A stretch of DNA of 52,371 nt. It comes from an uncultured Oscillospiraceae bacterium. GTDB taxonomy: Bacteria; Bacillota; Clostridia; Oscillospirales; Acutalibacteraceae. Made by a program: the position numbers and the translations under genes. Shown here in pieces: positions 1-52,371 of the stretch; position 1 is the first letter of the stretch; each line of letters starts with the position of its first letter. The stretch is taken from positions 1 to 52,371 of the forward strand of contig CASDTR010000058.1 in NCBI GenBank assembly GCA_949283785.1. Direction: 5' to 3'. The notes below the pieces were generated by a model. The model saw only the letters and a program-made list of their open reading frames with translations, searched no databases and had not been told where the DNA came from.

Positions 1-15
1 ATCTTGTTTGGACAT
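1..15 (-). CDS. Partial CDS at left edge (first five codons, MSKQD)
   Basis: Reading leftward, an ATG at 15-13 opens a frame coding Met-Ser-Lys-Gln-Asp before the window ends. It is preceded at good spacing by an AGGAAGG ribosome binding site and further upstream by a promoter-like pair (TAGACA at 80-75, TACAAT at 57-52, 17-base spacer). Start, RBS and promoter together make a real gene likely, but nothing can be said about its product. Confidence 0.5.
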
Positions 16-51
16 ATTCCTTCCTGCCTTTCTTTAGGTTTGAGCAACTTT

Positions 52-80
52 ATTGTATTGGCTTTTGGGGGATATGTCTA
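52..80 (-). promoter_or_regulatory. Sigma-A-type promoter for the left-edge gene
   Basis: On the minus strand TAGACA (80-75) is followed after exactly 17 bases by TACAAT (57-52). Transcription would begin about 30 bases upstream of the ATG at 15. The match is inferred from consensus only. Confidence 0.5.
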
Positions 81-94
81 TTTTTTTGCTAATA

Positions 95-128
95 AATAAA
101 TGTTGAGGTCTTCACCCCAACATTTATT
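95..128. repeat. 11-bp inverted repeat in intergenic region
   Basis: AATAAATGTTG (95-105) and its exact complement CAACATTTATT (118-128) can form a hairpin. Neither strand continues into a convincing T-run, so it is not called a terminator. A perfect 14-base tandem duplication (127-140 and 141-154) directly abuts it. Confidence 0.5.
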
Positions 129-180
129 ATAGAACCTTTATTATAGAACCTTTATTTTTGATTCTTATGAAAACAGAAAG

Positions 181-208
181 AAAAAGAGGCAGACTTAAAG
201 TCTGCCTC
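181..208 (-). terminator. Rho-independent terminator of gap
   Basis: GAGGCAGAC (186-194) pairs with GTCTGCCTC (200-208) around a 5-base loop. On the minus strand the hairpin is followed by TTTTTCTTTC. It lies 20 bases past the gap stop codon. Confidence 0.9.
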
Positions 209-227
209 AGTAAAGTTAAAGTTAAGA

Positions 228-1280
<1,053 letters not shown>

Positions 1281-1358
1281 CTATTATATTATCCCTTTTG
1301 AGGAAAATATGCAAGGAATTCGTTACAAAATTAACCACTGTCTGAAAGATTTGTCAAT

Positions 1359-2186
1359 TTGCAACAAAATATAATTTTTCTGCCCCAATTTGAGAATAAT
1401 ATTTCCCAAGAACAGGAGTGCTTGAAATTGGATTTGTCATTGCTTGAAGAGCTTATATATATTAAGAGTATCCCCATAAACAGCGAAAATGAATCGCTTA
1501 TACGGGAAAAAATTCAAAGGCTGTTTCTCAAAGCGGCCGGCGGGCAAAAAAACTCCGGAAATATCAGCGAGGCCTACTATAAAAAAACACTGATTACGGG
1601 ATGCAGAGGTATAATAAAAGAGATCAAAAACTTCAAAATACTCGCAGGAGAAAACACCGTTAAAAATCCCATAGATATTTTTTCTCTGCTCCGTCCCGCA
1701 GCCGCAGCCTGCACCTTTCTCCTCTCCCCGTCAATAAGCGTGAATTCGGATATACCCGACAGCTCTCCCCTCACGCTCCTTTGCAGCGCGGACGCCGTTC
1801 TCTGGTGCGTCCTCACTTTAATAGGAACCGCCGCCGCATTTACTGAAAACGGAAAAATCAAAATTTCCGTTTGGGAGACAAACAGCGGAGCCGCAGTAAA
1901 GGTTTCGGGAAATCTTTTATTGTCGGTATATGATTTAGAGGAAGAGACTTCACGGTGTGAGGATGCAGCGAACCTCTGTCGAAAAACAGCGGAAATGCAT
2001 TCGGGCCAGTTCTTTTCGATGTATGAAAAGCACGGGTTTTCAATGGGATTTACGATTTCCTCCGCAAAGCTTAACTGTTCTCGGGACGACAACTTTCTCC
2101 CCGCTACAACTGTCTACGACCTCATCTCCGATCGTCTCTCACCTCTTTACGCCGCCCTCAACGACACCGCACCCTGCCTTCTGTAA
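1359..2186 (+). CDS. Orphan HATPase-like protein, degenerate histidine-kinase ATPase domain
   Basis: 275-residue protein of unknown function. Its second half resembles the GHKL/histidine-kinase ATPase fold: residues 145-171 (LWCVLTLIGTAAAF, then NGKIKISVWE) match the N-box helix and following strand, and residues 212-233 (EMHSGQFF to MGFTI) match the closing strand pair of sensor kinases. The N-box asparagine and the glycine-rich ATP-lid motifs are not evident, so ATP binding is doubtful. No membrane segment and no clear H-box are seen. The start is TTG 1359 with only a weak GAAAG upstream; no better in-frame start exists and the true start is uncertain. It stands alone between gap and glmM, convergent with glmM. 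Confidence 0.6.
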   Translation: MQQNIIFLPQFENNISQEQECLKLDLSLLEELIYIKSIPINSENESLIREKIQRLFLKAAGGQKNSGNISEAYYKKTLITGCRGIIKEIKNFKILAGENTVKNPIDIFSLLRPAAAACTFLLSPSISVNSDIPDSSPLTLLCSADAVLWCVLTLIGTAAAFTENGKIKISVWETNSGAAVKVSGNLLLSVYDLEEETSRCEDAANLCRKTAEMHSGQFFSMYEKHGFSMGFTISSAKLNCSRDDNFLPATTVYDLISDRLSPLYAALNDTAPCLL

Positions 2187-2189
2187 AAT

Positions 2190-2230
2190 AAAAATCCGCC
2201 TTCTGCGAAACACAAAAAGCGGATTTTTAT
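2190..2230. terminator. Bidirectional terminator between convergent genes
   Basis: AAAAATCCGC (2190-2199) pairs with GCGGATTTTT (2219-2228). The A/T-rich flanks let it act for the plus-strand gene ending at 2186 and for the glmM operon arriving from the right. Confidence 0.8.
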
Positions 2231-2407
2231 TTGCTTTTTTCTTTTTCCCTGTACGGGCTTTTTATTTTACGGTTCCGATCGCCTTTTCAGGCCGCGGCGA
2301 ATCACGGAATACTATAAGGAAAACATCGAACCGGTATCCCCTTTGCGTTTCTCCGTGACCGCTTTGCCTTTCAGCGATGAACCGTTTCAATACCTGTCAT
2401 GCTGTTA

Positions 2408-3757
2408 TCAGCCTAAGGCTTCTTTGATTTCCGCAGCGGCAGTATTTACTATTTCCGTAATTTCTTCCGTATTTTCGCCCTCTGCCATAACTCTTATAAG
2501 CGGCTCCGTACCGGATACTCGAACAACCACTCTTCCTGAATCCCCGAGAGCTGACTTTGCCTTTTCAATGGCACCTTTGACCTTTGAATCTGTATAGAAA
2601 TTGATCTTTCCTTCGGGGCTTACCTTTACGTTGACCATTACCTGGGGATATTTCTTCATTGCGGAAGCGAGCACAGAAAGCTTTTCTGACTCTCTGTACA
2701 TAACAGAAAGAACCTTGAGCGCCGTGAGCTCTCCGTCGCCGGTTGTGGCGCAGTCGCTGAAAATAACGTGGCCCGACTGCTCTCCGCCCAGCTTATAATC
2801 CTCCAGCAGCATCTCCTCGAGAACGTAACGGTCTCCGACCTTCGTGGGAATAAAGTTGATGCCGTTTTCCTGACAGAACTTTATAAAGCCGAGATTTGTC
2901 ATAACAGTTCCTATGACCGTATCCTTTTTAAGCTTACCGTGCTTCTTCATATCTGAAGCGCAGATGGCGAGTATAAAGTCGCCGTCAACTTCGTTACCCT
3001 TTTCGTCGATGCAAAGGCAGCGGTCCGCGTCACCGTCAAAGGCGATTCCGGCGTCCATGGAATTGTTGAGGACATATTTTCTCAGGCTCTCCATGTGAGT
3101 CGAGCCGCAGTTGTCGTTTATGTTGACTCCGTTAGGGTCTGCATTGAGTATATGGCACTCGGCGCCGAGCTGCTCAAAAAGCATGGGAGCTGTTGTGCTG
3201 GCTGCTCCGTTGGCACAGTCAATGGCTATTTTCAGTCCGTCAAGGGTGTGCGATACGGTCTGACGAAGATAATCCACATAATCCTTGTGGGCGTTTTCTG
3301 CAGGAATTATTCTTCCTACATCCGCGCCGATAATGTCCGAATGCATTTTAACGTCGCCGAGGATCATATCCTCTATTCTCTCTTCAAGCTCGTCGGGAAG
3401 CTTGTATCCGTTTGCGCTGAAAATCTTTATGCCGTTGAATTCCGCAGAATTGTGCGAAGCGGAAATCACTACGCCTGCGTCGGCATGATATTTTCTCACA
3501 AGATAAGCTACTGCCGGAGTCGGAATAACTCCCAGAGATAACACATCGGCGCCGCTGGAGCAAAGTCCCGCACTTATTGCTCCCGCAAGCATATCCGAAG
3601 ATATTCTCGTATCCATACCTACGGCTACAAGAGGTCTTTTCTTCTGATTTCCGCCGAGAACCGCCGCAGCGGCCTGGCCGATCTTTACAGCCAGCTCACA
3701 GGTGAGGCTTTCATTTGCAACGCCTCTTACGCCGTCTGTTCCGAATAATCTTGCCAT
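2408..3757 (-). CDS. glmM: Phosphoglucosamine mutase
   Basis: Interconverts glucosamine 6-phosphate and glucosamine 1-phosphate on the way to UDP-GlcNAc and peptidoglycan. The 449 residues match the family length. It starts with LFGTDGVRG; the phosphoserine loop is VISASHNS with active S101; the Mg2+ loop DGDADR is at 241-246; the sugar loop GEQSGH follows; and the C-terminal phosphate-binding loop is RVSGTEPLIRV. ATG 3757 has GGGAG at good spacing. It lies 18 bases downstream of a left-handed beta-helix acyltransferase and is probably cotranscribed with it, so the pair may serve amino-sugar nucleotide supply. Confidence 0.96.
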   Translation of the reverse strand: MARLFGTDGVRGVANESLTCELAVKIGQAAAAVLGGNQKKRPLVAVGMDTRISSDMLAGAISAGLCSSGADVLSLGVIPTPAVAYLVRKYHADAGVVISASHNSAEFNGIKIFSANGYKLPDELEERIEDMILGDVKMHSDIIGADVGRIIPAENAHKDYVDYLRQTVSHTLDGLKIAIDCANGAASTTAPMLFEQLGAECHILNADPNGVNINDNCGSTHMESLRKYVLNNSMDAGIAFDGDADRCLCIDEKGNEVDGDFILAICASDMKKHGKLKKDTVIGTVMTNLGFIKFCQENGINFIPTKVGDRYVLEEMLLEDYKLGGEQSGHVIFSDCATTGDGELTALKVLSVMYRESEKLSVLASAMKKYPQVMVNVKVSPEGKINFYTDSKVKGAIEKAKSALGDSGRVVVRVSGTEPLIRVMAEGENTEEITEIVNTAAAEIKEALG

Positions 3758-3775
3758 ATTAATCTCCCTATCCGA

Positions 3776-4444
3776 TTATTTTTTCATTACTATATTTCCC
3801 ATATTCTTCACTATATGCGACGATGGAATAAGCCCTCTTACGCATACAAGCGGATAGACCGTTGAATGTCTTCCGATGACCGTTCCGGGACAGAGCACAG
3901 CATTGCAGCCTATCTCCGCCCAGTCGCCTACCATGGCCCCGAATTTTTTGAGACCTGTCTCTATTTTCTCACCGTCTCCCTTCACCGTAACAAGGGTACG
4001 GTCGCTTTTAACGTTGGAGGTCACGGCTCCCGCGCCGAAATGTGAATGAGTGCCTAAAACGGAATCGCCTATATAATTATAATGGGGTACCTGAACGTTG
4101 TCGAAAATCACCGCATTTTTGATTTCGGCAGAGTTGCCAACTACGGAATTTTTGCCTATCACGGCACTGCCCCTTATGAAAGCACAATGGCGTATTTCGG
4201 CCGAATCGTCTATGATGCACGGGCCCGTAATGCTGGCAGTCGGCGCAACCTTAGCGGTTTTCGCTATCCAAATATCATCGCCTTTTTTCTCGAACTGATC
4301 TTTCGGAAGGGTCTTTCCGAGCTCAATTATGAAATTTTTTATCTTGGGCAGTACCTCCCAGGGAAACTGACAGCCGTCAAAAAGCTTCGCGGCTATTGTG
4401 CAGTTAAGATCAAACAAATTGTCTATTTCCATCTGTTTTCTCAT
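3776..4444 (-). CDS. Left-handed beta-helix (GlmU-like) acyltransferase
   Basis: 222-residue protein with hexapeptide repeats from about residue 58 to 200 (for example PTASITGPCIIDDSAEI and GKNSVVGNSAEI), as in the C-terminal acetyltransferase half of GlmU and related sugar-nucleotide enzymes. It lacks a nucleotidyltransferase (Rossmann) half. The N-terminal 50 residues are helical and resemble the linker found in standalone GlmU-C-like proteins. ATG 4444 has a strong GAGGAGG. Placement directly before glmM suggests a role in amino-sugar nucleotide synthesis, but acceptor and donor are not readable from the sequence. A TATAAT at 4493-4488 could drive the pair. Confidence 0.8.
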   Translation of the reverse strand: MRKQMEIDNLFDLNCTIAAKLFDGCQFPWEVLPKIKNFIIELGKTLPKDQFEKKGDDIWIAKTAKVAPTASITGPCIIDDSAEIRHCAFIRGSAVIGKNSVVGNSAEIKNAVIFDNVQVPHYNYIGDSVLGTHSHFGAGAVTSNVKSDRTLVTVKGDGEKIETGLKKFGAMVGDWAEIGCNAVLCPGTVIGRHSTVYPLVCVRGLIPSSHIVKNMGNIVMKK

Positions 4445-4493
4445 ATAATCCTCCTCTCGTGCTTATTACTGTCAAAACGACTTTAATATTATA

Positions 4494-4996
4494 TTCTCAC
4501 AAGAGATAAAAAAACAATGGGTTTTAAAAAACAGCCATTTTGGAATGCATATGCTTAATTGGTATTATTGTGTTTTTTTAAAATTCCACTTTTGGGCATA
4601 TATTTATTAATCAAATTAATTAATTCACCTGTTTTGTAACTCTTAATTTATTTTTCTCCGTAATAACTGACACAAGAAAATTATCCTTAATAAACGCCGG
4701 CTATTCTTCAGACTGCATAAGTTAATTCACTTAATTAATATAACCTTTTTCGATGTTTTTCTCCAACAAAAAGAAAACGGTTTTATTCGATGTTAAAAAA
4801 TCGCAATTTTCATATATAAATTTCCGAAGAAACGACGGACAAAATGTAGATAAAATCCCTATTAAAACAAAAATTACAAGGAAATCGCCCATGCTTTTGT
4901 TTATAGTTCCGCAATATTTTGCATAGTTTAGAAGAAATATATATTTTTTCATTCACTCAGAAAAGTGAAACTCTTATAATCAGCTTCTTAACATAA
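4494..4996. other. A+T-rich intergenic stretch, no confident gene
   Basis: About 500 bases rich in A and T separate the nifJ terminator from the glmM operon promoter. One minus-strand frame (4952-4731, 73 codons, MKKYIFLLNY start, one hydrophobic stretch) is open but has no convincing RBS and unremarkable composition, so it is not called. No RNA structure or repeat stands out. Confidence 0.5.
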
Positions 4997-5027
4997 AAAA
5001 GCATCCGCCGAAATGACGGATGCTTTT
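4997..5027 (-). terminator. Terminator of nifJ
   Basis: AAAAGCATCCG (4997-5007) pairs with CGGATGCTTTT (5017-5027) around a 9-base loop. On the minus strand a run of T follows. It sits 40 bases past the nifJ stop. Confidence 0.92.
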
Positions 5028-5067
5028 ATAAACTTTATTTCGATCTGCTTAACTGACTTTTAGGAGC

Positions 5068-8000
5068 TTATTCTGCATCCTTTGCGGGAGCATAGAGATC
5101 CTTAAGTCTGAGGAGGTGATCATACTTCTCAACAGCTGCTTCCTCAGCCTTGTCGAAGAGTGTCTCTGCTCTTTCGGGGAAGGAGCGGAGAAGTGAATTG
5201 TAACGAACCTCATTGAGGATGAAGTCACGATAGCTTGTTGAGGGAGCCTTGCTGTCAAGTGAGAAGGGATTCTCGCTTGCTGCAGTCTTTCTGGGATCGA
5301 AGCGGAAGTTGTGCCAGTAACCGGCTGCAACTGCTGCCTTCTCCTCAGTCATGCTGATGCCCATGCCGCCCTTGATACCGTGGTTGATACAGGGAGCATA
5401 TGCGATGATGATTGAGGGACCGTGATAGCTCTCAGCCTCGCGGAACGCCTTGAGGCACTGGTTGTAGTCAGCGCCCATTGCAACCTGTGCAACGTAAACG
5501 TAACCGTAGCTCATAGCTATCTGTGCAAGATCCTTCTTCTTAACAACCTTACCGGAAGCGGCAAACTGTGCGACAGCACCTGTGGGTGTTGACTTAGATG
5601 CCTGTCCGCCTGTATTTGAGTAAACCTCTGTATCGAATACAAGGATGTTAACGTCCTCGTTCTGAGCGATAACGTGGTCGAGTCCGCCGAAGCCGATATC
5701 ATATGCCCAGCCGTCGCCGCCGAAGATCCACTGTGATTTCTTTGCAAGATAGTCAGCGTCTGTGAGGATCTCCTGAGCAGCAGCCTTGCAGCAGTCCTTC
5801 TCAAATGTTGTTGCGGCAAGAACAGCCTTAAACTCCTCGGAAGCAACCTTGTTTGCATCGCCGTCGTTCATTGTCTCGAGCCACTTCTTAGCGGCAGCGG
5901 CAACGTCCTCGTGGGTGCACTCTGCAAGTACCGCTGCCTTCTCGGCAAGACGTGCTCTGATCTGCTTCTGAGCAAGGAACATACCGTAACCGAACTCAGC
6001 GTTATCCTCGAAGAGGGAGTTTGACCATGCAGGGCCGTGACCCTCTTTGTTTACCGTATAGGGAGTGCTGGGAGCAGAACCGCCCCAGATTGATGAACAG
6101 CCTGTTGCGTTGGCGATGTACATTCTGTCACCGAAGAGCTGTGTTACAAGCTTTGCATAGGGTGTCTCACCGCAGCCTGCGCATGCGCCGGAGAACTCAA
6201 GGAGAGGTGTTCTGAACTGGCTGCCCTTAACTGTTGCAGCTGTGAACTTCTCTGTAACCTCGGGCTTTGCGTCGAGAGTCTGGCCGTAGTTAAACTTCTC
6301 CTGCTCGCCGACCTGTGTCTCAAGAGGCCTCATAACAAGAGCCTTGTTGCCCTTCATGCCGGGGCATACGTTTGCGCATGAGCCGCAGCCTGTGCAGTCC
6401 ATAGCGGAAACTGTCATGGCAAACATCATGCCGGGAACACCTGTCATGGGCTTCATCTTCATGCCCTCGGGAGCGTTCTTTGCCTCTTCATCAGTAAGAG
6501 CAACGGGACGGATAACTGCATGGGGGCAGACATAGGAGCAGAAGTTACACTGGATGCAGTTTTCGGGAACCCATGTGGGAACATCAACAGCGATTCCGCG
6601 CTTCTCAAATGCTGCGCTGCCCTGGGGGAATGTACCGTCAGCAGCATCGGAGAAAGTGGAAACGGGAAGGTTGTCACCCAGCTGTCTGCTTGTGGGATCA
6701 AGGATATCCTTAACGAACTTGACCATCTCGGGACGGTTGGAGTTAACGACAAGCTCTTCCTCGGTGTCGGCAGCGTCAGCCCATGCGGCGGGAACGTCAA
6801 CCTTCTTCGCGCCTGCAACACCGGCTTCGATAGCCTGATGGTTCATGGCGACGATCTTTTCGCCCTTCTTGCTGTAGGAACGTGTTGCAGCGTCCTTCAT
6901 GAGCTCAACAGCCTTATCGGCGGGAATGATTGCGGAAAGGCCGAAGAATGCAGCCTGAAGAATTGTATTAACACGTCCGCCGAGACCGATTTCCTTAGCA
7001 ATGTGTGTAGCGTCGATTGTGTAGAACTGAATGTTGTTCTGAGCGATATATCTCTTCATGGAGCCGGGGAGTTTTTCGTCAAGCTCTGCGGCATCCCATG
7101 AGCAGTTGAGAAGGAATGTGCCGCCCTCTTTAAGGTCCTCAACCATGTGATACTTGTTTACATAGGAGGGGTTGTGGCAGGCAACGAAGTCAGCCTTGTT
7201 GATAAGGTAGGTTGACTTGATGGGGGTCTTTCCGAAACGAAGGTGGGAGATTGTTACGCCGCCCGACTTCTTTGAGTCGTATGCGAAATATCCCTGTGCG
7301 TACATGTCGGTGTTGTCGCCGATGATCTTAATAGAGTTCTTGTTGGCGCCGACCGTACCGTCTGAACCGAGACCCCAGAACTTACAGGAGTGTGTTCCCT
7401 CAGGTGTTGTGTTGGGATTCTCAGAAACGGGAAGAGAAAGATGTGTGACATCGTCTTCGATGGCAATTGTGAATCTCTTCTTGGGCTCCGCTGCGTCCAT
7501 GTTGCGGAATACAGAGATGATGTGTGCGGGAGTTGTATCCTTTGAACCGAGTCCGTAACGTCCGCCGTAAACGGGAACATTCTCAAACTGAGTGTCGCGA
7601 AGAGCTGCGACAACGTCAAGGTAAAGAGGCTCGCCGAGAGAGCCGGGCTCCTTTGTACGGTCAAGAACGGAAATCTTTTTGACTGTTGCGGGTATGACCT
7701 CAAGGAGATGCTTAATTGAGAAGGGTCTGTAAAGGTGAACCTTGACAACACCTGTCTTCTCGCCGTTAGCGTTAAGGTAATCGACTGTCTCTTCGATTGT
7801 CTCGCAGACTGAACCCATTGCTACGATAACCTTCTTCGCATCGGGAGCTCCGTAATAGTTGAAGGGCTTGTAATCTGTACCGATTCTTCTGTTGACCTCG
7901 TCCATGTAGGCAACCGTTGCGTCAACGGCCTTGTCATAGTAGGGGTTGCAGGCCTCACGAGCCTGGAAGAAGATGTCGGGGTTCTGAGCGGAACCGCGAA

Positions 8001-8643
8001 GTACGGGATGCTCGGGGTTAAGAGCGTGACGGCGGAAAGCGTTAACTGCATCCCAGTCCATCATTTCAGCAAGCTCTGCATAATCCCAAACCTGGATCTT
8101 CTGGATTTCGTGTGATGTACGGAAACCGTCGAAGAAGTGAAGGAAGGGAACACGGCACTTGAGTGTTGCAAGGTGTGCAACGGCGCCGAGGTCCATAACC
8201 TCCTGAGCGCTGTTTGAGCAGAGCATTGCGTAGCCTGTCTGACGGCACGCATAGATATCGGAATGATCACCGAAAATGTTAAGAGCGTGGCTGGATACGC
8301 AGCGTGCTGAAACGTTGATAACGCTGGGAAGAAGCTCACCGGCAATCTTATACATATTGGGAATCATAAGAAGAAGTCCCTGAGAAGCGGTGTAGGTGGT
8401 TGTGAGAGCGCCGGCTGCAAGAGAGCCGTGAACAGCGCCTGCGGCACCTGCCTCGGACTGCATTTCGGCTACCTTAACAGGCTGGCCGAAAAGGTTCTTA
8501 ACGCCGTCGGCTGCCATTTTATCGGTAGCTTCGGCCATGTTTGAGGACGGCGTGATAGGATAGATCGCAGCTACTTCGGTAAACGCGTAGGAAACGTGTG
8601 CGGCAGCTGAGTTACCGTCCATGGTTTTAGTTTTTCTTGCCAT
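5068..8643 (-). CDS. nifJ: Pyruvate:ferredoxin (flavodoxin) oxidoreductase
   Basis: Single-chain PFOR that oxidatively decarboxylates pyruvate to acetyl-CoA and CO2, passing electrons to ferredoxin; central to anaerobic energy metabolism. 1191 residues, normal for the family. Domains in order: N-terminal pyrimidine-binding domain with YPITPSS near residue 28, the transketolase-like second domain, the gamma domain, a two-cluster ferredoxin domain (C-x2-C-x2-C-x3-C at about 697-706 and 750-760), and the C-terminal TPP domain with GDGWAYDIG near 976 and EVYSNTGGQ near 1006. The start is ATG 8643, preceded by AAGGAGGAG; longer in-frame starts lack an RBS. It has its own promoter and terminator. 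Confidence 0.97.
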   Translation of the reverse strand: MARKTKTMDGNSAAAHVSYAFTEVAAIYPITPSSNMAEATDKMAADGVKNLFGQPVKVAEMQSEAGAAGAVHGSLAAGALTTTYTASQGLLLMIPNMYKIAGELLPSVINVSARCVSSHALNIFGDHSDIYACRQTGYAMLCSNSAQEVMDLGAVAHLATLKCRVPFLHFFDGFRTSHEIQKIQVWDYAELAEMMDWDAVNAFRRHALNPEHPVLRGSAQNPDIFFQAREACNPYYDKAVDATVAYMDEVNRRIGTDYKPFNYYGAPDAKKVIVAMGSVCETIEETVDYLNANGEKTGVVKVHLYRPFSIKHLLEVIPATVKKISVLDRTKEPGSLGEPLYLDVVAALRDTQFENVPVYGGRYGLGSKDTTPAHIISVFRNMDAAEPKKRFTIAIEDDVTHLSLPVSENPNTTPEGTHSCKFWGLGSDGTVGANKNSIKIIGDNTDMYAQGYFAYDSKKSGGVTISHLRFGKTPIKSTYLINKADFVACHNPSYVNKYHMVEDLKEGGTFLLNCSWDAAELDEKLPGSMKRYIAQNNIQFYTIDATHIAKEIGLGGRVNTILQAAFFGLSAIIPADKAVELMKDAATRSYSKKGEKIVAMNHQAIEAGVAGAKKVDVPAAWADAADTEEELVVNSNRPEMVKFVKDILDPTSRQLGDNLPVSTFSDAADGTFPQGSAAFEKRGIAVDVPTWVPENCIQCNFCSYVCPHAVIRPVALTDEEAKNAPEGMKMKPMTGVPGMMFAMTVSAMDCTGCGSCANVCPGMKGNKALVMRPLETQVGEQEKFNYGQTLDAKPEVTEKFTAATVKGSQFRTPLLEFSGACAGCGETPYAKLVTQLFGDRMYIANATGCSSIWGGSAPSTPYTVNKEGHGPAWSNSLFEDNAEFGYGMFLAQKQIRARLAEKAAVLAECTHEDVAAAAKKWLETMNDGDANKVASEEFKAVLAATTFEKDCCKAAAQEILTDADYLAKKSQWIFGGDGWAYDIGFGGLDHVIAQNEDVNILVFDTEVYSNTGGQASKSTPTGAVAQFAASGKVVKKKDLAQIAMSYGYVYVAQVAMGADYNQCLKAFREAESYHGPSIIIAYAPCINHGIKGGMGISMTEEKAAVAAGYWHNFRFDPRKTAASENPFSLDSKAPSTSYRDFILNEVRYNSLLRSFPERAETLFDKAEEAAVEKYDHLLRLKDLYAPAKDAE

Positions 8644-8704
8644 TGGATTTTTTCTCCTCCTTAGATTTTCAAATCTTATAAAAAGACCTGCTTGTCCGTT
8701 ATCA

Positions 8705-8733
8705 ATACTAACACTTTTGAGAAGATATGTAAA
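8705..8733 (-). promoter_or_regulatory. Promoter of nifJ
   Basis: On the minus strand TTTACA (8733-8728) and TAGTAT (8710-8705) are separated by exactly 17 bases, giving a leader of about 55 bases before ATG 8643. Confidence 0.6.
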
Positions 8734-8975
8734 CCTTTTCTTAAACGAATTTTCCCCAAATTTTGCACGCAATACCATATTTAATAGTATATAAATTGCG
8801 CATATTCAGTCTGTTTCGGCCCCTGCGCCGCAAACGGAGAAAAATTTCTCGCGGCAAAAATTATATTCCGATTTTAAGAAGAGGCAAAAACTTTAAATTT
8901 TTTTCGCGTTATGTGTCTTTTCGCCGTAAAATTTATCCTATATTTTTATTTGGGAATATGGCGCTGAAAAAAATA

Positions 8976-9006
8976 AGACAGACCGAAGGCACTGATCGGT
9001 CTGCCT
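8976..9006 (-). terminator. Terminator of the ECF-sigma gene cluster
   Basis: On the minus strand AGGCAGACCGA (9006-8996) pairs with TCGGTCTGTCT (8986-8976), with one G-U pair and a 9-base loop, followed by TTATTTTTTT. It is 33 bases past the stop of the last gene in the cluster. Confidence 0.88.
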
Positions 9007-9038
9007 TAAAAAACCTTGTGCACAATCTGCCGAGGCGC

Positions 9039-9290
9039 CTATGCATAAACCTCACAGAAAATTTTGTTTTCGATTTTTGAAAGCTTTCTGAAAATCTTTC
9101 TGTTTTTTGAAAACATTTTGCTCAAAAGCTTATCGGCGTCCTTGCTTACATATACGACAATTATATCGGTATCCTCTTTTTCCTCTCTGCGGGCGCTTTC
9201 GGTGATCCTTCTGAATATGCTCTTTCGCACGCTCTCTGACGGAGCGTAACCGGATACGGCAGCATTTATGAGTTTATCAGCACTGTCCAT
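9039..9290 (-). CDS. Small protein encoded directly after the ECF sigma factor
   Basis: 83-residue protein of unknown function, the last gene of the ECF cluster. It is rich in Lys, Arg, Asp and Ser; the central DIIVVYVSKDAD stretch looks like a buried beta strand and the rest should be helical. It has no membrane segment and no ZAS-type His/Cys motif, so it is not a standard anti-sigma factor, although its position is where such a gene often lies. ATG 9290 is favoured because GGAGG lies seven bases upstream inside the end of the sigma gene; a TTG two codons earlier overlaps the sigma stop. Translational coupling to the sigma gene is likely. Confidence 0.65.
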   Translation of the reverse strand: MDSADKLINAAVSGYAPSESVRKSIFRRITESARREEKEDTDIIVVYVSKDADKLLSKMFSKNRKIFRKLSKIENKIFCEVYA

Positions 9291-9292
9291 CT

Positions 9293-9775
9293 TCAATCCT
9301 CCATGTCGAGATTATGTAAAAAATTTTTCCTTGCCCTCTGGAGCCTTGAGCGCGCTCCCGAAGCCGTCATGCCGAGCAGCTCACCGATTTCATCTCCGGA
9401 AAAACCCGCCGCTTTCAGAGATAAGATTTCCCTGTCATCTGCGCTCAGAGATGCGAAGGCTTCCCTCACCTCGAGAGATGAATCCGGATTTTCCGTTTTG
9501 TTTATATCCCCACTGTTTTCCATACGGCTGTTCAAATCGGCACTTTTGTATTTTTCACGTAGACGGTCATTTTTTAAATTAACCGCTATTCTGAAAATCC
9601 ATGCCTGCCAGTTGTCAGGCGGCGTCTGAGAGCACCTTGACCACACCCGCATAAAGGTTTCCTGCGAAAGCTCCTGCGCCGCGTCGCTTCCGAGGCACAC
9701 GGAAAAATAGGCGTACACAGGTGAAAACCATTTTTCGTATAAGCTTTCAAAAAGCTTATTTTCCTCCGCTCCCAT
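9293..9775 (-). CDS. ECF-type RNA polymerase sigma factor
   Basis: 160-residue sigma-70 family protein with only regions 2 and 4. Region 2 spans about residues 8-80 (YEKWFSPVYAYF, then AQELSQETFMRVW and AWIFRIAVN); region 4 with its helix-turn-helix spans about 105-155 (LSADDREILSLKAAG, then EIGELLGMTASGARSRLQRA). It directs RNA polymerase to alternative promoters. ATG 9775 follows the stop of the upstream gene by five bases with no clear RBS of its own, so it is probably translated by coupling. Its probable target promoters lie in the same cluster at 10642-10666 and 10965-10989. The signal it answers to is unknown. Confidence 0.92.
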   Translation of the reverse strand: MGAEENKLFESLYEKWFSPVYAYFSVCLGSDAAQELSQETFMRVWSRCSQTPPDNWQAWIFRIAVNLKNDRLREKYKSADLNSRMENSGDINKTENPDSSLEVREAFASLSADDREILSLKAAGFSGDEIGELLGMTASGARSRLQRARKNFLHNLDMED

Positions 9776-9780
9776 AGTTT

Positions 9781-10605
9781 TTAAAGCTTTATAAGGGCGG
9801 CTGCCGCCTTGTTTTTGGAATGTGCCTCAAGCTCGGTGCACTTTATTGCGGCAACTTTATTCAAAAGCTCCTCCCCTGTAACCGAGTGGGAAATTTTAAC
9901 CTTTACAGCCTTTACCGCAATTTTCCCCTCAACAAGAGCCAGCATCTCTCTGTCTATTTTGATTTTCTCTCCGAAATCCCTTACCAGCAGATCCTCACAG
10001 TCAGTGTACATTACTCCGCCCGTGGTGCGGACATTCGACTTCTTTATGGCGCTGTTGGCAACGCAGCTTCCCGCTATGGTTCCGCAGGCATTCTCGGGAA
10101 GCTTCGGCACAAACGCAAGTCCGTTTGTGACCACCAAAGGCTTGCCCTCCAGAAAAATCTCAGAATCAACGCAGGTGTTGTCTCCGATGTCCACTATACG
10201 GTCATAGTCGTCATAACGGGCGTTTCCGTTAACGGAAATGATCTCTATATTGCCCTCTTCAAGATCCTTTTCACTTGCGATCATTTCACCGTTCACAATA
10301 ACCTTTATTTTCTTTCCCGCAAGGGGCGCCACATAGGCTTTGCCGTTTACGATGTAAATCTTCTCTTTAGCGGAGGGATTGATAATTGCCTCGCCGTTGA
10401 TGGTTCCGACTTCCGCATCCTTTCCTACATATACCGTGGAAACTATCCTCTTTTGCTTCACCTTGCCGAAAGCGTTTTTGACTGCGTCATCGGCGTCCTT
10501 GGGAAGAATAAGGAGCACTACGTCCTTGATTTCCTCTATCTCCCTGATCACCTCCGCGTTATTAAGGTGTCTCAAATCACAAATGACCATATGCTTGTAT
10601 TTCAT
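9781..10605 (-). CDS. Unknown protein: N-terminal module plus strand-turn (NG) repeats, ECF cluster
   Basis: 274 residues, no recognised family. Residues 1-50 form a module (MVICDLRHLNNAEV, EIEEIKDVVLLILPKDAD) that recurs in the product of the next gene upstream. Residues 65-170 contain five similarly placed Asn-Gly turns (N70, N87, N105, N126, N161), each flanked by short hydrophobic strands such as KIYIVNGKAYV and KVIVNGEMIA, suggesting a repetitive beta fold. No signal peptide, membrane helix or obvious catalytic motif. ATG 10605 has GGGGA upstream, and an ECF-type promoter lies 36 bases before it. It ends five bases before the sigma factor gene, so it is almost certainly cotranscribed with it. 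Confidence 0.7.
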   Translation of the reverse strand: MKYKHMVICDLRHLNNAEVIREIEEIKDVVLLILPKDADDAVKNAFGKVKQKRIVSTVYVGKDAEVGTINGEAIINPSAKEKIYIVNGKAYVAPLAGKKIKVIVNGEMIASEKDLEEGNIEIISVNGNARYDDYDRIVDIGDNTCVDSEIFLEGKPLVVTNGLAFVPKLPENACGTIAGSCVANSAIKKSNVRTTGGVMYTDCEDLLVRDFGEKIKIDREMLALVEGKIAVKAVKVKISHSVTGEELLNKVAAIKCTELEAHSKNKAAAALIKL

Positions 10606-10641
10606 AAATCATTCCCCTTTTCTGCTGTTTCATAATATAAA

Positions 10642-10666
10642 GACGGATTCAACGGAAATTTGTCCC
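10642..10666 (-). promoter_or_regulatory. Putative ECF-sigma promoter of the NG-repeat gene and sigma operon
   Basis: On the minus strand GGGACAA (10666-10660) and CGTCTTT (starting at 10645) are separated by 14 bases. The same two blocks at the same spacing precede the paralogous gene upstream. ECF sigma factors commonly use a G-rich AAC/GAC -35 and a CGTC -10; assigning it to the adjacent sigma factor is inference. Confidence 0.65.
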
Positions 10667-10930
10667 GCTTTTATTTTTGAAGCTGACGTATTTCAGTCCA
10701 AATTCCCCGCATCCTCTTAAAATACACCTGAGCTTTCTCTCGCTTTTCGCCGCCTGTATTTCGGCAGCGACGTCTGTCCGCTTTACCCTTTCAAGAACCT
10801 CTCTGACTTTTCGGTCGGCATCCGACAGCAAAATCAGCAGACCCACATTCCTGATTTCCTCTATCCTCTCGGCAATACATATATCATTAAGGCATCGCAA
10901 ATCGCAGACCGCCATATTTTCCAGTATCAT
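10649..10930 (-). CDS. Small protein sharing the N-terminal module of its neighbour, ECF cluster
   Basis: 93-residue protein of unknown function. Its first half (MAVCDLRCLND, RIEEIRNVGLLILLSDADRK) aligns without gaps larger than one residue to the first 50 residues of the downstream 274-residue protein; its tail is short, basic and different. ATG 10930 is preferred over ATG 10936 because AAGGAG lies seven bases before the former and only one before the latter. It is followed by a second ECF-type promoter, so the two paralogues can be transcribed separately or together. Confidence 0.65.
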   Translation of the reverse strand: MILENMAVCDLRCLNDICIAERIEEIRNVGLLILLSDADRKVREVLERVKRTDVAAEIQAAKSERKLRCILRGCGEFGLKYVSFKNKSGTNFR

Positions 10931-10964
10931 AAGCATTCTCCTTTCCGCCCTTTACAATAAGAAA

Positions 10965-10989
10965 GACGCGGAAAAGAGAATTTTGTCCC
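10965..10989 (-). promoter_or_regulatory. Putative ECF-sigma promoter of the 93-residue gene
   Basis: On the minus strand GGGACAA (10989-10983) and CGTCTTT (starting at 10968) are separated by 14 bases, identical in blocks and spacing to the site at 10642-10666. It lies 34 bases before ATG 10930, against 36 for the sister site. Confidence 0.65.
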
Positions 10990-11028
10990 TGTATTCTGAA
11001 AATCAATTAAAAATAAATCCGAAAAAAT

Positions 11029-12471
11029 TTACTGCTTCTTCCATGCCCTCGGAATAAAGAGCATAAGCATCGGGAAGAGCTCAAGCCTGCCCGCAAGCAT
11101 GTCAAAAATCAAAACGTATTTGGCGAAGGGGCTGAAGCCGCTGTAATTTCCCATGGGTCCTACTACCTCAAGTCCCGGACCGATATTATTGAGGGTGGCC
11201 ATGACAGCCGAAACGTTTGTCGTAAAATCGAAGCCGTCTCCGGAAACCAGAAGCACCGAAAGCCCCATAACCAAAACGTAAGCCACAAAAAACGCGGTAA
11301 GGGAGCGGGCCACGCTGTGCTCTATTTTCTTTCCGTCAAGAGTCACGACTTTGACGCTGCTCGGATGCATGATATGTCCGAATTCCCTGAACATGGTTTT
11401 GACAAGGAGCACGATACGCGATATTTTGAAGCCGCCGCCCGTACTGCCTGCACAGGCACCGAAAAACATAAGCACTATGAGCAGCACTCTGGAAAACTCA
11501 GGCCAGAGGTTAAAGTCGGTAGTCGAAAATCCCGTGGTGGTTATAATGGAACCGACCTGGAAGGCCGCCTGATGCCACGCCTCAAAAATTGAGCTGTACA
11601 TGGGAAGAATATTCAAAGTTATAAGCGCGACGCTTGCGACGATGATGATTATATACCAGCGAAGCTCCTCGTTTTTAAGAGCTTTCTTGATATTCTTCTC
11701 GTAGAAAATATAAAAATAGACCGTAAAGTTTACGCCGAAAAGTATCATGAATACGGTTACAACCAGCTGTATATAGGGACTGTAGCTTTCAAGGCTTGTA
11801 TTTAAAAGGGCAAAGCCGCCTGTACCGGCAGTACCGAAGGAGATGAGAAGTGCGTCGAAAATATGCATGTTTCCCAAACTAAGCAGTATTATTTCAACTA
11901 CCGTAAGGGCAAAGTATATTCCGTAAAGGGCCTTTGCAGTCGTACTTATTTTCGGGGAGAGCTTTCCGACAGAAGGTCCGGGGCTTTCCGCTCTCATAAG
12001 GTTCATGCTGTATCCTCCGCCGGGTGGGATTATGGCAAGAAGGAATACCAGCACTCCCATACCGCCTATCCAGTGGGAAAAGCTTCTCCAGAACAGCATA
12101 CACTTTGAAAGCGCCTCTACGTTTTTAAGTATACTCGCGCCTGTAGTAGTAAAGCCGGAAACCATTTCAAACAGTGCATCCGTATATGAGGGGATTTCTC
12201 CTGAGATATAAAATGGCAGTGCTCCTACGGCGCTGATTAAAATCCAGCTCAGGGCAACGGTGAGAAAGCCTTCCTTGGCGTAGAAAACGTGATTTGATGG
12301 ACGTTTGGCGGAGAAAATTATGCCGAGGGCCAAAGCTATAAATATGGCGGGGAAAAAGGCCGCTCCGCTGTCCTCCTGATATACGACTGATACAAGACAC
12401 GGCAAAAGCATGAGAGCCGCCTCCGTTAGCAGCACTCTGCCGAGCAAAAACAATACCATTCTTCGGTTCAT
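11029..12471 (-). CDS. trkH: Trk-type potassium uptake membrane subunit
   Basis: 480-residue polytopic membrane protein of the TrkH/TrkG/KtrB family that forms the K+-conducting path. Four pore-loop segments are visible, including MVSGFTTTGASIL, GTAGTGGFALL, GSIITTTGFSTTDF and the last repeat around TLNNIGPGLEVVG, each with the selectivity-filter glycine. GAGGAG lies 12 bases before ATG 12471. It sits 42 bases downstream of trkA, so the two subunits form an operon. No terminator was found before the ECF cluster downstream. Confidence 0.95.
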   Translation of the reverse strand: MNRRMVLFLLGRVLLTEAALMLLPCLVSVVYQEDSGAAFFPAIFIALALGIIFSAKRPSNHVFYAKEGFLTVALSWILISAVGALPFYISGEIPSYTDALFEMVSGFTTTGASILKNVEALSKCMLFWRSFSHWIGGMGVLVFLLAIIPPGGGYSMNLMRAESPGPSVGKLSPKISTTAKALYGIYFALTVVEIILLSLGNMHIFDALLISFGTAGTGGFALLNTSLESYSPYIQLVVTVFMILFGVNFTVYFYIFYEKNIKKALKNEELRWYIIIIVASVALITLNILPMYSSIFEAWHQAAFQVGSIITTTGFSTTDFNLWPEFSRVLLIVLMFFGACAGSTGGGFKISRIVLLVKTMFREFGHIMHPSSVKVVTLDGKKIEHSVARSLTAFFVAYVLVMGLSVLLVSGDGFDFTTNVSAVMATLNNIGPGLEVVGPMGNYSGFSPFAKYVLIFDMLAGRLELFPMLMLFIPRAWKKQ

Positions 12472-12513
12472 GATAGCTTACTTCTCCTCTAATGAACATA
12501 AAATTAAAACATT

Positions 12514-13875
12514 TTACTGCTCTTTCACAATATCCGTAAGATCGTTAAGTCCTGTTTCCGTCGTGACGACAATGACCGTATCGCCTATCTTTATTGAATC
12601 TCTTCCTGACGGAGTTATGATTTCATTGCCTCTTATTATGCTGGAAACCAGAAGGTTGGGACGGAGATTGAGCTTTTCGAGAGGTATTCCCACAACGTCG
12701 GACTCGGCTCTTACAAAGAACTCCAAAGCCTCGACCTTGTTGTTTTCGAGCCTGTAAAGGGTCTGGACATTGCTGCCGAAGGAATTCTGCATGGCGCGCA
12801 CATAGCTGAGTATGCTTTCCGCCGTTATGTGCTTGGGACAAACAACACTGCCTATGGGCATTCCGCTTATCAGCTCGCTGAATTTTATTCTGTTTACCTT
12901 TGTTATGACTTTCGCGTCGGAGGAAGCGCCTATGCACATAGAAAGCATTATGTTCTCTTCGTCGAAATCAGTGAGCAGGACTACCGCTCCCGCATCGAAA
13001 ACGCCTTCCTCTGCCAAAAGCTGCTGATTGGTACCGTCGCCGCAGATTATCACCGCTTTGGGCAGAAGCTCGCTGAGCTTTTCGCAGCGCTGCTTGTCTA
13101 TTTCTATTATTTTAACGTTTATGCCGACGCCGAGAAGCTCCCTTGCGAGATAGTAAGCCATTTTTCCGCCGCCGATTATGGTAACATCCTTCACCGTATT
13201 GAATTTTACTCCCGCTTTTTTCATAAACAGGCTGGCCTGACTGTGCGGGGCGATTATGGAAATTTTATCGCCAACCTGAAGGACGAAATTACCGTCGGGT
13301 ATAATTGTTTCGTTATCTCTCTGGACAATACATATAAGCAGCTTGTTTGTAAATACCGATCTCGCCCTCGAGACCGCCATCCCCGCTATCGACGACCCTT
13401 CGGGGATGCGCACTTTAAGCAGCTCCACCCTGCCCTTTGAAAAGGTATCAACTTCTATTGCCGATGGGAATTTAAGAAGCCTTGCTATTTCCTTTGCGGC
13501 GGCTCTCTCCGGATTAATAATCATTGAAAGGCCCAGCTTCTCTTTTATAAAAGAACGGGAAGCGAGATAGTCGGGATTTCTGACACGGGCTATGGTCTTG
13601 CAGTTACCTGTCTTTTTAGCTATCAGACAGCACAGGAGATTGAGCTCGTCCGAGGGAGTGACTGCAATAAACAGATCTGTCCGTTCAACGCCTGCCTCCT
13701 CCTGAACGCTGTTAACTGCGCCGTTACCCACAATTCCCAAAACATCGTTTTCCGACACCAGCGAGCGAAAGGCCTCGGGATTCGGATCTATGACAACTAT
13801 GTCGTGTCCTTCGCTGTTGAGCTGTTCCGCTATTGTCGCGCCTACTTTGCCGCAGCCGGCAATTATCACTCTCAT
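12514..13875 (-). CDS. trkA: Trk potassium uptake NAD-binding regulatory subunit
   Basis: 453-residue peripheral cytoplasmic protein that gates TrkH in response to nucleotide binding. It has the full TrkA plan: two tandem RCK units, each an NAD-binding Rossmann domain (first GCGKVGATIAEQL at 8-20, second IIGGGKMAYYLAREL near 232) followed by a TrkA-C domain (KVRIPEGSSIAG and FFVRAESDVVGIPL). ATG 13875 is chosen because GGAGG lies ten bases before it and MRVIIAGCGKVG is the usual family start; an upstream frame extension has no RBS. It is first in the trkA-trkH operon. A TATAAT at 14004-13999 is a possible -10, but the -35 is weak. Confidence 0.95.
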   Translation of the reverse strand: MRVIIAGCGKVGATIAEQLNSEGHDIVVIDPNPEAFRSLVSENDVLGIVGNGAVNSVQEEAGVERTDLFIAVTPSDELNLLCCLIAKKTGNCKTIARVRNPDYLASRSFIKEKLGLSMIINPERAAAKEIARLLKFPSAIEVDTFSKGRVELLKVRIPEGSSIAGMAVSRARSVFTNKLLICIVQRDNETIIPDGNFVLQVGDKISIIAPHSQASLFMKKAGVKFNTVKDVTIIGGGKMAYYLARELLGVGINVKIIEIDKQRCEKLSELLPKAVIICGDGTNQQLLAEEGVFDAGAVVLLTDFDEENIMLSMCIGASSDAKVITKVNRIKFSELISGMPIGSVVCPKHITAESILSYVRAMQNSFGSNVQTLYRLENNKVEALEFFVRAESDVVGIPLEKLNLRPNLLVSSIIRGNEIITPSGRDSIKIGDTVIVVTTETGLNDLTDIVKEQ

Positions 13876-14086
13876 TTCTCTTTCCTCCGGCAAGCTCTCC
13901 ACACACGGACAAATATTCCCCAATCCTGAGAGCTTTAAGTTTAATAAAAATTTCGGTTTGAGCATGTGCTTTTTATCATCATTGTTTTTGGTTTTTATAT
14001 TATAACATATTCTTTCGGCATATCTACCATTATCTTGAGAACTTATGTTATATTTTCAAAAAAATTGTCACTTTCCTCCGCGGGAT

Positions 14087-14115
14087 TTGACACGCACCTC
14101 TTTCATGCTTATAAT
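14087..14115 (+). promoter_or_regulatory. Consensus sigma-A promoter of the CNNM/CBS gene
   Basis: TTGACA (14087-14092), 17-base spacer, TATAAT (14110-14115): a perfect match to the vegetative consensus, 36 bases before ATG 14152. Confidence 0.9.
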
Positions 14116-14151
14116 ATATGATAATCAAAAATTGAAAGGAGCAAATCCAAT

Positions 14152-15537
14152 ATGGATGACCCCGGGTCTACAAGCCTGATTTTACAGATTATACTTCTTT
14201 TCGTACTCATTTTAGTCAACGCTTTTTTTGCAATGTCCGAAATCGCCATAATATCTCTCAATGACAGCAAAATTGAGAAAATGGCTGAAAACGGCCACAA
14301 AAAAGCAAAGCAGATCATGCGTCTTACGGAGAATTCAAGCAGCTTCCTCTCCACTATCCAGATAGGCGTAACCCTTGCAGGATTCCTGACTTCCGCATCG
14401 GCATCGCAGGTCTTTGCGCAGAGGCTCACCGACGCAGTGGCGCCCGTACTGCCCGATGCAATACCTCTTTCCTTTGTACACAGCATTTCGGTTGTGCTTA
14501 TAACGCTTATTATGTCATATTTTTCACTGGTTTTCGGAGAACTGGCTCCGAAGCGCATAGCAATGCAGATACCTGAAAAAATATCCTTTCTCGCAGTAGG
14601 ACCCCTGCTTTTCGTTGCTAAAATCACAAAGCCGGCAGTCAAGATTCTCTCCTTCTCCACAAACTTTGTTGTAAGGATTTTCGGATTTGACCCCAACTCC
14701 GATGAGGAGACAGTCACGGAAGAAGAGATAAGGATGATGGTGGACGTCGGTCAGGAAAAAGGAGTTATCGAGGATACCCAGAGAGAAATGATAGATAACA
14801 TCTTTGAGTTTGACGACATCGACGTTTCCGACATTATGACCCACAGAACCGATATGTATGCCGTAGAGGCAAACGACAGCCTTCAGCACGTTATTGATAT
14901 CTCAGTGGAGCGCGGATATTCTAGAATACCCGTCTACGACGACGATCCCGATAACATAATAGGCATAGCTTATATAAAAGATTTGATTCCCTATATCGGC
15001 AAAAGCCTGCCTGAAAACGGACTTCGCTCAATTATGAGAAAAGCATACTATGTTCCCGAAAGCAAAAAATGCGGAACGCTTTTCAAGGAAATGGGCGAAA
15101 GCCACGTTCAGATGGCCATAGTAGTAGATGAATACGGCGGAACGGCCGGCCTCGTGACTCTCGAGGATCTTCTTGAGTCGATAGTCGGCAATATTCAGGA
15201 CGAATATGACCACGAAGCCCAGGAAATATCGAGAATAGATGACGCTACCTTTACCATAGACGGCACCGCCGACATTGAGGAGGTAGGCGACCTTATCAAT
15301 GCGACCTTCCCCGACGGCGACTATGACACCCTGGGCGGATATATCATAAGCCGTCTCGGATTTTTGCCTGCCGACGGTGAAATGAACAGTCTGGAATTTG
15401 AGAATTTCAGGTTTACGGTTTTAACAGTTGAGGACAGACGCATAGGAAAGGTAAAAGTTGAAATCCTTCCCGGAACGCAACCTAAATCAAGCGAACAAGC
15501 CGAGCCGACAGAAGATGTAAAAGAAAAAAGAAAGTAA
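14152..15537 (+). CDS. CNNM/CBS-domain membrane protein (hemolysin C / CorC-associated family)
   Basis: 461-residue inner-membrane protein. Domains in order: CNNM (DUF21) transmembrane domain at 1-190 with LVNAFFAMSEIAI and FGELAPKRIAM; a pair of CBS domains at about 215-340 (DIMTHRTDMYAV, YSRIPVYDDDPDNIIGI, QMAIVVDEYGGTAGLVTLEDLLE); and a C-terminal CorC_HlyC domain at about 365-445 (GTADIEEVGDLI, YDTLGGYII). The family is linked to Mg2+ or other divalent cation export and tolerance; older hemolysin labels are historical. AAAGGAG precedes ATG 14152. Monocistronic with a perfect promoter and terminator. Confidence 0.93.
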   Translation: MDDPGSTSLILQIILLFVLILVNAFFAMSEIAIISLNDSKIEKMAENGHKKAKQIMRLTENSSSFLSTIQIGVTLAGFLTSASASQVFAQRLTDAVAPVLPDAIPLSFVHSISVVLITLIMSYFSLVFGELAPKRIAMQIPEKISFLAVGPLLFVAKITKPAVKILSFSTNFVVRIFGFDPNSDEETVTEEEIRMMVDVGQEKGVIEDTQREMIDNIFEFDDIDVSDIMTHRTDMYAVEANDSLQHVIDISVERGYSRIPVYDDDPDNIIGIAYIKDLIPYIGKSLPENGLRSIMRKAYYVPESKKCGTLFKEMGESHVQMAIVVDEYGGTAGLVTLEDLLESIVGNIQDEYDHEAQEISRIDDATFTIDGTADIEEVGDLINATFPDGDYDTLGGYIISRLGFLPADGEMNSLEFENFRFTVLTVEDRRIGKVKVEILPGTQPKSSEQAEPTEDVKEKRK

Positions 15538-15561
15538 CTCTCCCTTTTACAGTAATTTATA

Positions 15562-15597
15562 AGAGCCGAAGCAAAAGCTTCGGCTCTCTTTCTATTT
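15562..15597 (+). terminator. Terminator of the CNNM/CBS gene
   Basis: An 11-bp perfect stem, AGAGCCGAAGC (15562-15572) with GCTTCGGCTCT (15577-15587) and an AAAA loop, is followed by CTTTCTATTTTTA. It also lies between two convergent genes. Confidence 0.9.
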
Positions 15598-16239
15598 TTA
15601 TTCTACTTCTTCAAAGCTTCCGAGCAAAGCGTCGCCGAATTCCGACAGAATGCTCTCCGCCGTGTTGCCGATTCCCCCGAGAACCGCGTCGTTAAATGTG
15701 CTGTCAGCGTTTACCTTCCAGCTTCCGTCCTCCTGCTTTAACACGGTTACGTCTACTTCATTTGTTACGGTACCCACGTTTTCATCGGTCAGACATTCCA
15801 TGAACAGCTCTTCCATATATTCCTGGTTCTCCTCATCGGTGGCCACGCCTGAACCGAATACGGAGGATAAGCTGTACTGCATTCCTTTAGTTATGTAATT
15901 TTTCATAACCTCAGTCATATCTATAGAAGTGACCTTAGTCTTCACCTTGGCGGTATTTTCATCTACTTCCTCCGATGATATAATTTCATAATCGAGTTTT
16001 TTGCCTATCTCTTTGAGGAATGTCTGCGCATCTTCGACCTTACTTTTATCGGAAATCAAATCCTCTATGCTCTCAAGATCCACATATTTTGCTGCTTCTA
16101 TCATATCCTGATCCTTAAGAGCGTCAAACAGGCCCTCAACGGCACCCTCGGGCGTCTTGGCAGAGCCGCAGGCTGACAAGCCCATAACAAGTACCTGCGC
16201 GGCAAGCACCGCAGCCAAAATTTTAATTACTCTTTTCAT
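15598..16239 (-). CDS. Predicted lipoprotein with DUF4878-like fold
   Basis: 213 residues. The signal peptide ends in a lipobox LSAC, so cysteine 24 would be lipidated and the protein anchored outside the membrane. The mature part begins with TPEGAVEGLFDALKDQD, typical of DUF4878/NTF2-like lipoproteins, then alternating helices and strands (KVKTKVTSIDMTEV, EVDVTVLKQEDGSWKV). Function unknown. ATG 16239 has GGGGAGAGG. It is the last of three genes (transporter, zinc-ribbon, lipoprotein) with gaps of 13 bases or less. Confidence 0.8.
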   Translation of the reverse strand: MKRVIKILAAVLAAQVLVMGLSACGSAKTPEGAVEGLFDALKDQDMIEAAKYVDLESIEDLISDKSKVEDAQTFLKEIGKKLDYEIISSEEVDENTAKVKTKVTSIDMTEVMKNYITKGMQYSLSSVFGSGVATDEENQEYMEELFMECLTDENVGTVTNEVDVTVLKQEDGSWKVNADSTFNDAVLGGIGNTAESILSEFGDALLGSFEEVE

Positions 16240-16252
16240 ATTCCTCTCCCCT

Positions 16253-16510
16253 TTACTCTTCCTGGTGTTCTTTCCTTTTCAGCTTTTTACCGATCTTCTC
16301 ACCGATTCCTTTGAAAAAATCTATAAGCGGCTGAATTTTCGCAATGAGCTTATCGAGCTTTTCATACTCCTCAGCTGCCTTTTTCTCATCCTCATCGAGG
16401 CGGGCTTCCATATTGTAGGTCATCAGATTTGCCCCGCAGTTTTTGCATTCCGCTCTCCAGTCAAAGGGTGAAATCTTCACTCCGCATTTCGGACATTTTG
16501 CCATTATCAT
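16253..16510 (-). CDS. Small zinc-ribbon protein with helical tail
   Basis: 85 residues (83 if ATG 16504 is used). Two CxxC pairs, CPKCG and CKNCG, near the N-terminus form a zinc ribbon; the rest (RLDEDEKKAAEEYEKLDKL and a basic end) is a likely coiled helix. The start overlaps the stop of the transporter gene (ATGA), so translation is probably coupled. Function unknown. The gene lies between a sugar transporter and a lipoprotein, and the three appear to be one operon. Confidence 0.75.
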   Translation of the reverse strand: MIMAKCPKCGVKISPFDWRAECKNCGANLMTYNMEARLDEDEKKAAEEYEKLDKLIAKIQPLIDFFKGIGEKIGKKLKRKEHQEE

Positions 16511-17973
16511 TCACCGGCCTTTCCGTCATTTTCCGCTTGAACCACGGCCATGCGCCTCATGTCGAGATCGTCACGTATCTTTTTGAGCTTATCGCCTACA
16601 AGGTCATAAGCCAAATACGGAACTATGCCCAGCAGTCCCAGCACGGCGGGAATTATCGTAAAGAAAGCCCAGATCCACGCTTTTGTAGCGTCTGTCTGCG
16701 GGACGTGGTCAACTCCCTCAACTATGATATAGCCTACAAAGCTTGCGCCTAAAAGAGCGGTACCGATAGATTTCTGAATGGAGCCCGAAAGCTTACCTAC
16801 AAACGTGAGCACCGAAAAAGCCATACCCTCGCTGCGCTTTCCCGTTTTCCATTCCATGTAGTCAACGGTATCCGAAATCATCTCTGTGGGAACGACCATT
16901 CTTATGGCGCTCACCACTGCCGTAAGCGCTCCCTGTATGGCAAGTACGGGGGCTATTACCCAAATGTTTGACGCGAACCTTATTCCGACAAAATAAACAG
17001 CTATCGGTATTGCCGCAGTGTAAAGTCCCGTCAGGATCATAATCTTTCGGTTATCCCAGCGTTTTTTGAAATAGGGGATCATTAAATATGATATAAAACC
17101 GACAATGGTTCCGGGTATACCGATAAACAAAGATACCGTCGCGGAACCGAGGACGTCGATATAATAATAAGTTGAGAAAATTCCTCCGATGCCGCCCAGG
17201 GCACCTAAAACGTTTGAAAGGATTATCATCATAAGAGGCTTATTTTTAAAGAGGAAGCGCATACTGTCCGCAAACTTCGGCTCGTCGGAAAGGCTCACCA
17301 CCCTCTCTTTGACGAATAATCCCGCAAGAGAGAAAATTGCCATTCCGACTACGGAAACCACTAAGCCCATCACAAAAAACATGGTGTGAAGAGGCACATC
17401 TATTTTTCCGTCCTTAGCCAGGTCTATAAGAGGAGAAATAACTATTCCGGGAAGTCCGCCGAGAATGCTTGAAATAAACCTCGCCGAAGTTATGGCGTTT
17501 GTACGCTCTTTGGGATTCGGAGAAATACTTGCCGAAAGTCCCCAGAAAGGAACGTCTCCTATAGTATAGAAAAGCTCCCAGATTATGTATGAAACATACA
17601 TATACACTATGCGTTTTACGGAGTTTACGGGCTCATCGGATAAAAGCTCGGGACCCGAAAAAAGCATCACCGTAGCAATTGCAAGTGGGATCGGTACAAT
17701 AAGCAGCCACGGACGAAGCTTTCCAAAGCGCGTTCTCGTGCGGTCGATGATGGAGCCCATAATGGGGTCGTTTATGGTATCCCAGATGCCCACAACCAGA
17801 ATCATAAATGATACGGCTTCGGGATCGATCTTAAAAACGCTTACAAAAAAGTACACAAGCCATGACGACATAAACGTATAGCTCATGCACTGTCCGCCGT
17901 TTGCAAAACCGTAGATCAAAGTTTCTTTTACACCCACAAATCTGCGGTTTTGCAGGGTATGCGTACTATCCAT
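16507..17973 (-). CDS. GPH-family (MelB-like) sugar:cation symporter
   Basis: 488-residue polytopic membrane protein of the glycoside-pentoside-hexuronide branch of the MFS. Typical motifs are VGIWDTINDPIMGSIIDRTR with the family's charged loop, FGKLRPWLL, PNPKERTNAITS, and MISDTVDYMEWKTGKRSEG in the second half. The substrate cannot be read, but the nearby FGGY kinase and aldolase suggest a sugar or sugar acid. ATG 17973 with AGGAGG is chosen; a longer in-frame start lacks an RBS and would overlap the promoter. First gene of a three-gene operon. Confidence 0.9.
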   Translation of the reverse strand: MDSTHTLQNRRFVGVKETLIYGFANGGQCMSYTFMSSWLVYFFVSVFKIDPEAVSFMILVVGIWDTINDPIMGSIIDRTRTRFGKLRPWLLIVPIPLAIATVMLFSGPELLSDEPVNSVKRIVYMYVSYIIWELFYTIGDVPFWGLSASISPNPKERTNAITSARFISSILGGLPGIVISPLIDLAKDGKIDVPLHTMFFVMGLVVSVVGMAIFSLAGLFVKERVVSLSDEPKFADSMRFLFKNKPLMMIILSNVLGALGGIGGIFSTYYYIDVLGSATVSLFIGIPGTIVGFISYLMIPYFKKRWDNRKIMILTGLYTAAIPIAVYFVGIRFASNIWVIAPVLAIQGALTAVVSAIRMVVPTEMISDTVDYMEWKTGKRSEGMAFSVLTFVGKLSGSIQKSIGTALLGASFVGYIIVEGVDHVPQTDATKAWIWAFFTIIPAVLGLLGIVPYLAYDLVGDKLKKIRDDLDMRRMAVVQAENDGKAGE

Positions 17974-18007
17974 AAGTAATACCTCCTCTTTGGTCTTTAC
18001 CTTAGAT

Positions 18008-18036
18008 AATATAACATCCGCGCCACGAAAATTCAA
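18008..18036 (-). promoter_or_regulatory. Promoter of the GPH transporter operon
   Basis: On the minus strand TTGAAT (18036-18031) and TATATT (18013-18008) with a 17-base spacer, about 35 bases before ATG 17973. Confidence 0.6.
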
Positions 18037-18135
18037 CAGATTACATAATATTTAATGAGCATTTCTGCGTTTTATTTATAAAATTACTAATACTTTTGCA
18101 CAAATTAACATATAAAAGTTGCTTAAATCATCGGT

Positions 18136-19137
18136 TCATATATTTACAACACAAATAAGTCCGTGGTGATCCGAGATGCTCACGCTTTCAAATTTTTCGC
18201 AGGCGGCCACTCGGCACATTTCCTCCCCCGAAGGCTCAATGCCTCTCACAAAGAAATGGTCTATGTTTCTTTCGGGCATTTCATCCTCCGCGTCAAGCTG
18301 ATGATAGAGACTTTTCTGCTTCATCTTCGTTTCATCAACATAATACTTTTGCAGATTGGTGTTAAACCGCGGGTCCCATGTGCATATTTCTTCATCGGTG
18401 AGCTCAAGGCGTCTGTATCCCTTTTCCGCAAGATAAATGAGTTCGCTCCAATCAGCTTCGGCATTAAAATCTCCTCCTACGATCAGCGGCTTTTCGGGTC
18501 CGACCTGTGTCTCAAGCCATCCGCAAAGCCTTTCAGCCTCCTTTAGCTTGACCTCGTTTATTTCAAAAAGCTTTTTCTTCGCGGCATATATTTCTTCTTT
18601 GTCAAACCTCCACTTTTCGCAAAGCTCATTGAGCTTTGCAAAATTGTCTTCGCTCACCTTCGGCGCGGCTATCCAGTGGGTACAGCAAAGACACACTTCT
18701 CTTCCCTCAACTGAAATTTTTCCGAGAACACCTTGGGTGAGATTGTCAAAGTGGAAGGAAAAATAATTTCCGCAATAGCCCTTTCCGCCTAGATGGCGGC
18801 TCGAACAGTATTTAAGCTTCAGCTCTTTTTTAGCGAGTATAACGTCACCCTCCCTGAGATTCACGGGAAAACCCAAGCCGAAAGCTCTGACTCCCGAAAC
18901 GCCCATATGGCCAATCCAGTCGTATCCCAGCTCGGCGGAGATGCGTTTTGCGTAACCGAACATCGGATTTACCTCGTTGAGAAAAACCACATCCGGGTCA
19001 AGATTCCTGATTTCCCGGCAAAGCCCTCTGTATCGGCGCACCCTTTCTTCTGGCGTCTCATATTCCTCAAGTTTCAGCAGGCCGTTGTAACGAAATCCGC
19101 TCCAAACATTCAAAGTAAAAATTTTAAGCTTCGCCAT
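18136..19137 (-). CDS. Endonuclease/exonuclease/phosphatase-family hydrolase
   Basis: 333-residue protein of the EEP superfamily (DNase I, sphingomyelinase, inositol phosphatase fold). Signature motifs: LNVWSGF near the N-terminus, the metal-binding Glu in FLNEVNPM, catalytic GGDFNAEAD, and the C-terminal Asp-His in VSISDHHGL. It has no signal peptide, so it should act in the cytosol. The substrate is unknown; the neighbourhood of carbohydrate genes makes a phosphodiester or sugar phosphate plausible. ATG 19137 is preceded by AAAGGCGG. It follows the kinase gene after a terminator hairpin, so it may be only partly cotranscribed. Confidence 0.82.
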   Translation of the reverse strand: MAKLKIFTLNVWSGFRYNGLLKLEEYETPEERVRRYRGLCREIRNLDPDVVFLNEVNPMFGYAKRISAELGYDWIGHMGVSGVRAFGLGFPVNLREGDVILAKKELKLKYCSSRHLGGKGYCGNYFSFHFDNLTQGVLGKISVEGREVCLCCTHWIAAPKVSEDNFAKLNELCEKWRFDKEEIYAAKKKLFEINEVKLKEAERLCGWLETQVGPEKPLIVGGDFNAEADWSELIYLAEKGYRRLELTDEEICTWDPRFNTNLQKYYVDETKMKQKSLYHQLDAEDEMPERNIDHFFVRGIEPSGEEMCRVAACEKFESVSISDHHGLICVVNI

Positions 19138-19162
19138 TTTAATCCGCCTTTCATAAACAAAA

Positions 19163-19186
19163 GCGGGACCGTTTTTACAGTCCCGC
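19163..19186 (-). terminator. Terminator after the FGGY kinase
   Basis: On the minus strand GCGGGAC (19186-19180) pairs with GTCCCGC (19169-19163), followed by TTTTG. It lies between the kinase stop and the start of the EEP gene and may be partly read through. Confidence 0.75.
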
Positions 19187-19201
19187 AATATTTCGGTTTT
19201 C

Positions 19202-20803
19202 TCAGCCGTTCATCTGAGCAAAATTCTTTTTGTTTGTCTTGTAGAGCACCTTGTATGTCTCAAAGCCCTTATCGTAAGCGGGCTTGTTTGCGGGATTGGG
19301 CTCAAAGCACTTGCTGGGCTTTACAAGCTTGCCCGCCTGAGAGATGTCCTCGATAATTCCGAGACCTACCGCCACGACAACGGCTGCGCCTACGGAACCG
19401 ACATTCTGCGGACTGTCCACAGTTTCAACCTTGCGTCCTATGCAGTCTGCAAGAATCTGACTCGTTACGTCGGAAAGAGCTCCGCCGCCCACAAACCTGA
19501 CGGGGTCGGAGGTGGAAACCTTCTTATCCTGAGTCTCAAGGAGCCAGCGCATATGATAGGCGACGCCTTCGAGAACGGAGCGGATAAGCTCAGTCTTGCC
19601 CGTATCGAGGCTTATATTGAAGAACATACCTCTGGAGTTTGGATCCTCAAAGGGACAGCGGTTGCCGTGGAGCCACGGGGTAAAGATAACTCCGTTTGAG
19701 CCTGCAGGCACGGTTTTGATTACGTCGGTCATATAGTCGTAGAGGCTTGTGTAGACAACCTCGGGAGACTCGGCAACATGTGTCTTTTTAAGATAGATGC
19801 CGATTTCGTCAAGGGCAAGGTGATCCTTAACCCACTCGAGGCATTTTCCTGCTGTTTCAAGCTCGGCAAAATAGTTGAACTTGCCTTCGTCAGCTCCTAC
19901 TACGGCGGCTATCATGGCGCTGGTATCAACGACGCTCTTATCAACCACGGTGGATACCCAGCCCGATGTACCTGAATAAATATGTGTGTCGCCGACCTTA
20001 ACTGAGCCCGCTCCCACTCCGATAAGGGAAGCGTCTCCGCCTCCGCCGAATACTGCGGTTCCGGGAGCAAGTCCGATTTCGGCGGCTGCTTTCTCGGTAA
20101 CTCCGCCGACTTTATCGGTAGACTTTATGATTTTAGCAAGATGATCGGTATTTACGCCCAGCATTTTGCAGATTTCGGAGCTCCAGTTTTCCTTGCCCTT
20201 GCGTATATCGTAAAGCAGGCTGGCAAAAGCCGAGTCCTGAGTCATAATGAACTCGCCCGTAAGCTTGCAGATAAGATACTCCTTAACGTCCAGCCACTTG
20301 TAAACACGGCTGAAATTTTCGGGCTCATGGGCCTCTACCCATTTATACTTCCATACGGGGTCCTTGACGCTTGCCGCAACGGCTCCCGTTATCATAAGTG
20401 ATTTAAGCAGCTTGAAAACGTTCGCGCCCGCAATCTGCAGGCCGTGAGCCATACCCTTCTGAAGCTCCTCACGAGCTCTCTGATCCATGTAGCTCATGGC
20501 TCTTCTGACAGGCTCTCCGTTTTTGTCAACAAGCACGAGTCCCTGCATCTGTGAGCAGAAGGAAATGCCCTTGATCTCTTCGGGAGCTATATCCGCTTTT
20601 TTGATGACCTCTTTGGTGGTTTTGCACATTGCGTCCCACCACTGTGCCGGATCCTGTTCTGCGCCGCCTTCCGGCAAAACGAAAAGCTCATATCCCTCCA
20701 TTGCGGAAGCGACGATCTTTATCGTATCCGCAATTTCAAAAAGACATGTTTTCACCCCTGTTGTTCCTACGTCGTAAGCCATAACAAGCGTCGGCTTATT
20801 CAT
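19202..20803 (-). CDS. FGGY-family carbohydrate kinase, xylulokinase-like
   Basis: 533-residue cytosolic sugar kinase. The N-terminal ATPase fold begins with AYDVGTTGVKTCLFE; GISFCSQMQGLVLVD and AMSYMDQRA follow as in xylulokinases; the second domain has GGGGDASLIGVG, YSGTSGWVS and the family signature near GNRCPFEDPNSRG, ending with RFVGGGALSDVTSQILAD. It phosphorylates a sugar, most like xylulose, but the exact substrate is inferred. ATG 20803 has AGGGGGA upstream. It is downstream of a TetR regulator on the same strand and divergent from an aminotransferase-aldolase pair, which suggests one regulated pathway. Confidence 0.9.
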   Translation of the reverse strand: MNKPTLVMAYDVGTTGVKTCLFEIADTIKIVASAMEGYELFVLPEGGAEQDPAQWWDAMCKTTKEVIKKADIAPEEIKGISFCSQMQGLVLVDKNGEPVRRAMSYMDQRAREELQKGMAHGLQIAGANVFKLLKSLMITGAVAASVKDPVWKYKWVEAHEPENFSRVYKWLDVKEYLICKLTGEFIMTQDSAFASLLYDIRKGKENWSSEICKMLGVNTDHLAKIIKSTDKVGGVTEKAAAEIGLAPGTAVFGGGGDASLIGVGAGSVKVGDTHIYSGTSGWVSTVVDKSVVDTSAMIAAVVGADEGKFNYFAELETAGKCLEWVKDHLALDEIGIYLKKTHVAESPEVVYTSLYDYMTDVIKTVPAGSNGVIFTPWLHGNRCPFEDPNSRGMFFNISLDTGKTELIRSVLEGVAYHMRWLLETQDKKVSTSDPVRFVGGGALSDVTSQILADCIGRKVETVDSPQNVGSVGAAVVVAVGLGIIEDISQAGKLVKPSKCFEPNPANKPAYDKGFETYKVLYKTNKKNFAQMNG

Positions 20804-20848
20804 AATATTCCCCCTGTAAAAATATATAGTGTCCGATGAAATCAGGCT

Positions 20849-20873
20849 AAGGCCCGCAAAAGGCGAGGGCCTT
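20849..20873. repeat. Hairpin in the leader of the FGGY kinase gene
   Basis: AAGGCCC (20849-20855) and GGGCCTT (20867-20873) form a 7-bp G+C-rich stem in the 224-base gap between tetR and the kinase. No T-run follows, so it may be a leader or processing structure rather than a terminator. Confidence 0.4.
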
Positions 20874-21027
20874 GAAAGCCTTACGGCGCGCTTACGACAA
20901 AGCATCCTGTATCTCTCTTAAAATCGGAAGCAGCCTGCGCCGTAAATATAATAATTGCAGATAAATTTCAGATTCGGACAAATAATCCGCAGCGGAACCG
21001 ACTGCAATTTCGGTATTAAAAGCGGAA

Positions 21028-21705
21028 TTATTTTTTCTGTTCTTTTGACGCAAAAGCGGATTTGATGAACTTTATCATTTCTTCGGTAACAAATTCGTCC
21101 CTGTCGAAAATATCCTCGCCGGCAAACACTTTAAACCTTTCGGAATAATAATCACAAGCATATGTAAACTGCAGGGACATAAAGAGGTTATCCAGCAGGA
21201 ACGCGCCCATTTCGGGGCTCAGATCCGAGCGTATCTCACCCGACTGCTGTCCTTTCCTTATAAGCTCCGCGTAAAGCTGAGCCGAAACCGACTCCATATC
21301 TCTCGAAAGGGCGCTGAGCATTTCCGAGCTGCTCTCGCCCGTCATTCCGTTATAAAGCTTCAGAAGGACATTATATTCTCTCGACGTTTTCTGGATCGCC
21401 CTTATTACGTCCCGCAGCTTTAAAAGCACGTCCTCGTCGGCCCCGGCGACCTCATAGAGAATGGCCTTGAGCTTATCTATGCCCACCCTTACGGTGGTAA
21501 GATAAAGGTCCTGCTTTGTATCAAAATACTTATAGAGGGAACCGACACTTACCTGCGCCTTCTTGGCGATTACATTTATATTTGTTCCCTCAAAGCCGTG
21601 ATTTGCAAACTCTTCGGTGGCAACGTCAAGTATCCGCTGCCGCTTTTCAGGTGGAATGTTGTCAAAGGTGCTCTTATGATAACAGATGGATTCTTCTGAT
21701 TTCAT
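21028..21705 (-). CDS. TetR/AcrR-family transcriptional regulator
   Basis: 225-residue repressor-type protein. The N-terminal helix-turn-helix covers about residues 18-65 (RILDVATEEFANHGF, then NVIAKKAQVSVGSLYKYFDTKQDLY). The remaining helical ligand-binding domain is not diagnostic. ATG 21705 is preceded by GGAGG. It is divergent from the aminotransferase gene and upstream of the sugar kinase, and an inverted repeat at 21791-21809 between the divergent starts is a likely operator. It probably controls the surrounding carbohydrate genes and itself; the inducer is unknown. Confidence 0.92.
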   Translation of the reverse strand: MKSEESICYHKSTFDNIPPEKRQRILDVATEEFANHGFEGTNINVIAKKAQVSVGSLYKYFDTKQDLYLTTVRVGIDKLKAILYEVAGADEDVLLKLRDVIRAIQKTSREYNVLLKLYNGMTGESSSEMLSALSRDMESVSAQLYAELIRKGQQSGEIRSDLSPEMGAFLLDNLFMSLQFTYACDYYSERFKVFAGEDIFDRDEFVTEEMIKFIKSAFASKEQKK

Positions 21706-21790
21706 CGATAAATCCTCCGGGGATATAACTTTCTAATTTTGCGGCACTCATTCACTTTTTACAATAAAAAACACGGGTTTACGGTCCGCC

Positions 21791-21809
21791 GCGCTCAAAA
21801 TATGAGCGC
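21791..21809. promoter_or_regulatory. Candidate TetR operator (inverted repeat)
   Basis: GCGCTCA (21791-21797) and TGAGCGC (21803-21809) form a perfect 7-bp inverted repeat with a 5-base centre, in the divergent region between the tetR start and the aminotransferase promoter. Flanking CACTCATTCAC and GCTCACTCAC segments repeat a related half-site. Confidence 0.55.
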
Positions 21810-21897
21810 TCACTCACTTTATATTGTAATTTTATCACAAAGAAATCCTTTTGCAAATATCAATTCCTACAAAATTTCAAAAATATTCTTATAGCGT

Positions 21898-21925
21898 TTG
21901 ACTTAAAAAATTTATATGCTATACT
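21898..21925 (+). promoter_or_regulatory. Promoter of the aminotransferase-aldolase operon
   Basis: TTGACT (21898-21903) and TATACT (21920-21925) with a 16-base spacer. The transcript would have a leader of about 70 bases containing short tandem repeats. Confidence 0.65.
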
Positions 21926-21960
21926 AAAGGTGAGCAGAAATTCACCTTACGGGGAGAATT

Positions 21961-21986
21961 TCGAAATTCATCGAAATTTATCGAAA
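21961..21986 (+). repeat. 10-base tandem repeat in the aminotransferase leader
   Basis: TCGAAATTCA, TCGAAATTTA and TCGAAA follow one another directly, immediately before the ACAGGAGG ribosome binding site. Possibly a translation or copy-number variable element; purpose unknown. Confidence 0.6.
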
Positions 21987-22004
21987 CAGGAGGATGTCAG
22001 CAAA

Positions 22005-23477
22005 ATGGATAACAGATTTGCAATTTCAAATTACCATGATGCAGCTGCTGTTACAAAACAGCTCGATGAGCTTATCAAAAAGCCCATCTACAGCATTAAG
22101 CCCGATGCACTCGCCAAGTATGAAAAAGAGTACTATGACGTAAAGTGCGCTAAGTCAAAGGTTATGATCGAAGAGGCCAGCCAGGTCATCCCCGGCGGCG
22201 TCCAGCACAACCTTGCTTTCAACTATCCCTTCCCCCTTGTATTCACAAAGGCTTCGGGAGCAAAGCTCTACGACATCGACGGCAACGAGTACTACGACTT
22301 CCTGCAGGCAGGCGGCCCCACCGTCCTTGGCAGCAACGATCCCGTTGTCCGTGAAAAGGTTATTGAGCTTCTTAATGATTGCGGTCCTTCAACAGGTCTT
22401 TTCCATGAGTATGAGTACAAACTCGCTAAGAAGATCGTAGATTCCTTCGAGTCTGTCGATATGTTCAGAATGCTCGGTTCAGGTACCGAGGCCTGTATGG
22501 CTGCCGCTCGTGTAGCACGTCTTGCAACAAAGAAAAAGTACATCCTTAAAATGGGCGGAGCTTACCACGGATGGAGCGATCAGCTCGCTTACGGTATCCG
22601 CGTACCCGGCACAAAGTTCACACAGGCACACGGTGTTCCCCTTTACATATTCAAGGATACACAGGAGTTCTTCCCCAATGACCTGAACGACCTTGAGAAA
22701 AAGCTCAAGCTCAATCAGTTCAGAGGCGGCACAGCTGCTGTCTTCATCGAGCCCGTAGGTCCCGAAAGCGGCACACGTCCCCTTGATAAGGACTTCAACA
22801 AGAACGTTGAGAAGCTCTGCCGCAAGTACGGCGCACTCCTCGTATTCGATGAGGTTGTTACAGGCTTCCGTATCGGCATGGCCGGCGCTCAGGGCTACTT
22901 CGGAGTTTCTCCCGACCTGACAGTATTCGGCAAGGTTATCGCCGGCGGATATCCCGGAGCAGGCGGACTCGGCGGTAAGAGAGAGTACATGAAGTACCTC
23001 GGTGCAGGCCTTCAGGGTTCAAAGACAAAGAAGGCTCTCGTAGGCGGCACAATGGCTGCTAATCCCCTGAGCTGCGTTGCCGGTTACTACACCCTTGAGG
23101 AAATCGAAAAGAGAAACGCATGCCAGGTTGCAGGTCAGATGGGCGATCGCCTTACAGCAGGCCTTCAGCAGCTTATCAAAAAGCACGGCCTTCCCTTCGT
23201 TGCCTTCAACCAGGGTTCAATTTGCCACCTCGAAACAGTCGGCACAATGCACTTCTCCATCAACTGGAAGAAGCCCTGGCAGATCCCCTCAATCCTCTCT
23301 GCTACAAACGAAAGAAAGAAGGAGATGGAGCACATGGGCGCTGCATACATGGCAGAAGGCCTCGTAACTCTTGCAGGAAGCAGACTTTACACAAGCGCTG
23401 CCTACAATGACGAAATGATCGACGACGCTCTTTCACGTTTCGACAAGGTATTCGAGAACGTTGCAATTAAGGAATAA
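22005..23477 (+). CDS. Class III PLP aminotransferase, glutamate-1-semialdehyde aminomutase-like
   Basis: 490-residue cytosolic PLP enzyme. Recognisable motifs: GGVQHNLAF and LYDIDGNEYYDFL in the N-terminal part, MLGSGTEACMAAARVAR for cofactor phosphate, GAYHGWSD, the Asp that contacts the pyridine nitrogen in FDEVVTGFR (D282), the Schiff-base lysine K310 in VFGKVIAGGYP, and GTMAANPLS. It resembles HemL-type enzymes, but no haem genes are nearby; instead it is followed by an aldolase and faces sugar genes, so a keto-sugar or amino-sugar substrate is a better guess. ATG 22005 follows GGAGG by 11 bases. Confidence 0.85.
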   Translation: MDNRFAISNYHDAAAVTKQLDELIKKPIYSIKPDALAKYEKEYYDVKCAKSKVMIEEASQVIPGGVQHNLAFNYPFPLVFTKASGAKLYDIDGNEYYDFLQAGGPTVLGSNDPVVREKVIELLNDCGPSTGLFHEYEYKLAKKIVDSFESVDMFRMLGSGTEACMAAARVARLATKKKYILKMGGAYHGWSDQLAYGIRVPGTKFTQAHGVPLYIFKDTQEFFPNDLNDLEKKLKLNQFRGGTAAVFIEPVGPESGTRPLDKDFNKNVEKLCRKYGALLVFDEVVTGFRIGMAGAQGYFGVSPDLTVFGKVIAGGYPGAGGLGGKREYMKYLGAGLQGSKTKKALVGGTMAANPLSCVAGYYTLEEIEKRNACQVAGQMGDRLTAGLQQLIKKHGLPFVAFNQGSICHLETVGTMHFSINWKKPWQIPSILSATNERKKEMEHMGAAYMAEGLVTLAGSRLYTSAAYNDEMIDDALSRFDKVFENVAIKE

Positions 23478-23488
23478 TTCCTTTCAAA

Positions 23489-23522
23489 AGGCAGGAGGCC
23501 TTCCGCCTCTTGCCTATTTTTT
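23489..23522 (+). terminator. Intra-operon terminator or attenuator
   Basis: AGGCAGGAGGC (23489-23499) pairs with GCCTCTTGCCT (23505-23515), one G-T wobble and a CTTCC loop, followed by ATTTTTT. It stands between the aminotransferase stop and the aldolase RBS and should reduce downstream expression. Confidence 0.75.
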
Positions 23523-23542
23523 AACTAAGGAGGTAAATGACG

Positions 23543-24763
23543 ATGGATATAAACAAGGCAAAAGAAATCGTTGTCATGGCGGGCAAAAAGCTTGTTGAGT
23601 CAGGTCTTATCGCAAGGACCTGGGGAAACGTCAGCTGCCGTGTAAGCGATACTCAGTTTGTTATAACTCCCAGCGGAAGAGCTTATGAGACACTTACTCC
23701 CGAAGAGATCGTACTTGTCAATATAAGCGACCTGAGCTATGAAGGCGATATTAAGCCTTCATCGGAAAAGGGAATCCATGCCGAAGCATATAAGCACAGG
23801 CACGATGTCAATTTCGTAATCCACACCCATCAGATAAACGCTTCTATAGTCAGCCCTCTCGGATTTGATATTTTCGATATTTCCCCTGAAAGCACCGAGA
23901 TAATCGGCGGATTTGTCCCCGTAGCCGCATACGGTCTGCCCGGTACAGGCAAGCTTCGCAAGGGGGTTGTCGCCGCAATTGAGCGCGCTCCCGAAAGCAA
24001 GGCCGTAATTATGGCTCACCACGGAGCACTCTGCATGGGCACCGACTACGACAACGCTTTCGCCGTCGCTTCAGAGCTCGAAAAGGTTTGCATGGACTAT
24101 GTGCTTAAAAAGTATGAGCGCGTAACAGGCACCGTTGCAGAATCCTTTGCATCCGTAGGCGAGCTTATCGCTTCAAGAAAGTCAAGCGGTCCCGAAGCAC
24201 CTGAGCTTATACCTTATGACAGTGAGCGCGAAGGCGACGAAATGACTCTCTACAAGGCGAAAGAGGAAGAGCCTGTGGCTAAAATTCGAGTAGGCAGCGG
24301 TATGATACTCGGCGAAGGTGAAATCCCTCCCGAGGCAGCCATGCACAGAGCAATTTACATGAAGCGCAAGGATATCAACAGTATTGTACATTCTGTTGAC
24401 AGAGACATAAAAACAGTTTCCACCTTCAACATGTCATTGAAGCCCCTTCTCGACGACTGCGCACAGATTGCAGGAGCCACTGTTAAAACCGCATTTTTCA
24501 GCCCCGATAACGCTGCCGCAGACGCACAGAAGGTAGTAAAGAAGATGCGTTCACGCAGTTCCGTTATGCTTAAAGACAACGGCGCGCTTTGCTGCGGCCC
24601 CTCAAGATATGACGCTCAGGCAACTGAAATGGTTGTTGACAAGGGCTGCAAGGCATATCTCGGAGCCGCCCTCTTCAACAAAATAAAGCCCATAAATCCC
24701 ATCGAAACAAGACTTATGCGCTTTATTTACATAACCAAATATTCTAAAAAAGCCGGTAAGTAA
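23543..24763 (+). CDS. Two-domain class II aldolase/adducin protein
   Basis: 406 residues containing two copies of the class II aldolase fold (fuculose/ribulose phosphate aldolase, epimerase and adducin family). Domain 1 (about 1-205) keeps the catalytic Glu in SSEKGIHAE and zinc ligands HTH (94 and 96) plus AHHG (159-160), so it should bind metal. Domain 2 (about 245-406) keeps the Glu in PPEAAMHR but has HSV in place of HTH and DNG in place of HHG, so it is probably inactive or regulatory. ATG 23543 is preferred over 23537 because AAGGAGG is nine bases away. Probably cleaves or isomerises a sugar phosphate or acid. Confidence 0.85.
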   Translation: MDINKAKEIVVMAGKKLVESGLIARTWGNVSCRVSDTQFVITPSGRAYETLTPEEIVLVNISDLSYEGDIKPSSEKGIHAEAYKHRHDVNFVIHTHQINASIVSPLGFDIFDISPESTEIIGGFVPVAAYGLPGTGKLRKGVVAAIERAPESKAVIMAHHGALCMGTDYDNAFAVASELEKVCMDYVLKKYERVTGTVAESFASVGELIASRKSSGPEAPELIPYDSEREGDEMTLYKAKEEEPVAKIRVGSGMILGEGEIPPEAAMHRAIYMKRKDINSIVHSVDRDIKTVSTFNMSLKPLLDDCAQIAGATVKTAFFSPDNAAADAQKVVKKMRSRSSVMLKDNGALCCGPSRYDAQATEMVVDKGCKAYLGAALFNKIKPINPIETRLMRFIYITKYSKKAGK

Positions 24764-24798
24764 AGCGGTCAGTCTCCGACCGCAATACCCCCTATATG

Positions 24799-24836
24799 AC
24801 TGCTGTTGTACAATAAGTATAACAGCAGTTTTTTTA
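24799..24836 (+). terminator. Terminator of the aminotransferase-aldolase operon
   Basis: ACTGCTGTT (24799-24807) pairs with AACAGCAGT (24821-24829), extended inward by three more pairs, then TTTTTTTA. Strong intrinsic terminator. Confidence 0.93.
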
Positions 24837-24845
24837 TAATTCGCC

Positions 24846-25190
24846 CTATCTTTTCCACCAAAAACATTTTGCCCGCTTTGGCAGCCCTTTAACTAATTTT
24901 ACTTTAAGAGATCTTTTTGTTAAAAATTCTGCATTTATATCAAGTTTACTATTCGGATGCTGATATATATCTTTTCCTATCTCAATCGGCTCATCAATAA
25001 TATATAAATAGCCTTTTTTCTTTCCGTTGTGCTTAATTATTCCATCATCATCATACTCAAGTCTGGTTGGCTTATGAGAAAACGCCTCCGCTAATTCCTT
25101 CCACGGTGTAACGGTGCTTCCCTTTCTCAGCTGAGAAAAAATCAAGTTTGAGCCGTGATACCAAACACCTGTTATTTTAATTTCTTTCAT
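24846..25190 (-). CDS. Conserved small protein with N-terminal YHGS motif
   Basis: 114-residue protein of unknown function. It begins with a beta strand and WYHGS, then GSTVTPWKELAEAFSHKP, KKKGYLYIIDEPI and a closing LTKRSLKVKLV strand. An aromatic-His-Gly-Ser/Thr start and a later small-residue/Tyr strand recall ADP-ribosyltransferase-like folds, but the catalytic Glu motif is not evident, so this is only an analogy. AGAGGT precedes ATG 25190 at about ten bases. It is more A+T-rich than its neighbours, stands alone between two terminators and may be acquired. Confidence 0.6.
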   Translation of the reverse strand: MKEIKITGVWYHGSNLIFSQLRKGSTVTPWKELAEAFSHKPTRLEYDDDGIIKHNGKKKGYLYIIDEPIEIGKDIYQHPNSKLDINAEFLTKRSLKVKLVKGLPKRAKCFWWKR

Positions 25191-25242
25191 AATTTAATAC
25201 CTCTGCATTTTATAATCAGTTAAGCAATAGATTACAAAAATT

Positions 25243-25270
25243 GAGGACAGCCGATCCATCGTCTGTCCTC
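25243..25270 (-). terminator. Terminator of the TM2 gene
   Basis: On the minus strand GAGGACAG (25270-25263) pairs with CTGTCCTC (25250-25243), followed by AATTTTTG. It lies 26 bases past the downstream TM2-gene stop. Confidence 0.8.
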
Positions 25271-25296
25271 GTTGTTTTAAGTGACGGATTTGAAAT

Positions 25297-26169
25297 TTAT
25301 TCGGTTTTCTCCAAAACAGCTCCGTTATATATTGCCCATGCCGCCGAACCGCCGAGTACCGATAAGCCCACCGCCAAGAACACGGCGGCATTCTCCCCCT
25401 TAATATCGTTGATGCTTCCCATACCGATAAATCTTACGGCGCAAATAAGAGCTCCTGTATAAGTCATAAGCAAATGACCCGCTCCCTGAGGATATCTTCC
25501 GAGATAAAAGTCATCGGCTCCGAACATACCGAGATACATAGCAAGCTTTGCGGCTCTTTTCCCGTCACGGGTCTTTTCATCAGATTCCGCCCTGTCCGTC
25601 ACGGGATATATTTTTGTATGATTCGCCAAAAGCAGCAAAATCAGTCCGCCCAGCAGAGGAGCAATTTCCAGAAGGCCGCTTTTATCTGCGGCAAAATATG
25701 TAATTATCATTCCGACAAGGGTCGCCGCAATGATAAAGAGTGTTATTTTGTAAGAAATATGCTTTGTGAAATTTTTCAGAAAAAACGCTGCAAGAGATAT
25801 TCCGTTCATTGCGATATAAGCCAGCGCCGCTGTTAAATGCACTGTACCTTCCCAGCCCCAATCGTTTATGAGAACGACTATCACTGCCATAAACGGAGCG
25901 GCATAAAGAGAGATGGTGCCGATTTTTCCCGTATATCCGCAGTTTTCGTAAAGCTGAAAGATATTGATAAAATATGCACCTCCCGTTAAAGCGCCCCAAA
26001 AAGCAAATCCCATGGGGTAATCATATCCTATCCACGACAGGGTATTTTCCACATGCACGGGATTTCTGACAAATCCGAAAATAAGGTTAAAAACCACCGC
26101 AGTCAGCAATATCACAAAAGATACCTTTTTGTTTTGCAGAAAGCTCGCGCCCTGCTTTTGCCACACCAT
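25297..26169 (-). CDS. TM2-domain membrane protein, copy 2 of a tandem pair
   Basis: 290-residue polytopic membrane protein of unknown function. The N-terminal part has about six hydrophobic segments (for example FVILLTAVVFNLIFGF and GLILLLLANHTKIYPV). The C-terminal part has the TM2 signature, AAKLAMYLGMFGADDFYLGRYP, followed by two further membrane segments. It is a clear paralogue of the next gene upstream over its whole length. The start is taken as ATG 26169, which aligns with the paralogue's start and has GGGGAG upstream; a TTG ten codons earlier is less likely. No membrane partner or enzymatic motif is seen. Confidence 0.8.
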   Translation of the reverse strand: MVWQKQGASFLQNKKVSFVILLTAVVFNLIFGFVRNPVHVENTLSWIGYDYPMGFAFWGALTGGAYFINIFQLYENCGYTGKIGTISLYAAPFMAVIVVLINDWGWEGTVHLTAALAYIAMNGISLAAFFLKNFTKHISYKITLFIIAATLVGMIITYFAADKSGLLEIAPLLGGLILLLLANHTKIYPVTDRAESDEKTRDGKRAAKLAMYLGMFGADDFYLGRYPQGAGHLLMTYTGALICAVRFIGMGSINDIKGENAAVFLAVGLSVLGGSAAWAIYNGAVLEKTE

Positions 26170-26355
26170 TTTCACTGTCTTCTCCCCTTTTCCCGACAAT
26201 GCATAAATAAGTTTAACGATTCTGCCGTTTGAAGCAAAAACACGAAAACAGACAAAGCCGTTGCAGCTTACAGCCTAACCAATTTTACATACCGAAAATT
26301 AATTTTTCAGGCATCGGCTTTTTCTGTTGCTCACAAATTCTTTTGCAGACTGAAA

Positions 26356-26382
26356 CAGGCAGCCGCTTTACGGGGCTGCCTG
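26356..26382. repeat. 9-bp G+C-rich inverted repeat between the TM2 paralogues
   Basis: CAGGCAGCC (26356-26364) and GGCTGCCTG (26374-26382) form a perfect stem. Neither side has a good T-run, so it may be a weak terminator or an mRNA-stabilising hairpin for the upstream paralogue. Confidence 0.5.
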
Positions 26383-26459
26383 CAAAAAATTTAAAACTCT
26401 GTCTTCAAAGATGAATATGTATAATATTTCCTCACGCATTTTCCCATGAGAAGCTCAGA

Positions 26460-27338
26460 TTATTTCGCCTTTCTCAGGGCCGTGCCGTTATAAATCGCCC
26501 AGGCGGCGGAGCCGCACAGTATAGATAAGCCTACTGCAAGAAATATAACTGCGTTTTCACCGCTTATATCGTTCATGACTCCGAAACCGATGAACCTGTC
26601 AACACAGATCATAATCCCTACAACCGTCATAAGCAGATGTCCCTCTCCCTGAGGATATCTTCCGAGATAAAAATCATCGGCGCCGAACATTCCGAGGCAC
26701 ATGGCAAGCTTTGCGGCTTTTTTGGTATCTATAGCCTTTTCGGGAACTTCCTTCTTATCAATGACCGGATAGAAATCGGTACAGTTAATAAGGAAAAGCA
26801 GCATCAGAGCAAGCCAGATTGGAATAAGCTCAAGAAGTCCGCTTTTGCCTATTGTAAGCAGAATCACAAGCATAGACAAAAGCATAAGGGCAACGCCGAA
26901 GGTTGTGATCTTATAACTTATATGCTTTTTAAAATTGTGGAACAGGAACATGAGCAGCGCCGCTCCGTTAAGAGCGATGAAGCCTATGGCACCTACCCAG
27001 TGTACAACGTGCTCCCAGCCCCAGTCGTTAATAAAGATAAAGGCGCACGCCATAAAGGGAGCAGCATAGAGGGCAACGGTGCCTATCTTTCCCGTATAGC
27101 CGTGTTTGCGGTAAATATGTAAAATGTTCAAAAAGAACGCCGAACCCGTAACGGCTCCCCAAAATAAAAAGCCAATGGGATGGTCAAAACCTATCCATGA
27201 GATAGTGTTGTCTTCGCCGAGCGGATTCCTCAGACAGCCGAAAATAACGTTGAAGATAAGGGCCGTAAATAATACGGAGACCAAAACCTTTTTGTTATCG
27301 AGAAGGCTGCCGTTTTGTTTTTGAGGTGTGTTTTCCAT
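26460..27338 (-). CDS. TM2-domain membrane protein, copy 1 of a tandem pair
   Basis: 292-residue polytopic membrane protein. It shares with its neighbour the N-terminal LFTALIFNVIFGCLRNP block, the WIGFDHPIGFLFWGAVTG loop, the FINDWGWEHVVHW segment and the TM2 motif AAKLAMCLGMFGADDFYLGRYP. TM2 domains are two-helix hairpins found in many bacterial membrane proteins of unknown role. ATG 27338 has GGGGGAT at good spacing. The two copies lie in the same orientation about 290 bases apart, so they arose by tandem duplication and have diverged substantially. Confidence 0.82.
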   Translation of the reverse strand: MENTPQKQNGSLLDNKKVLVSVLFTALIFNVIFGCLRNPLGEDNTISWIGFDHPIGFLFWGAVTGSAFFLNILHIYRKHGYTGKIGTVALYAAPFMACAFIFINDWGWEHVVHWVGAIGFIALNGAALLMFLFHNFKKHISYKITTFGVALMLLSMLVILLTIGKSGLLELIPIWLALMLLFLINCTDFYPVIDKKEVPEKAIDTKKAAKLAMCLGMFGADDFYLGRYPQGEGHLLMTVVGIMICVDRFIGFGVMNDISGENAVIFLAVGLSILCGSAAWAIYNGTALRKAK

Positions 27339-27443
27339 TTTTATCCCCCTTACAAACGTAATCTGTATTTTTTATAATTTTAACAGATATTGACGTTTAA
27401 GAAAAGGGATTTCAGTAAATTTCATGTACTGAAACGCGGTTTT

Positions 27444-29655
27444 TCAGAATTTTCGGCCTTTATTCCCCTTTTTCAGTGCCTCAAGCTCTGCCCTGCGCAT
27501 CTCCTCAAGGCGCTTGACCTCTTCCAGCTCCTTCTGCTTCTTTTCGTCGGCGCGTTTTCTGGCCTCGGAATATTTTCCCGCTATCTCATCATAGTGCTGA
27601 TAGTCCTCCCACTGCTTTATGAGCCTGTAAGCGTCAAGGTATACCATGGCGGCTCTCTCATAGCGGGATCTTTCCTTGAGCGCTTTATGTATCGCCGATT
27701 TTCTAATGCGCTTTTCTGCGGCTGTATTTTCCGGCATGGCGTCGGCAAAAGCAAGTATGCTCCTGTCAAAGGGGACCATTTTGCCGTCTTTATAATATCT
27801 CTTTGCTTTTTTCGCACACTTTCTGCACTGCCTCATAAGCTTTGAGGTTTTCCTCCCCATATGGGGATTATTTAAAGCGAAGTTTTTAATCGTCTCCAAG
27901 GTTCTTCCGTCAGTAATTCCGTCAACCCCTTCTCCGCACACAGCTTTTGCCAGCTCCACCTCCTGCATCATCTCACGGGAAGAAAATTTATTCATCTCAT
28001 CGAGCACGATTTCAGCAGACTTTATCTCAGCGTTGCGGCGGGCATTTAAGCGCCTCTGCTTATATATGCCGCGTCTCTCTTTAAATGAAGCGTTCTTAGG
28101 GACGGGCAGCTCTTTTCCCACGGGCAGAAGTGGCTCTTCGGCAAGATTTACACAGTGATGAATGAGCTACACCGTATCGGCAAGAGCGTCGTCGGTTATG
28201 TCCCCGTTGGCGTAGTCCTCAAAAAGCGCTCTGATTTTGAGGACCTTTATGATATCGCCGTGCTTTTGCTCCGTAAGGTCATAGAAGAAATATGGAATGA
28301 CGTTAAGTATTGCGCCTATTACGGAAGCCATTATCAGCACTTCGATAAGAGGCTCTCTGACGGAAGCGTCATAAAGGACGGAACAGTCCTCATGAAGACC
28401 CATTTTTTCATAAATCGCAGGCACCACGAAGCCTGTGCCCATTCCGATCACTCCGCCTATAAGTCCTACGGTGCTGAACATTCCGTCTATTCTTTCCCCG
28501 CTTATATACTGCTGATAGTCCTTCATGTCGGCGTCTATGGACGGATTGTATATATTCGAGAAGGCGTTAAAAAATCCGTTGCAGTAGCAGAGCACCACAA
28601 GGAGCACCGTATTTTTATAAAAGGGAAGCAGAAACAGCAAAAGCACTATATTCATTAAATTGCAAAGAATAAGGAGATTGCGCTTTCCTATCTTCTTTAT
28701 GATGAACGGCGCGAACATCATGGCAAAGAGGGCTGAATTTCCTATTATGGTAGTCACCAGCCCGTACTGAGCCAGATCTTCCTTCGGCCTTCCGTACATG
28801 TAGGTCCACTGGATTATTATGCCTGACGCGCCCTCAAGAAAGCCAATCCAGCCCGCGCAGTTTTTTATCCAGAAATACTTGTTCTTCGCCACCTTTACGA
28901 TAGCGTCAAAAAATTTTACGTCGTTTATATGGGACTTTGCCTGGACTATACGCTCCTTTGAATAATAAAAAGCAAAGTATCCTATCAAAAGTCCGAATAT
29001 GCAGAAGGGAGGATACACATAGCGATAAGTCTCAATACTGTCAAGGCCGCCCGTATATTCTGCAAGAGCAGGCACAACAAGGCCGGTAATTGTGGGAGCT
29101 ATTGAAAGGATGATGTTCGTTACCGAAATGATGTTTGTCCTCTCCTGAGTGTTTGGAGAAATGACTTGCAGGATATTGGTGTACGAATACTCGTAAAAGG
29201 GCGAAAACAGCTGTATGGAGTTATAGCATATGAGCACGGCAGCCATTTTCTGTCAATAGAGCATATTGTCATAGGGCAGATATACAAAAAGTATGGAAAC
29301 GGCCACTGTGGGTATTCCCATATAGAGAAGGTACGGCCTGAATTTTCCGTATTTTGAATTTGTATTATCGAGAATATAAGCTCTCAGAGAGGTTATGGCA
29401 AAGCCTAAGATAGTTGAAATGACCTGCAAAAGCTGTAAATCAGTCGGAGCTATTCCGATAGTGGATCCTGCAAGGGCGTTACCTGTTGAAAGAGCTATGG
29501 TTCCCGACAGGGCAAGGGCAAATTTTACGCCCATACCGCCGACGCCGTACCCCAAAATTTCTTTTATGGGCACATAATTGCCGTAGGCGGGAGTTTTCCA
29601 ATGAAGCTTCGCCTCATCCATCCATAAGGGAGCGAATTTTGTTTTCCTTGGCCAT
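27444..29655 (-). pseudogene. Broken GPH-family transporter with long C-terminal extension
   Basis: A MelB-like transporter of about 733 residues can be read from ATG 29655 (MAKENKIRSLMD, RBS-like AGGTG) but is damaged three times. First, a 4-base tandem duplication at 29615-29625 shifts the frame at codon 12, although an internal ATG at 29621 could restart in the right frame. Second, TGA at 29255-29253 interrupts DNMLY and QKMAAV, where relatives carry Trp. Third, TAG at 28169-28167 follows LADTV. Beyond it the same frame continues with no further stop to 27444 as a basic helical tail (NAEIKSAEIVLDEMNKF, coiled coil at the end). That tail could be a separate gene from GTG 28121, but no RBS is present. 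Confidence 0.8.
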
Positions 29656-29676
29656 TTTTCACCTGTACCGCCTTTC

Positions 29677-30420
29677 TTAAAACATATCCTTGAAAACTTT
29701 TGCGTCTTTTGCAAACTGTTCGGAGCTGTCCTTTTTGACAAACTCCATTATTGCGCAGTGTTCCCCTTTGCCGACTCCTTGAAGGATTTCCACATACTCA
29801 CCCCATACTCCTTTACCCTTTCTCAGCGGGTACCTTTTGCCTTTTAGGTTCCAGTGAAACACATGGACGTTGGTTATATAGGGCAAAATGAGAGGTAAAT
29901 TTTCGATTTCATCCTTGGCCTTTCTCACCGGCTGCCAGTAGGTTCCGCAGTTTTCCGCCCCAGTCATTTTAAGAAGCCTTAAACAGCTTTCCGCAGTATC
30001 AGTAAAAGTCCTTTTATGAAATTCCGTCGATACATTTATGCCATATTCGGCGGCCCGAGAACAAATCGAAGCGAAATTCTCGGCGAGCCTTTTTCCTTCT
30101 TCCTCATCCGTTTCTGCGGAGCCTTTGTTTCCCGCCCAGACTCTTATAGTGGGAGCTTCAAGAAAAGCGGCGGTTTCACATACCTTTGTAAAGTTTTCGG
30201 CTTCCTCGGAAAGATTAAAATAGCTTCCGTATGAAAAAACTTTCATTCCCGCCTCTTTCGTAAGGCGGCCTATTTCAGCAGCTCTTTTAAAATCTCCCGG
30301 TACAGCGTGGACATCTCCTCCCCACTCTATACCGTCAAGGCCGTTTTCTGCGGCTATGGCTATGATTTTTTCACATGACAGCTTCCTGAAAGTTACCGAT
30401 GTAAGTCCTTTTAAAAACAT
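29677..30420 (-). CDS. Sugar phosphate isomerase/epimerase (xylose isomerase-like TIM barrel)
   Basis: 247-residue protein of the AP-endonuclease-2/xylose-isomerase-like fold. Typical strand ends are DGIEWGGDVHAVPGD, TIRVWAGNKGS, VSTEFHKRT and VHVFHWN, supplying Glu/His metal ligands. Proteins of this type isomerise or epimerise sugars and keto-sugars, or act as dehydratases; the substrate is unknown. ATG 30420 has AAGGAG at seven bases; the longer in-frame start lacks an RBS. It sits 16 bases after the 2-hydroxyacid dehydrogenase and 21 bases before the broken transporter, inside the AraC-linked operon. Confidence 0.85.
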   Translation of the reverse strand: MFLKGLTSVTFRKLSCEKIIAIAAENGLDGIEWGGDVHAVPGDFKRAAEIGRLTKEAGMKVFSYGSYFNLSEEAENFTKVCETAAFLEAPTIRVWAGNKGSAETDEEEGKRLAENFASICSRAAEYGINVSTEFHKRTFTDTAESCLRLLKMTGAENCGTYWQPVRKAKDEIENLPLILPYITNVHVFHWNLKGKRYPLRKGKGVWGEYVEILQGVGKGEHCAIMEFVKKDSSEQFAKDAKVFKDMF

Positions 30421-30436
30421 AAAAATTCTCCTTACG

Positions 30437-31438
30437 CTACGCCATTGTGGCAAGCATTTCTTTTTTCACTTCCCATTTCACTTCTTCACCGTTTTTAAAT
30501 CTTACCGCCTGCTCTATCATATAATCGGCCATGCGCCGAATTTCGTTTCCGCTGCTGCCCGCCATATGTGGGGTCAGTATTATATTTTTCGTAAAATTCA
30601 GAGGGCTGAAAAATCTCGGAGGCTCAGGAAGCGTAACGTCAAGAAGGGCAAGGCGGCCCTTCTCCGTGCGCATCGCTTTTACAAGATCCCTTTCCACAAC
30701 CTGGGCTCCCCTGCCCGTATTTATAAACACTCCCTTAGGCTTCATTCTGTCAAAGCAGTCTTTATTGAGCATCCCCTTTGTCTGTTCGTTGTTTGCAAGG
30801 TGATTGCTTATAACATCGCATATTTCAAAGAGGGTGTAAAGGTCGGTTTTTGTAACTCCCAGCTCTTGTGCTTTTTCGTCAGAAAGAAAGGGGTCATAAA
30901 CATACACCCTTACATCCAAGGCTTTCAGCTTTTCCGCCACCATGGAGCCTATCATGCCTGCGCCTATAAGACCCACGTTGATATCGAAATTTCCCGGCAT
31001 GGAGGAAAAGGCGGCGTATGCCGAAGCCCTTCTCCAGGAGGTTTTGCCGGCACTTTTGAAAAAACCCTTTGAAGCGAGAATAATCTGAGCAAAGACGTAT
31101 TCGGCGACGGGAACACCGTTTGCCCCCCACGCGCTGAAAACACGCACACCGCAGTCAAGAAATTCCCGTGCGAAATCCTGCACCGAACCGGCAGCATAAA
31201 AGACGCATTTAAGCTTCGGAAAATATTCCTTTATCTGTTCCCTTGTAAGCCGAGGCATTCCCCAGGTCGAGAAAGCTATTTCCGCCTGAGAAAGCTCCTC
31301 CTTATATTTTTTGAGCTCTTTTGAGGTTATCACTTTTTCAAAAACCTCAAATTCTTCTATTATTTTGCTGAATCTGCCGCCGCCGAAGGTTTTATCCTTC
31401 AGCTGGGAAGGGTTGTCGCATAAAAATACGGCCTTCAT
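30437..31438 (-). CDS. D-isomer-specific 2-hydroxyacid dehydrogenase
   Basis: 333-residue NAD(P)-dependent oxidoreductase that interconverts a 2-hydroxy acid and a 2-keto acid. The nucleotide-binding motif is GLIGAGMIGSMVA; the catalytic Arg is in NTGRGAQVV, the acidic partner region is LLDVTLPEPP and the His is in LTPHMAGS. The N-terminal catalytic part is less conserved. GAGGCGAG precedes ATG 31438. It lies 27 bases downstream of the flavoprotein gene in the AraC-linked operon and could act on a sugar-derived or aromatic hydroxy acid (inference). Confidence 0.9.
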   Translation of the reverse strand: MKAVFLCDNPSQLKDKTFGGGRFSKIIEEFEVFEKVITSKELKKYKEELSQAEIAFSTWGMPRLTREQIKEYFPKLKCVFYAAGSVQDFAREFLDCGVRVFSAWGANGVPVAEYVFAQIILASKGFFKSAGKTSWRRASAYAAFSSMPGNFDINVGLIGAGMIGSMVAEKLKALDVRVYVYDPFLSDEKAQELGVTKTDLYTLFEICDVISNHLANNEQTKGMLNKDCFDRMKPKGVFINTGRGAQVVERDLVKAMRTEKGRLALLDVTLPEPPRFFSPLNFTKNIILTPHMAGSSGNEIRRMADYMIEQAVRFKNGEEVKWEVKKEMLATMA

Positions 31439-31465
31439 TTTTCTCGCCTCTTTTTATTATATTTG

Positions 31466-33358
31466 TTATATATCATCTATATTATTTATTTTCCTGTATT
31501 CTCTCCAGATATTTTCAAACCAGTTATCCCTTTCGGGTATCGGGCGGCAGGGTTCCTTTTTATTTTCAAAAATGAGCTTCGCACCGTCAAACACGGCATA
31601 CTGCGCAAAGACATAATCCCCCGCGCCGCTCTTTTCTCCGATTATTTCTCCGTTTCTCGTTACAAGTCCCGCGCCTCTGCTTCCGCACTCTTCGGCCTCA
31701 TAAACCATTGCCGACGAAACGGCGCACTGGGAAAGGAGCATATCGAAATTTTTGAAAAGCTCCCGTATCTCGCTTTTCTCCCTTATCCTGTTTTTGCGGG
31801 TAAAGCTTTCGAGATATATTTTAAGCTCCTGCGCTTTTCGCCCCGTATCCTCGCAGGGACGGTAAACGGAAAAATACCTGCTCATTTCCCCCTGCCGGTT
31901 TTCACGAAACTCTCCCAGGGTGTTTTTATCTCCCAAAGCTTTTTCTATTATGCTGTTTAAAAAACTTACTTCCTCAGTAAAATCGTAATCTGCTTTTGTC
32001 TTTCTCTTCATGCGGATTATGTGCTCGGCGGCTCTCATTGAACCAACCTGTCCCGAGTTCAGGGCGCTTCCTCCCGGGCGGTAAACTCCGAAAGTACCCG
32101 CACACTCTCCCGCACAGTAAATGCCGTCAATATCCGTCTGCCAGTTGACATCGACTTTTGCTCCTCCGTTGCAGTGCTGGGATGAAATCCCCACTCGGAG
32201 CATATCTTTTTCCAGATCTATCCCGTGTTCGAGATAAAGCCTTGCCGCACTCGGATTCATGGCCTTCAGCCTTTCAAAGGGCGTTTTCAAAAGTGCTCCG
32301 CTTCGTTTGAGATATTCATACACTTCCTGCGGCAGAACTGAAAAATCTTCTCCGTCGAAACCTTCGGGGTTTCGTCTGAAATCCATAAACACGCGCCTTT
32401 TCTTTTCATGGATTTCGCGGTAGACAAGGATATCGGTTTTTGAAGAACCGTTAATTTTACGAACGTCAAAGGGCCACTGGTAACCCTTTAAAAATATGTT
32501 TCTCAGCATTTCGCCCTTGTCTTCATACTCGCACGCCATAAAGTCGTATTCCGTTCCCTTTTCATCGACGGAGACATATTTCGGCAGCGCCTGCTGATAT
32601 GTGCCCGAAACGTTCCAGCGAAAGTCGGAGGAAGCAAGGCCGAACTGCCACTGAGCCAGATTTGCCATTGGGATACCCGACAAAATCATAAAACCCAAAG
32701 CCCCCGTATGGTTAAGGGGATAAACCGTATCGCTGTATACGCTGCCGGGACCTCCCGCAGCTATTATAATGCTGCTGCAATGGTAGACTGCAAAGAAAGG
32801 GTCACCGGGTTTTTCCGTATTAAGGCATATCAGCCCCGCCGCCTTGCCTTCCCTTCTGACTGCCAGCAAAGCAGTACATTTATCGTGGAGCTCCGTTTTA
32901 AAGTCAAAGGACCGCTTTTCCAGAGCTTGAGTCATGTATTTTGAAGTATAGGGTCCCGTCGAAGTTGCTCGGCAGCTTTCATCGTGGTCGGTTTTGTAGC
33001 CCGCATATTCCCCGTATTCGTTGCAGGGAAAGGGCACTCCCAGTGAGACCAGATTGAAAAAGCTTCTCAGGGAGCCTGCCGCTTCCGCAAGTGCTGTATC
33101 CCCGTTTACGCTGCCTCCCGAAAAAAGAGCCTGAGCCATTTTTTCAGCGCTGTCCCCCGCCGTAAGGTCAAGCTTGTAATATGTCTGCTTGTCGCTTCCC
33201 GCATTTCTGGACGTTCCCCAAAGTCGGTTTTCCGTGACAATCACAATTTTTTCGTATCCGCCCGCTTTAAGAGTGCAGGCGGCATTATAGGCCGCCGCTC
33301 CGCTGCCCACAATGACCGTATCGTATGTATATTCCTTTACACTGAGCAAATTTCTCAC
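31466..33358 (-). CDS. FAD-dependent oxidoreductase of the fumarate reductase/AprA flavoprotein family
   Basis: 630-residue soluble flavoprotein. The N-terminal FAD motif is TVIVGSGAAAYNAA; NHTGALGFMILSG and IIIAAGGPGSVYSD are typical internal motifs; the C-terminal FAD contact is YCAGECAGTFGVYRPGGSAL. The family reduces or oxidises C-C bonds next to carboxyl or keto groups (fumarate reductase, aspartate oxidase, ketosteroid dehydrogenases). There is no flavin-transfer signal or haem domain, so electrons probably come from a soluble partner. Start GTG 33358 overlaps the SDR stop by four bases (GTGA), implying coupled translation. The substrate is unknown. Confidence 0.85.
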   Translation of the reverse strand: MRNLLSVKEYTYDTVIVGSGAAAYNAACTLKAGGYEKIVIVTENRLWGTSRNAGSDKQTYYKLDLTAGDSAEKMAQALFSGGSVNGDTALAEAAGSLRSFFNLVSLGVPFPCNEYGEYAGYKTDHDESCRATSTGPYTSKYMTQALEKRSFDFKTELHDKCTALLAVRREGKAAGLICLNTEKPGDPFFAVYHCSSIIIAAGGPGSVYSDTVYPLNHTGALGFMILSGIPMANLAQWQFGLASSDFRWNVSGTYQQALPKYVSVDEKGTEYDFMACEYEDKGEMLRNIFLKGYQWPFDVRKINGSSKTDILVYREIHEKKRRVFMDFRRNPEGFDGEDFSVLPQEVYEYLKRSGALLKTPFERLKAMNPSAARLYLEHGIDLEKDMLRVGISSQHCNGGAKVDVNWQTDIDGIYCAGECAGTFGVYRPGGSALNSGQVGSMRAAEHIIRMKRKTKADYDFTEEVSFLNSIIEKALGDKNTLGEFRENRQGEMSRYFSVYRPCEDTGRKAQELKIYLESFTRKNRIREKSEIRELFKNFDMLLSQCAVSSAMVYEAEECGSRGAGLVTRNGEIIGEKSGAGDYVFAQYAVFDGAKLIFENKKEPCRPIPERDNWFENIWREYRKINNIDDI

Positions 33359-34128
33359 AGCCTTCTGATGTTAAATCCTCCGTCGGCGTTGATAACCGTA
33401 CCCGTTCCGAAATCAAGCAGTCCGCTTGCGGCCGCCTTTACGCATTTTGCAACGTCCTCGGGCGTACCCATTCTCCTTACGGGCGTAATCCCGTCCTCTT
33501 CAATCATTTTAATATACTTTTCCTTTACGCACTCGGTCATATCCGTCATGATTATTCCCGGACGCACTTCAAAAACAGGTATGGAATATTCCGCAAGACG
33601 GTCGGCGAAGAGCTTTGTCACCATGGAAATACCGGCCTTGGAAATACAGTATTCGCCTCTCGAAACAGATGAGGTATAGGCGGAAATTGAGGAAATGTTT
33701 ATTATCCTCGGCCTGTAATCATTTGTCCGACCGAGCTTTGAAACCATATAGTTCGCCGCTTTTTGGCACATGAAAAACGTGCCCTTTAAATTGATATTTA
33801 TGAGCCTCTCAACGCTTTCGGCGGTGGTTTCGAGGATATCGAGCCTTTCCCTGCACGCCACTCCCGCGTTGTTTACCAGCAAATCAAGGCGCCCGAATTT
33901 TTCCTCAATGAAGCCGAAGGCCTTTTCCCTGCTTTCGGGGTCCGAAATATCACACTTTACATATGTATATTTTTCGCTGTCAAAATCCTTTAATATTTCT
34001 TCGACGTCGAAAACCTCTTTGCTTGACGAAACAATGACATGATATCCGCTTTCAGCAAGGATTTCGGCGCAGCTTTTTCCTATTCCTCTTGTCGAACCTG
34101 TCACAAAGGCAATGGGCTTATCAATCAT
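33355..34128 (-). CDS. Short-chain dehydrogenase/reductase
   Basis: 257-residue classical SDR. It has the coenzyme motif TGSTRGIGKS near the N-terminus, NNAG at the end of strand 4, the catalytic Ser in INISSISAYTS and the catalytic pair YCISK. It oxidises or reduces a secondary alcohol or ketone with NAD(P). ATG 34128 begins one base after the stop of the upstream OYE gene, with GGGAAGAG as RBS. Its own stop overlaps the flavoprotein start. This tight packing points to one pathway. Confidence 0.92.
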   Translation of the reverse strand: MIDKPIAFVTGSTRGIGKSCAEILAESGYHVIVSSSKEVFDVEEILKDFDSEKYTYVKCDISDPESREKAFGFIEEKFGRLDLLVNNAGVACRERLDILETTAESVERLININLKGTFFMCQKAANYMVSKLGRTNDYRPRIINISSISAYTSSVSRGEYCISKAGISMVTKLFADRLAEYSIPVFEVRPGIIMTDMTECVKEKYIKMIEEDGITPVRRMGTPEDVAKCVKAAASGLLDFGTGTVINADGGFNIRRL

Positions 34129-34129
34129 T

Positions 34130-35425
34130 TTACTCTTCCCCTTTGACATATTTTCTGTATATGGGAATATAGATTTCACGGTCCCTTACAGGACAACCCG
34201 CCATACCGCCGCTGCGCATTATCGTAGTGCATTTGCCGCAGGCGATGCAGCATTTTCTGCGCTCTATGTATCCCTTTTCAAGGTAATCCTGCCAAAACTC
34301 GGGATACGCCAAAGTCATCCTGCCGAAGCCCGCGAGCTGCACCCCGAAGTCACGGACCATGGCTGCGGCGTAGCCGAGAGATTTTTCCATCAGCACCGTC
34401 GTTCCCGAAAGGACAAAGGTGATGTCCGGAAAAGCCTCCTGCACAGCCTTAGTCACTTTTGCGATCCTCTCTACTCCTATCATGGGATTTTCGATTTCAC
34501 ATCCGTTATACGGGCGGTTCACGTTGGGATTTACATACGGGTTTCCTATGGTAAGATTTATAAGCTTTACTCCAAAACGTTTTTTCAGCTCTTCAATGAT
34601 CCATTTCGGCTCCTCCATATCAAAGTCGAGTCCACCGCCCTCAGGCACTCCGAAGCCCCACGGATAGGGAAAGCCCTCATATACTCCAAGACGTGTTGTG
34701 AGAAAAATCCCTTTTTCATCGGCGGCCTTCTTGGCGTTTTCAAAACAGGAAAAATAAAGCCGAGACCTGTTTTCCAGACTTCCGCCGTATCTTCCCTCCC
34801 TGTTCCTCGCAGAAAGGAATTCGCTTATCAAATATCCGTGACAGCACTTTATGTCGATTCCGTCAAAGCCGCAATCCGCCGCAAGGGACGCCGCACGGTA
34901 ATATTTTTCTCCGAGCACATAACATTCTTCGTCGGTTATAAGATGCGATCCCTCGCCCATAGGCCTGATCTTTTCAAAAATTTCGTTGTGATAGGCATAT
35001 ATCGGCTGCGGCTTATCTGTCGGACGGCTCTGCCTGCCCGAATGTGTCGCCTGAATTATAACAAGGGGCTCCCGGCCGAATTTGAGAAAAGCCGTCCTCT
35101 TTACGGAGGATACCAGATTCTTAAAATCCTTAGCTGTTTCTTCCGTTAGGCAAAGCTGATGAGGATTTGCCCTGCCTTCGGGACATACCGCCACTGCCTC
35201 AAACCATATAATACCCGCTCCGCTTTGGGCGAAACGCAAGTATCTTCTTTTCGTAAGCTCCCCGGGAGAGCCATCGGCCCGCGAATCCGCCCCCTCCATG
35301 GGCTGGAACACTATTCTGTTTCGGATTTGTCTAGAATAAACCGAATACGGAGTATTCAGCACCGAACAGTCCTCGGCAACAGGAATATCTCTGCCTCTGA
35401 GCTGTGTTAAATTTACTCTGTCCAC
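34130..35425 (-). CDS. Old yellow enzyme family NADH:flavin oxidoreductase with Fe-S motif
   Basis: 431 residues. The FMN-binding TIM barrel shows QATHSGRQS, CCHGYLISEFLSA and RYGGSLENRSRL. The C-terminus carries cysteines 393, 396, 399 and 411 (C-x2-C-x2-C-x11-C), like the 4Fe-4S site of 2,4-dienoyl-CoA reductase and bile-acid enoate reductases, but the usual FAD/NAD(P) domain that follows is absent. It therefore needs an external electron donor, perhaps the flavoprotein of the same operon. It probably reduces an activated C=C bond. GTG 35425 has AGAGGTG upstream; first gene of the operon divergent from the AraC regulator. Confidence 0.88.
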   Translation of the reverse strand: MDRVNLTQLRGRDIPVAEDCSVLNTPYSVYSRQIRNRIVFQPMEGADSRADGSPGELTKRRYLRFAQSGAGIIWFEAVAVCPEGRANPHQLCLTEETAKDFKNLVSSVKRTAFLKFGREPLVIIQATHSGRQSRPTDKPQPIYAYHNEIFEKIRPMGEGSHLITDEECYVLGEKYYRAASLAADCGFDGIDIKCCHGYLISEFLSARNREGRYGGSLENRSRLYFSCFENAKKAADEKGIFLTTRLGVYEGFPYPWGFGVPEGGGLDFDMEEPKWIIEELKKRFGVKLINLTIGNPYVNPNVNRPYNGCEIENPMIGVERIAKVTKAVQEAFPDITFVLSGTTVLMEKSLGYAAAMVRDFGVQLAGFGRMTLAYPEFWQDYLEKGYIERRKCCIACGKCTTIMRSGGMAGCPVRDREIYIPIYRKYVKGEE

Positions 35426-35482
35426 ACTGCACCTCTCAATTTGATTATTTATACAAAAAAAGAAAAAACATAAATAAATTTA

Positions 35483-35514
35483 TTGTAATAGTTTTAGTAT
35501 TATGATATAATACT
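35483..35514 (+). promoter_or_regulatory. araC-type gene promoter overlapped by an inverted repeat
   Basis: TTGTAA (35483-35488), 17-base spacer, TATAAT (35506-35511), about 70 bases before ATG 35581. A perfect 8-bp inverted repeat, AGTATTAT-GAT-ATAATACT (35496-35514), covers the -10 and is a plausible operator in this 155-base divergent region. Confidence 0.6.
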
Positions 35515-35580
35515 TTTAAAGAAAAAAATATATAAAAGTTGCTGTTATTTAATTGAATTTTGTTGTAAAGCGGTGTTATT

Positions 35581-36405
35581 ATGCGTAATAATTGCGTAGA
35601 AACGGTAAAGTTCTCATCTGAGACCATTGACAATCCCCTCCATTTCCATCACGGTGCCGAAATCATCTTCATCGAAAAGGGAGAAATAAAGGTTAAAGTG
35701 CGTGACAATGCCTTTATTGCCGGAGAAGGTACAATTGTGTTTCTCAATAATCTTGAAGAGCATCAAATCGAGGCCGTGTCATATCCCTACGAGAGATATT
35801 ACATCATACTGGAAGATACGGCGGCATTTAAAAATCTCGCCGAGCCTGAGCTCCTGCTTTACCTGAGAAAAAACTGCTCACAGAACAACCGCATAGTCCC
35901 TCTCGGAGAACACAGAGACGAGGTAAAAGGTATATTTGAAAAATTGCTTTACGAGTATACCAATCCCGGGGTGCTCAGCGACGAGATGATAAATATGCTT
36001 GTGCGAATGATCTTTATAGACATTTACCGCATTAAAAAATCAGAAATCCCCTCCGCCCTTACGGGAAGGATGAGCAGCGTTGTGGATATCCAGAACTATA
36101 TAGACGAAAACTTCCGTCAGCCCCTCAAGATCGGCGACATCGCGGCGATGTTTTATATGGATAAATATTACCTTTCCCATATTTTCAAGTCGGCGACAGG
36201 GTATACTGTCAAGGAATTCCTTACCCTGACACGTCTCAACCACGCGAGGAAGCTCCTTCTTGACACCTCGATGAAAATCAATGAGATCTGCTTTGACAGC
36301 GGCTTCAGCGACGTAAACAGCTTTATAGGCTATTTTAAACGGGAATACAAATACACTCCCGCGGCATACCGCAAGGCCGCAAGACTCGAAAGACCAAAGG
36401 ACTGA
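35581..36405 (+). CDS. AraC-family transcriptional regulator
   Basis: 274 residues. The N-terminal cupin-like sensor (about 1-110) has HFHHGAEIIFIEKGEIKV and EHQIEAVSYPYERYYI; the C-terminal AraC DNA-binding domain (about 165-268) has two helix-turn-helix units, PLKIGDIAAMFYMDKYYLSHIF and INEICFDSGFSDVNSFIGYF, ending with KYTPAAYRKA. It is divergent from the OYE-led operon and is almost certainly its activator. The ligand is unknown but should be the pathway substrate. The ATG at 35581 has only a weak RBS (GTAAAGCGGTG). Confidence 0.92.
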   Translation: MRNNCVETVKFSSETIDNPLHFHHGAEIIFIEKGEIKVKVRDNAFIAGEGTIVFLNNLEEHQIEAVSYPYERYYIILEDTAAFKNLAEPELLLYLRKNCSQNNRIVPLGEHRDEVKGIFEKLLYEYTNPGVLSDEMINMLVRMIFIDIYRIKKSEIPSALTGRMSSVVDIQNYIDENFRQPLKIGDIAAMFYMDKYYLSHIFKSATGYTVKEFLTLTRLNHARKLLLDTSMKINEICFDSGFSDVNSFIGYFKREYKYTPAAYRKAARLERPKD

Positions 36406-36474
36406 AAAGGAAGCTCATTATGCCCTCCGCTTTGTCATTTGATCTGTATAATCACAATAAACATAAATAATCAA

Positions 36475-36510
36475 AAAATCCTGTGGGGAAACTCCCTCAC
36501 AGGATTTTTC
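36475..36510. terminator. Bidirectional terminator between araC-type gene and flavoprotein
   Basis: AATCCTGTG (36477-36485) pairs with CACAGGATT (36498-36506), flanked by an A-run on the left and TTTTT on the right, so it can end transcription from both convergent genes. Confidence 0.85.
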
Positions 36511-36527
36511 ATATTTAAAAAGCGATT

Positions 36528-37973
36528 TTATGAATTAACATTTTCCTTTTTGAGAATATCCCTTGCCACTACAACGCCCGTAACGGAAGCCTGCATAAGT
36601 CCTCTCGTGATGCCCGCTCCGTCGCCTATGGCGTAGAAATTATCCACAGCGGTTTCAAAGTTTTCGTTTACCTCTACCTTTGAGGAATAGAATTTTACCT
36701 CTACGCCGTAAAGGAGCGTATTCTTTGAATAGAGGCCCGGGGCGACTTTATCAAAGGCCTTGAGAGCTTCAATTATGCTCGTAAGATGCCTGTGGGGAAG
36801 AACAAAGGAAAGGTCTCCGGGAACAGCCGTAGTGAGCGTGGCTCTTGTGGTGGACTTTTTAAGCCTTGATTCATTTGTCCTTCTGCCCATGAGCAGATCA
36901 CCGAGGCGCTGGACGATAACGCCGCCGCCCGTGAGCATGTTGCCAAGCTGAGCTATATATCTGCCGTATTCCGTAGGCTGATTGAAGGGCTCTGTAAACG
37001 CCGTGGAAACGAGCATGGCGAAGTTTGTGTTCTCCGTATGGGAGCCCTCGTCGGCATAGCTGTGTCCGTTAACAACGGCGATACTCTCCTTGAAATTGCC
37101 GTTGTATCCCGCGTTATAGTGCTCCTCGCTTACGATTCCGCCGGGATTCATGCAGAAGGTACGCACCTTATTCTCAAAGGTATCCGAGTAATATACCAGC
37201 TTCGCCTCATAGAGATGCTTTGTAAGGTGATCCATAACGGAGTTTGGCACCTCTACTCTGACTCCGATATCTACCTCGTTGTTGATTGTGTTTATGCCGT
37301 TATCCTTGGCTATGTGGGTTAGCCATTCGGCTCCGCCTCTTCCGGGCGCAGCGACCACATATCTCGCGCTGACTGTCTCCTCGCTGCCGTCCTTATGCCT
37401 GAGCACAGCACCGACGACCTGTCCGTTTTCGTCAATGACAGGGTCTGCATGGGTCTTTTCCATAAAGGTGAAGCCCGGTATTTCCGCAAGGTGATCATAC
37501 ATGGCCTTCAAGACCTCGTAGGAATATTCCGTTCCCATGTGGCGCACGGGACAGGGCACAAGGTGGATATTGTGCTTGCTGCATTCGTAGGCGATTTCAT
37601 CGACTTTTTTATCGTTAAGGCCGTGTACCTCCTTGGGAGCGCCGAACTCAATGTATATATCGTCTGCGTATTTAATAAGTCCGCGGACTTTGTCAAGGGG
37701 AAGATAGTTTGTGAGATTTCCTCCCACCTCTTCCGAAAGGGAAAGCTTTCCGTCGGAAAAAGCTCCCGCTCCTGCCCAGCCGCTCATAATATTGCACGGA
37801 TTGCACCTTACACATGTTCCGTTCATTCTGGCGGGACATTTGCGGTTATAAATGCTTATTCCCTCGTCCACTATAAGCACACGCATTTCGGGGGAAGCGT
37901 GTTTGTAAAGCTCAAGGGCCGTGAAAATACCGGCCGGACCGGCTCCGATTACAACAACGTCATAGCTTTTCAT
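36528..37973 (-). CDS. FAD-dependent dehydrogenase, COG2509-like
   Basis: 481-residue flavoprotein annotated in relatives as a NAD(FAD)-utilising dehydrogenase of unknown substrate. FAD motif VVVIGAGPAGIFTALEL at the N-terminus; a conserved cysteine-rich loop ARMNGTCVRCNPCNIMSGWAGAGAFSDGK follows in two blocks; VAAPGRGGAEWL lies in the middle; and FYAIGDGAGITRGLMQA is at the C-terminus. The family is widespread in anaerobes. ATG 37973 has GGAGAAAG upstream. It stands alone, so its role cannot be inferred from context. Confidence 0.85.
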   Translation of the reverse strand: MKSYDVVVIGAGPAGIFTALELYKHASPEMRVLIVDEGISIYNRKCPARMNGTCVRCNPCNIMSGWAGAGAFSDGKLSLSEEVGGNLTNYLPLDKVRGLIKYADDIYIEFGAPKEVHGLNDKKVDEIAYECSKHNIHLVPCPVRHMGTEYSYEVLKAMYDHLAEIPGFTFMEKTHADPVIDENGQVVGAVLRHKDGSEETVSARYVVAAPGRGGAEWLTHIAKDNGINTINNEVDIGVRVEVPNSVMDHLTKHLYEAKLVYYSDTFENKVRTFCMNPGGIVSEEHYNAGYNGNFKESIAVVNGHSYADEGSHTENTNFAMLVSTAFTEPFNQPTEYGRYIAQLGNMLTGGGVIVQRLGDLLMGRRTNESRLKKSTTRATLTTAVPGDLSFVLPHRHLTSIIEALKAFDKVAPGLYSKNTLLYGVEVKFYSSKVEVNENFETAVDNFYAIGDGAGITRGLMQASVTGVVVARDILKKENVNS

Positions 37974-38082
37974 TTTCTTTCTCCGTTCTGTGCGTAAAAA
38001 CGCCTTAAAATTTGAAAAATATTTTAAGGTTTACCTTTATAAACCATGTTATTTTATCATATTTTCACAAATCCCGCAACAG

Positions 38083-38112
38083 TTGAAAGAGCTTTTATTA
38101 ATATGATATAAT
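38083..38112 (+). promoter_or_regulatory. Promoter of the TRAM-containing rRNA methylase gene
   Basis: TTGAAA (38083-38088), 18-base spacer, TATAAT (38107-38112), about 40 bases before the TTG start at 38155. Confidence 0.6.
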
Positions 38113-38154
38113 TATAAAAATATGCATTTTATGTTTTTAGGGAGGAAAATCCTT

Positions 38155-39507
38155 TTGATAAGAAAAAACGATGACATTTTTCTCGACATAACCGCCGTAT
38201 CCTCTGAGGGCAGCGGCATCGGAAGGTATGACGGCATGGCCGTCTTCGTGCCGACGACAGCGGCAGGCGATAAAATAAAAGCTCACATAATAAAAGTCAA
38301 AAAGAATTATGCAATCGGAAAGGTCTCAGAGATAATTGAGCCGTCCACCGACAGAAAGAAGCCCGACTGTCCCGTATTCGGAAAATGCGGCGGCTGCGCT
38401 TATCGCCACATTACATATGACGCTGAATGCAAGATAAAACAGCAGCGGGTCAAGGACGCAATGGAGCGTCTGGGTGGAGTTAACGCTCCCGCAAATCCCA
38501 TTGCAGCAGACGAAAATTATTTAAGATACAGAAACAAAGCCCAGTACCCATTTGCAAGAGGCAGAGACGGAGGAGTTATCGCAGGGTTTTACGCGCAGAA
38601 AAGCCACCGCGTGATCCCCTGCTCAGACTGCAAATTGCAGCCGGAGATTTTCTCTGAGATACTGGAATCGGTGCTTCGCTGGGCAAACCGCAGAAATCTT
38701 TCCCCCTATGATGAGGAGACGGGAGAGGGGCTTTTAAGGCATCTGTATCTGAGAATCAGCGGTGACAGCGGAGCGGTTATGGTCTGCCTTGTCATAAACG
38801 GGAAGGACCTCCCCTTCGGCGCGGAGCTGTGCAGCATTCTCACCTCCCGTTTCAGTGAAATAGAAACCATATTAATAAACATAAACACCGAAAAAACGAA
38901 CGTAATCCTCGGCAAAGAGTGCCGCACTCTTTACGGCCCGGGATATATAACAGATACTCTGTGCGGACTTTCCTTCCGCCTTTCTCCCCTGTCCTTTTAT
39001 CAGGTCAACCGCGAGCAGGCCCAGCGCCTTTACCGAAAGGCGGCGGAATACGCTGACCTCAAGGGAGACGAAGTGCTCCTCGACCTTTACTGCGGAACTG
39101 GCACAATAGGCCTTACAATGGCCCATATGGCGAAAAGGCTTATAGGCGTTGAAGTCGTAGAACAGGCCGTGCGGGACGCAGAGAAAAACGCCATGGAAAA
39201 CGGCGCCGACAACAGCGAATTTATATGCGGCGACGCGGCGAAAGCGGCTGCGGAGCTTAAAAAAAGAGGCATAAAGCCCGATGTTATAATAGTTGACCCT
39301 CCGAGGAAGGGCTGCGGAGAAGAGCTTATAAACACAATTTCCGAAATGGCCCCCGAAAGGGTCGTGTACATTTCCTGTGACCCCGCCACTTTGGCAAGAG
39401 ACTGCAAAACTTTCTCCGATTTGGGATACGAAGTTAAGGAGTACACTCCCTTTGACCTTTTCCCCGGCACGGTCCATGTGGAGACGGTTGCCTTTCTTTG
39501 CAAATGA
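38155..39507 (+). CDS. 23S rRNA (uracil-C5)-methyltransferase, RlmD/RumA type with TRAM domain
   Basis: 450-residue SAM-dependent RNA methylase. The N-terminal TRAM beta-barrel spans about 1-60 (DITAVSSEGSGIGRYDGMAVF); Fe-S cluster cysteines lie in CPVFGKCGGC and CSDC; the SAM motif is DLYCGTGTIG; the catalytic Cys is in YISCDPATLARD and the base Glu in HVETV. It methylates a uridine in 23S rRNA or tRNA. The start is TTG 38155 because GGGAGG lies eight bases before it; an ATG 11 codons upstream lies between the -10 and the RBS. A second family member without TRAM is at 50234. Confidence 0.93.
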   Translation: MIRKNDDIFLDITAVSSEGSGIGRYDGMAVFVPTTAAGDKIKAHIIKVKKNYAIGKVSEIIEPSTDRKKPDCPVFGKCGGCAYRHITYDAECKIKQQRVKDAMERLGGVNAPANPIAADENYLRYRNKAQYPFARGRDGGVIAGFYAQKSHRVIPCSDCKLQPEIFSEILESVLRWANRRNLSPYDEETGEGLLRHLYLRISGDSGAVMVCLVINGKDLPFGAELCSILTSRFSEIETILININTEKTNVILGKECRTLYGPGYITDTLCGLSFRLSPLSFYQVNREQAQRLYRKAAEYADLKGDEVLLDLYCGTGTIGLTMAHMAKRLIGVEVVEQAVRDAEKNAMENGADNSEFICGDAAKAAAELKKRGIKPDVIIVDPPRKGCGEELINTISEMAPERVVYISCDPATLARDCKTFSDLGYEVKEYTPFDLFPGTVHVETVAFLCK

Positions 39508-39681
39508 AAATTATCTCAAATAGCATTTGTATATAATATATGCATGTTTCAGATATGACTTATTATTAATGCATATTACAGAATAGTCCGGCTTGAAGGC
39601 TTCTTTTCTTTAATAGTACAGCGCCTATGTCAAAAAGAAATGTGAGCTTATTAAACTTTGAAATATTGGGAGGACTTTATA

Positions 39682-40260
39682 GTGTTTAGAACGTTTAAAT
39701 TTGAAGGCGAAGAACCTCTGTTTTTCGATGATACAAAAACAGTAAAAGAACTCATTCAATATGCATTTTATAAATATGGATATTATGAACCTGCAGGTAT
39801 GGAAATAATAACTGTATTTCAGCCCCAATCACGCACAAGTACTGGGTGGTTTACAACAGATGTATCTCTTTCATGTGCAGATGAGATTAGAGACACAGCA
39901 ACTCTTTGTTTTGCGTACCATATGCCAAATGTATTCTATTTTGCTGAAGGAGGCTGGGGGCATCATATGCCAGAGTTGGGAAATCATCCTCAAATAGATA
40001 ATCCGATTTTATTGCACTTAAGATTTGATGACTTTGACAATTCTGTGGTAATAAATGGGAAGTATACGTTTGAGAATATTATAAATTTTCTAAAGGATAC
40101 CAAATATCTTACAAAAGATGTGTCCCATTTATTGATTCGTGCAATCAACCCATATCAGGAGCCTTATTTGATTTCGTTTAATAGTGATTTAATGCGTTTA
40201 CAATTAACTGAATTTGAAAAAAAGTTACCCGATTCTGTAGTTTTGATAGACATTTGCTGA
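39682..40260 (+). CDS. Unknown A+T-rich gene paired with an LRR protein
   Basis: 192-residue protein with no recognised family. It starts with alternating strands (FRTFKFEGEEPLFFDD), is rich in aromatic residues (FAYHMPNVFYFAEGGWGHHM) and lacks a signal peptide or membrane helix. GTG 39682 is chosen because GGGAGG lies ten bases before it; a TTG eight codons earlier would be on the wrong side of that RBS. Its stop overlaps the next frame closely, so it forms a two-gene operon with the BspA-like LRR protein. Base composition is visibly lower in G+C than the housekeeping genes on either side, a sign of transfer. Confidence 0.6.
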   Translation: MFRTFKFEGEEPLFFDDTKTVKELIQYAFYKYGYYEPAGMEIITVFQPQSRTSTGWFTTDVSLSCADEIRDTATLCFAYHMPNVFYFAEGGWGHHMPELGNHPQIDNPILLHLRFDDFDNSVVINGKYTFENIINFLKDTKYLTKDVSHLLIRAINPYQEPYLISFNSDLMRLQLTEFEKKLPDSVVLIDIC

Positions 40261-40274
40261 TGGAGGAGAAATAT

Positions 40275-41360
40275 ATGTTTGTTGCAGAATATAGTCATAG
40301 CAAATCATATTTTGATTTTGAAGTTGCTGATGAATTGCCTGAAGAAGGTATACTAAAAGGAAGAGAAGGGGATTTGAAATTTAAACGTATTAAAGACGGC
40401 TTTGCGGTATATGATTCCACCCTTCTTACCAGCGGATTCATATATCCTGGATCAGATAATGATGTATATGTCCCGCATACAATTAATGATATTCCTGTTA
40501 CTGAACTGCATCAGACAATCATTTTGAAATCTCGAAATCCTTTCACAATAGAAAGCGGAAATTTGAAAAGAGTGTTTATTAAAATTAGCAAAAGTTCTTT
40601 AGAAGAACAGATAAAAAGCGCTGATAACACTTTGGGAACTCTTTTACTTTATATGCTCCGTGAACAAGATGATAGAAATCAAAAAGACTCATCTGTAGAA
40701 GCCAAGATTAACTTTTGCGGTAACCACCAGCATATTGAATTATGTTCTGTTGTGTGTATATGTAATGATACATTGGTCTTTCATATACCGGACACAAAAG
40801 CGGTAGAAGTAAATGCGCATAAAATAGAATTGAGAGGCAGTATTCCAAGCTGTGTTGAACAAATTTCTTTTTCGGGAAAAGTATATCCATTTATTGAAAG
40901 CGGATGGGACATGGATGAGCCAAATAATCGATGCTTTGAAAATTTAAAAAATATTAGGATTATAGATGGATCTCTAAGCGGCGATATTTGTTGGACATTT
41001 TGCAACTGCACTTCTTTGGAAAGCGTTCACTTATCCAATGGCATTAAGAAGGTTCCTGCATATGCGTTCAGCAAATGCAGCTCACTTAGGGACTTATATA
41101 TACCTGACACTGTGTCGGAAATTGGTGCGTACGCTTTTTCCGGTTGTACAAATCTTGTCAGTATTCATCTTCCGCCTAATCTTAAAAAAATATCTGAAGG
41201 AACGTTTAAAAACTGCAAATCCTTGAAAAAGGTATATTTAGCAGATACTATTGAAACAATTGAAGATTACGCATTTTCAGGATGTGTCAATTTACAAAAA
41301 CCTTGGATTCCAACGAATATAAAATACATTTCTGAAACTGCATTTTCTGCATCTGAATAA
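40275..41360 (+). CDS. BspA-type leucine-rich repeat (LRR_5) protein
   Basis: 361 residues. The first 220 residues are a beta-rich region of unknown fold; from about 223 to the end there are five LRR_5 repeats of about 23 residues, such as CTSLESVHLSNGIKKVPAYAF and CSSLRDLYIPDTVSEIGAYAF. Such repeats bind proteins or surfaces. No signal peptide or anchor is seen, so despite the BspA similarity it may be cytosolic. ATG 40275 follows GGAGGAG by seven bases. It directly follows an unknown gene and is near a frameshifted LRR remnant, suggesting a dynamic LRR cluster. Confidence 0.78.
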   Translation: MFVAEYSHSKSYFDFEVADELPEEGILKGREGDLKFKRIKDGFAVYDSTLLTSGFIYPGSDNDVYVPHTINDIPVTELHQTIILKSRNPFTIESGNLKRVFIKISKSSLEEQIKSADNTLGTLLLYMLREQDDRNQKDSSVEAKINFCGNHQHIELCSVVCICNDTLVFHIPDTKAVEVNAHKIELRGSIPSCVEQISFSGKVYPFIESGWDMDEPNNRCFENLKNIRIIDGSLSGDICWTFCNCTSLESVHLSNGIKKVPAYAFSKCSSLRDLYIPDTVSEIGAYAFSGCTNLVSIHLPPNLKKISEGTFKNCKSLKKVYLADTIETIEDYAFSGCVNLQKPWIPTNIKYISETAFSASE

Positions 41361-41409
41361 TATGGATATTTCTATACTATATTTAATTCAATAGTCGGAG
41401 GGATAAACA

Positions 41410-41832
41410 ATGAGTTATGAATTATCACGGTTCATTAAAGCACATCAATCAGATTATCAGCGTGCTCTGTCTGAAATAAGAAATGGAAAAAAGACAAGTC
41501 ATTGGATGTGGTATATTTTTCCGCAGATTAAAGGACTCGGACGCAGTTCCACATCTGAGTATTATGGTATTCAAGATTTAGATGAAGCAAAAGCATATCT
41601 TGCAGATCCAATACTCGGTGAGCATCTTATTGAGATTTGCTATGCTCTATTAGCGCTTGATACAAATGATGCAGCAGAAGTTATGGGAAAAACAGATGAC
41701 AAAAAGTTAAAATCATCCATGACTTTATTTAACACAGCTACAGAATCCTTAGATGTTTTTCAGAGAGTTTTAGATAAGTTTTTTCAAGGTAAGAAAGATT
41801 ATCGCACTCTTAAGATGTTAGGAATAAAATAA
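41410..41832 (+). CDS. DUF1810 family protein
   Basis: 140-residue cytosolic protein, the full length of the DUF1810 family. Diagnostic features are the N-terminal LSRFIKAHQSDYQRALSEI helix, HWMWYIFPQIKGLGRSSTS, YYGIQDLDEAKAYLADPILG and SSMTLFNT near the end. The biochemical role is unknown; relatives often lie near nucleotide- or ADP-ribose-related genes. GGAGGG precedes ATG 41410. It is the third gene of the A+T-rich accessory stretch and may share a transcript with the LRR gene 50 bases upstream. Confidence 0.85.
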   Translation: MSYELSRFIKAHQSDYQRALSEIRNGKKTSHWMWYIFPQIKGLGRSSTSEYYGIQDLDEAKAYLADPILGEHLIEICYALLALDTNDAAEVMGKTDDKKLKSSMTLFNTATESLDVFQRVLDKFFQGKKDYRTLKMLGIK

Positions 41833-41841
41833 TATAATATT

Positions 41842-42005
41842 AGGAAGGCACTCTCACTGCTATCCAGTACTTTGTCTATTCAGATTGCAAACAAAACATT
41901 TACTCCAAACTATGGTGATTTAAAAATTCTGCAGTTACAATAACATTTCGCGAAATCGTATTTGGAGAGCTAACCAGCGTAGGAAAGTATGCTTTTCCGA
42001 TTTGA
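41842..42005 (+). pseudogene. Remnant of a BspA-like LRR gene, frameshifted
   Basis: One frame reads LSIQIANKTFTPNYGDLKILQLQ and then stops at about 41941; an adjacent frame continues TFREIVFGELTSVGKYAFPI and stops at 42003. Both pieces fit the LRR_5 consensus (LTSVGKYAF is a typical repeat core). Together they read as a short LRR fragment broken by a frameshift, next to the intact LRR gene. No start codon or RBS serves it. Confidence 0.45.
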
Positions 42006-42614
42006 ACTCACATTAGAAATTTTTAAAATAAAATCAATGCACACTCCCTAACATATTCTGTGTACCCGCAGAAAGTGCGCTTGACAAAACTATGATTTGA
42101 TGTTGTGTGAATTTCTAGATTTTTTCCATATTACTATCAAAAATTTGGAAAAGAATGCTTTAATAATAATTCCAATCTGAGTTATTTGTAGCTTCTATCA
42201 GATATGGGCGCTTGACGCAATGATTTTTAAATTGGTGTAACTTCAAATATATGCAAATAACAAAAATTATTTTCCAAAATTATTTGGGGCTATCCTCAGA
42301 TTACATCATAGAGCGATATTGATAACACAAACAATAACATCGTTCCATGCGGCTAAGGAATCGCGCTTCGTGCAATTTGGTAAAAAGTAAAAAATCACTC
42401 ATGGAATCAGGGGGAATGTTCAAAACCGCCTGTTTGATTACGAGAAAAAATTAAATTTTATCTCTGACTTTAAAATACACAATTTTGTATAACAAAATGT
42501 GATAACGATATATCCTGATTTTATAAGAAAAGATATGATGCAGCACAATGAACCGCGGCATAATCTCAATAGAACCGTCATGGATGGTTCCGCGTCTTTC
42601 GTGAAACAAATGGG
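42006..42614. other. Gene-free A+T-rich stretch
   Basis: No open frame with an RBS, no RNA signature and no recognisable mobile element end was found here. It separates the LRR remnant from a pair of long hairpins. A local imperfect stem near 42571-42591 (GAACC with GGTTC) is the only structure noticed. It may be eroded coding sequence. Confidence 0.4.
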
Positions 42615-42620
42615 GATTCT

Positions 42621-42710
42621 TTTTCATCTAATAATTATTGTTTAGATGAAAAGAAGTAATAATTCCGAAATTTGAATTTTGTAAAAGAATCTTTTTCGGA
42701 TTACTTCTTT
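42621..42710. repeat. Two consecutive long inverted repeats
   Basis: Hairpin 1: TTTTCATCTAA (42621-42631) with TTAGATGAAAA (42642-42652). Hairpin 2: arms 42650-42670 and 42694-42710, 17 paired bases with a 4-base bulge, formed from AAAGAAGTAAT and CCGAAA against TTTCGGATTACTTCTTT. They share three bases, so only one can form fully at a time. No T-run follows; function unknown. Confidence 0.6.
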
Positions 42711-42829
42711 GGCAGGAGAAGGCCTTTTCATTATTACCGATTTGAAATCTCTAACATTTTTATATCTTTTACAGCTTAACCATATTCCTGCCTGTAACCA
42801 ACCTGATGTGAGCAAGGAGGAGATATGCT

Positions 42830-43420
42830 ATGAAGGCAGTAATTCTGGATATGTACAGAGTAATTGTTAAACAAACGGGGGATGATTTTGCTCCCTATGT
42901 TCAGCAGACCTTTCCGAATTTAGAAACACAGGAAATATTAAACACTTGGTTTAAAGCGGATATAGGAAAAATAACCTCGTTGGAAGTCTGGAAAAGGCTC
43001 GGATTTAAAGGCAACCTTAAAAAAATCGAAAAGGAATATCTCGATACCATAGAGCTTAACGACAACTTCATCCGATTCATCTCCTGTGCAAAAAAGAAGT
43101 TTAAAACCGCAATAATATCAAACGATTCAAGTAACCGGAACCGCTATTTACGCCAAAAATTCGATTTGGATAAATATTTTGATGTGATCAGCGTCAGCGG
43201 TGATCTCAAAATGCAAAAGCCCGATAAGGGTATTTTCGAATATACCCTTCGCAATCTGGATTGTGCCTCCTCGGATTGCCTGTATGTAGATGACAGAGAA
43301 AACAATTTGACTGCGGCGCAAGAAATAGGTATGAACGCGGTTATGTTCGGAAACGGCTCATCGTTTACAGGCAACAGCGTCACGGATTTCACAGAACTGG
43401 GAGATATGCTGAAATTATAA
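42830..43420 (+). CDS. HAD-superfamily protein lacking the second motif-I aspartate
   Basis: 196 residues with the fold and length of a beta-phosphoglucomutase/epoxide-hydrolase-like HAD hydrolase. Motif I is ILDMYRVI: the nucleophile D7 is present, but the expected Asp at position 9 is Tyr. Motif II is AIISNDSS, the motif III Lys lies in MQKPDKGIF and motif IV is YVDDRENN. Loss of the second Asp removes the general acid/base of phosphatases, but HAD dehalogenases also lack it, so either altered chemistry or loss of activity is possible. AAGGAGGAG precedes ATG 42830. Confidence 0.82.
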   Translation: MKAVILDMYRVIVKQTGDDFAPYVQQTFPNLETQEILNTWFKADIGKITSLEVWKRLGFKGNLKKIEKEYLDTIELNDNFIRFISCAKKKFKTAIISNDSSNRNRYLRQKFDLDKYFDVISVSGDLKMQKPDKGIFEYTLRNLDCASSDCLYVDDRENNLTAAQEIGMNAVMFGNGSSFTGNSVTDFTELGDMLKL

Positions 43421-43552
43421 AATTCCTTATGCAGTTTCCATTCTTTTCGGCTTATTTGGTTTGTATAATTTGTGTTTATATATTTTAATTCCTCATCTGC
43501 TCATCTCATAAAGCATCCCATAAAAATCAAAAATTTTCAGGTGATTAAAGCC

Positions 43553-44083
43553 ATGAGATTATTCCACGTCAGTGAAGAAAGAGGCATCAGAGAATTTATT
43601 CCCAGAATACCCGACCGTGACGATTTAGATAAAAGCATAGGACTGGTATGGGCAATTGACTAAAAAAGGCTTCCTAATTTTCTCACACCGAGAAACTGCC
43701 CCAGAGTGGCATATTATGCCGGAGAAAATACAACTGAATCTGACCGCAACAAATTCTTTTCTTCATCCACTGTCTCTCACGCCGTTGTGATAGAAAGTAA
43801 ATGGTTTGAAAAAATGAAAAACACGACCTTATACTTATACGAATTTGAAGAAAAAGATTTTCTTTTGCAGGACGGTATTGCCGGTTACTATATAGCAAAA
43901 ACCACTCAAATACCAAAAGCCAAATACGAGCTAACCGATTTATTTTCTGAACTTATAAAAAGAAACGTGGAAATCAGAATAGTTGATAACCTTTGGAATA
44001 TGGCAGAGGAAATAGAAAAATCTACACTGAACTTGTCCTTTTGCAGAATGGCCTTTGCTCAGCCTCGTATTCAAAAACTATAA
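43553..44083 (+). pseudogene. DUF6886-like gene with one nonsense codon
   Basis: From ATG 43553 (AGGTGA upstream) a 175-residue protein reads in one frame except for TAA at 43661-43663. The flanks, GLVWAID before the stop and KRLPNFLTPRNCPRVAYYAG after it, join naturally, and relatives carry Glu there (GAA to TAA is one base). The remainder (TTLYLYEFEEKDFLLQD, VDNLW, CRMAFAQPR) matches the family end. The family is of unknown function; its number is from memory. Either a recent pseudogene or two fragments. Confidence 0.7.
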
Positions 44084-44112
44084 ATAATTATAAATTCGAC
44101 TTAACATTGCCT

Positions 44113-44165
44113 AAAAGCACAAAGCCAAAAGTTTGTAACCCCGCTCTTTGTTTTGTGCTTTTTAT
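44113..44165 (+). terminator. Terminator after the DUF6886-like pseudogene
   Basis: AAAAGCACAAA (44113-44123) pairs with TTTGTGCTTTT (44152-44162) over a long loop and continues TTAT. It precedes the strong promoter of the secreted protein gene. Confidence 0.6.
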
Positions 44166-44181
44166 ATAATTTATTTATACA

Positions 44182-44210
44182 TTGACACTTTTAATTATAT
44201 AAATTATAAT
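44182..44210 (+). promoter_or_regulatory. Consensus sigma-A promoter of the secreted GH123-like gene
   Basis: TTGACA (44182-44187), 17-base spacer, TATAAT (44205-44210): a perfect consensus, 36 bases before ATG 44247. Confidence 0.9.
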
Positions 44211-44246
44211 AGGCTTGACAGTTATCCAAATTAAAGGAGTGGTAAT

Positions 44247-47234
44247 ATGAAGAGCTTAAAACACTGTGCGGCAAAAATTTTCGCTGTGCTTCTGGCAGTA
44301 TCTGTCTGTTTTTCAAGCATGATATTTACAACAAGCGCAGCTACCAGCCCCTATCTTTTCTACCTTGTCTATTCCGACCTTCAGATGAACAAGACAAGCG
44401 CCGATCAAAGATACGGAGCTAATTCGAACCATGTCAATTCTCAGCAGCTGACCAACGGAGACAGCTCCAGGGGAATAACCGGAAGCGTAGTTTATCTCGC
44501 TCAAAATGAGCGCGAAGGCTTCCAGATCTATTTCCATGAGCAGACCGAAAGCCGTCCCCTTCGTGTAGAAGTAGGCGAATTCAGAAACGCAGACGGCGAA
44601 CTGCTGGAGAGCTCAATTTACAACGAAGCATATTTCAGGCCCTGGGCAAACGGCGATCAGCTGGGCGAGGCGCTTGTACCCTATCGCGGCGAAACCGTAA
44701 CCACGGTTCTCAATGAAAACAACACCTTCTATGTTGAGCTTATCTCCTCGGAGGATCAAACCCCCGGCAATTACACCTCAACGGTAACTCTTTACGACGG
44801 CGAAGAGGTTCTCGAGAAAAAGCCAATTACGGCCGTAGTATGGAATTTCGCTCTTCCCGAGAGCCACTACGCAACGGCTCTTATGGGTCTTTACAACAGC
44901 GCCTCAGGCTACGGCGAAACCAAGGGCTTCCTGATGCTCAACGGCGTAAGATTCAGCAACTGGACCGATATCGTACCGGAAGATATGGAGCTGGCCGAAA
45001 GCATCATCGAAGGCTGGCAGGAGTGCTTGCTGGAACACGGAATAACGCCCTATGAGCTCCCGAGGTTCCTTATCGATAACGACGAAAAAGCGGCGGAGCT
45101 TGCAATGGCGGATACACGCCGCAAAATGTTCAGCGTCCCAATTACGGGAAGTCTCAGTTCAGCGGCTGTTCAGGAGAAAATTCTCCAGTATAAAAATGTG
45201 GTCAACGGCAACCCCCTTCTTGAGGACAAGGCTTTCTTCTATACCGCAGACGAACCCGCTTGGGGCGAGGGAAGCGACACTTCGGCCTTTGACAACAATA
45301 TTGCCATTTTGGAATCCCTTTGGCCGAACAGCCACAGAATGGTTCCGTTCTATAACTCGACCAATTTCGAGATCATTATGTCAAAGCTCAAGGCCACGAC
45401 AGATGTGCTGTGCTTAAATCAGCAGCTCGTTTTCGAGAGCGACGACGCCTTTAACGAGTATGCTTACGGCGATACATGGCACGTCAAATTAAGGTATCCA
45501 GGTGATATCAGATTCGGTAGCTTTGAGCTCTGGCGCTACGGCAAGAGTCCCGCAGGAGTGTTCCGCCGCATCTTCTTCTGGCAGTCGAGCCTTCTGGAAG
45601 ATAACGGCATGCTCTATTACAACTGCGGATATACCCCCTATGTAAACGGCGAACCCTATAACGTTTGGGATACATATACCCTTCCCGGCGCTTCGGGCAT
45701 CCAGACGGGAAACGGCAACGGCGTATTACTGTACCCCGGTGCTCCTATAGGCGAAGACCCCACTGAGCCTATCGTTTCTCTTCGCCTTAAACAGATTTCA
45801 TCGGGACTTGACGATTACGATTATCTGACACTTGCCAAGGAATTTCTGGGCGAAGACAATCAGGTGCTCAAAAACGCAATTAACAAGGTTTTCGTAAACT
45901 ACGAAAAATACGGTCTTCAGTATATTTTCAGCTCAGAGCCTCACGACAATGTGTCGGTAGACTTTATCGCCTGGGAATGCGCCACCATGAACTCTGCAAG
46001 GATAATGCTTGGCAACGCACTGAGCAACGCGAATACGGAGCATAATTACGGCGACTGGGAACGCGTTGTGGAACCCGACAGCGAACACGACGGTCTCGAA
46101 ATCAGAACCTGTGCTGACTGCTCGGCTCAGGAAAGCCGTCCCGTATCACGCTGCGGCGAAGGCATGCACAGCTATACCTATACCGACAACGGCGACGGAA
46201 CCCATACGGCTGTATGTTCCGTATGCGGATATGAGACAGTTCAGGCACACAATGAGGAAATCCTTCCTGCCGTTGAACCTACCTGTACATCCGAAGGCCT
46301 CACCGAGGGCGCTGTATGCTCCGACTGCGGCGCGGTGATCAAAGCACAGACGGCCGTTGAAAAGCTGCCTCATACTCCAAGTGACTGGTATTATGCCTCA
46401 AACGGCATATTTGAAAAAGAGTGTACGGTCTGCCACAATATTCTTGACGTTCAGAAGGTCGAAATAACCCTTTCCGACGAGAATATCACTCTTACCCGCG
46501 GCGATACGGCACAGCTTAACGCAGAGGCGGCTCCTTTTGCAAAGCTTGTTTTCTCATCCGAAAACAGCGACATTGCGTGCGTAGATTCGCAGGGCAAAAT
46601 CACGGCAAAGTCTGCGGGAGAAACGGCAATTATCGTAAAGGTTGAGGGAACCGATATTCAAAAGGCCTGCAAGGTAACGGTAAATCCCAAAGCCTATACC
46701 GTAACATGGGTCATAGACGGAGTTTCGACAGAGGAACAGATTTATGAAGGCGCAGCTTTGACCGCGCCCGATGTAAAGGATAAACCCGGTTATCAGTTCA
46801 CGGGCTGGACTCCTGCCGTACCCGATAAAATGCCCTCCGAAAATCTTACTTTCACTGCTGTATTCGAGCCTATAACAAATATCACATCTGTTTCCATCGT
46901 TCCCGTAAACGCTTCCGACGAGTTAAGCGGGCAGGTCATCTATCATCAGGTACCCTGGTATATGTCCTGGACCAGCCAATCCGTTGACCTGACAGTTCAA
47001 ACCAACGATAACAGTAAAATTGCATCCGTACATTGGGTATACGCAAACTGGTCCGTAACCGCACCTGAAGCGGATATCCTGAATCCCGACGCAATGACGG
47101 CAACGGTCCGTCCCACCTGGGGACTCAGCGCACGCTCCTGCTGGGTACAGGCCGTGGTGACGGATATTTACGGAAATCAGATCGTTTCCGATCCCGTTAA
47201 GGTGCGCTTCTATAACTGGAGCTGGCAGAAATAA
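44247..47234 (+). CDS. Secreted GH123/DUF4091-type protein with cysteine-pair, Ig-like and InlB-type repeats
   Basis: 995 residues. Signal peptide 1-32 (cut after TTSA-A). Residues 85-590 resemble DUF4091/GH123 proteins: FFYTADEPAWG with the acidic pair D335-E336, then GNGVLLYPGAPIGEDP and SLRLKQISSGLDDYDYL, the family's closing motif. GH123 enzymes are beta-N-acetylgalactosaminidases; activity here is inference. Residues 600-735 have four CxxC pairs (622/625, 657/660, 691/694, 726/729) in HNYGDW/CADC-type repeats. A Big_2 Ig-like domain (736-812), an InlB_B-type repeat (816-874) and an aromatic C-terminal domain follow. There is no LPXTG or membrane anchor. AAAGGAG precedes ATG 44247. Confidence 0.85.
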   Translation: MKSLKHCAAKIFAVLLAVSVCFSSMIFTTSAATSPYLFYLVYSDLQMNKTSADQRYGANSNHVNSQQLTNGDSSRGITGSVVYLAQNEREGFQIYFHEQTESRPLRVEVGEFRNADGELLESSIYNEAYFRPWANGDQLGEALVPYRGETVTTVLNENNTFYVELISSEDQTPGNYTSTVTLYDGEEVLEKKPITAVVWNFALPESHYATALMGLYNSASGYGETKGFLMLNGVRFSNWTDIVPEDMELAESIIEGWQECLLEHGITPYELPRFLIDNDEKAAELAMADTRRKMFSVPITGSLSSAAVQEKILQYKNVVNGNPLLEDKAFFYTADEPAWGEGSDTSAFDNNIAILESLWPNSHRMVPFYNSTNFEIIMSKLKATTDVLCLNQQLVFESDDAFNEYAYGDTWHVKLRYPGDIRFGSFELWRYGKSPAGVFRRIFFWQSSLLEDNGMLYYNCGYTPYVNGEPYNVWDTYTLPGASGIQTGNGNGVLLYPGAPIGEDPTEPIVSLRLKQISSGLDDYDYLTLAKEFLGEDNQVLKNAINKVFVNYEKYGLQYIFSSEPHDNVSVDFIAWECATMNSARIMLGNALSNANTEHNYGDWERVVEPDSEHDGLEIRTCADCSAQESRPVSRCGEGMHSYTYTDNGDGTHTAVCSVCGYETVQAHNEEILPAVEPTCTSEGLTEGAVCSDCGAVIKAQTAVEKLPHTPSDWYYASNGIFEKECTVCHNILDVQKVEITLSDENITLTRGDTAQLNAEAAPFAKLVFSSENSDIACVDSQGKITAKSAGETAIIVKVEGTDIQKACKVTVNPKAYTVTWVIDGVSTEEQIYEGAALTAPDVKDKPGYQFTGWTPAVPDKMPSENLTFTAVFEPITNITSVSIVPVNASDELSGQVIYHQVPWYMSWTSQSVDLTVQTNDNSKIASVHWVYANWSVTAPEADILNPDAMTATVRPTWGLSARSCWVQAVVTDIYGNQIVSDPVKVRFYNWSWQK

Positions 47235-47268
47235 GCCGTTTGAGCAATTGACATAACATAAGTTTACA

Positions 47269-47308
47269 TCAGTCCTCTGCTTTAAATCAGCGGAGGACTG
47301 ATTTTTTT
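47269..47308 (+). terminator. Terminator of the secreted GH123-like gene
   Basis: TCAGTCCTC (47269-47277) pairs with GAGGACTGA (47293-47301), followed by TTTTTTT. Confidence 0.93.
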
Positions 47309-47349
47309 GTATATAAAGCCGCACTGTCACGCTAAAACAAAAACAGGTA

Positions 47350-47378
47350 TTTAAAACTCGGCTCTCACAGGTTATACT
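47350..47378 (+). promoter_or_regulatory. Promoter of the APH-type gene
   Basis: TTTAAA (47350-47355), 17-base spacer, TATACT (47373-47378), about 40 bases before ATG 47425. Confidence 0.5.
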
Positions 47379-47424
47379 ATATCTGTAACGTCACTGATAA
47401 CATAGACCAATAAAGGAGAAAAAC

Positions 47425-48204
47425 ATGCTCTCTCTTCCCCGAAAGATCGCAGAATTTACAAAAGGCAAAAAATACAGGACGGACTGCGTCGGCATGTCCG
47501 ACTCACAGGTGCTCGTCTTTGAGGATATGGTTCTGAAAATACAGGAAAGCTGCGGCGAAACAGAAAATGAAGCTAAAATGATAAAATGGCTTTACGGCAG
47601 ACTTCCCGTCCCTGAGCTCATAGCCCATGAGACCGCCAAAAACACCTCTTTTATCCTCATGTCAAAAATAAAGGGCCATATGCTCTGCGGCTGCGCTTTT
47701 GCAAATGACCCGAAAAAGATAATCTCTTTTTTGGCAGAGGGGCTGAAAATGATGTGGAGTATCGGCACAGAAAGCTGTCCCTGCGACAACACTCTACATT
47801 TAAGACTGGATACCGCAAAATCAAACGTTGAAAAAGGACTGGTGGATACAGAAAACGCCGAACCCGAAACCTTCGGCGACGGCGGCTTCGGCAGTCCCGA
47901 AGAGCTGCTCAAATGGCTCCGTGATAACAAACCCAATGAGGAGCCCGTACTCACCCACGGCGATTATTCACTGGAGAATATATTCGTAAGCGACGGAAAA
48001 ATAAGCGGCTTTATTGACCTGGGAAAAGCAGGCGTCGCTGACAAATGGCAGGATATCGCAATCTGTTACAGAAGCCTTACACATATTTTTGCAGAAGAAT
48101 ACGCAAAAGGTCTGTTCGATCCCGATATGCTTTTTGAAAAGCTTGGAATAGAAAAGGATGAAGAAAAACTAAAGTATTACATACTCCTTGACGAGTTATT
48201 TTAA
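47425..48204 (+). CDS. APH(3')-type aminoglycoside phosphotransferase family protein
   Basis: 259 residues, the normal size of APH(3') enzymes, which phosphorylate the 3'-hydroxyl of kanamycin-like drugs. Visible motifs: the ATP-lobe lysine in VLKIQ, the Brenner-type motif LTHGDYSLENIF with catalytic D180, the metal-binding FIDLGKAGVADKWQD with D198, and the terminal YYILLDELF, all in the APH(3') pattern. It is divergent from clinical enzymes as far as recalled, so true resistance is uncertain. AAAGGAG precedes ATG 47425. It stands alone between a surface protein gene and a gene remnant; no mobile element was seen next to it. Confidence 0.87.
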   Translation: MLSLPRKIAEFTKGKKYRTDCVGMSDSQVLVFEDMVLKIQESCGETENEAKMIKWLYGRLPVPELIAHETAKNTSFILMSKIKGHMLCGCAFANDPKKIISFLAEGLKMMWSIGTESCPCDNTLHLRLDTAKSNVEKGLVDTENAEPETFGDGGFGSPEELLKWLRDNKPNEEPVLTHGDYSLENIFVSDGKISGFIDLGKAGVADKWQDIAICYRSLTHIFAEEYAKGLFDPDMLFEKLGIEKDEEKLKYYILLDELF

Positions 48205-48302
48205 GAAAAATCCCGATTTGCGAAAACATTCTTAAACTGAGTTTAAAAATATATGATTATTTGAGCAAAAACGCTTTTTCGGCTTCTTTGTTTGTGATAT
48301 AA

Positions 48303-48788
48303 TTCAAACCGAAGTTACGCCTCATTCTCGACAAGGCGGGAAGCGTACAGGAAGCTGTAGACCTGCTTTCCGGCTGGGACATGTACGCCTCCGCAAAGGG
48401 CTGTTATGTTTTCCACATTGCCGACTCGGCAGGCAAATGCGCAGTTGTCTCCTATGACGGAGATAAAATGAACGTTACCTACGCTGAGAAGGATTATCAG
48501 TACACCACCAATTTCTTTTTATACGACGTGGATTATGACTACCTTAAAGTGGGAGTTGAGAGATACAGCATCCTTAAAGAAAAAATCGAAGGATCAAAAG
48601 GCGTACTCAGCGAAGAAGAGGCAATGGAACTGCTTTCAGACGTGAGCATGAGCGAAGATGTTCCCGATGAAAGCGGAGCATATATTCCCACACAGTGGTC
48701 GGCTGTGTATAATCTCAGTGAAAAAGAAGTTACAATCTGTGCCGACAGAAACTATGAAAAACCCTACACATTCTCTGTAGAAAAATAA
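48303..48788 (+). pseudogene. C-terminal remnant of a linear amide C-N hydrolase (choloylglycine hydrolase-like)
   Basis: The frame opens just after a stop at 48300-48302 and reads KLRLILDKAGSVQEAVDLL, FHIADSAGKCAVV, TTNFFLYDVD, AMELLSDVS, TQWSAVYNL and YTFSVEK, the C-terminal half of the penicillin/bile-acid amidase-like family. About 190 N-terminal residues, including the catalytic Cys, are missing. The first internal ATG is at 48381. A TATAAT-like sequence just upstream could still drive it, but the product would lack the nucleophile. Treated as a truncated gene. Confidence 0.75.
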
Positions 48789-48850
48789 AAAGAGCCCGAT
48801 GATCCTCTTATATAAAGGCCGCTTCGGGTGATTGAAAAGGACAGTGAAAA

Positions 48851-50218
48851 ATGGAGTTACCTGCTGAATTTCTCGAAAAAATGCAGCTGATTCTCGGCGG
48901 CGAATACGAATTGTTTCTAAAGTCTTATGATGAAAAAAGAAAATCCGCTCTGAGGATAAACACTCTGAAAGGCAATAAAGAAAAGCTTTTTGCCGCTTTG
49001 GGCGAAGAGCTCTCCCCGGTTCCGTGGACCGAAGACGGATTTTTCTATACCGACAAAATGCAGCCGGGAAAAAGTCCCCTTCATGAGGCGGGAGCCTACT
49101 ACATCCAGGAACCCAGCGCCATGATTCCCGCAGAGCTTTTAAAAGCTCTGCCGGGTGAATGCATTCTGGACCTTTGCGCCGCTCCCGGAGGAAAGACAAC
49201 TAAAATCGCCGCAGACATGCAGGGCGAGGGACTCCTTGTGGCAAATGAAATTCATCCGAAAAGAGCCGCCGTACTTTCCTCCAACGTGGAGCGAATGGGC
49301 ATAAAAAACACCGTTGTCACAAACGAAAGCTCCGGCAGGCTCCTAAAAAAATTCCCCGAGTTTTTCGACGGAATTTTAGTTGACGCCCCCTGCTCAGGCG
49401 AGGGGATGTTCAGGAAGGACGAGGAAGCCATAGCCCAGTGGAGCAAGGAAAACGTCTTAAGGTGCGCCGTGCGCCAAAAGGAAATACTGGAAAACGCCGC
49501 AGCAATGCTCCGCAAGGGAGGAAGGCTCGTTTATTCCACATGCACCTTTTCCCCCGAGGAAAACGAAAAAACGGTGATCGGCTTTTTAAATGAGCATCCT
49601 GAATTTTCAATAGAGGAAACAGAGTCTCTCCCCTTTGTTTCTCACGGCAGGCCTGAGCTTGCGGATAACGACCAAAGGGCTGCCTTCACTTTCCGCATAT
49701 GGCCTCATCTGACCCAAGGAGAGGGCCACTTTGCCGCAGTTCTGAGAAAGAACGGCGACAGCGAAAAAGGAAATATATACCGTCAAAGCGTAAAAGCACC
49801 ATGTCCGAAAGAATACGAAAAGCTCTATAAAGCTTTCGCAGATGAATTTCTGATAAATCCTCCAAAGGGAGAAATTTCCGCTTTCGGAGACAATCTCTAC
49901 ATGATGCCTCCCTTTCTCCCATCCCTTGATTCAATAAAAGTACTGCGATTCGGACTTCATCTCGGCACCGTCAAGAAAAACCGTTTTGAGCCGAGCCATG
50001 CCCTTGCAATGGCTTTGAATCCCGACGACTGTCAGTGCGCCCGATTCAATCTCAGCGATAAAGAGATTTTCGCCTATCTGCGCGGCGAAACCATCCCTGC
50101 CGAAAACTTAAAGGGCTGGTGCCTCGTAACCGTCGAGGGATACACCGCAGGCTGGGCGAAGGCGGCGGGAGGAATTCTCAAAAACCATTATCCCAAAGGG
50201 CTCAGAAGAAGCCTTTGA
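48851..50218 (+). CDS. rRNA (cytosine-C5)-methyltransferase, NOP2/Sun (RsmF-like) family
   Basis: 455-residue SAM-dependent RNA m5C methylase. After an N-terminal helical region and a short RRM-like part come DLCAAPGGKTTKIA (SAM motif I), VDAPCSGEGMFRK with the product-releasing Cys, and YSTCTFSPEENEKT with the catalytic Cys. The C-terminal third (about 300-455) is the RsmF-type RNA-binding extension common in Firmicutes. It acts on 16S rRNA in known relatives. The ATG at 48851 has GGACAGTG upstream. The next gene starts 15 bases after its stop, giving an rRNA modification operon. Confidence 0.93.
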   Translation: MELPAEFLEKMQLILGGEYELFLKSYDEKRKSALRINTLKGNKEKLFAALGEELSPVPWTEDGFFYTDKMQPGKSPLHEAGAYYIQEPSAMIPAELLKALPGECILDLCAAPGGKTTKIAADMQGEGLLVANEIHPKRAAVLSSNVERMGIKNTVVTNESSGRLLKKFPEFFDGILVDAPCSGEGMFRKDEEAIAQWSKENVLRCAVRQKEILENAAAMLRKGGRLVYSTCTFSPEENEKTVIGFLNEHPEFSIEETESLPFVSHGRPELADNDQRAAFTFRIWPHLTQGEGHFAAVLRKNGDSEKGNIYRQSVKAPCPKEYEKLYKAFADEFLINPPKGEISAFGDNLYMMPPFLPSLDSIKVLRFGLHLGTVKKNRFEPSHALAMALNPDDCQCARFNLSDKEIFAYLRGETIPAENLKGWCLVTVEGYTAGWAKAAGGILKNHYPKGLRRSL

Positions 50219-50233
50219 GCAAGAGGTAACACC

Positions 50234-51445
50234 ATGGAACAGAAAAAAGCAAACCCAAAGGTCAAAAACGTCAGTCAGTGTCCCTACTGCAAAAAATGCG
50301 GCGGATGCAGCCTTCAAAACATGGACTACGAAAGACAGCTTAAATTTAAGCAGTCCATAGTCAACAGACTTCTCGGCGACTTCGGAAGGGTCGGCAAAAT
50401 CATCGGCATGAAAGACCCCCGCAACTACCGAAACAAGGCTCAGGCATCCTTTGTAAATCTCCACGGAAAACTTTTTTCGGGAGTGTATCAGTCTAAGACA
50501 GGCAAAACCGTACCTGTGGAAAGCTGCATGATACAGGATGAAATTTCCAACAGGATAATTTCCGAAATAACCCGCCTTGCCTCAAGCTTTAAAATCAAGG
50601 CCTATAATCCCGAAACGGAAACGGGAATACTTCGCCACGTCCTCATACGCCGCGCCTTTGCCACAAATGAAATCATGGCGGTAATCGTTCTGCGCGAGGA
50701 CAATTTAAAAAACGAAAAAAGCTTTATTAACGCAATATTGAGCCACTGTCCCGAAATAACCACAATCGTAATAAACATAAGCAAAAGCAGGCGAAAGCTG
50801 GTTTTGGGCAGCGAAAGCCGCACCGTTTACGGAAACGGCACTATCACCGACATATTATGCGGAAAAAAATTCATCATCTCTCCCCGTTCCTTCTATCAGA
50901 TAAATCCCGTTCAGACCCATAAGCTCTATGAAACCGCAATTTCCTTTGCGGGGCTGACAGGGAACGAAACGGTCATAGACGCTTACTGCGGGATAGGCAC
51001 TATCGGCATAGCCGCAAGCTCCGCCGCAAAGCGTGTTATCGGAGCGGATTCCAACACCGACGCCATAGCCGACGCCGAGGAAAACGCAAAGCTCAATAAA
51101 ATCGAAAACATTGAATTTTACCCCTGCGACGCTGGAGATTTCATGGAAGATCTCACATTTTCGGGAGAAAGGGTTGACGTTGTGTTCATGGACCCGCCGA
51201 GAGCGGGAAGCGACAAAAAATTCCTCTCCTGCGCCGTAAAGCTCTCCCCCGAAAAAATCGTATACATTTCCTGCAACCCCGAAACTCAGCGCCGAGACTT
51301 ATTTTTCCTAACAAAGCACGGATACAAGGTCAAAAAAATACGTCCCTTTGATATGTTCCCGTTTACTGCGCACGTTGAGACGGTAGTACTTTTGTCCAAT
51401 CTCAATGCCAAGCAGCATATCGAGGCGGAACTGAATCCGAATTAG
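50234..51445 (+). CDS. 23S rRNA (uracil-C5)-methyltransferase, RlmD-like without TRAM
   Basis: 403 residues. Fe-S cysteines lie in CPYCKKCGGC and VESCM; the SAM motif is DAYCGIGTIG; the catalytic Cys is in YISCNPETQRRD and the base Glu in HVETVVLLSN. It lacks the N-terminal TRAM domain found in its paralogue at 38155. The C-terminal tail NAKQHIEAELNPN resembles the start of a longer extension seen in relatives; after the TAG stop the frame continues IDLTAAKNEDT before a second stop, so the extension seems to have been lost. AGAGGT precedes ATG 50234. Cotranscribed with the RsmF-like gene. Confidence 0.9.
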   Translation: MEQKKANPKVKNVSQCPYCKKCGGCSLQNMDYERQLKFKQSIVNRLLGDFGRVGKIIGMKDPRNYRNKAQASFVNLHGKLFSGVYQSKTGKTVPVESCMIQDEISNRIISEITRLASSFKIKAYNPETETGILRHVLIRRAFATNEIMAVIVLREDNLKNEKSFINAILSHCPEITTIVINISKSRRKLVLGSESRTVYGNGTITDILCGKKFIISPRSFYQINPVQTHKLYETAISFAGLTGNETVIDAYCGIGTIGIAASSAAKRVIGADSNTDAIADAEENAKLNKIENIEFYPCDAGDFMEDLTFSGERVDVVFMDPPRAGSDKKFLSCAVKLSPEKIVYISCNPETQRRDLFFLTKHGYKVKKIRPFDMFPFTAHVETVVLLSNLNAKQHIEAELNPN

Positions 51446-51558
51446 ATTGATTTGACAGCGGCGAAGAATGAAGATACTTAAGCATATCAGTAGGGAAAGC
51501 ACGGTGTGACAGCTGAAAATGTTTTCATAAAAAAATACTGTTCTTTGCGGGCAGATAA

Positions 51559-51599
51559 AAATCACGAGGTCAGGTTTTGTGCGCCTGACCTCGTGATTT
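51559..51599 (-). terminator. Strong terminator of the ABC transporter gene
   Basis: A perfect 16-bp stem, arms 51559-51574 and 51584-51599 (AAATCACGAGGTCAGG and its complement), with a 9-base loop and TTTTTAT on the minus strand. It lies 37 bases past the ABC stop. Confidence 0.93.
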
Positions 51600-51635
51600 G
51601 GTTTACACTGTATTCCCGCACGCATCTGTATACCT

Positions 51636-52371
51636 TTATACGCCGATCGCGTTTCCTGTGTAAAGCTGATAATAACGTCCCTTTTCTGCAATCAGCTCAT
51701 CGTGAGAACCGCGTTCAATAATGCGTCCCTGTTCCAAAACCATGATACAGTCAGAATTTTTTACAGTGGACAGCCGATGCGCAATGACAAAGGTGGTGCG
51801 TCCACACATCAGGCCGTCCATGCCCTTTTGGACCAGCTCCTCCGTTCTGGTGTCAATTGAAGAGGTCGCTTCATCAAGAATCAGCACGGGCGGGTCTGCC
51901 ACTGCGGCGCGGGCAATGGCCAGCAGCTGCCGCTGACCCTGGGAGAGGTTGGCTCCGTCGCCCGTCAATACGGTTTGATAGCCGTCAGGCAGTCGGCGTA
52001 TGAATCCGTCTGCGTTGGCAAGCTTTGCAGCTGCGATGCATTCCTCGTCTGTTGCGTCCAAACGTCCATAGCGGATATTGTCCATCACCGTGCCGGTAAA
52101 CAGATGAGTATCCTGAAGAACCATGCCCAGACTGCGGCGCAGGTCGCCTTTCTTTATTTTATTGATGTTGATTCCGTCATAGCGGATTTTGCCGTCGGCT
52201 ATGTCATAGAAGCGATTGATAAGGTTGGTAATAGTGGTCTTGCCTGCGCCTGTAGAACCGACAAAGGCGATTTTTTGTCCCGGCGTAGCATACATCTTGA
52301 TGTTGTGCAGAACGATCTTATCCTCCTCGTAGCCGAAATCCACATCATCAAATACGATGTCACCCTCCAGC
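51636..52371 (-). CDS. ABC exporter, ATP-binding C-terminal part (cut by window edge)
   Basis: Only the last 244 residues are in the window; the frame is open to the edge. They form a complete ATPase domain: an A-loop region before FGYEEDK, Walker A GSTGAGKTT, Q-loop VLQDTHLF, signature LSQGQRQ, Walker B VLILDEATSSID, and H-loop IAHRLSTV. This type belongs to MdlB/LmrA-like multidrug or lipid exporters whose membrane domain precedes the ATPase, so the missing part should be six membrane helices. Codon use looks more G+C-rich than the genes to the left. It ends at a strong terminator. Confidence 0.92.
   Translation of the reverse strand, partial: LEGDIVFDDVDFGYEEDKIVLHNIKMYATPGQKIAFVGSTGAGKTTITNLINRFYDIADGKIRYDGININKIKKGDLRRSLGMVLQDTHLFTGTVMDNIRYGRLDATDEECIAAAKLANADGFIRRLPDGYQTVLTGDGANLSQGQRQLLAIARAAVADPPVLILDEATSSIDTRTEELVQKGMDGLMCGRTTFVIAHRLSTVKNSDCIMVLEQGRIIERGSHDELIAEKGRYYQLYTGNAIGV

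Follow-up and report, generated by a model that had tools for sequence, protein, structure and literature searches.

ECF sigma factors are among the main means of stress response in bacteria, and the controllers known for them belong to a few classes. The closest described systems are the autoregulated operons of an ECF sigma factor and its anti-sigma factor. Measured against the criteria in PMC8103513, the locus described here resembles them in a sigma factor with regions 2 and 4, in promoters with an AAC-like -35 and a CGT -10 element, in the placing of a promoter before the sigma factor's own operon, and in a partner gene that is probably co-transcribed. By the features that could be tested, as read from the DNA, it is very probably an autoregulated ECF sigma operon. 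Unlike those operons, its partner is a predicted soluble solenoid with no known anti-sigma domain or zinc motif, and the order of the sigma and partner genes flips between lineages.

Soluble partners of ECF sigma factors include, according to PMC8999054, the zinc type, NepR, CfrX and Asp23, and an Hx3Cx2C zinc motif occurs in about 56% of class I anti-sigma factors, according to PMC7406223. ECF286 and ECF292, whose partners belong to the Asp23 family (PMC8999054), are alike in setting the sigma gene beside that of a soluble protein without a classical anti-sigma domain. However, the partner found here and five of its relatives match no Pfam family credibly, Asp23 included. No published description of the module was found in the open-licence literature.

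The operon lies in a 52,371-nt stretch of DNA from an uncultured Oscillospiraceae bacterium (contig CASDTR010000058.1, hereafter the window). A preliminary description had proposed that an ECF sigma factor activates its own cluster from two matched promoters. We call the family of the 274-aa partner protein, g2, CDLR, a name coined here from its N-terminal CDLR motif.

Layout of the operon

Table 1. Features of the sigma-CDLR operon, with positions in the window and the evidence for each
Feature	Position	Strand	Basis
P1, ECF-type promoter GGGACAA-N14-CGTCTTT before g1	10962..10989	-	exact match; counterpart in sister species G123
g1, 93-aa N-terminal-only paralogue of g2	10649..10930	-	similarity; intact in G123
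P2, ECF-type promoter GGGACAA-N14-CGTCTTT before g2	10639..10666	-	exact match; counterpart in G123; scan of operons
g2, CDLR protein of 274 aa without a known family, predicted to be a strand-rich solenoid and probably soluble	9781..10605	-	
160-aa ECF sigma factor with regions 2 and 4	9293..9775	-	Pfam, NCBIfam, PDB sequences
Small 83-aa gene, candidate soluble anti-sigma or accessory	9039..9290	-	relatives at the equivalent place in some operons
Intrinsic terminator, hairpin of 13 pairs and U7	8967..9008	-	-20.3 kcal/mol, z -7.2

The sigma gene begins 5 nt past the g2 stop, and its identity as an ECF sigma factor, already proposed, was confirmed by Pfam (PF04542, 8.9e-7; PF08281, 1.3e-10), by the NCBIfam sigma70-ECF model above its cut-off and by 13 PDB sequences at E <= 1e-10, all of them sigma factors. 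The protein contains no large domain besides regions 2 and 4, and may already carry an ECF group number. A small gene that the preliminary description had missed begins 2 nt past the sigma stop, and downstream of it a hairpin with a U tract closes the operon. This hairpin is missing from the list produced by the terminator pattern scan, which allowed loops of up to 8; its loop of 9 is the probable reason.

The two genes preceded by promoters had been described as paralogues. They are indeed related, but the likeness is confined to g2 residues 4-62 (39% identity, E 8.5e-7). An alternative g1 start at ATG 10936 is also possible; 10930 is the better choice and is common to the sister species (G123), whose operon likewise consists of these four genes with both promoters. 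When the two species were compared, dN/dS was 0.18 (g1), 0.04 (g2), 0.09 (sigma) and 0.09 (small gene), the last with synonymous sites almost saturated; the trkH- and trkA-like neighbour genes gave 0.02 and 0.02. We take all four operon genes to be real on this comparison.

Two matched promoters in the window's genome

Both promoters have exactly the sequence first reported for them, and none arose in 100 shuffles. They are also the only matches in the 2,406,440 bases of the genome (71 contigs, spacers of 13 to 15 allowed; the reversed control pattern had 0 matches); the check for occurrence at chance frequency did not refute the proposal. Other details had to be revised. Counted from the last base of CGTCTTT, the distances to the genes are 31 nt for g1 (ATG 10930) and 33 nt for g2 (10605), instead of 36 and 34, and the second site is not wholly intergenic, its -35 block sitting within the final codons of g1. 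In the sister species P1 reads CGGACAA..CGTCTTT and P2 reads GGGACGA..CGTCTTT; the -35 block differs by one base at either site, so the exact seven-base blocks are not both retained.

Promoter conservation across operons

An ECF-type site was found upstream of the first gene in 31/34 operons scanned, compared with a mean of 1.1 and a maximum of 5 operons in shuffled sequence. The scan took in at most 220 nt ahead of the first gene (for the window and its sister species, the g2 promoter), was compared with 200 dinucleotide shuffles, and used the pattern RAC[AG][ACG]-N14-16-CGT[CT] with the next two bases each T, A or C. This pattern was drawn after the sequences had been viewed; therefore 31/34 describes conservation and is not an independent test. 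The three misses were an operon whose -10 reads AGTC (G446), one whose contig ends 47 nt upstream (G276) and one whose start had been set upstream of the site (G470). Two further operons found later in the same phylum (G991 and G1006) have an ECF-like promoter by eye. The start codon lies at widely varying distances from the first base of the site, 29 to 207 nt.

Whichever of the two genes leads the operon, CDLR or sigma, the site stands in front of it, and the spelling of the site changes with the sigma lineage. Among operons with a short CDLR protein and a match, the -35 starts GAC in 16/16 and the -10 is CGTC in 16/16; among those with a long CDLR protein and a match, the -35 starts AACA in 14/15 and the -10 is CGTT in 12/15. 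The window's own block, GGGACAA, thus has the core GAC and not the AAC of nearly all matching long-form operons. This shift of spelling with lineage is the best evidence that the sigma factor reads its own promoter and, together with the presence of the site under both gene orders, upholds the original proposal: the sigma factor very probably turns on its own operon, a well-supported reading of the sequences.

In many operons (e.g. L018, L019 and L053) an RTGAAA-like element was seen by eye just 3' of CGTC, extended in some to a palindrome, GTGAAACCGGTTTCA in L018 and GTGAAAGCGCTTTCA in L053. Lying about where transcription should start, it is a possible operator or start-region signal.

Possible reach of the sigma factor beyond its operon

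In the window's genome and that of the sister species, GGACRA-N14-CGTC gave 8 matches compared with 27 for the control. Four are at this operon; of the other four (3 + 1 by genome), one falls within a long open frame, and the two species have none of them in common. The pattern GACANNNTN{11,12}CGTCTT, run over 14/17 short-form genomes, showed no excess either: the reversed control had 77 matches and the pattern itself 35, of which 13 are CDLR-operon promoters and the other 22 were counted as a total only. We therefore rejected a wider sigma regulon in the window's lineage, as no further targets rose above the reversed-pattern control.

Over 17/19 long-form genomes, RACASTTN{12,13}CGTYWT gave 64 matches versus 126 for the control. 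Twelve of these are CDLR operons, and 11 of the remaining 52, chosen by eye, were inspected. In two of the three genomes of genus g390, G750 and G872, a similar promoter precedes a gene for a protein of about 100 aa, and the two proteins look alike by eye; in the third, G708, whose sigma gene is split between frames, the promoter is kept and the open frame was not seen (loci L127:2271-2645, L129:3031-2643 and L128:3158). An inverted repeat, CCATTCGT..ACGAATGG (CCGTTCGT in G708), covers the -10 and the stretch before the start codon. This gene is a possible second sigma target in g390, a lead picked from 64 matches where the control gave 126. If it holds, the sigma factor is not always confined to its own operon.

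Distribution of the sigma-CDLR pair

CDLR matches (E <= 0.001) were found in 8/200 genomes of the family, 19/394 of the order, 12/391 of the class and 5/398 of the phylum, the window's genome being counted in every survey and the later surveys partly overlapping the earlier ones. They amount to 37 distinct genomes, or 36 after G1316 was dropped as a false match (E 7.3e-4; no open frame there reaches the CDLR profile at 1e-3). An ECF sigma gene adjoins CDLR in 36/36 genomes, all of one phylum. It looks intact in 34/36, is mostly deleted in G137 and is split between two frames in G708. Assembly error is possible in both of the broken cases. In G137 (L015:2708-2890) the deletion, which may be natural or an assembly artefact, fuses the beginning of sigma with the region of the small gene and leaves CDLR and its promoter intact.

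Two forms of CDLR were distinguished. The 17 short forms (219-291 aa) have the order CDLR-sigma, and the 19 long forms (17 of 395-412 aa, with G991 at 404 and G1006 at 391 aa) have the order sigma-CDLR. A profile built from short forms alone recovered every one of the 17 long forms searched with it (E 1e-23 to 3e-8), so the two are one family.

The two genes overlap or lie <= 24 nt apart in 28/33 pairs measured. Their trees have 16/30 splits in common, and their distances correlate at 0.87 over 33 pairs, a value reached in 0/2000 permutations (within groups, 0.63 for 16 short and 0.87 for 17 long forms), an agreement that plain shared descent would also give. On this comparative evidence, the sigma-CDLR pair, which is absent from the preliminary description, is a conserved core unit inherited together.

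The CDLR protein

That the products belong to no known family was borne out for g2, which had no credible match in Pfam (none below E 0.06), NCBIfam (none below 0.3) or PHROGs (none), and no relative by sequence in the PDB (best E 0.4). A model of g2 built with 8 sequences reached pLDDT 84.2 and pTM 0.65; one of a long form (G750), built with 32 CDLR proteins out of a set of 34, reached pLDDT 90.6 and pTM 0.77. In the latter, strands and helices alternate along the chain. The alignment has four conserved Asn-Gly pairs at intervals of 19 to 22 residues (G in 32/32, N in at least 90%). Foldseek searches of the PDB with the two models returned no row at E <= 0.001 (best E 0.48 for g2 and 0.023 for G750); among the best 50 rows of each search TM-scores were 0.21 or less, and leucine-rich-repeat (LRR) chains recur among these weak rows.

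We read CDLR as a predicted strand-helix solenoid, possibly LRR-like, with no solved family member known. The sheet geometry is inferred from predicted models, and the fold of the long form is applied to g2 because the two are homologous. In its modelled strand-helix repeats and Asn-Gly ladder CDLR is like leucine-rich-repeat and beta-solenoid proteins, but unlike them it has no significant Foldseek row, and g2 and five relatives have no Pfam LRR match, a search that could miss a distant relation. The protein is probably soluble: no stretch of g2 is strongly hydrophobic (19-residue mean at most 1.07), and a more hydrophobic stretch occurs in 2/34 CDLR proteins (G034, 1.94; G589, 1.74).

Several other origins were considered and rejected. 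Kinship with bactofilin, MinC-like proteins or Asp23, an idea drawn from the NG-rich strands, had no profile, PDB-sequence or Foldseek support, and the MinC row in the g2 Foldseek list (E 3.8) was discounted as evidence. PHROGs gave no sign of a phage origin, and a plasmid search with one long form found nothing.

The nine C-terminal residues of long forms look like the N-terminal strand (INAA-type) of the same protein and co-vary with it (e.g. L093:2904-4121 and L146:2489-3664). For 12 representatives the own-pair score was 134, versus 76 (sd 12.6) with tails swapped, and 0/5000 swaps scored as high, residual relatedness among the proteins still being included in these figures. Over all 19 long forms the scores were 224 and 136. 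The N-terminal window is the tail's top match in 8/19; in the others, different stretches of the same protein match better. The resemblance suggests that in the 400-residue forms the tail may cap or gate the solenoid.

The small gene and the search for anti-sigma signatures

A phmmer search with the small protein of G526 found, in a set of six, those of the window, G123, G002 and G480 (E 7e-13 to 5e-9). The sixth, in G853, is related by position and alignment only. No small gene was seen after sigma in 10/15 short-form operons inspected by eye, an inspection that covered short forms only. The window's small protein had no PHROGs match, and its Pfam and NCBIfam matches were weak and below the curated cut-offs. 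The best of these, an NCBIfam match at E 0.019, lies far below its cut-off and is distrusted, and a match to PADLOC PDC-M63A (E 0.0049, 14.8 bits) is too weak to trust.

The Hx3Cx2C zinc motif was found in 0/34 CDLR and 0/6 small proteins. No anti-sigma family appeared at E <= 1 for the window's proteins (Pfam, NCBIfam) or for five CDLR relatives (Pfam). With neither an anti-sigma domain nor the zinc motif, CDLR is therefore not filed as a classical anti-sigma factor.

Discussion

Our favoured reading, to which we give a probability of roughly 0.55, is that the operon is a self-activating ECF module in which CDLR binds and controls the sigma factor while being its main target. RNA polymerase carrying the sigma factor would start at P1 and P2, and the transcripts would give g1, g2, the sigma factor and the small protein before ending at the hairpin after the small gene. 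CDLR, as a soluble cytoplasmic solenoid with a ladder of Asn-Gly turns, would bind the sigma factor and act as an anti-sigma factor or as a signal-gated regulator of a new type. As CDLR would be both regulator and main target, the loop would be self-limiting. The N-terminal fragment g1, with its own copy of the promoter, could be an extra or competing partner. A scan of 8900-11100 for sigma-70-like promoters had no hit (0 versus 3.4 in shuffles), so the first transcripts may arise by read-through from the upstream trkH-like gene (a name given by eye).

Solenoid shapes often serve protein binding, so an invariant partner that is soluble and solenoid-shaped is a good candidate for the regulator of the sigma factor. 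A different ECF sigma factor of the cell could in principle read P1 and P2, the -35 AAC and -10 CGT cores being common to many ECF sigmas (PMC8103513), but we hold this improbable, as the site accompanies this sigma gene in nearly every operon scanned, changes its spelling with it and is near-absent elsewhere in the genome. An unlikely candidate too, though a better one, is the small gene as the real anti-sigma of this lineage, with CDLR as target or co-factor. Directly after the sigma stop is a usual place for an anti-sigma gene, and this one starts 2 nt beyond it, has relatives in the five genomes named above (the one in G853 by position and alignment) and has a dN/dS of 0.09, with synonymous sites nearly saturated. 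Against this, it was unseen in two thirds of the short-form operons inspected and carries neither an anti-sigma domain match nor a zinc motif.

It is a tentative but serious possibility that CDLR is purely the output, the sigma factor being a dedicated switch for one cytoplasmic solenoid (a scaffold, a shield or a binding protein) and being held by something else. In the window's genome the two promoters of the operon itself, both with CDLR-type first genes, are the sole targets seen; g2 is nearly as constrained as the trkH- and trkA-like neighbours; and CDLR and its promoter persist in G137 despite a mostly deleted sigma gene, which counts against CDLR as regulator. So does its conservation: an anti-sigma factor is not expected to be better conserved than its sigma, and between the two sister species identity is 90% for CDLR versus 82% for sigma. 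On the other side, the invariable pairing and tight gene coupling resemble those of a sigma factor and its regulator, and the short-form operons in which no small gene was seen after sigma have no partner gene of that kind to hold it. A CDLR that did nothing but restrain the sigma factor is also hard to accept: in the window's genome, where no further target was found, the module could then produce no response. There is an output only if CDLR is also an effector, so both roles are kept open. Weighing these points, we infer that CDLR is slightly more likely to be the sigma factor's regulator than only its product.

The module combines an unnamed partner present in all 36 genomes, a defined promoter and few visible targets. 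A protein family with no credible Pfam, NCBIfam or PHROGs match would thereby gain its first hypothesis, and the module may show a new way of holding a sigma factor.
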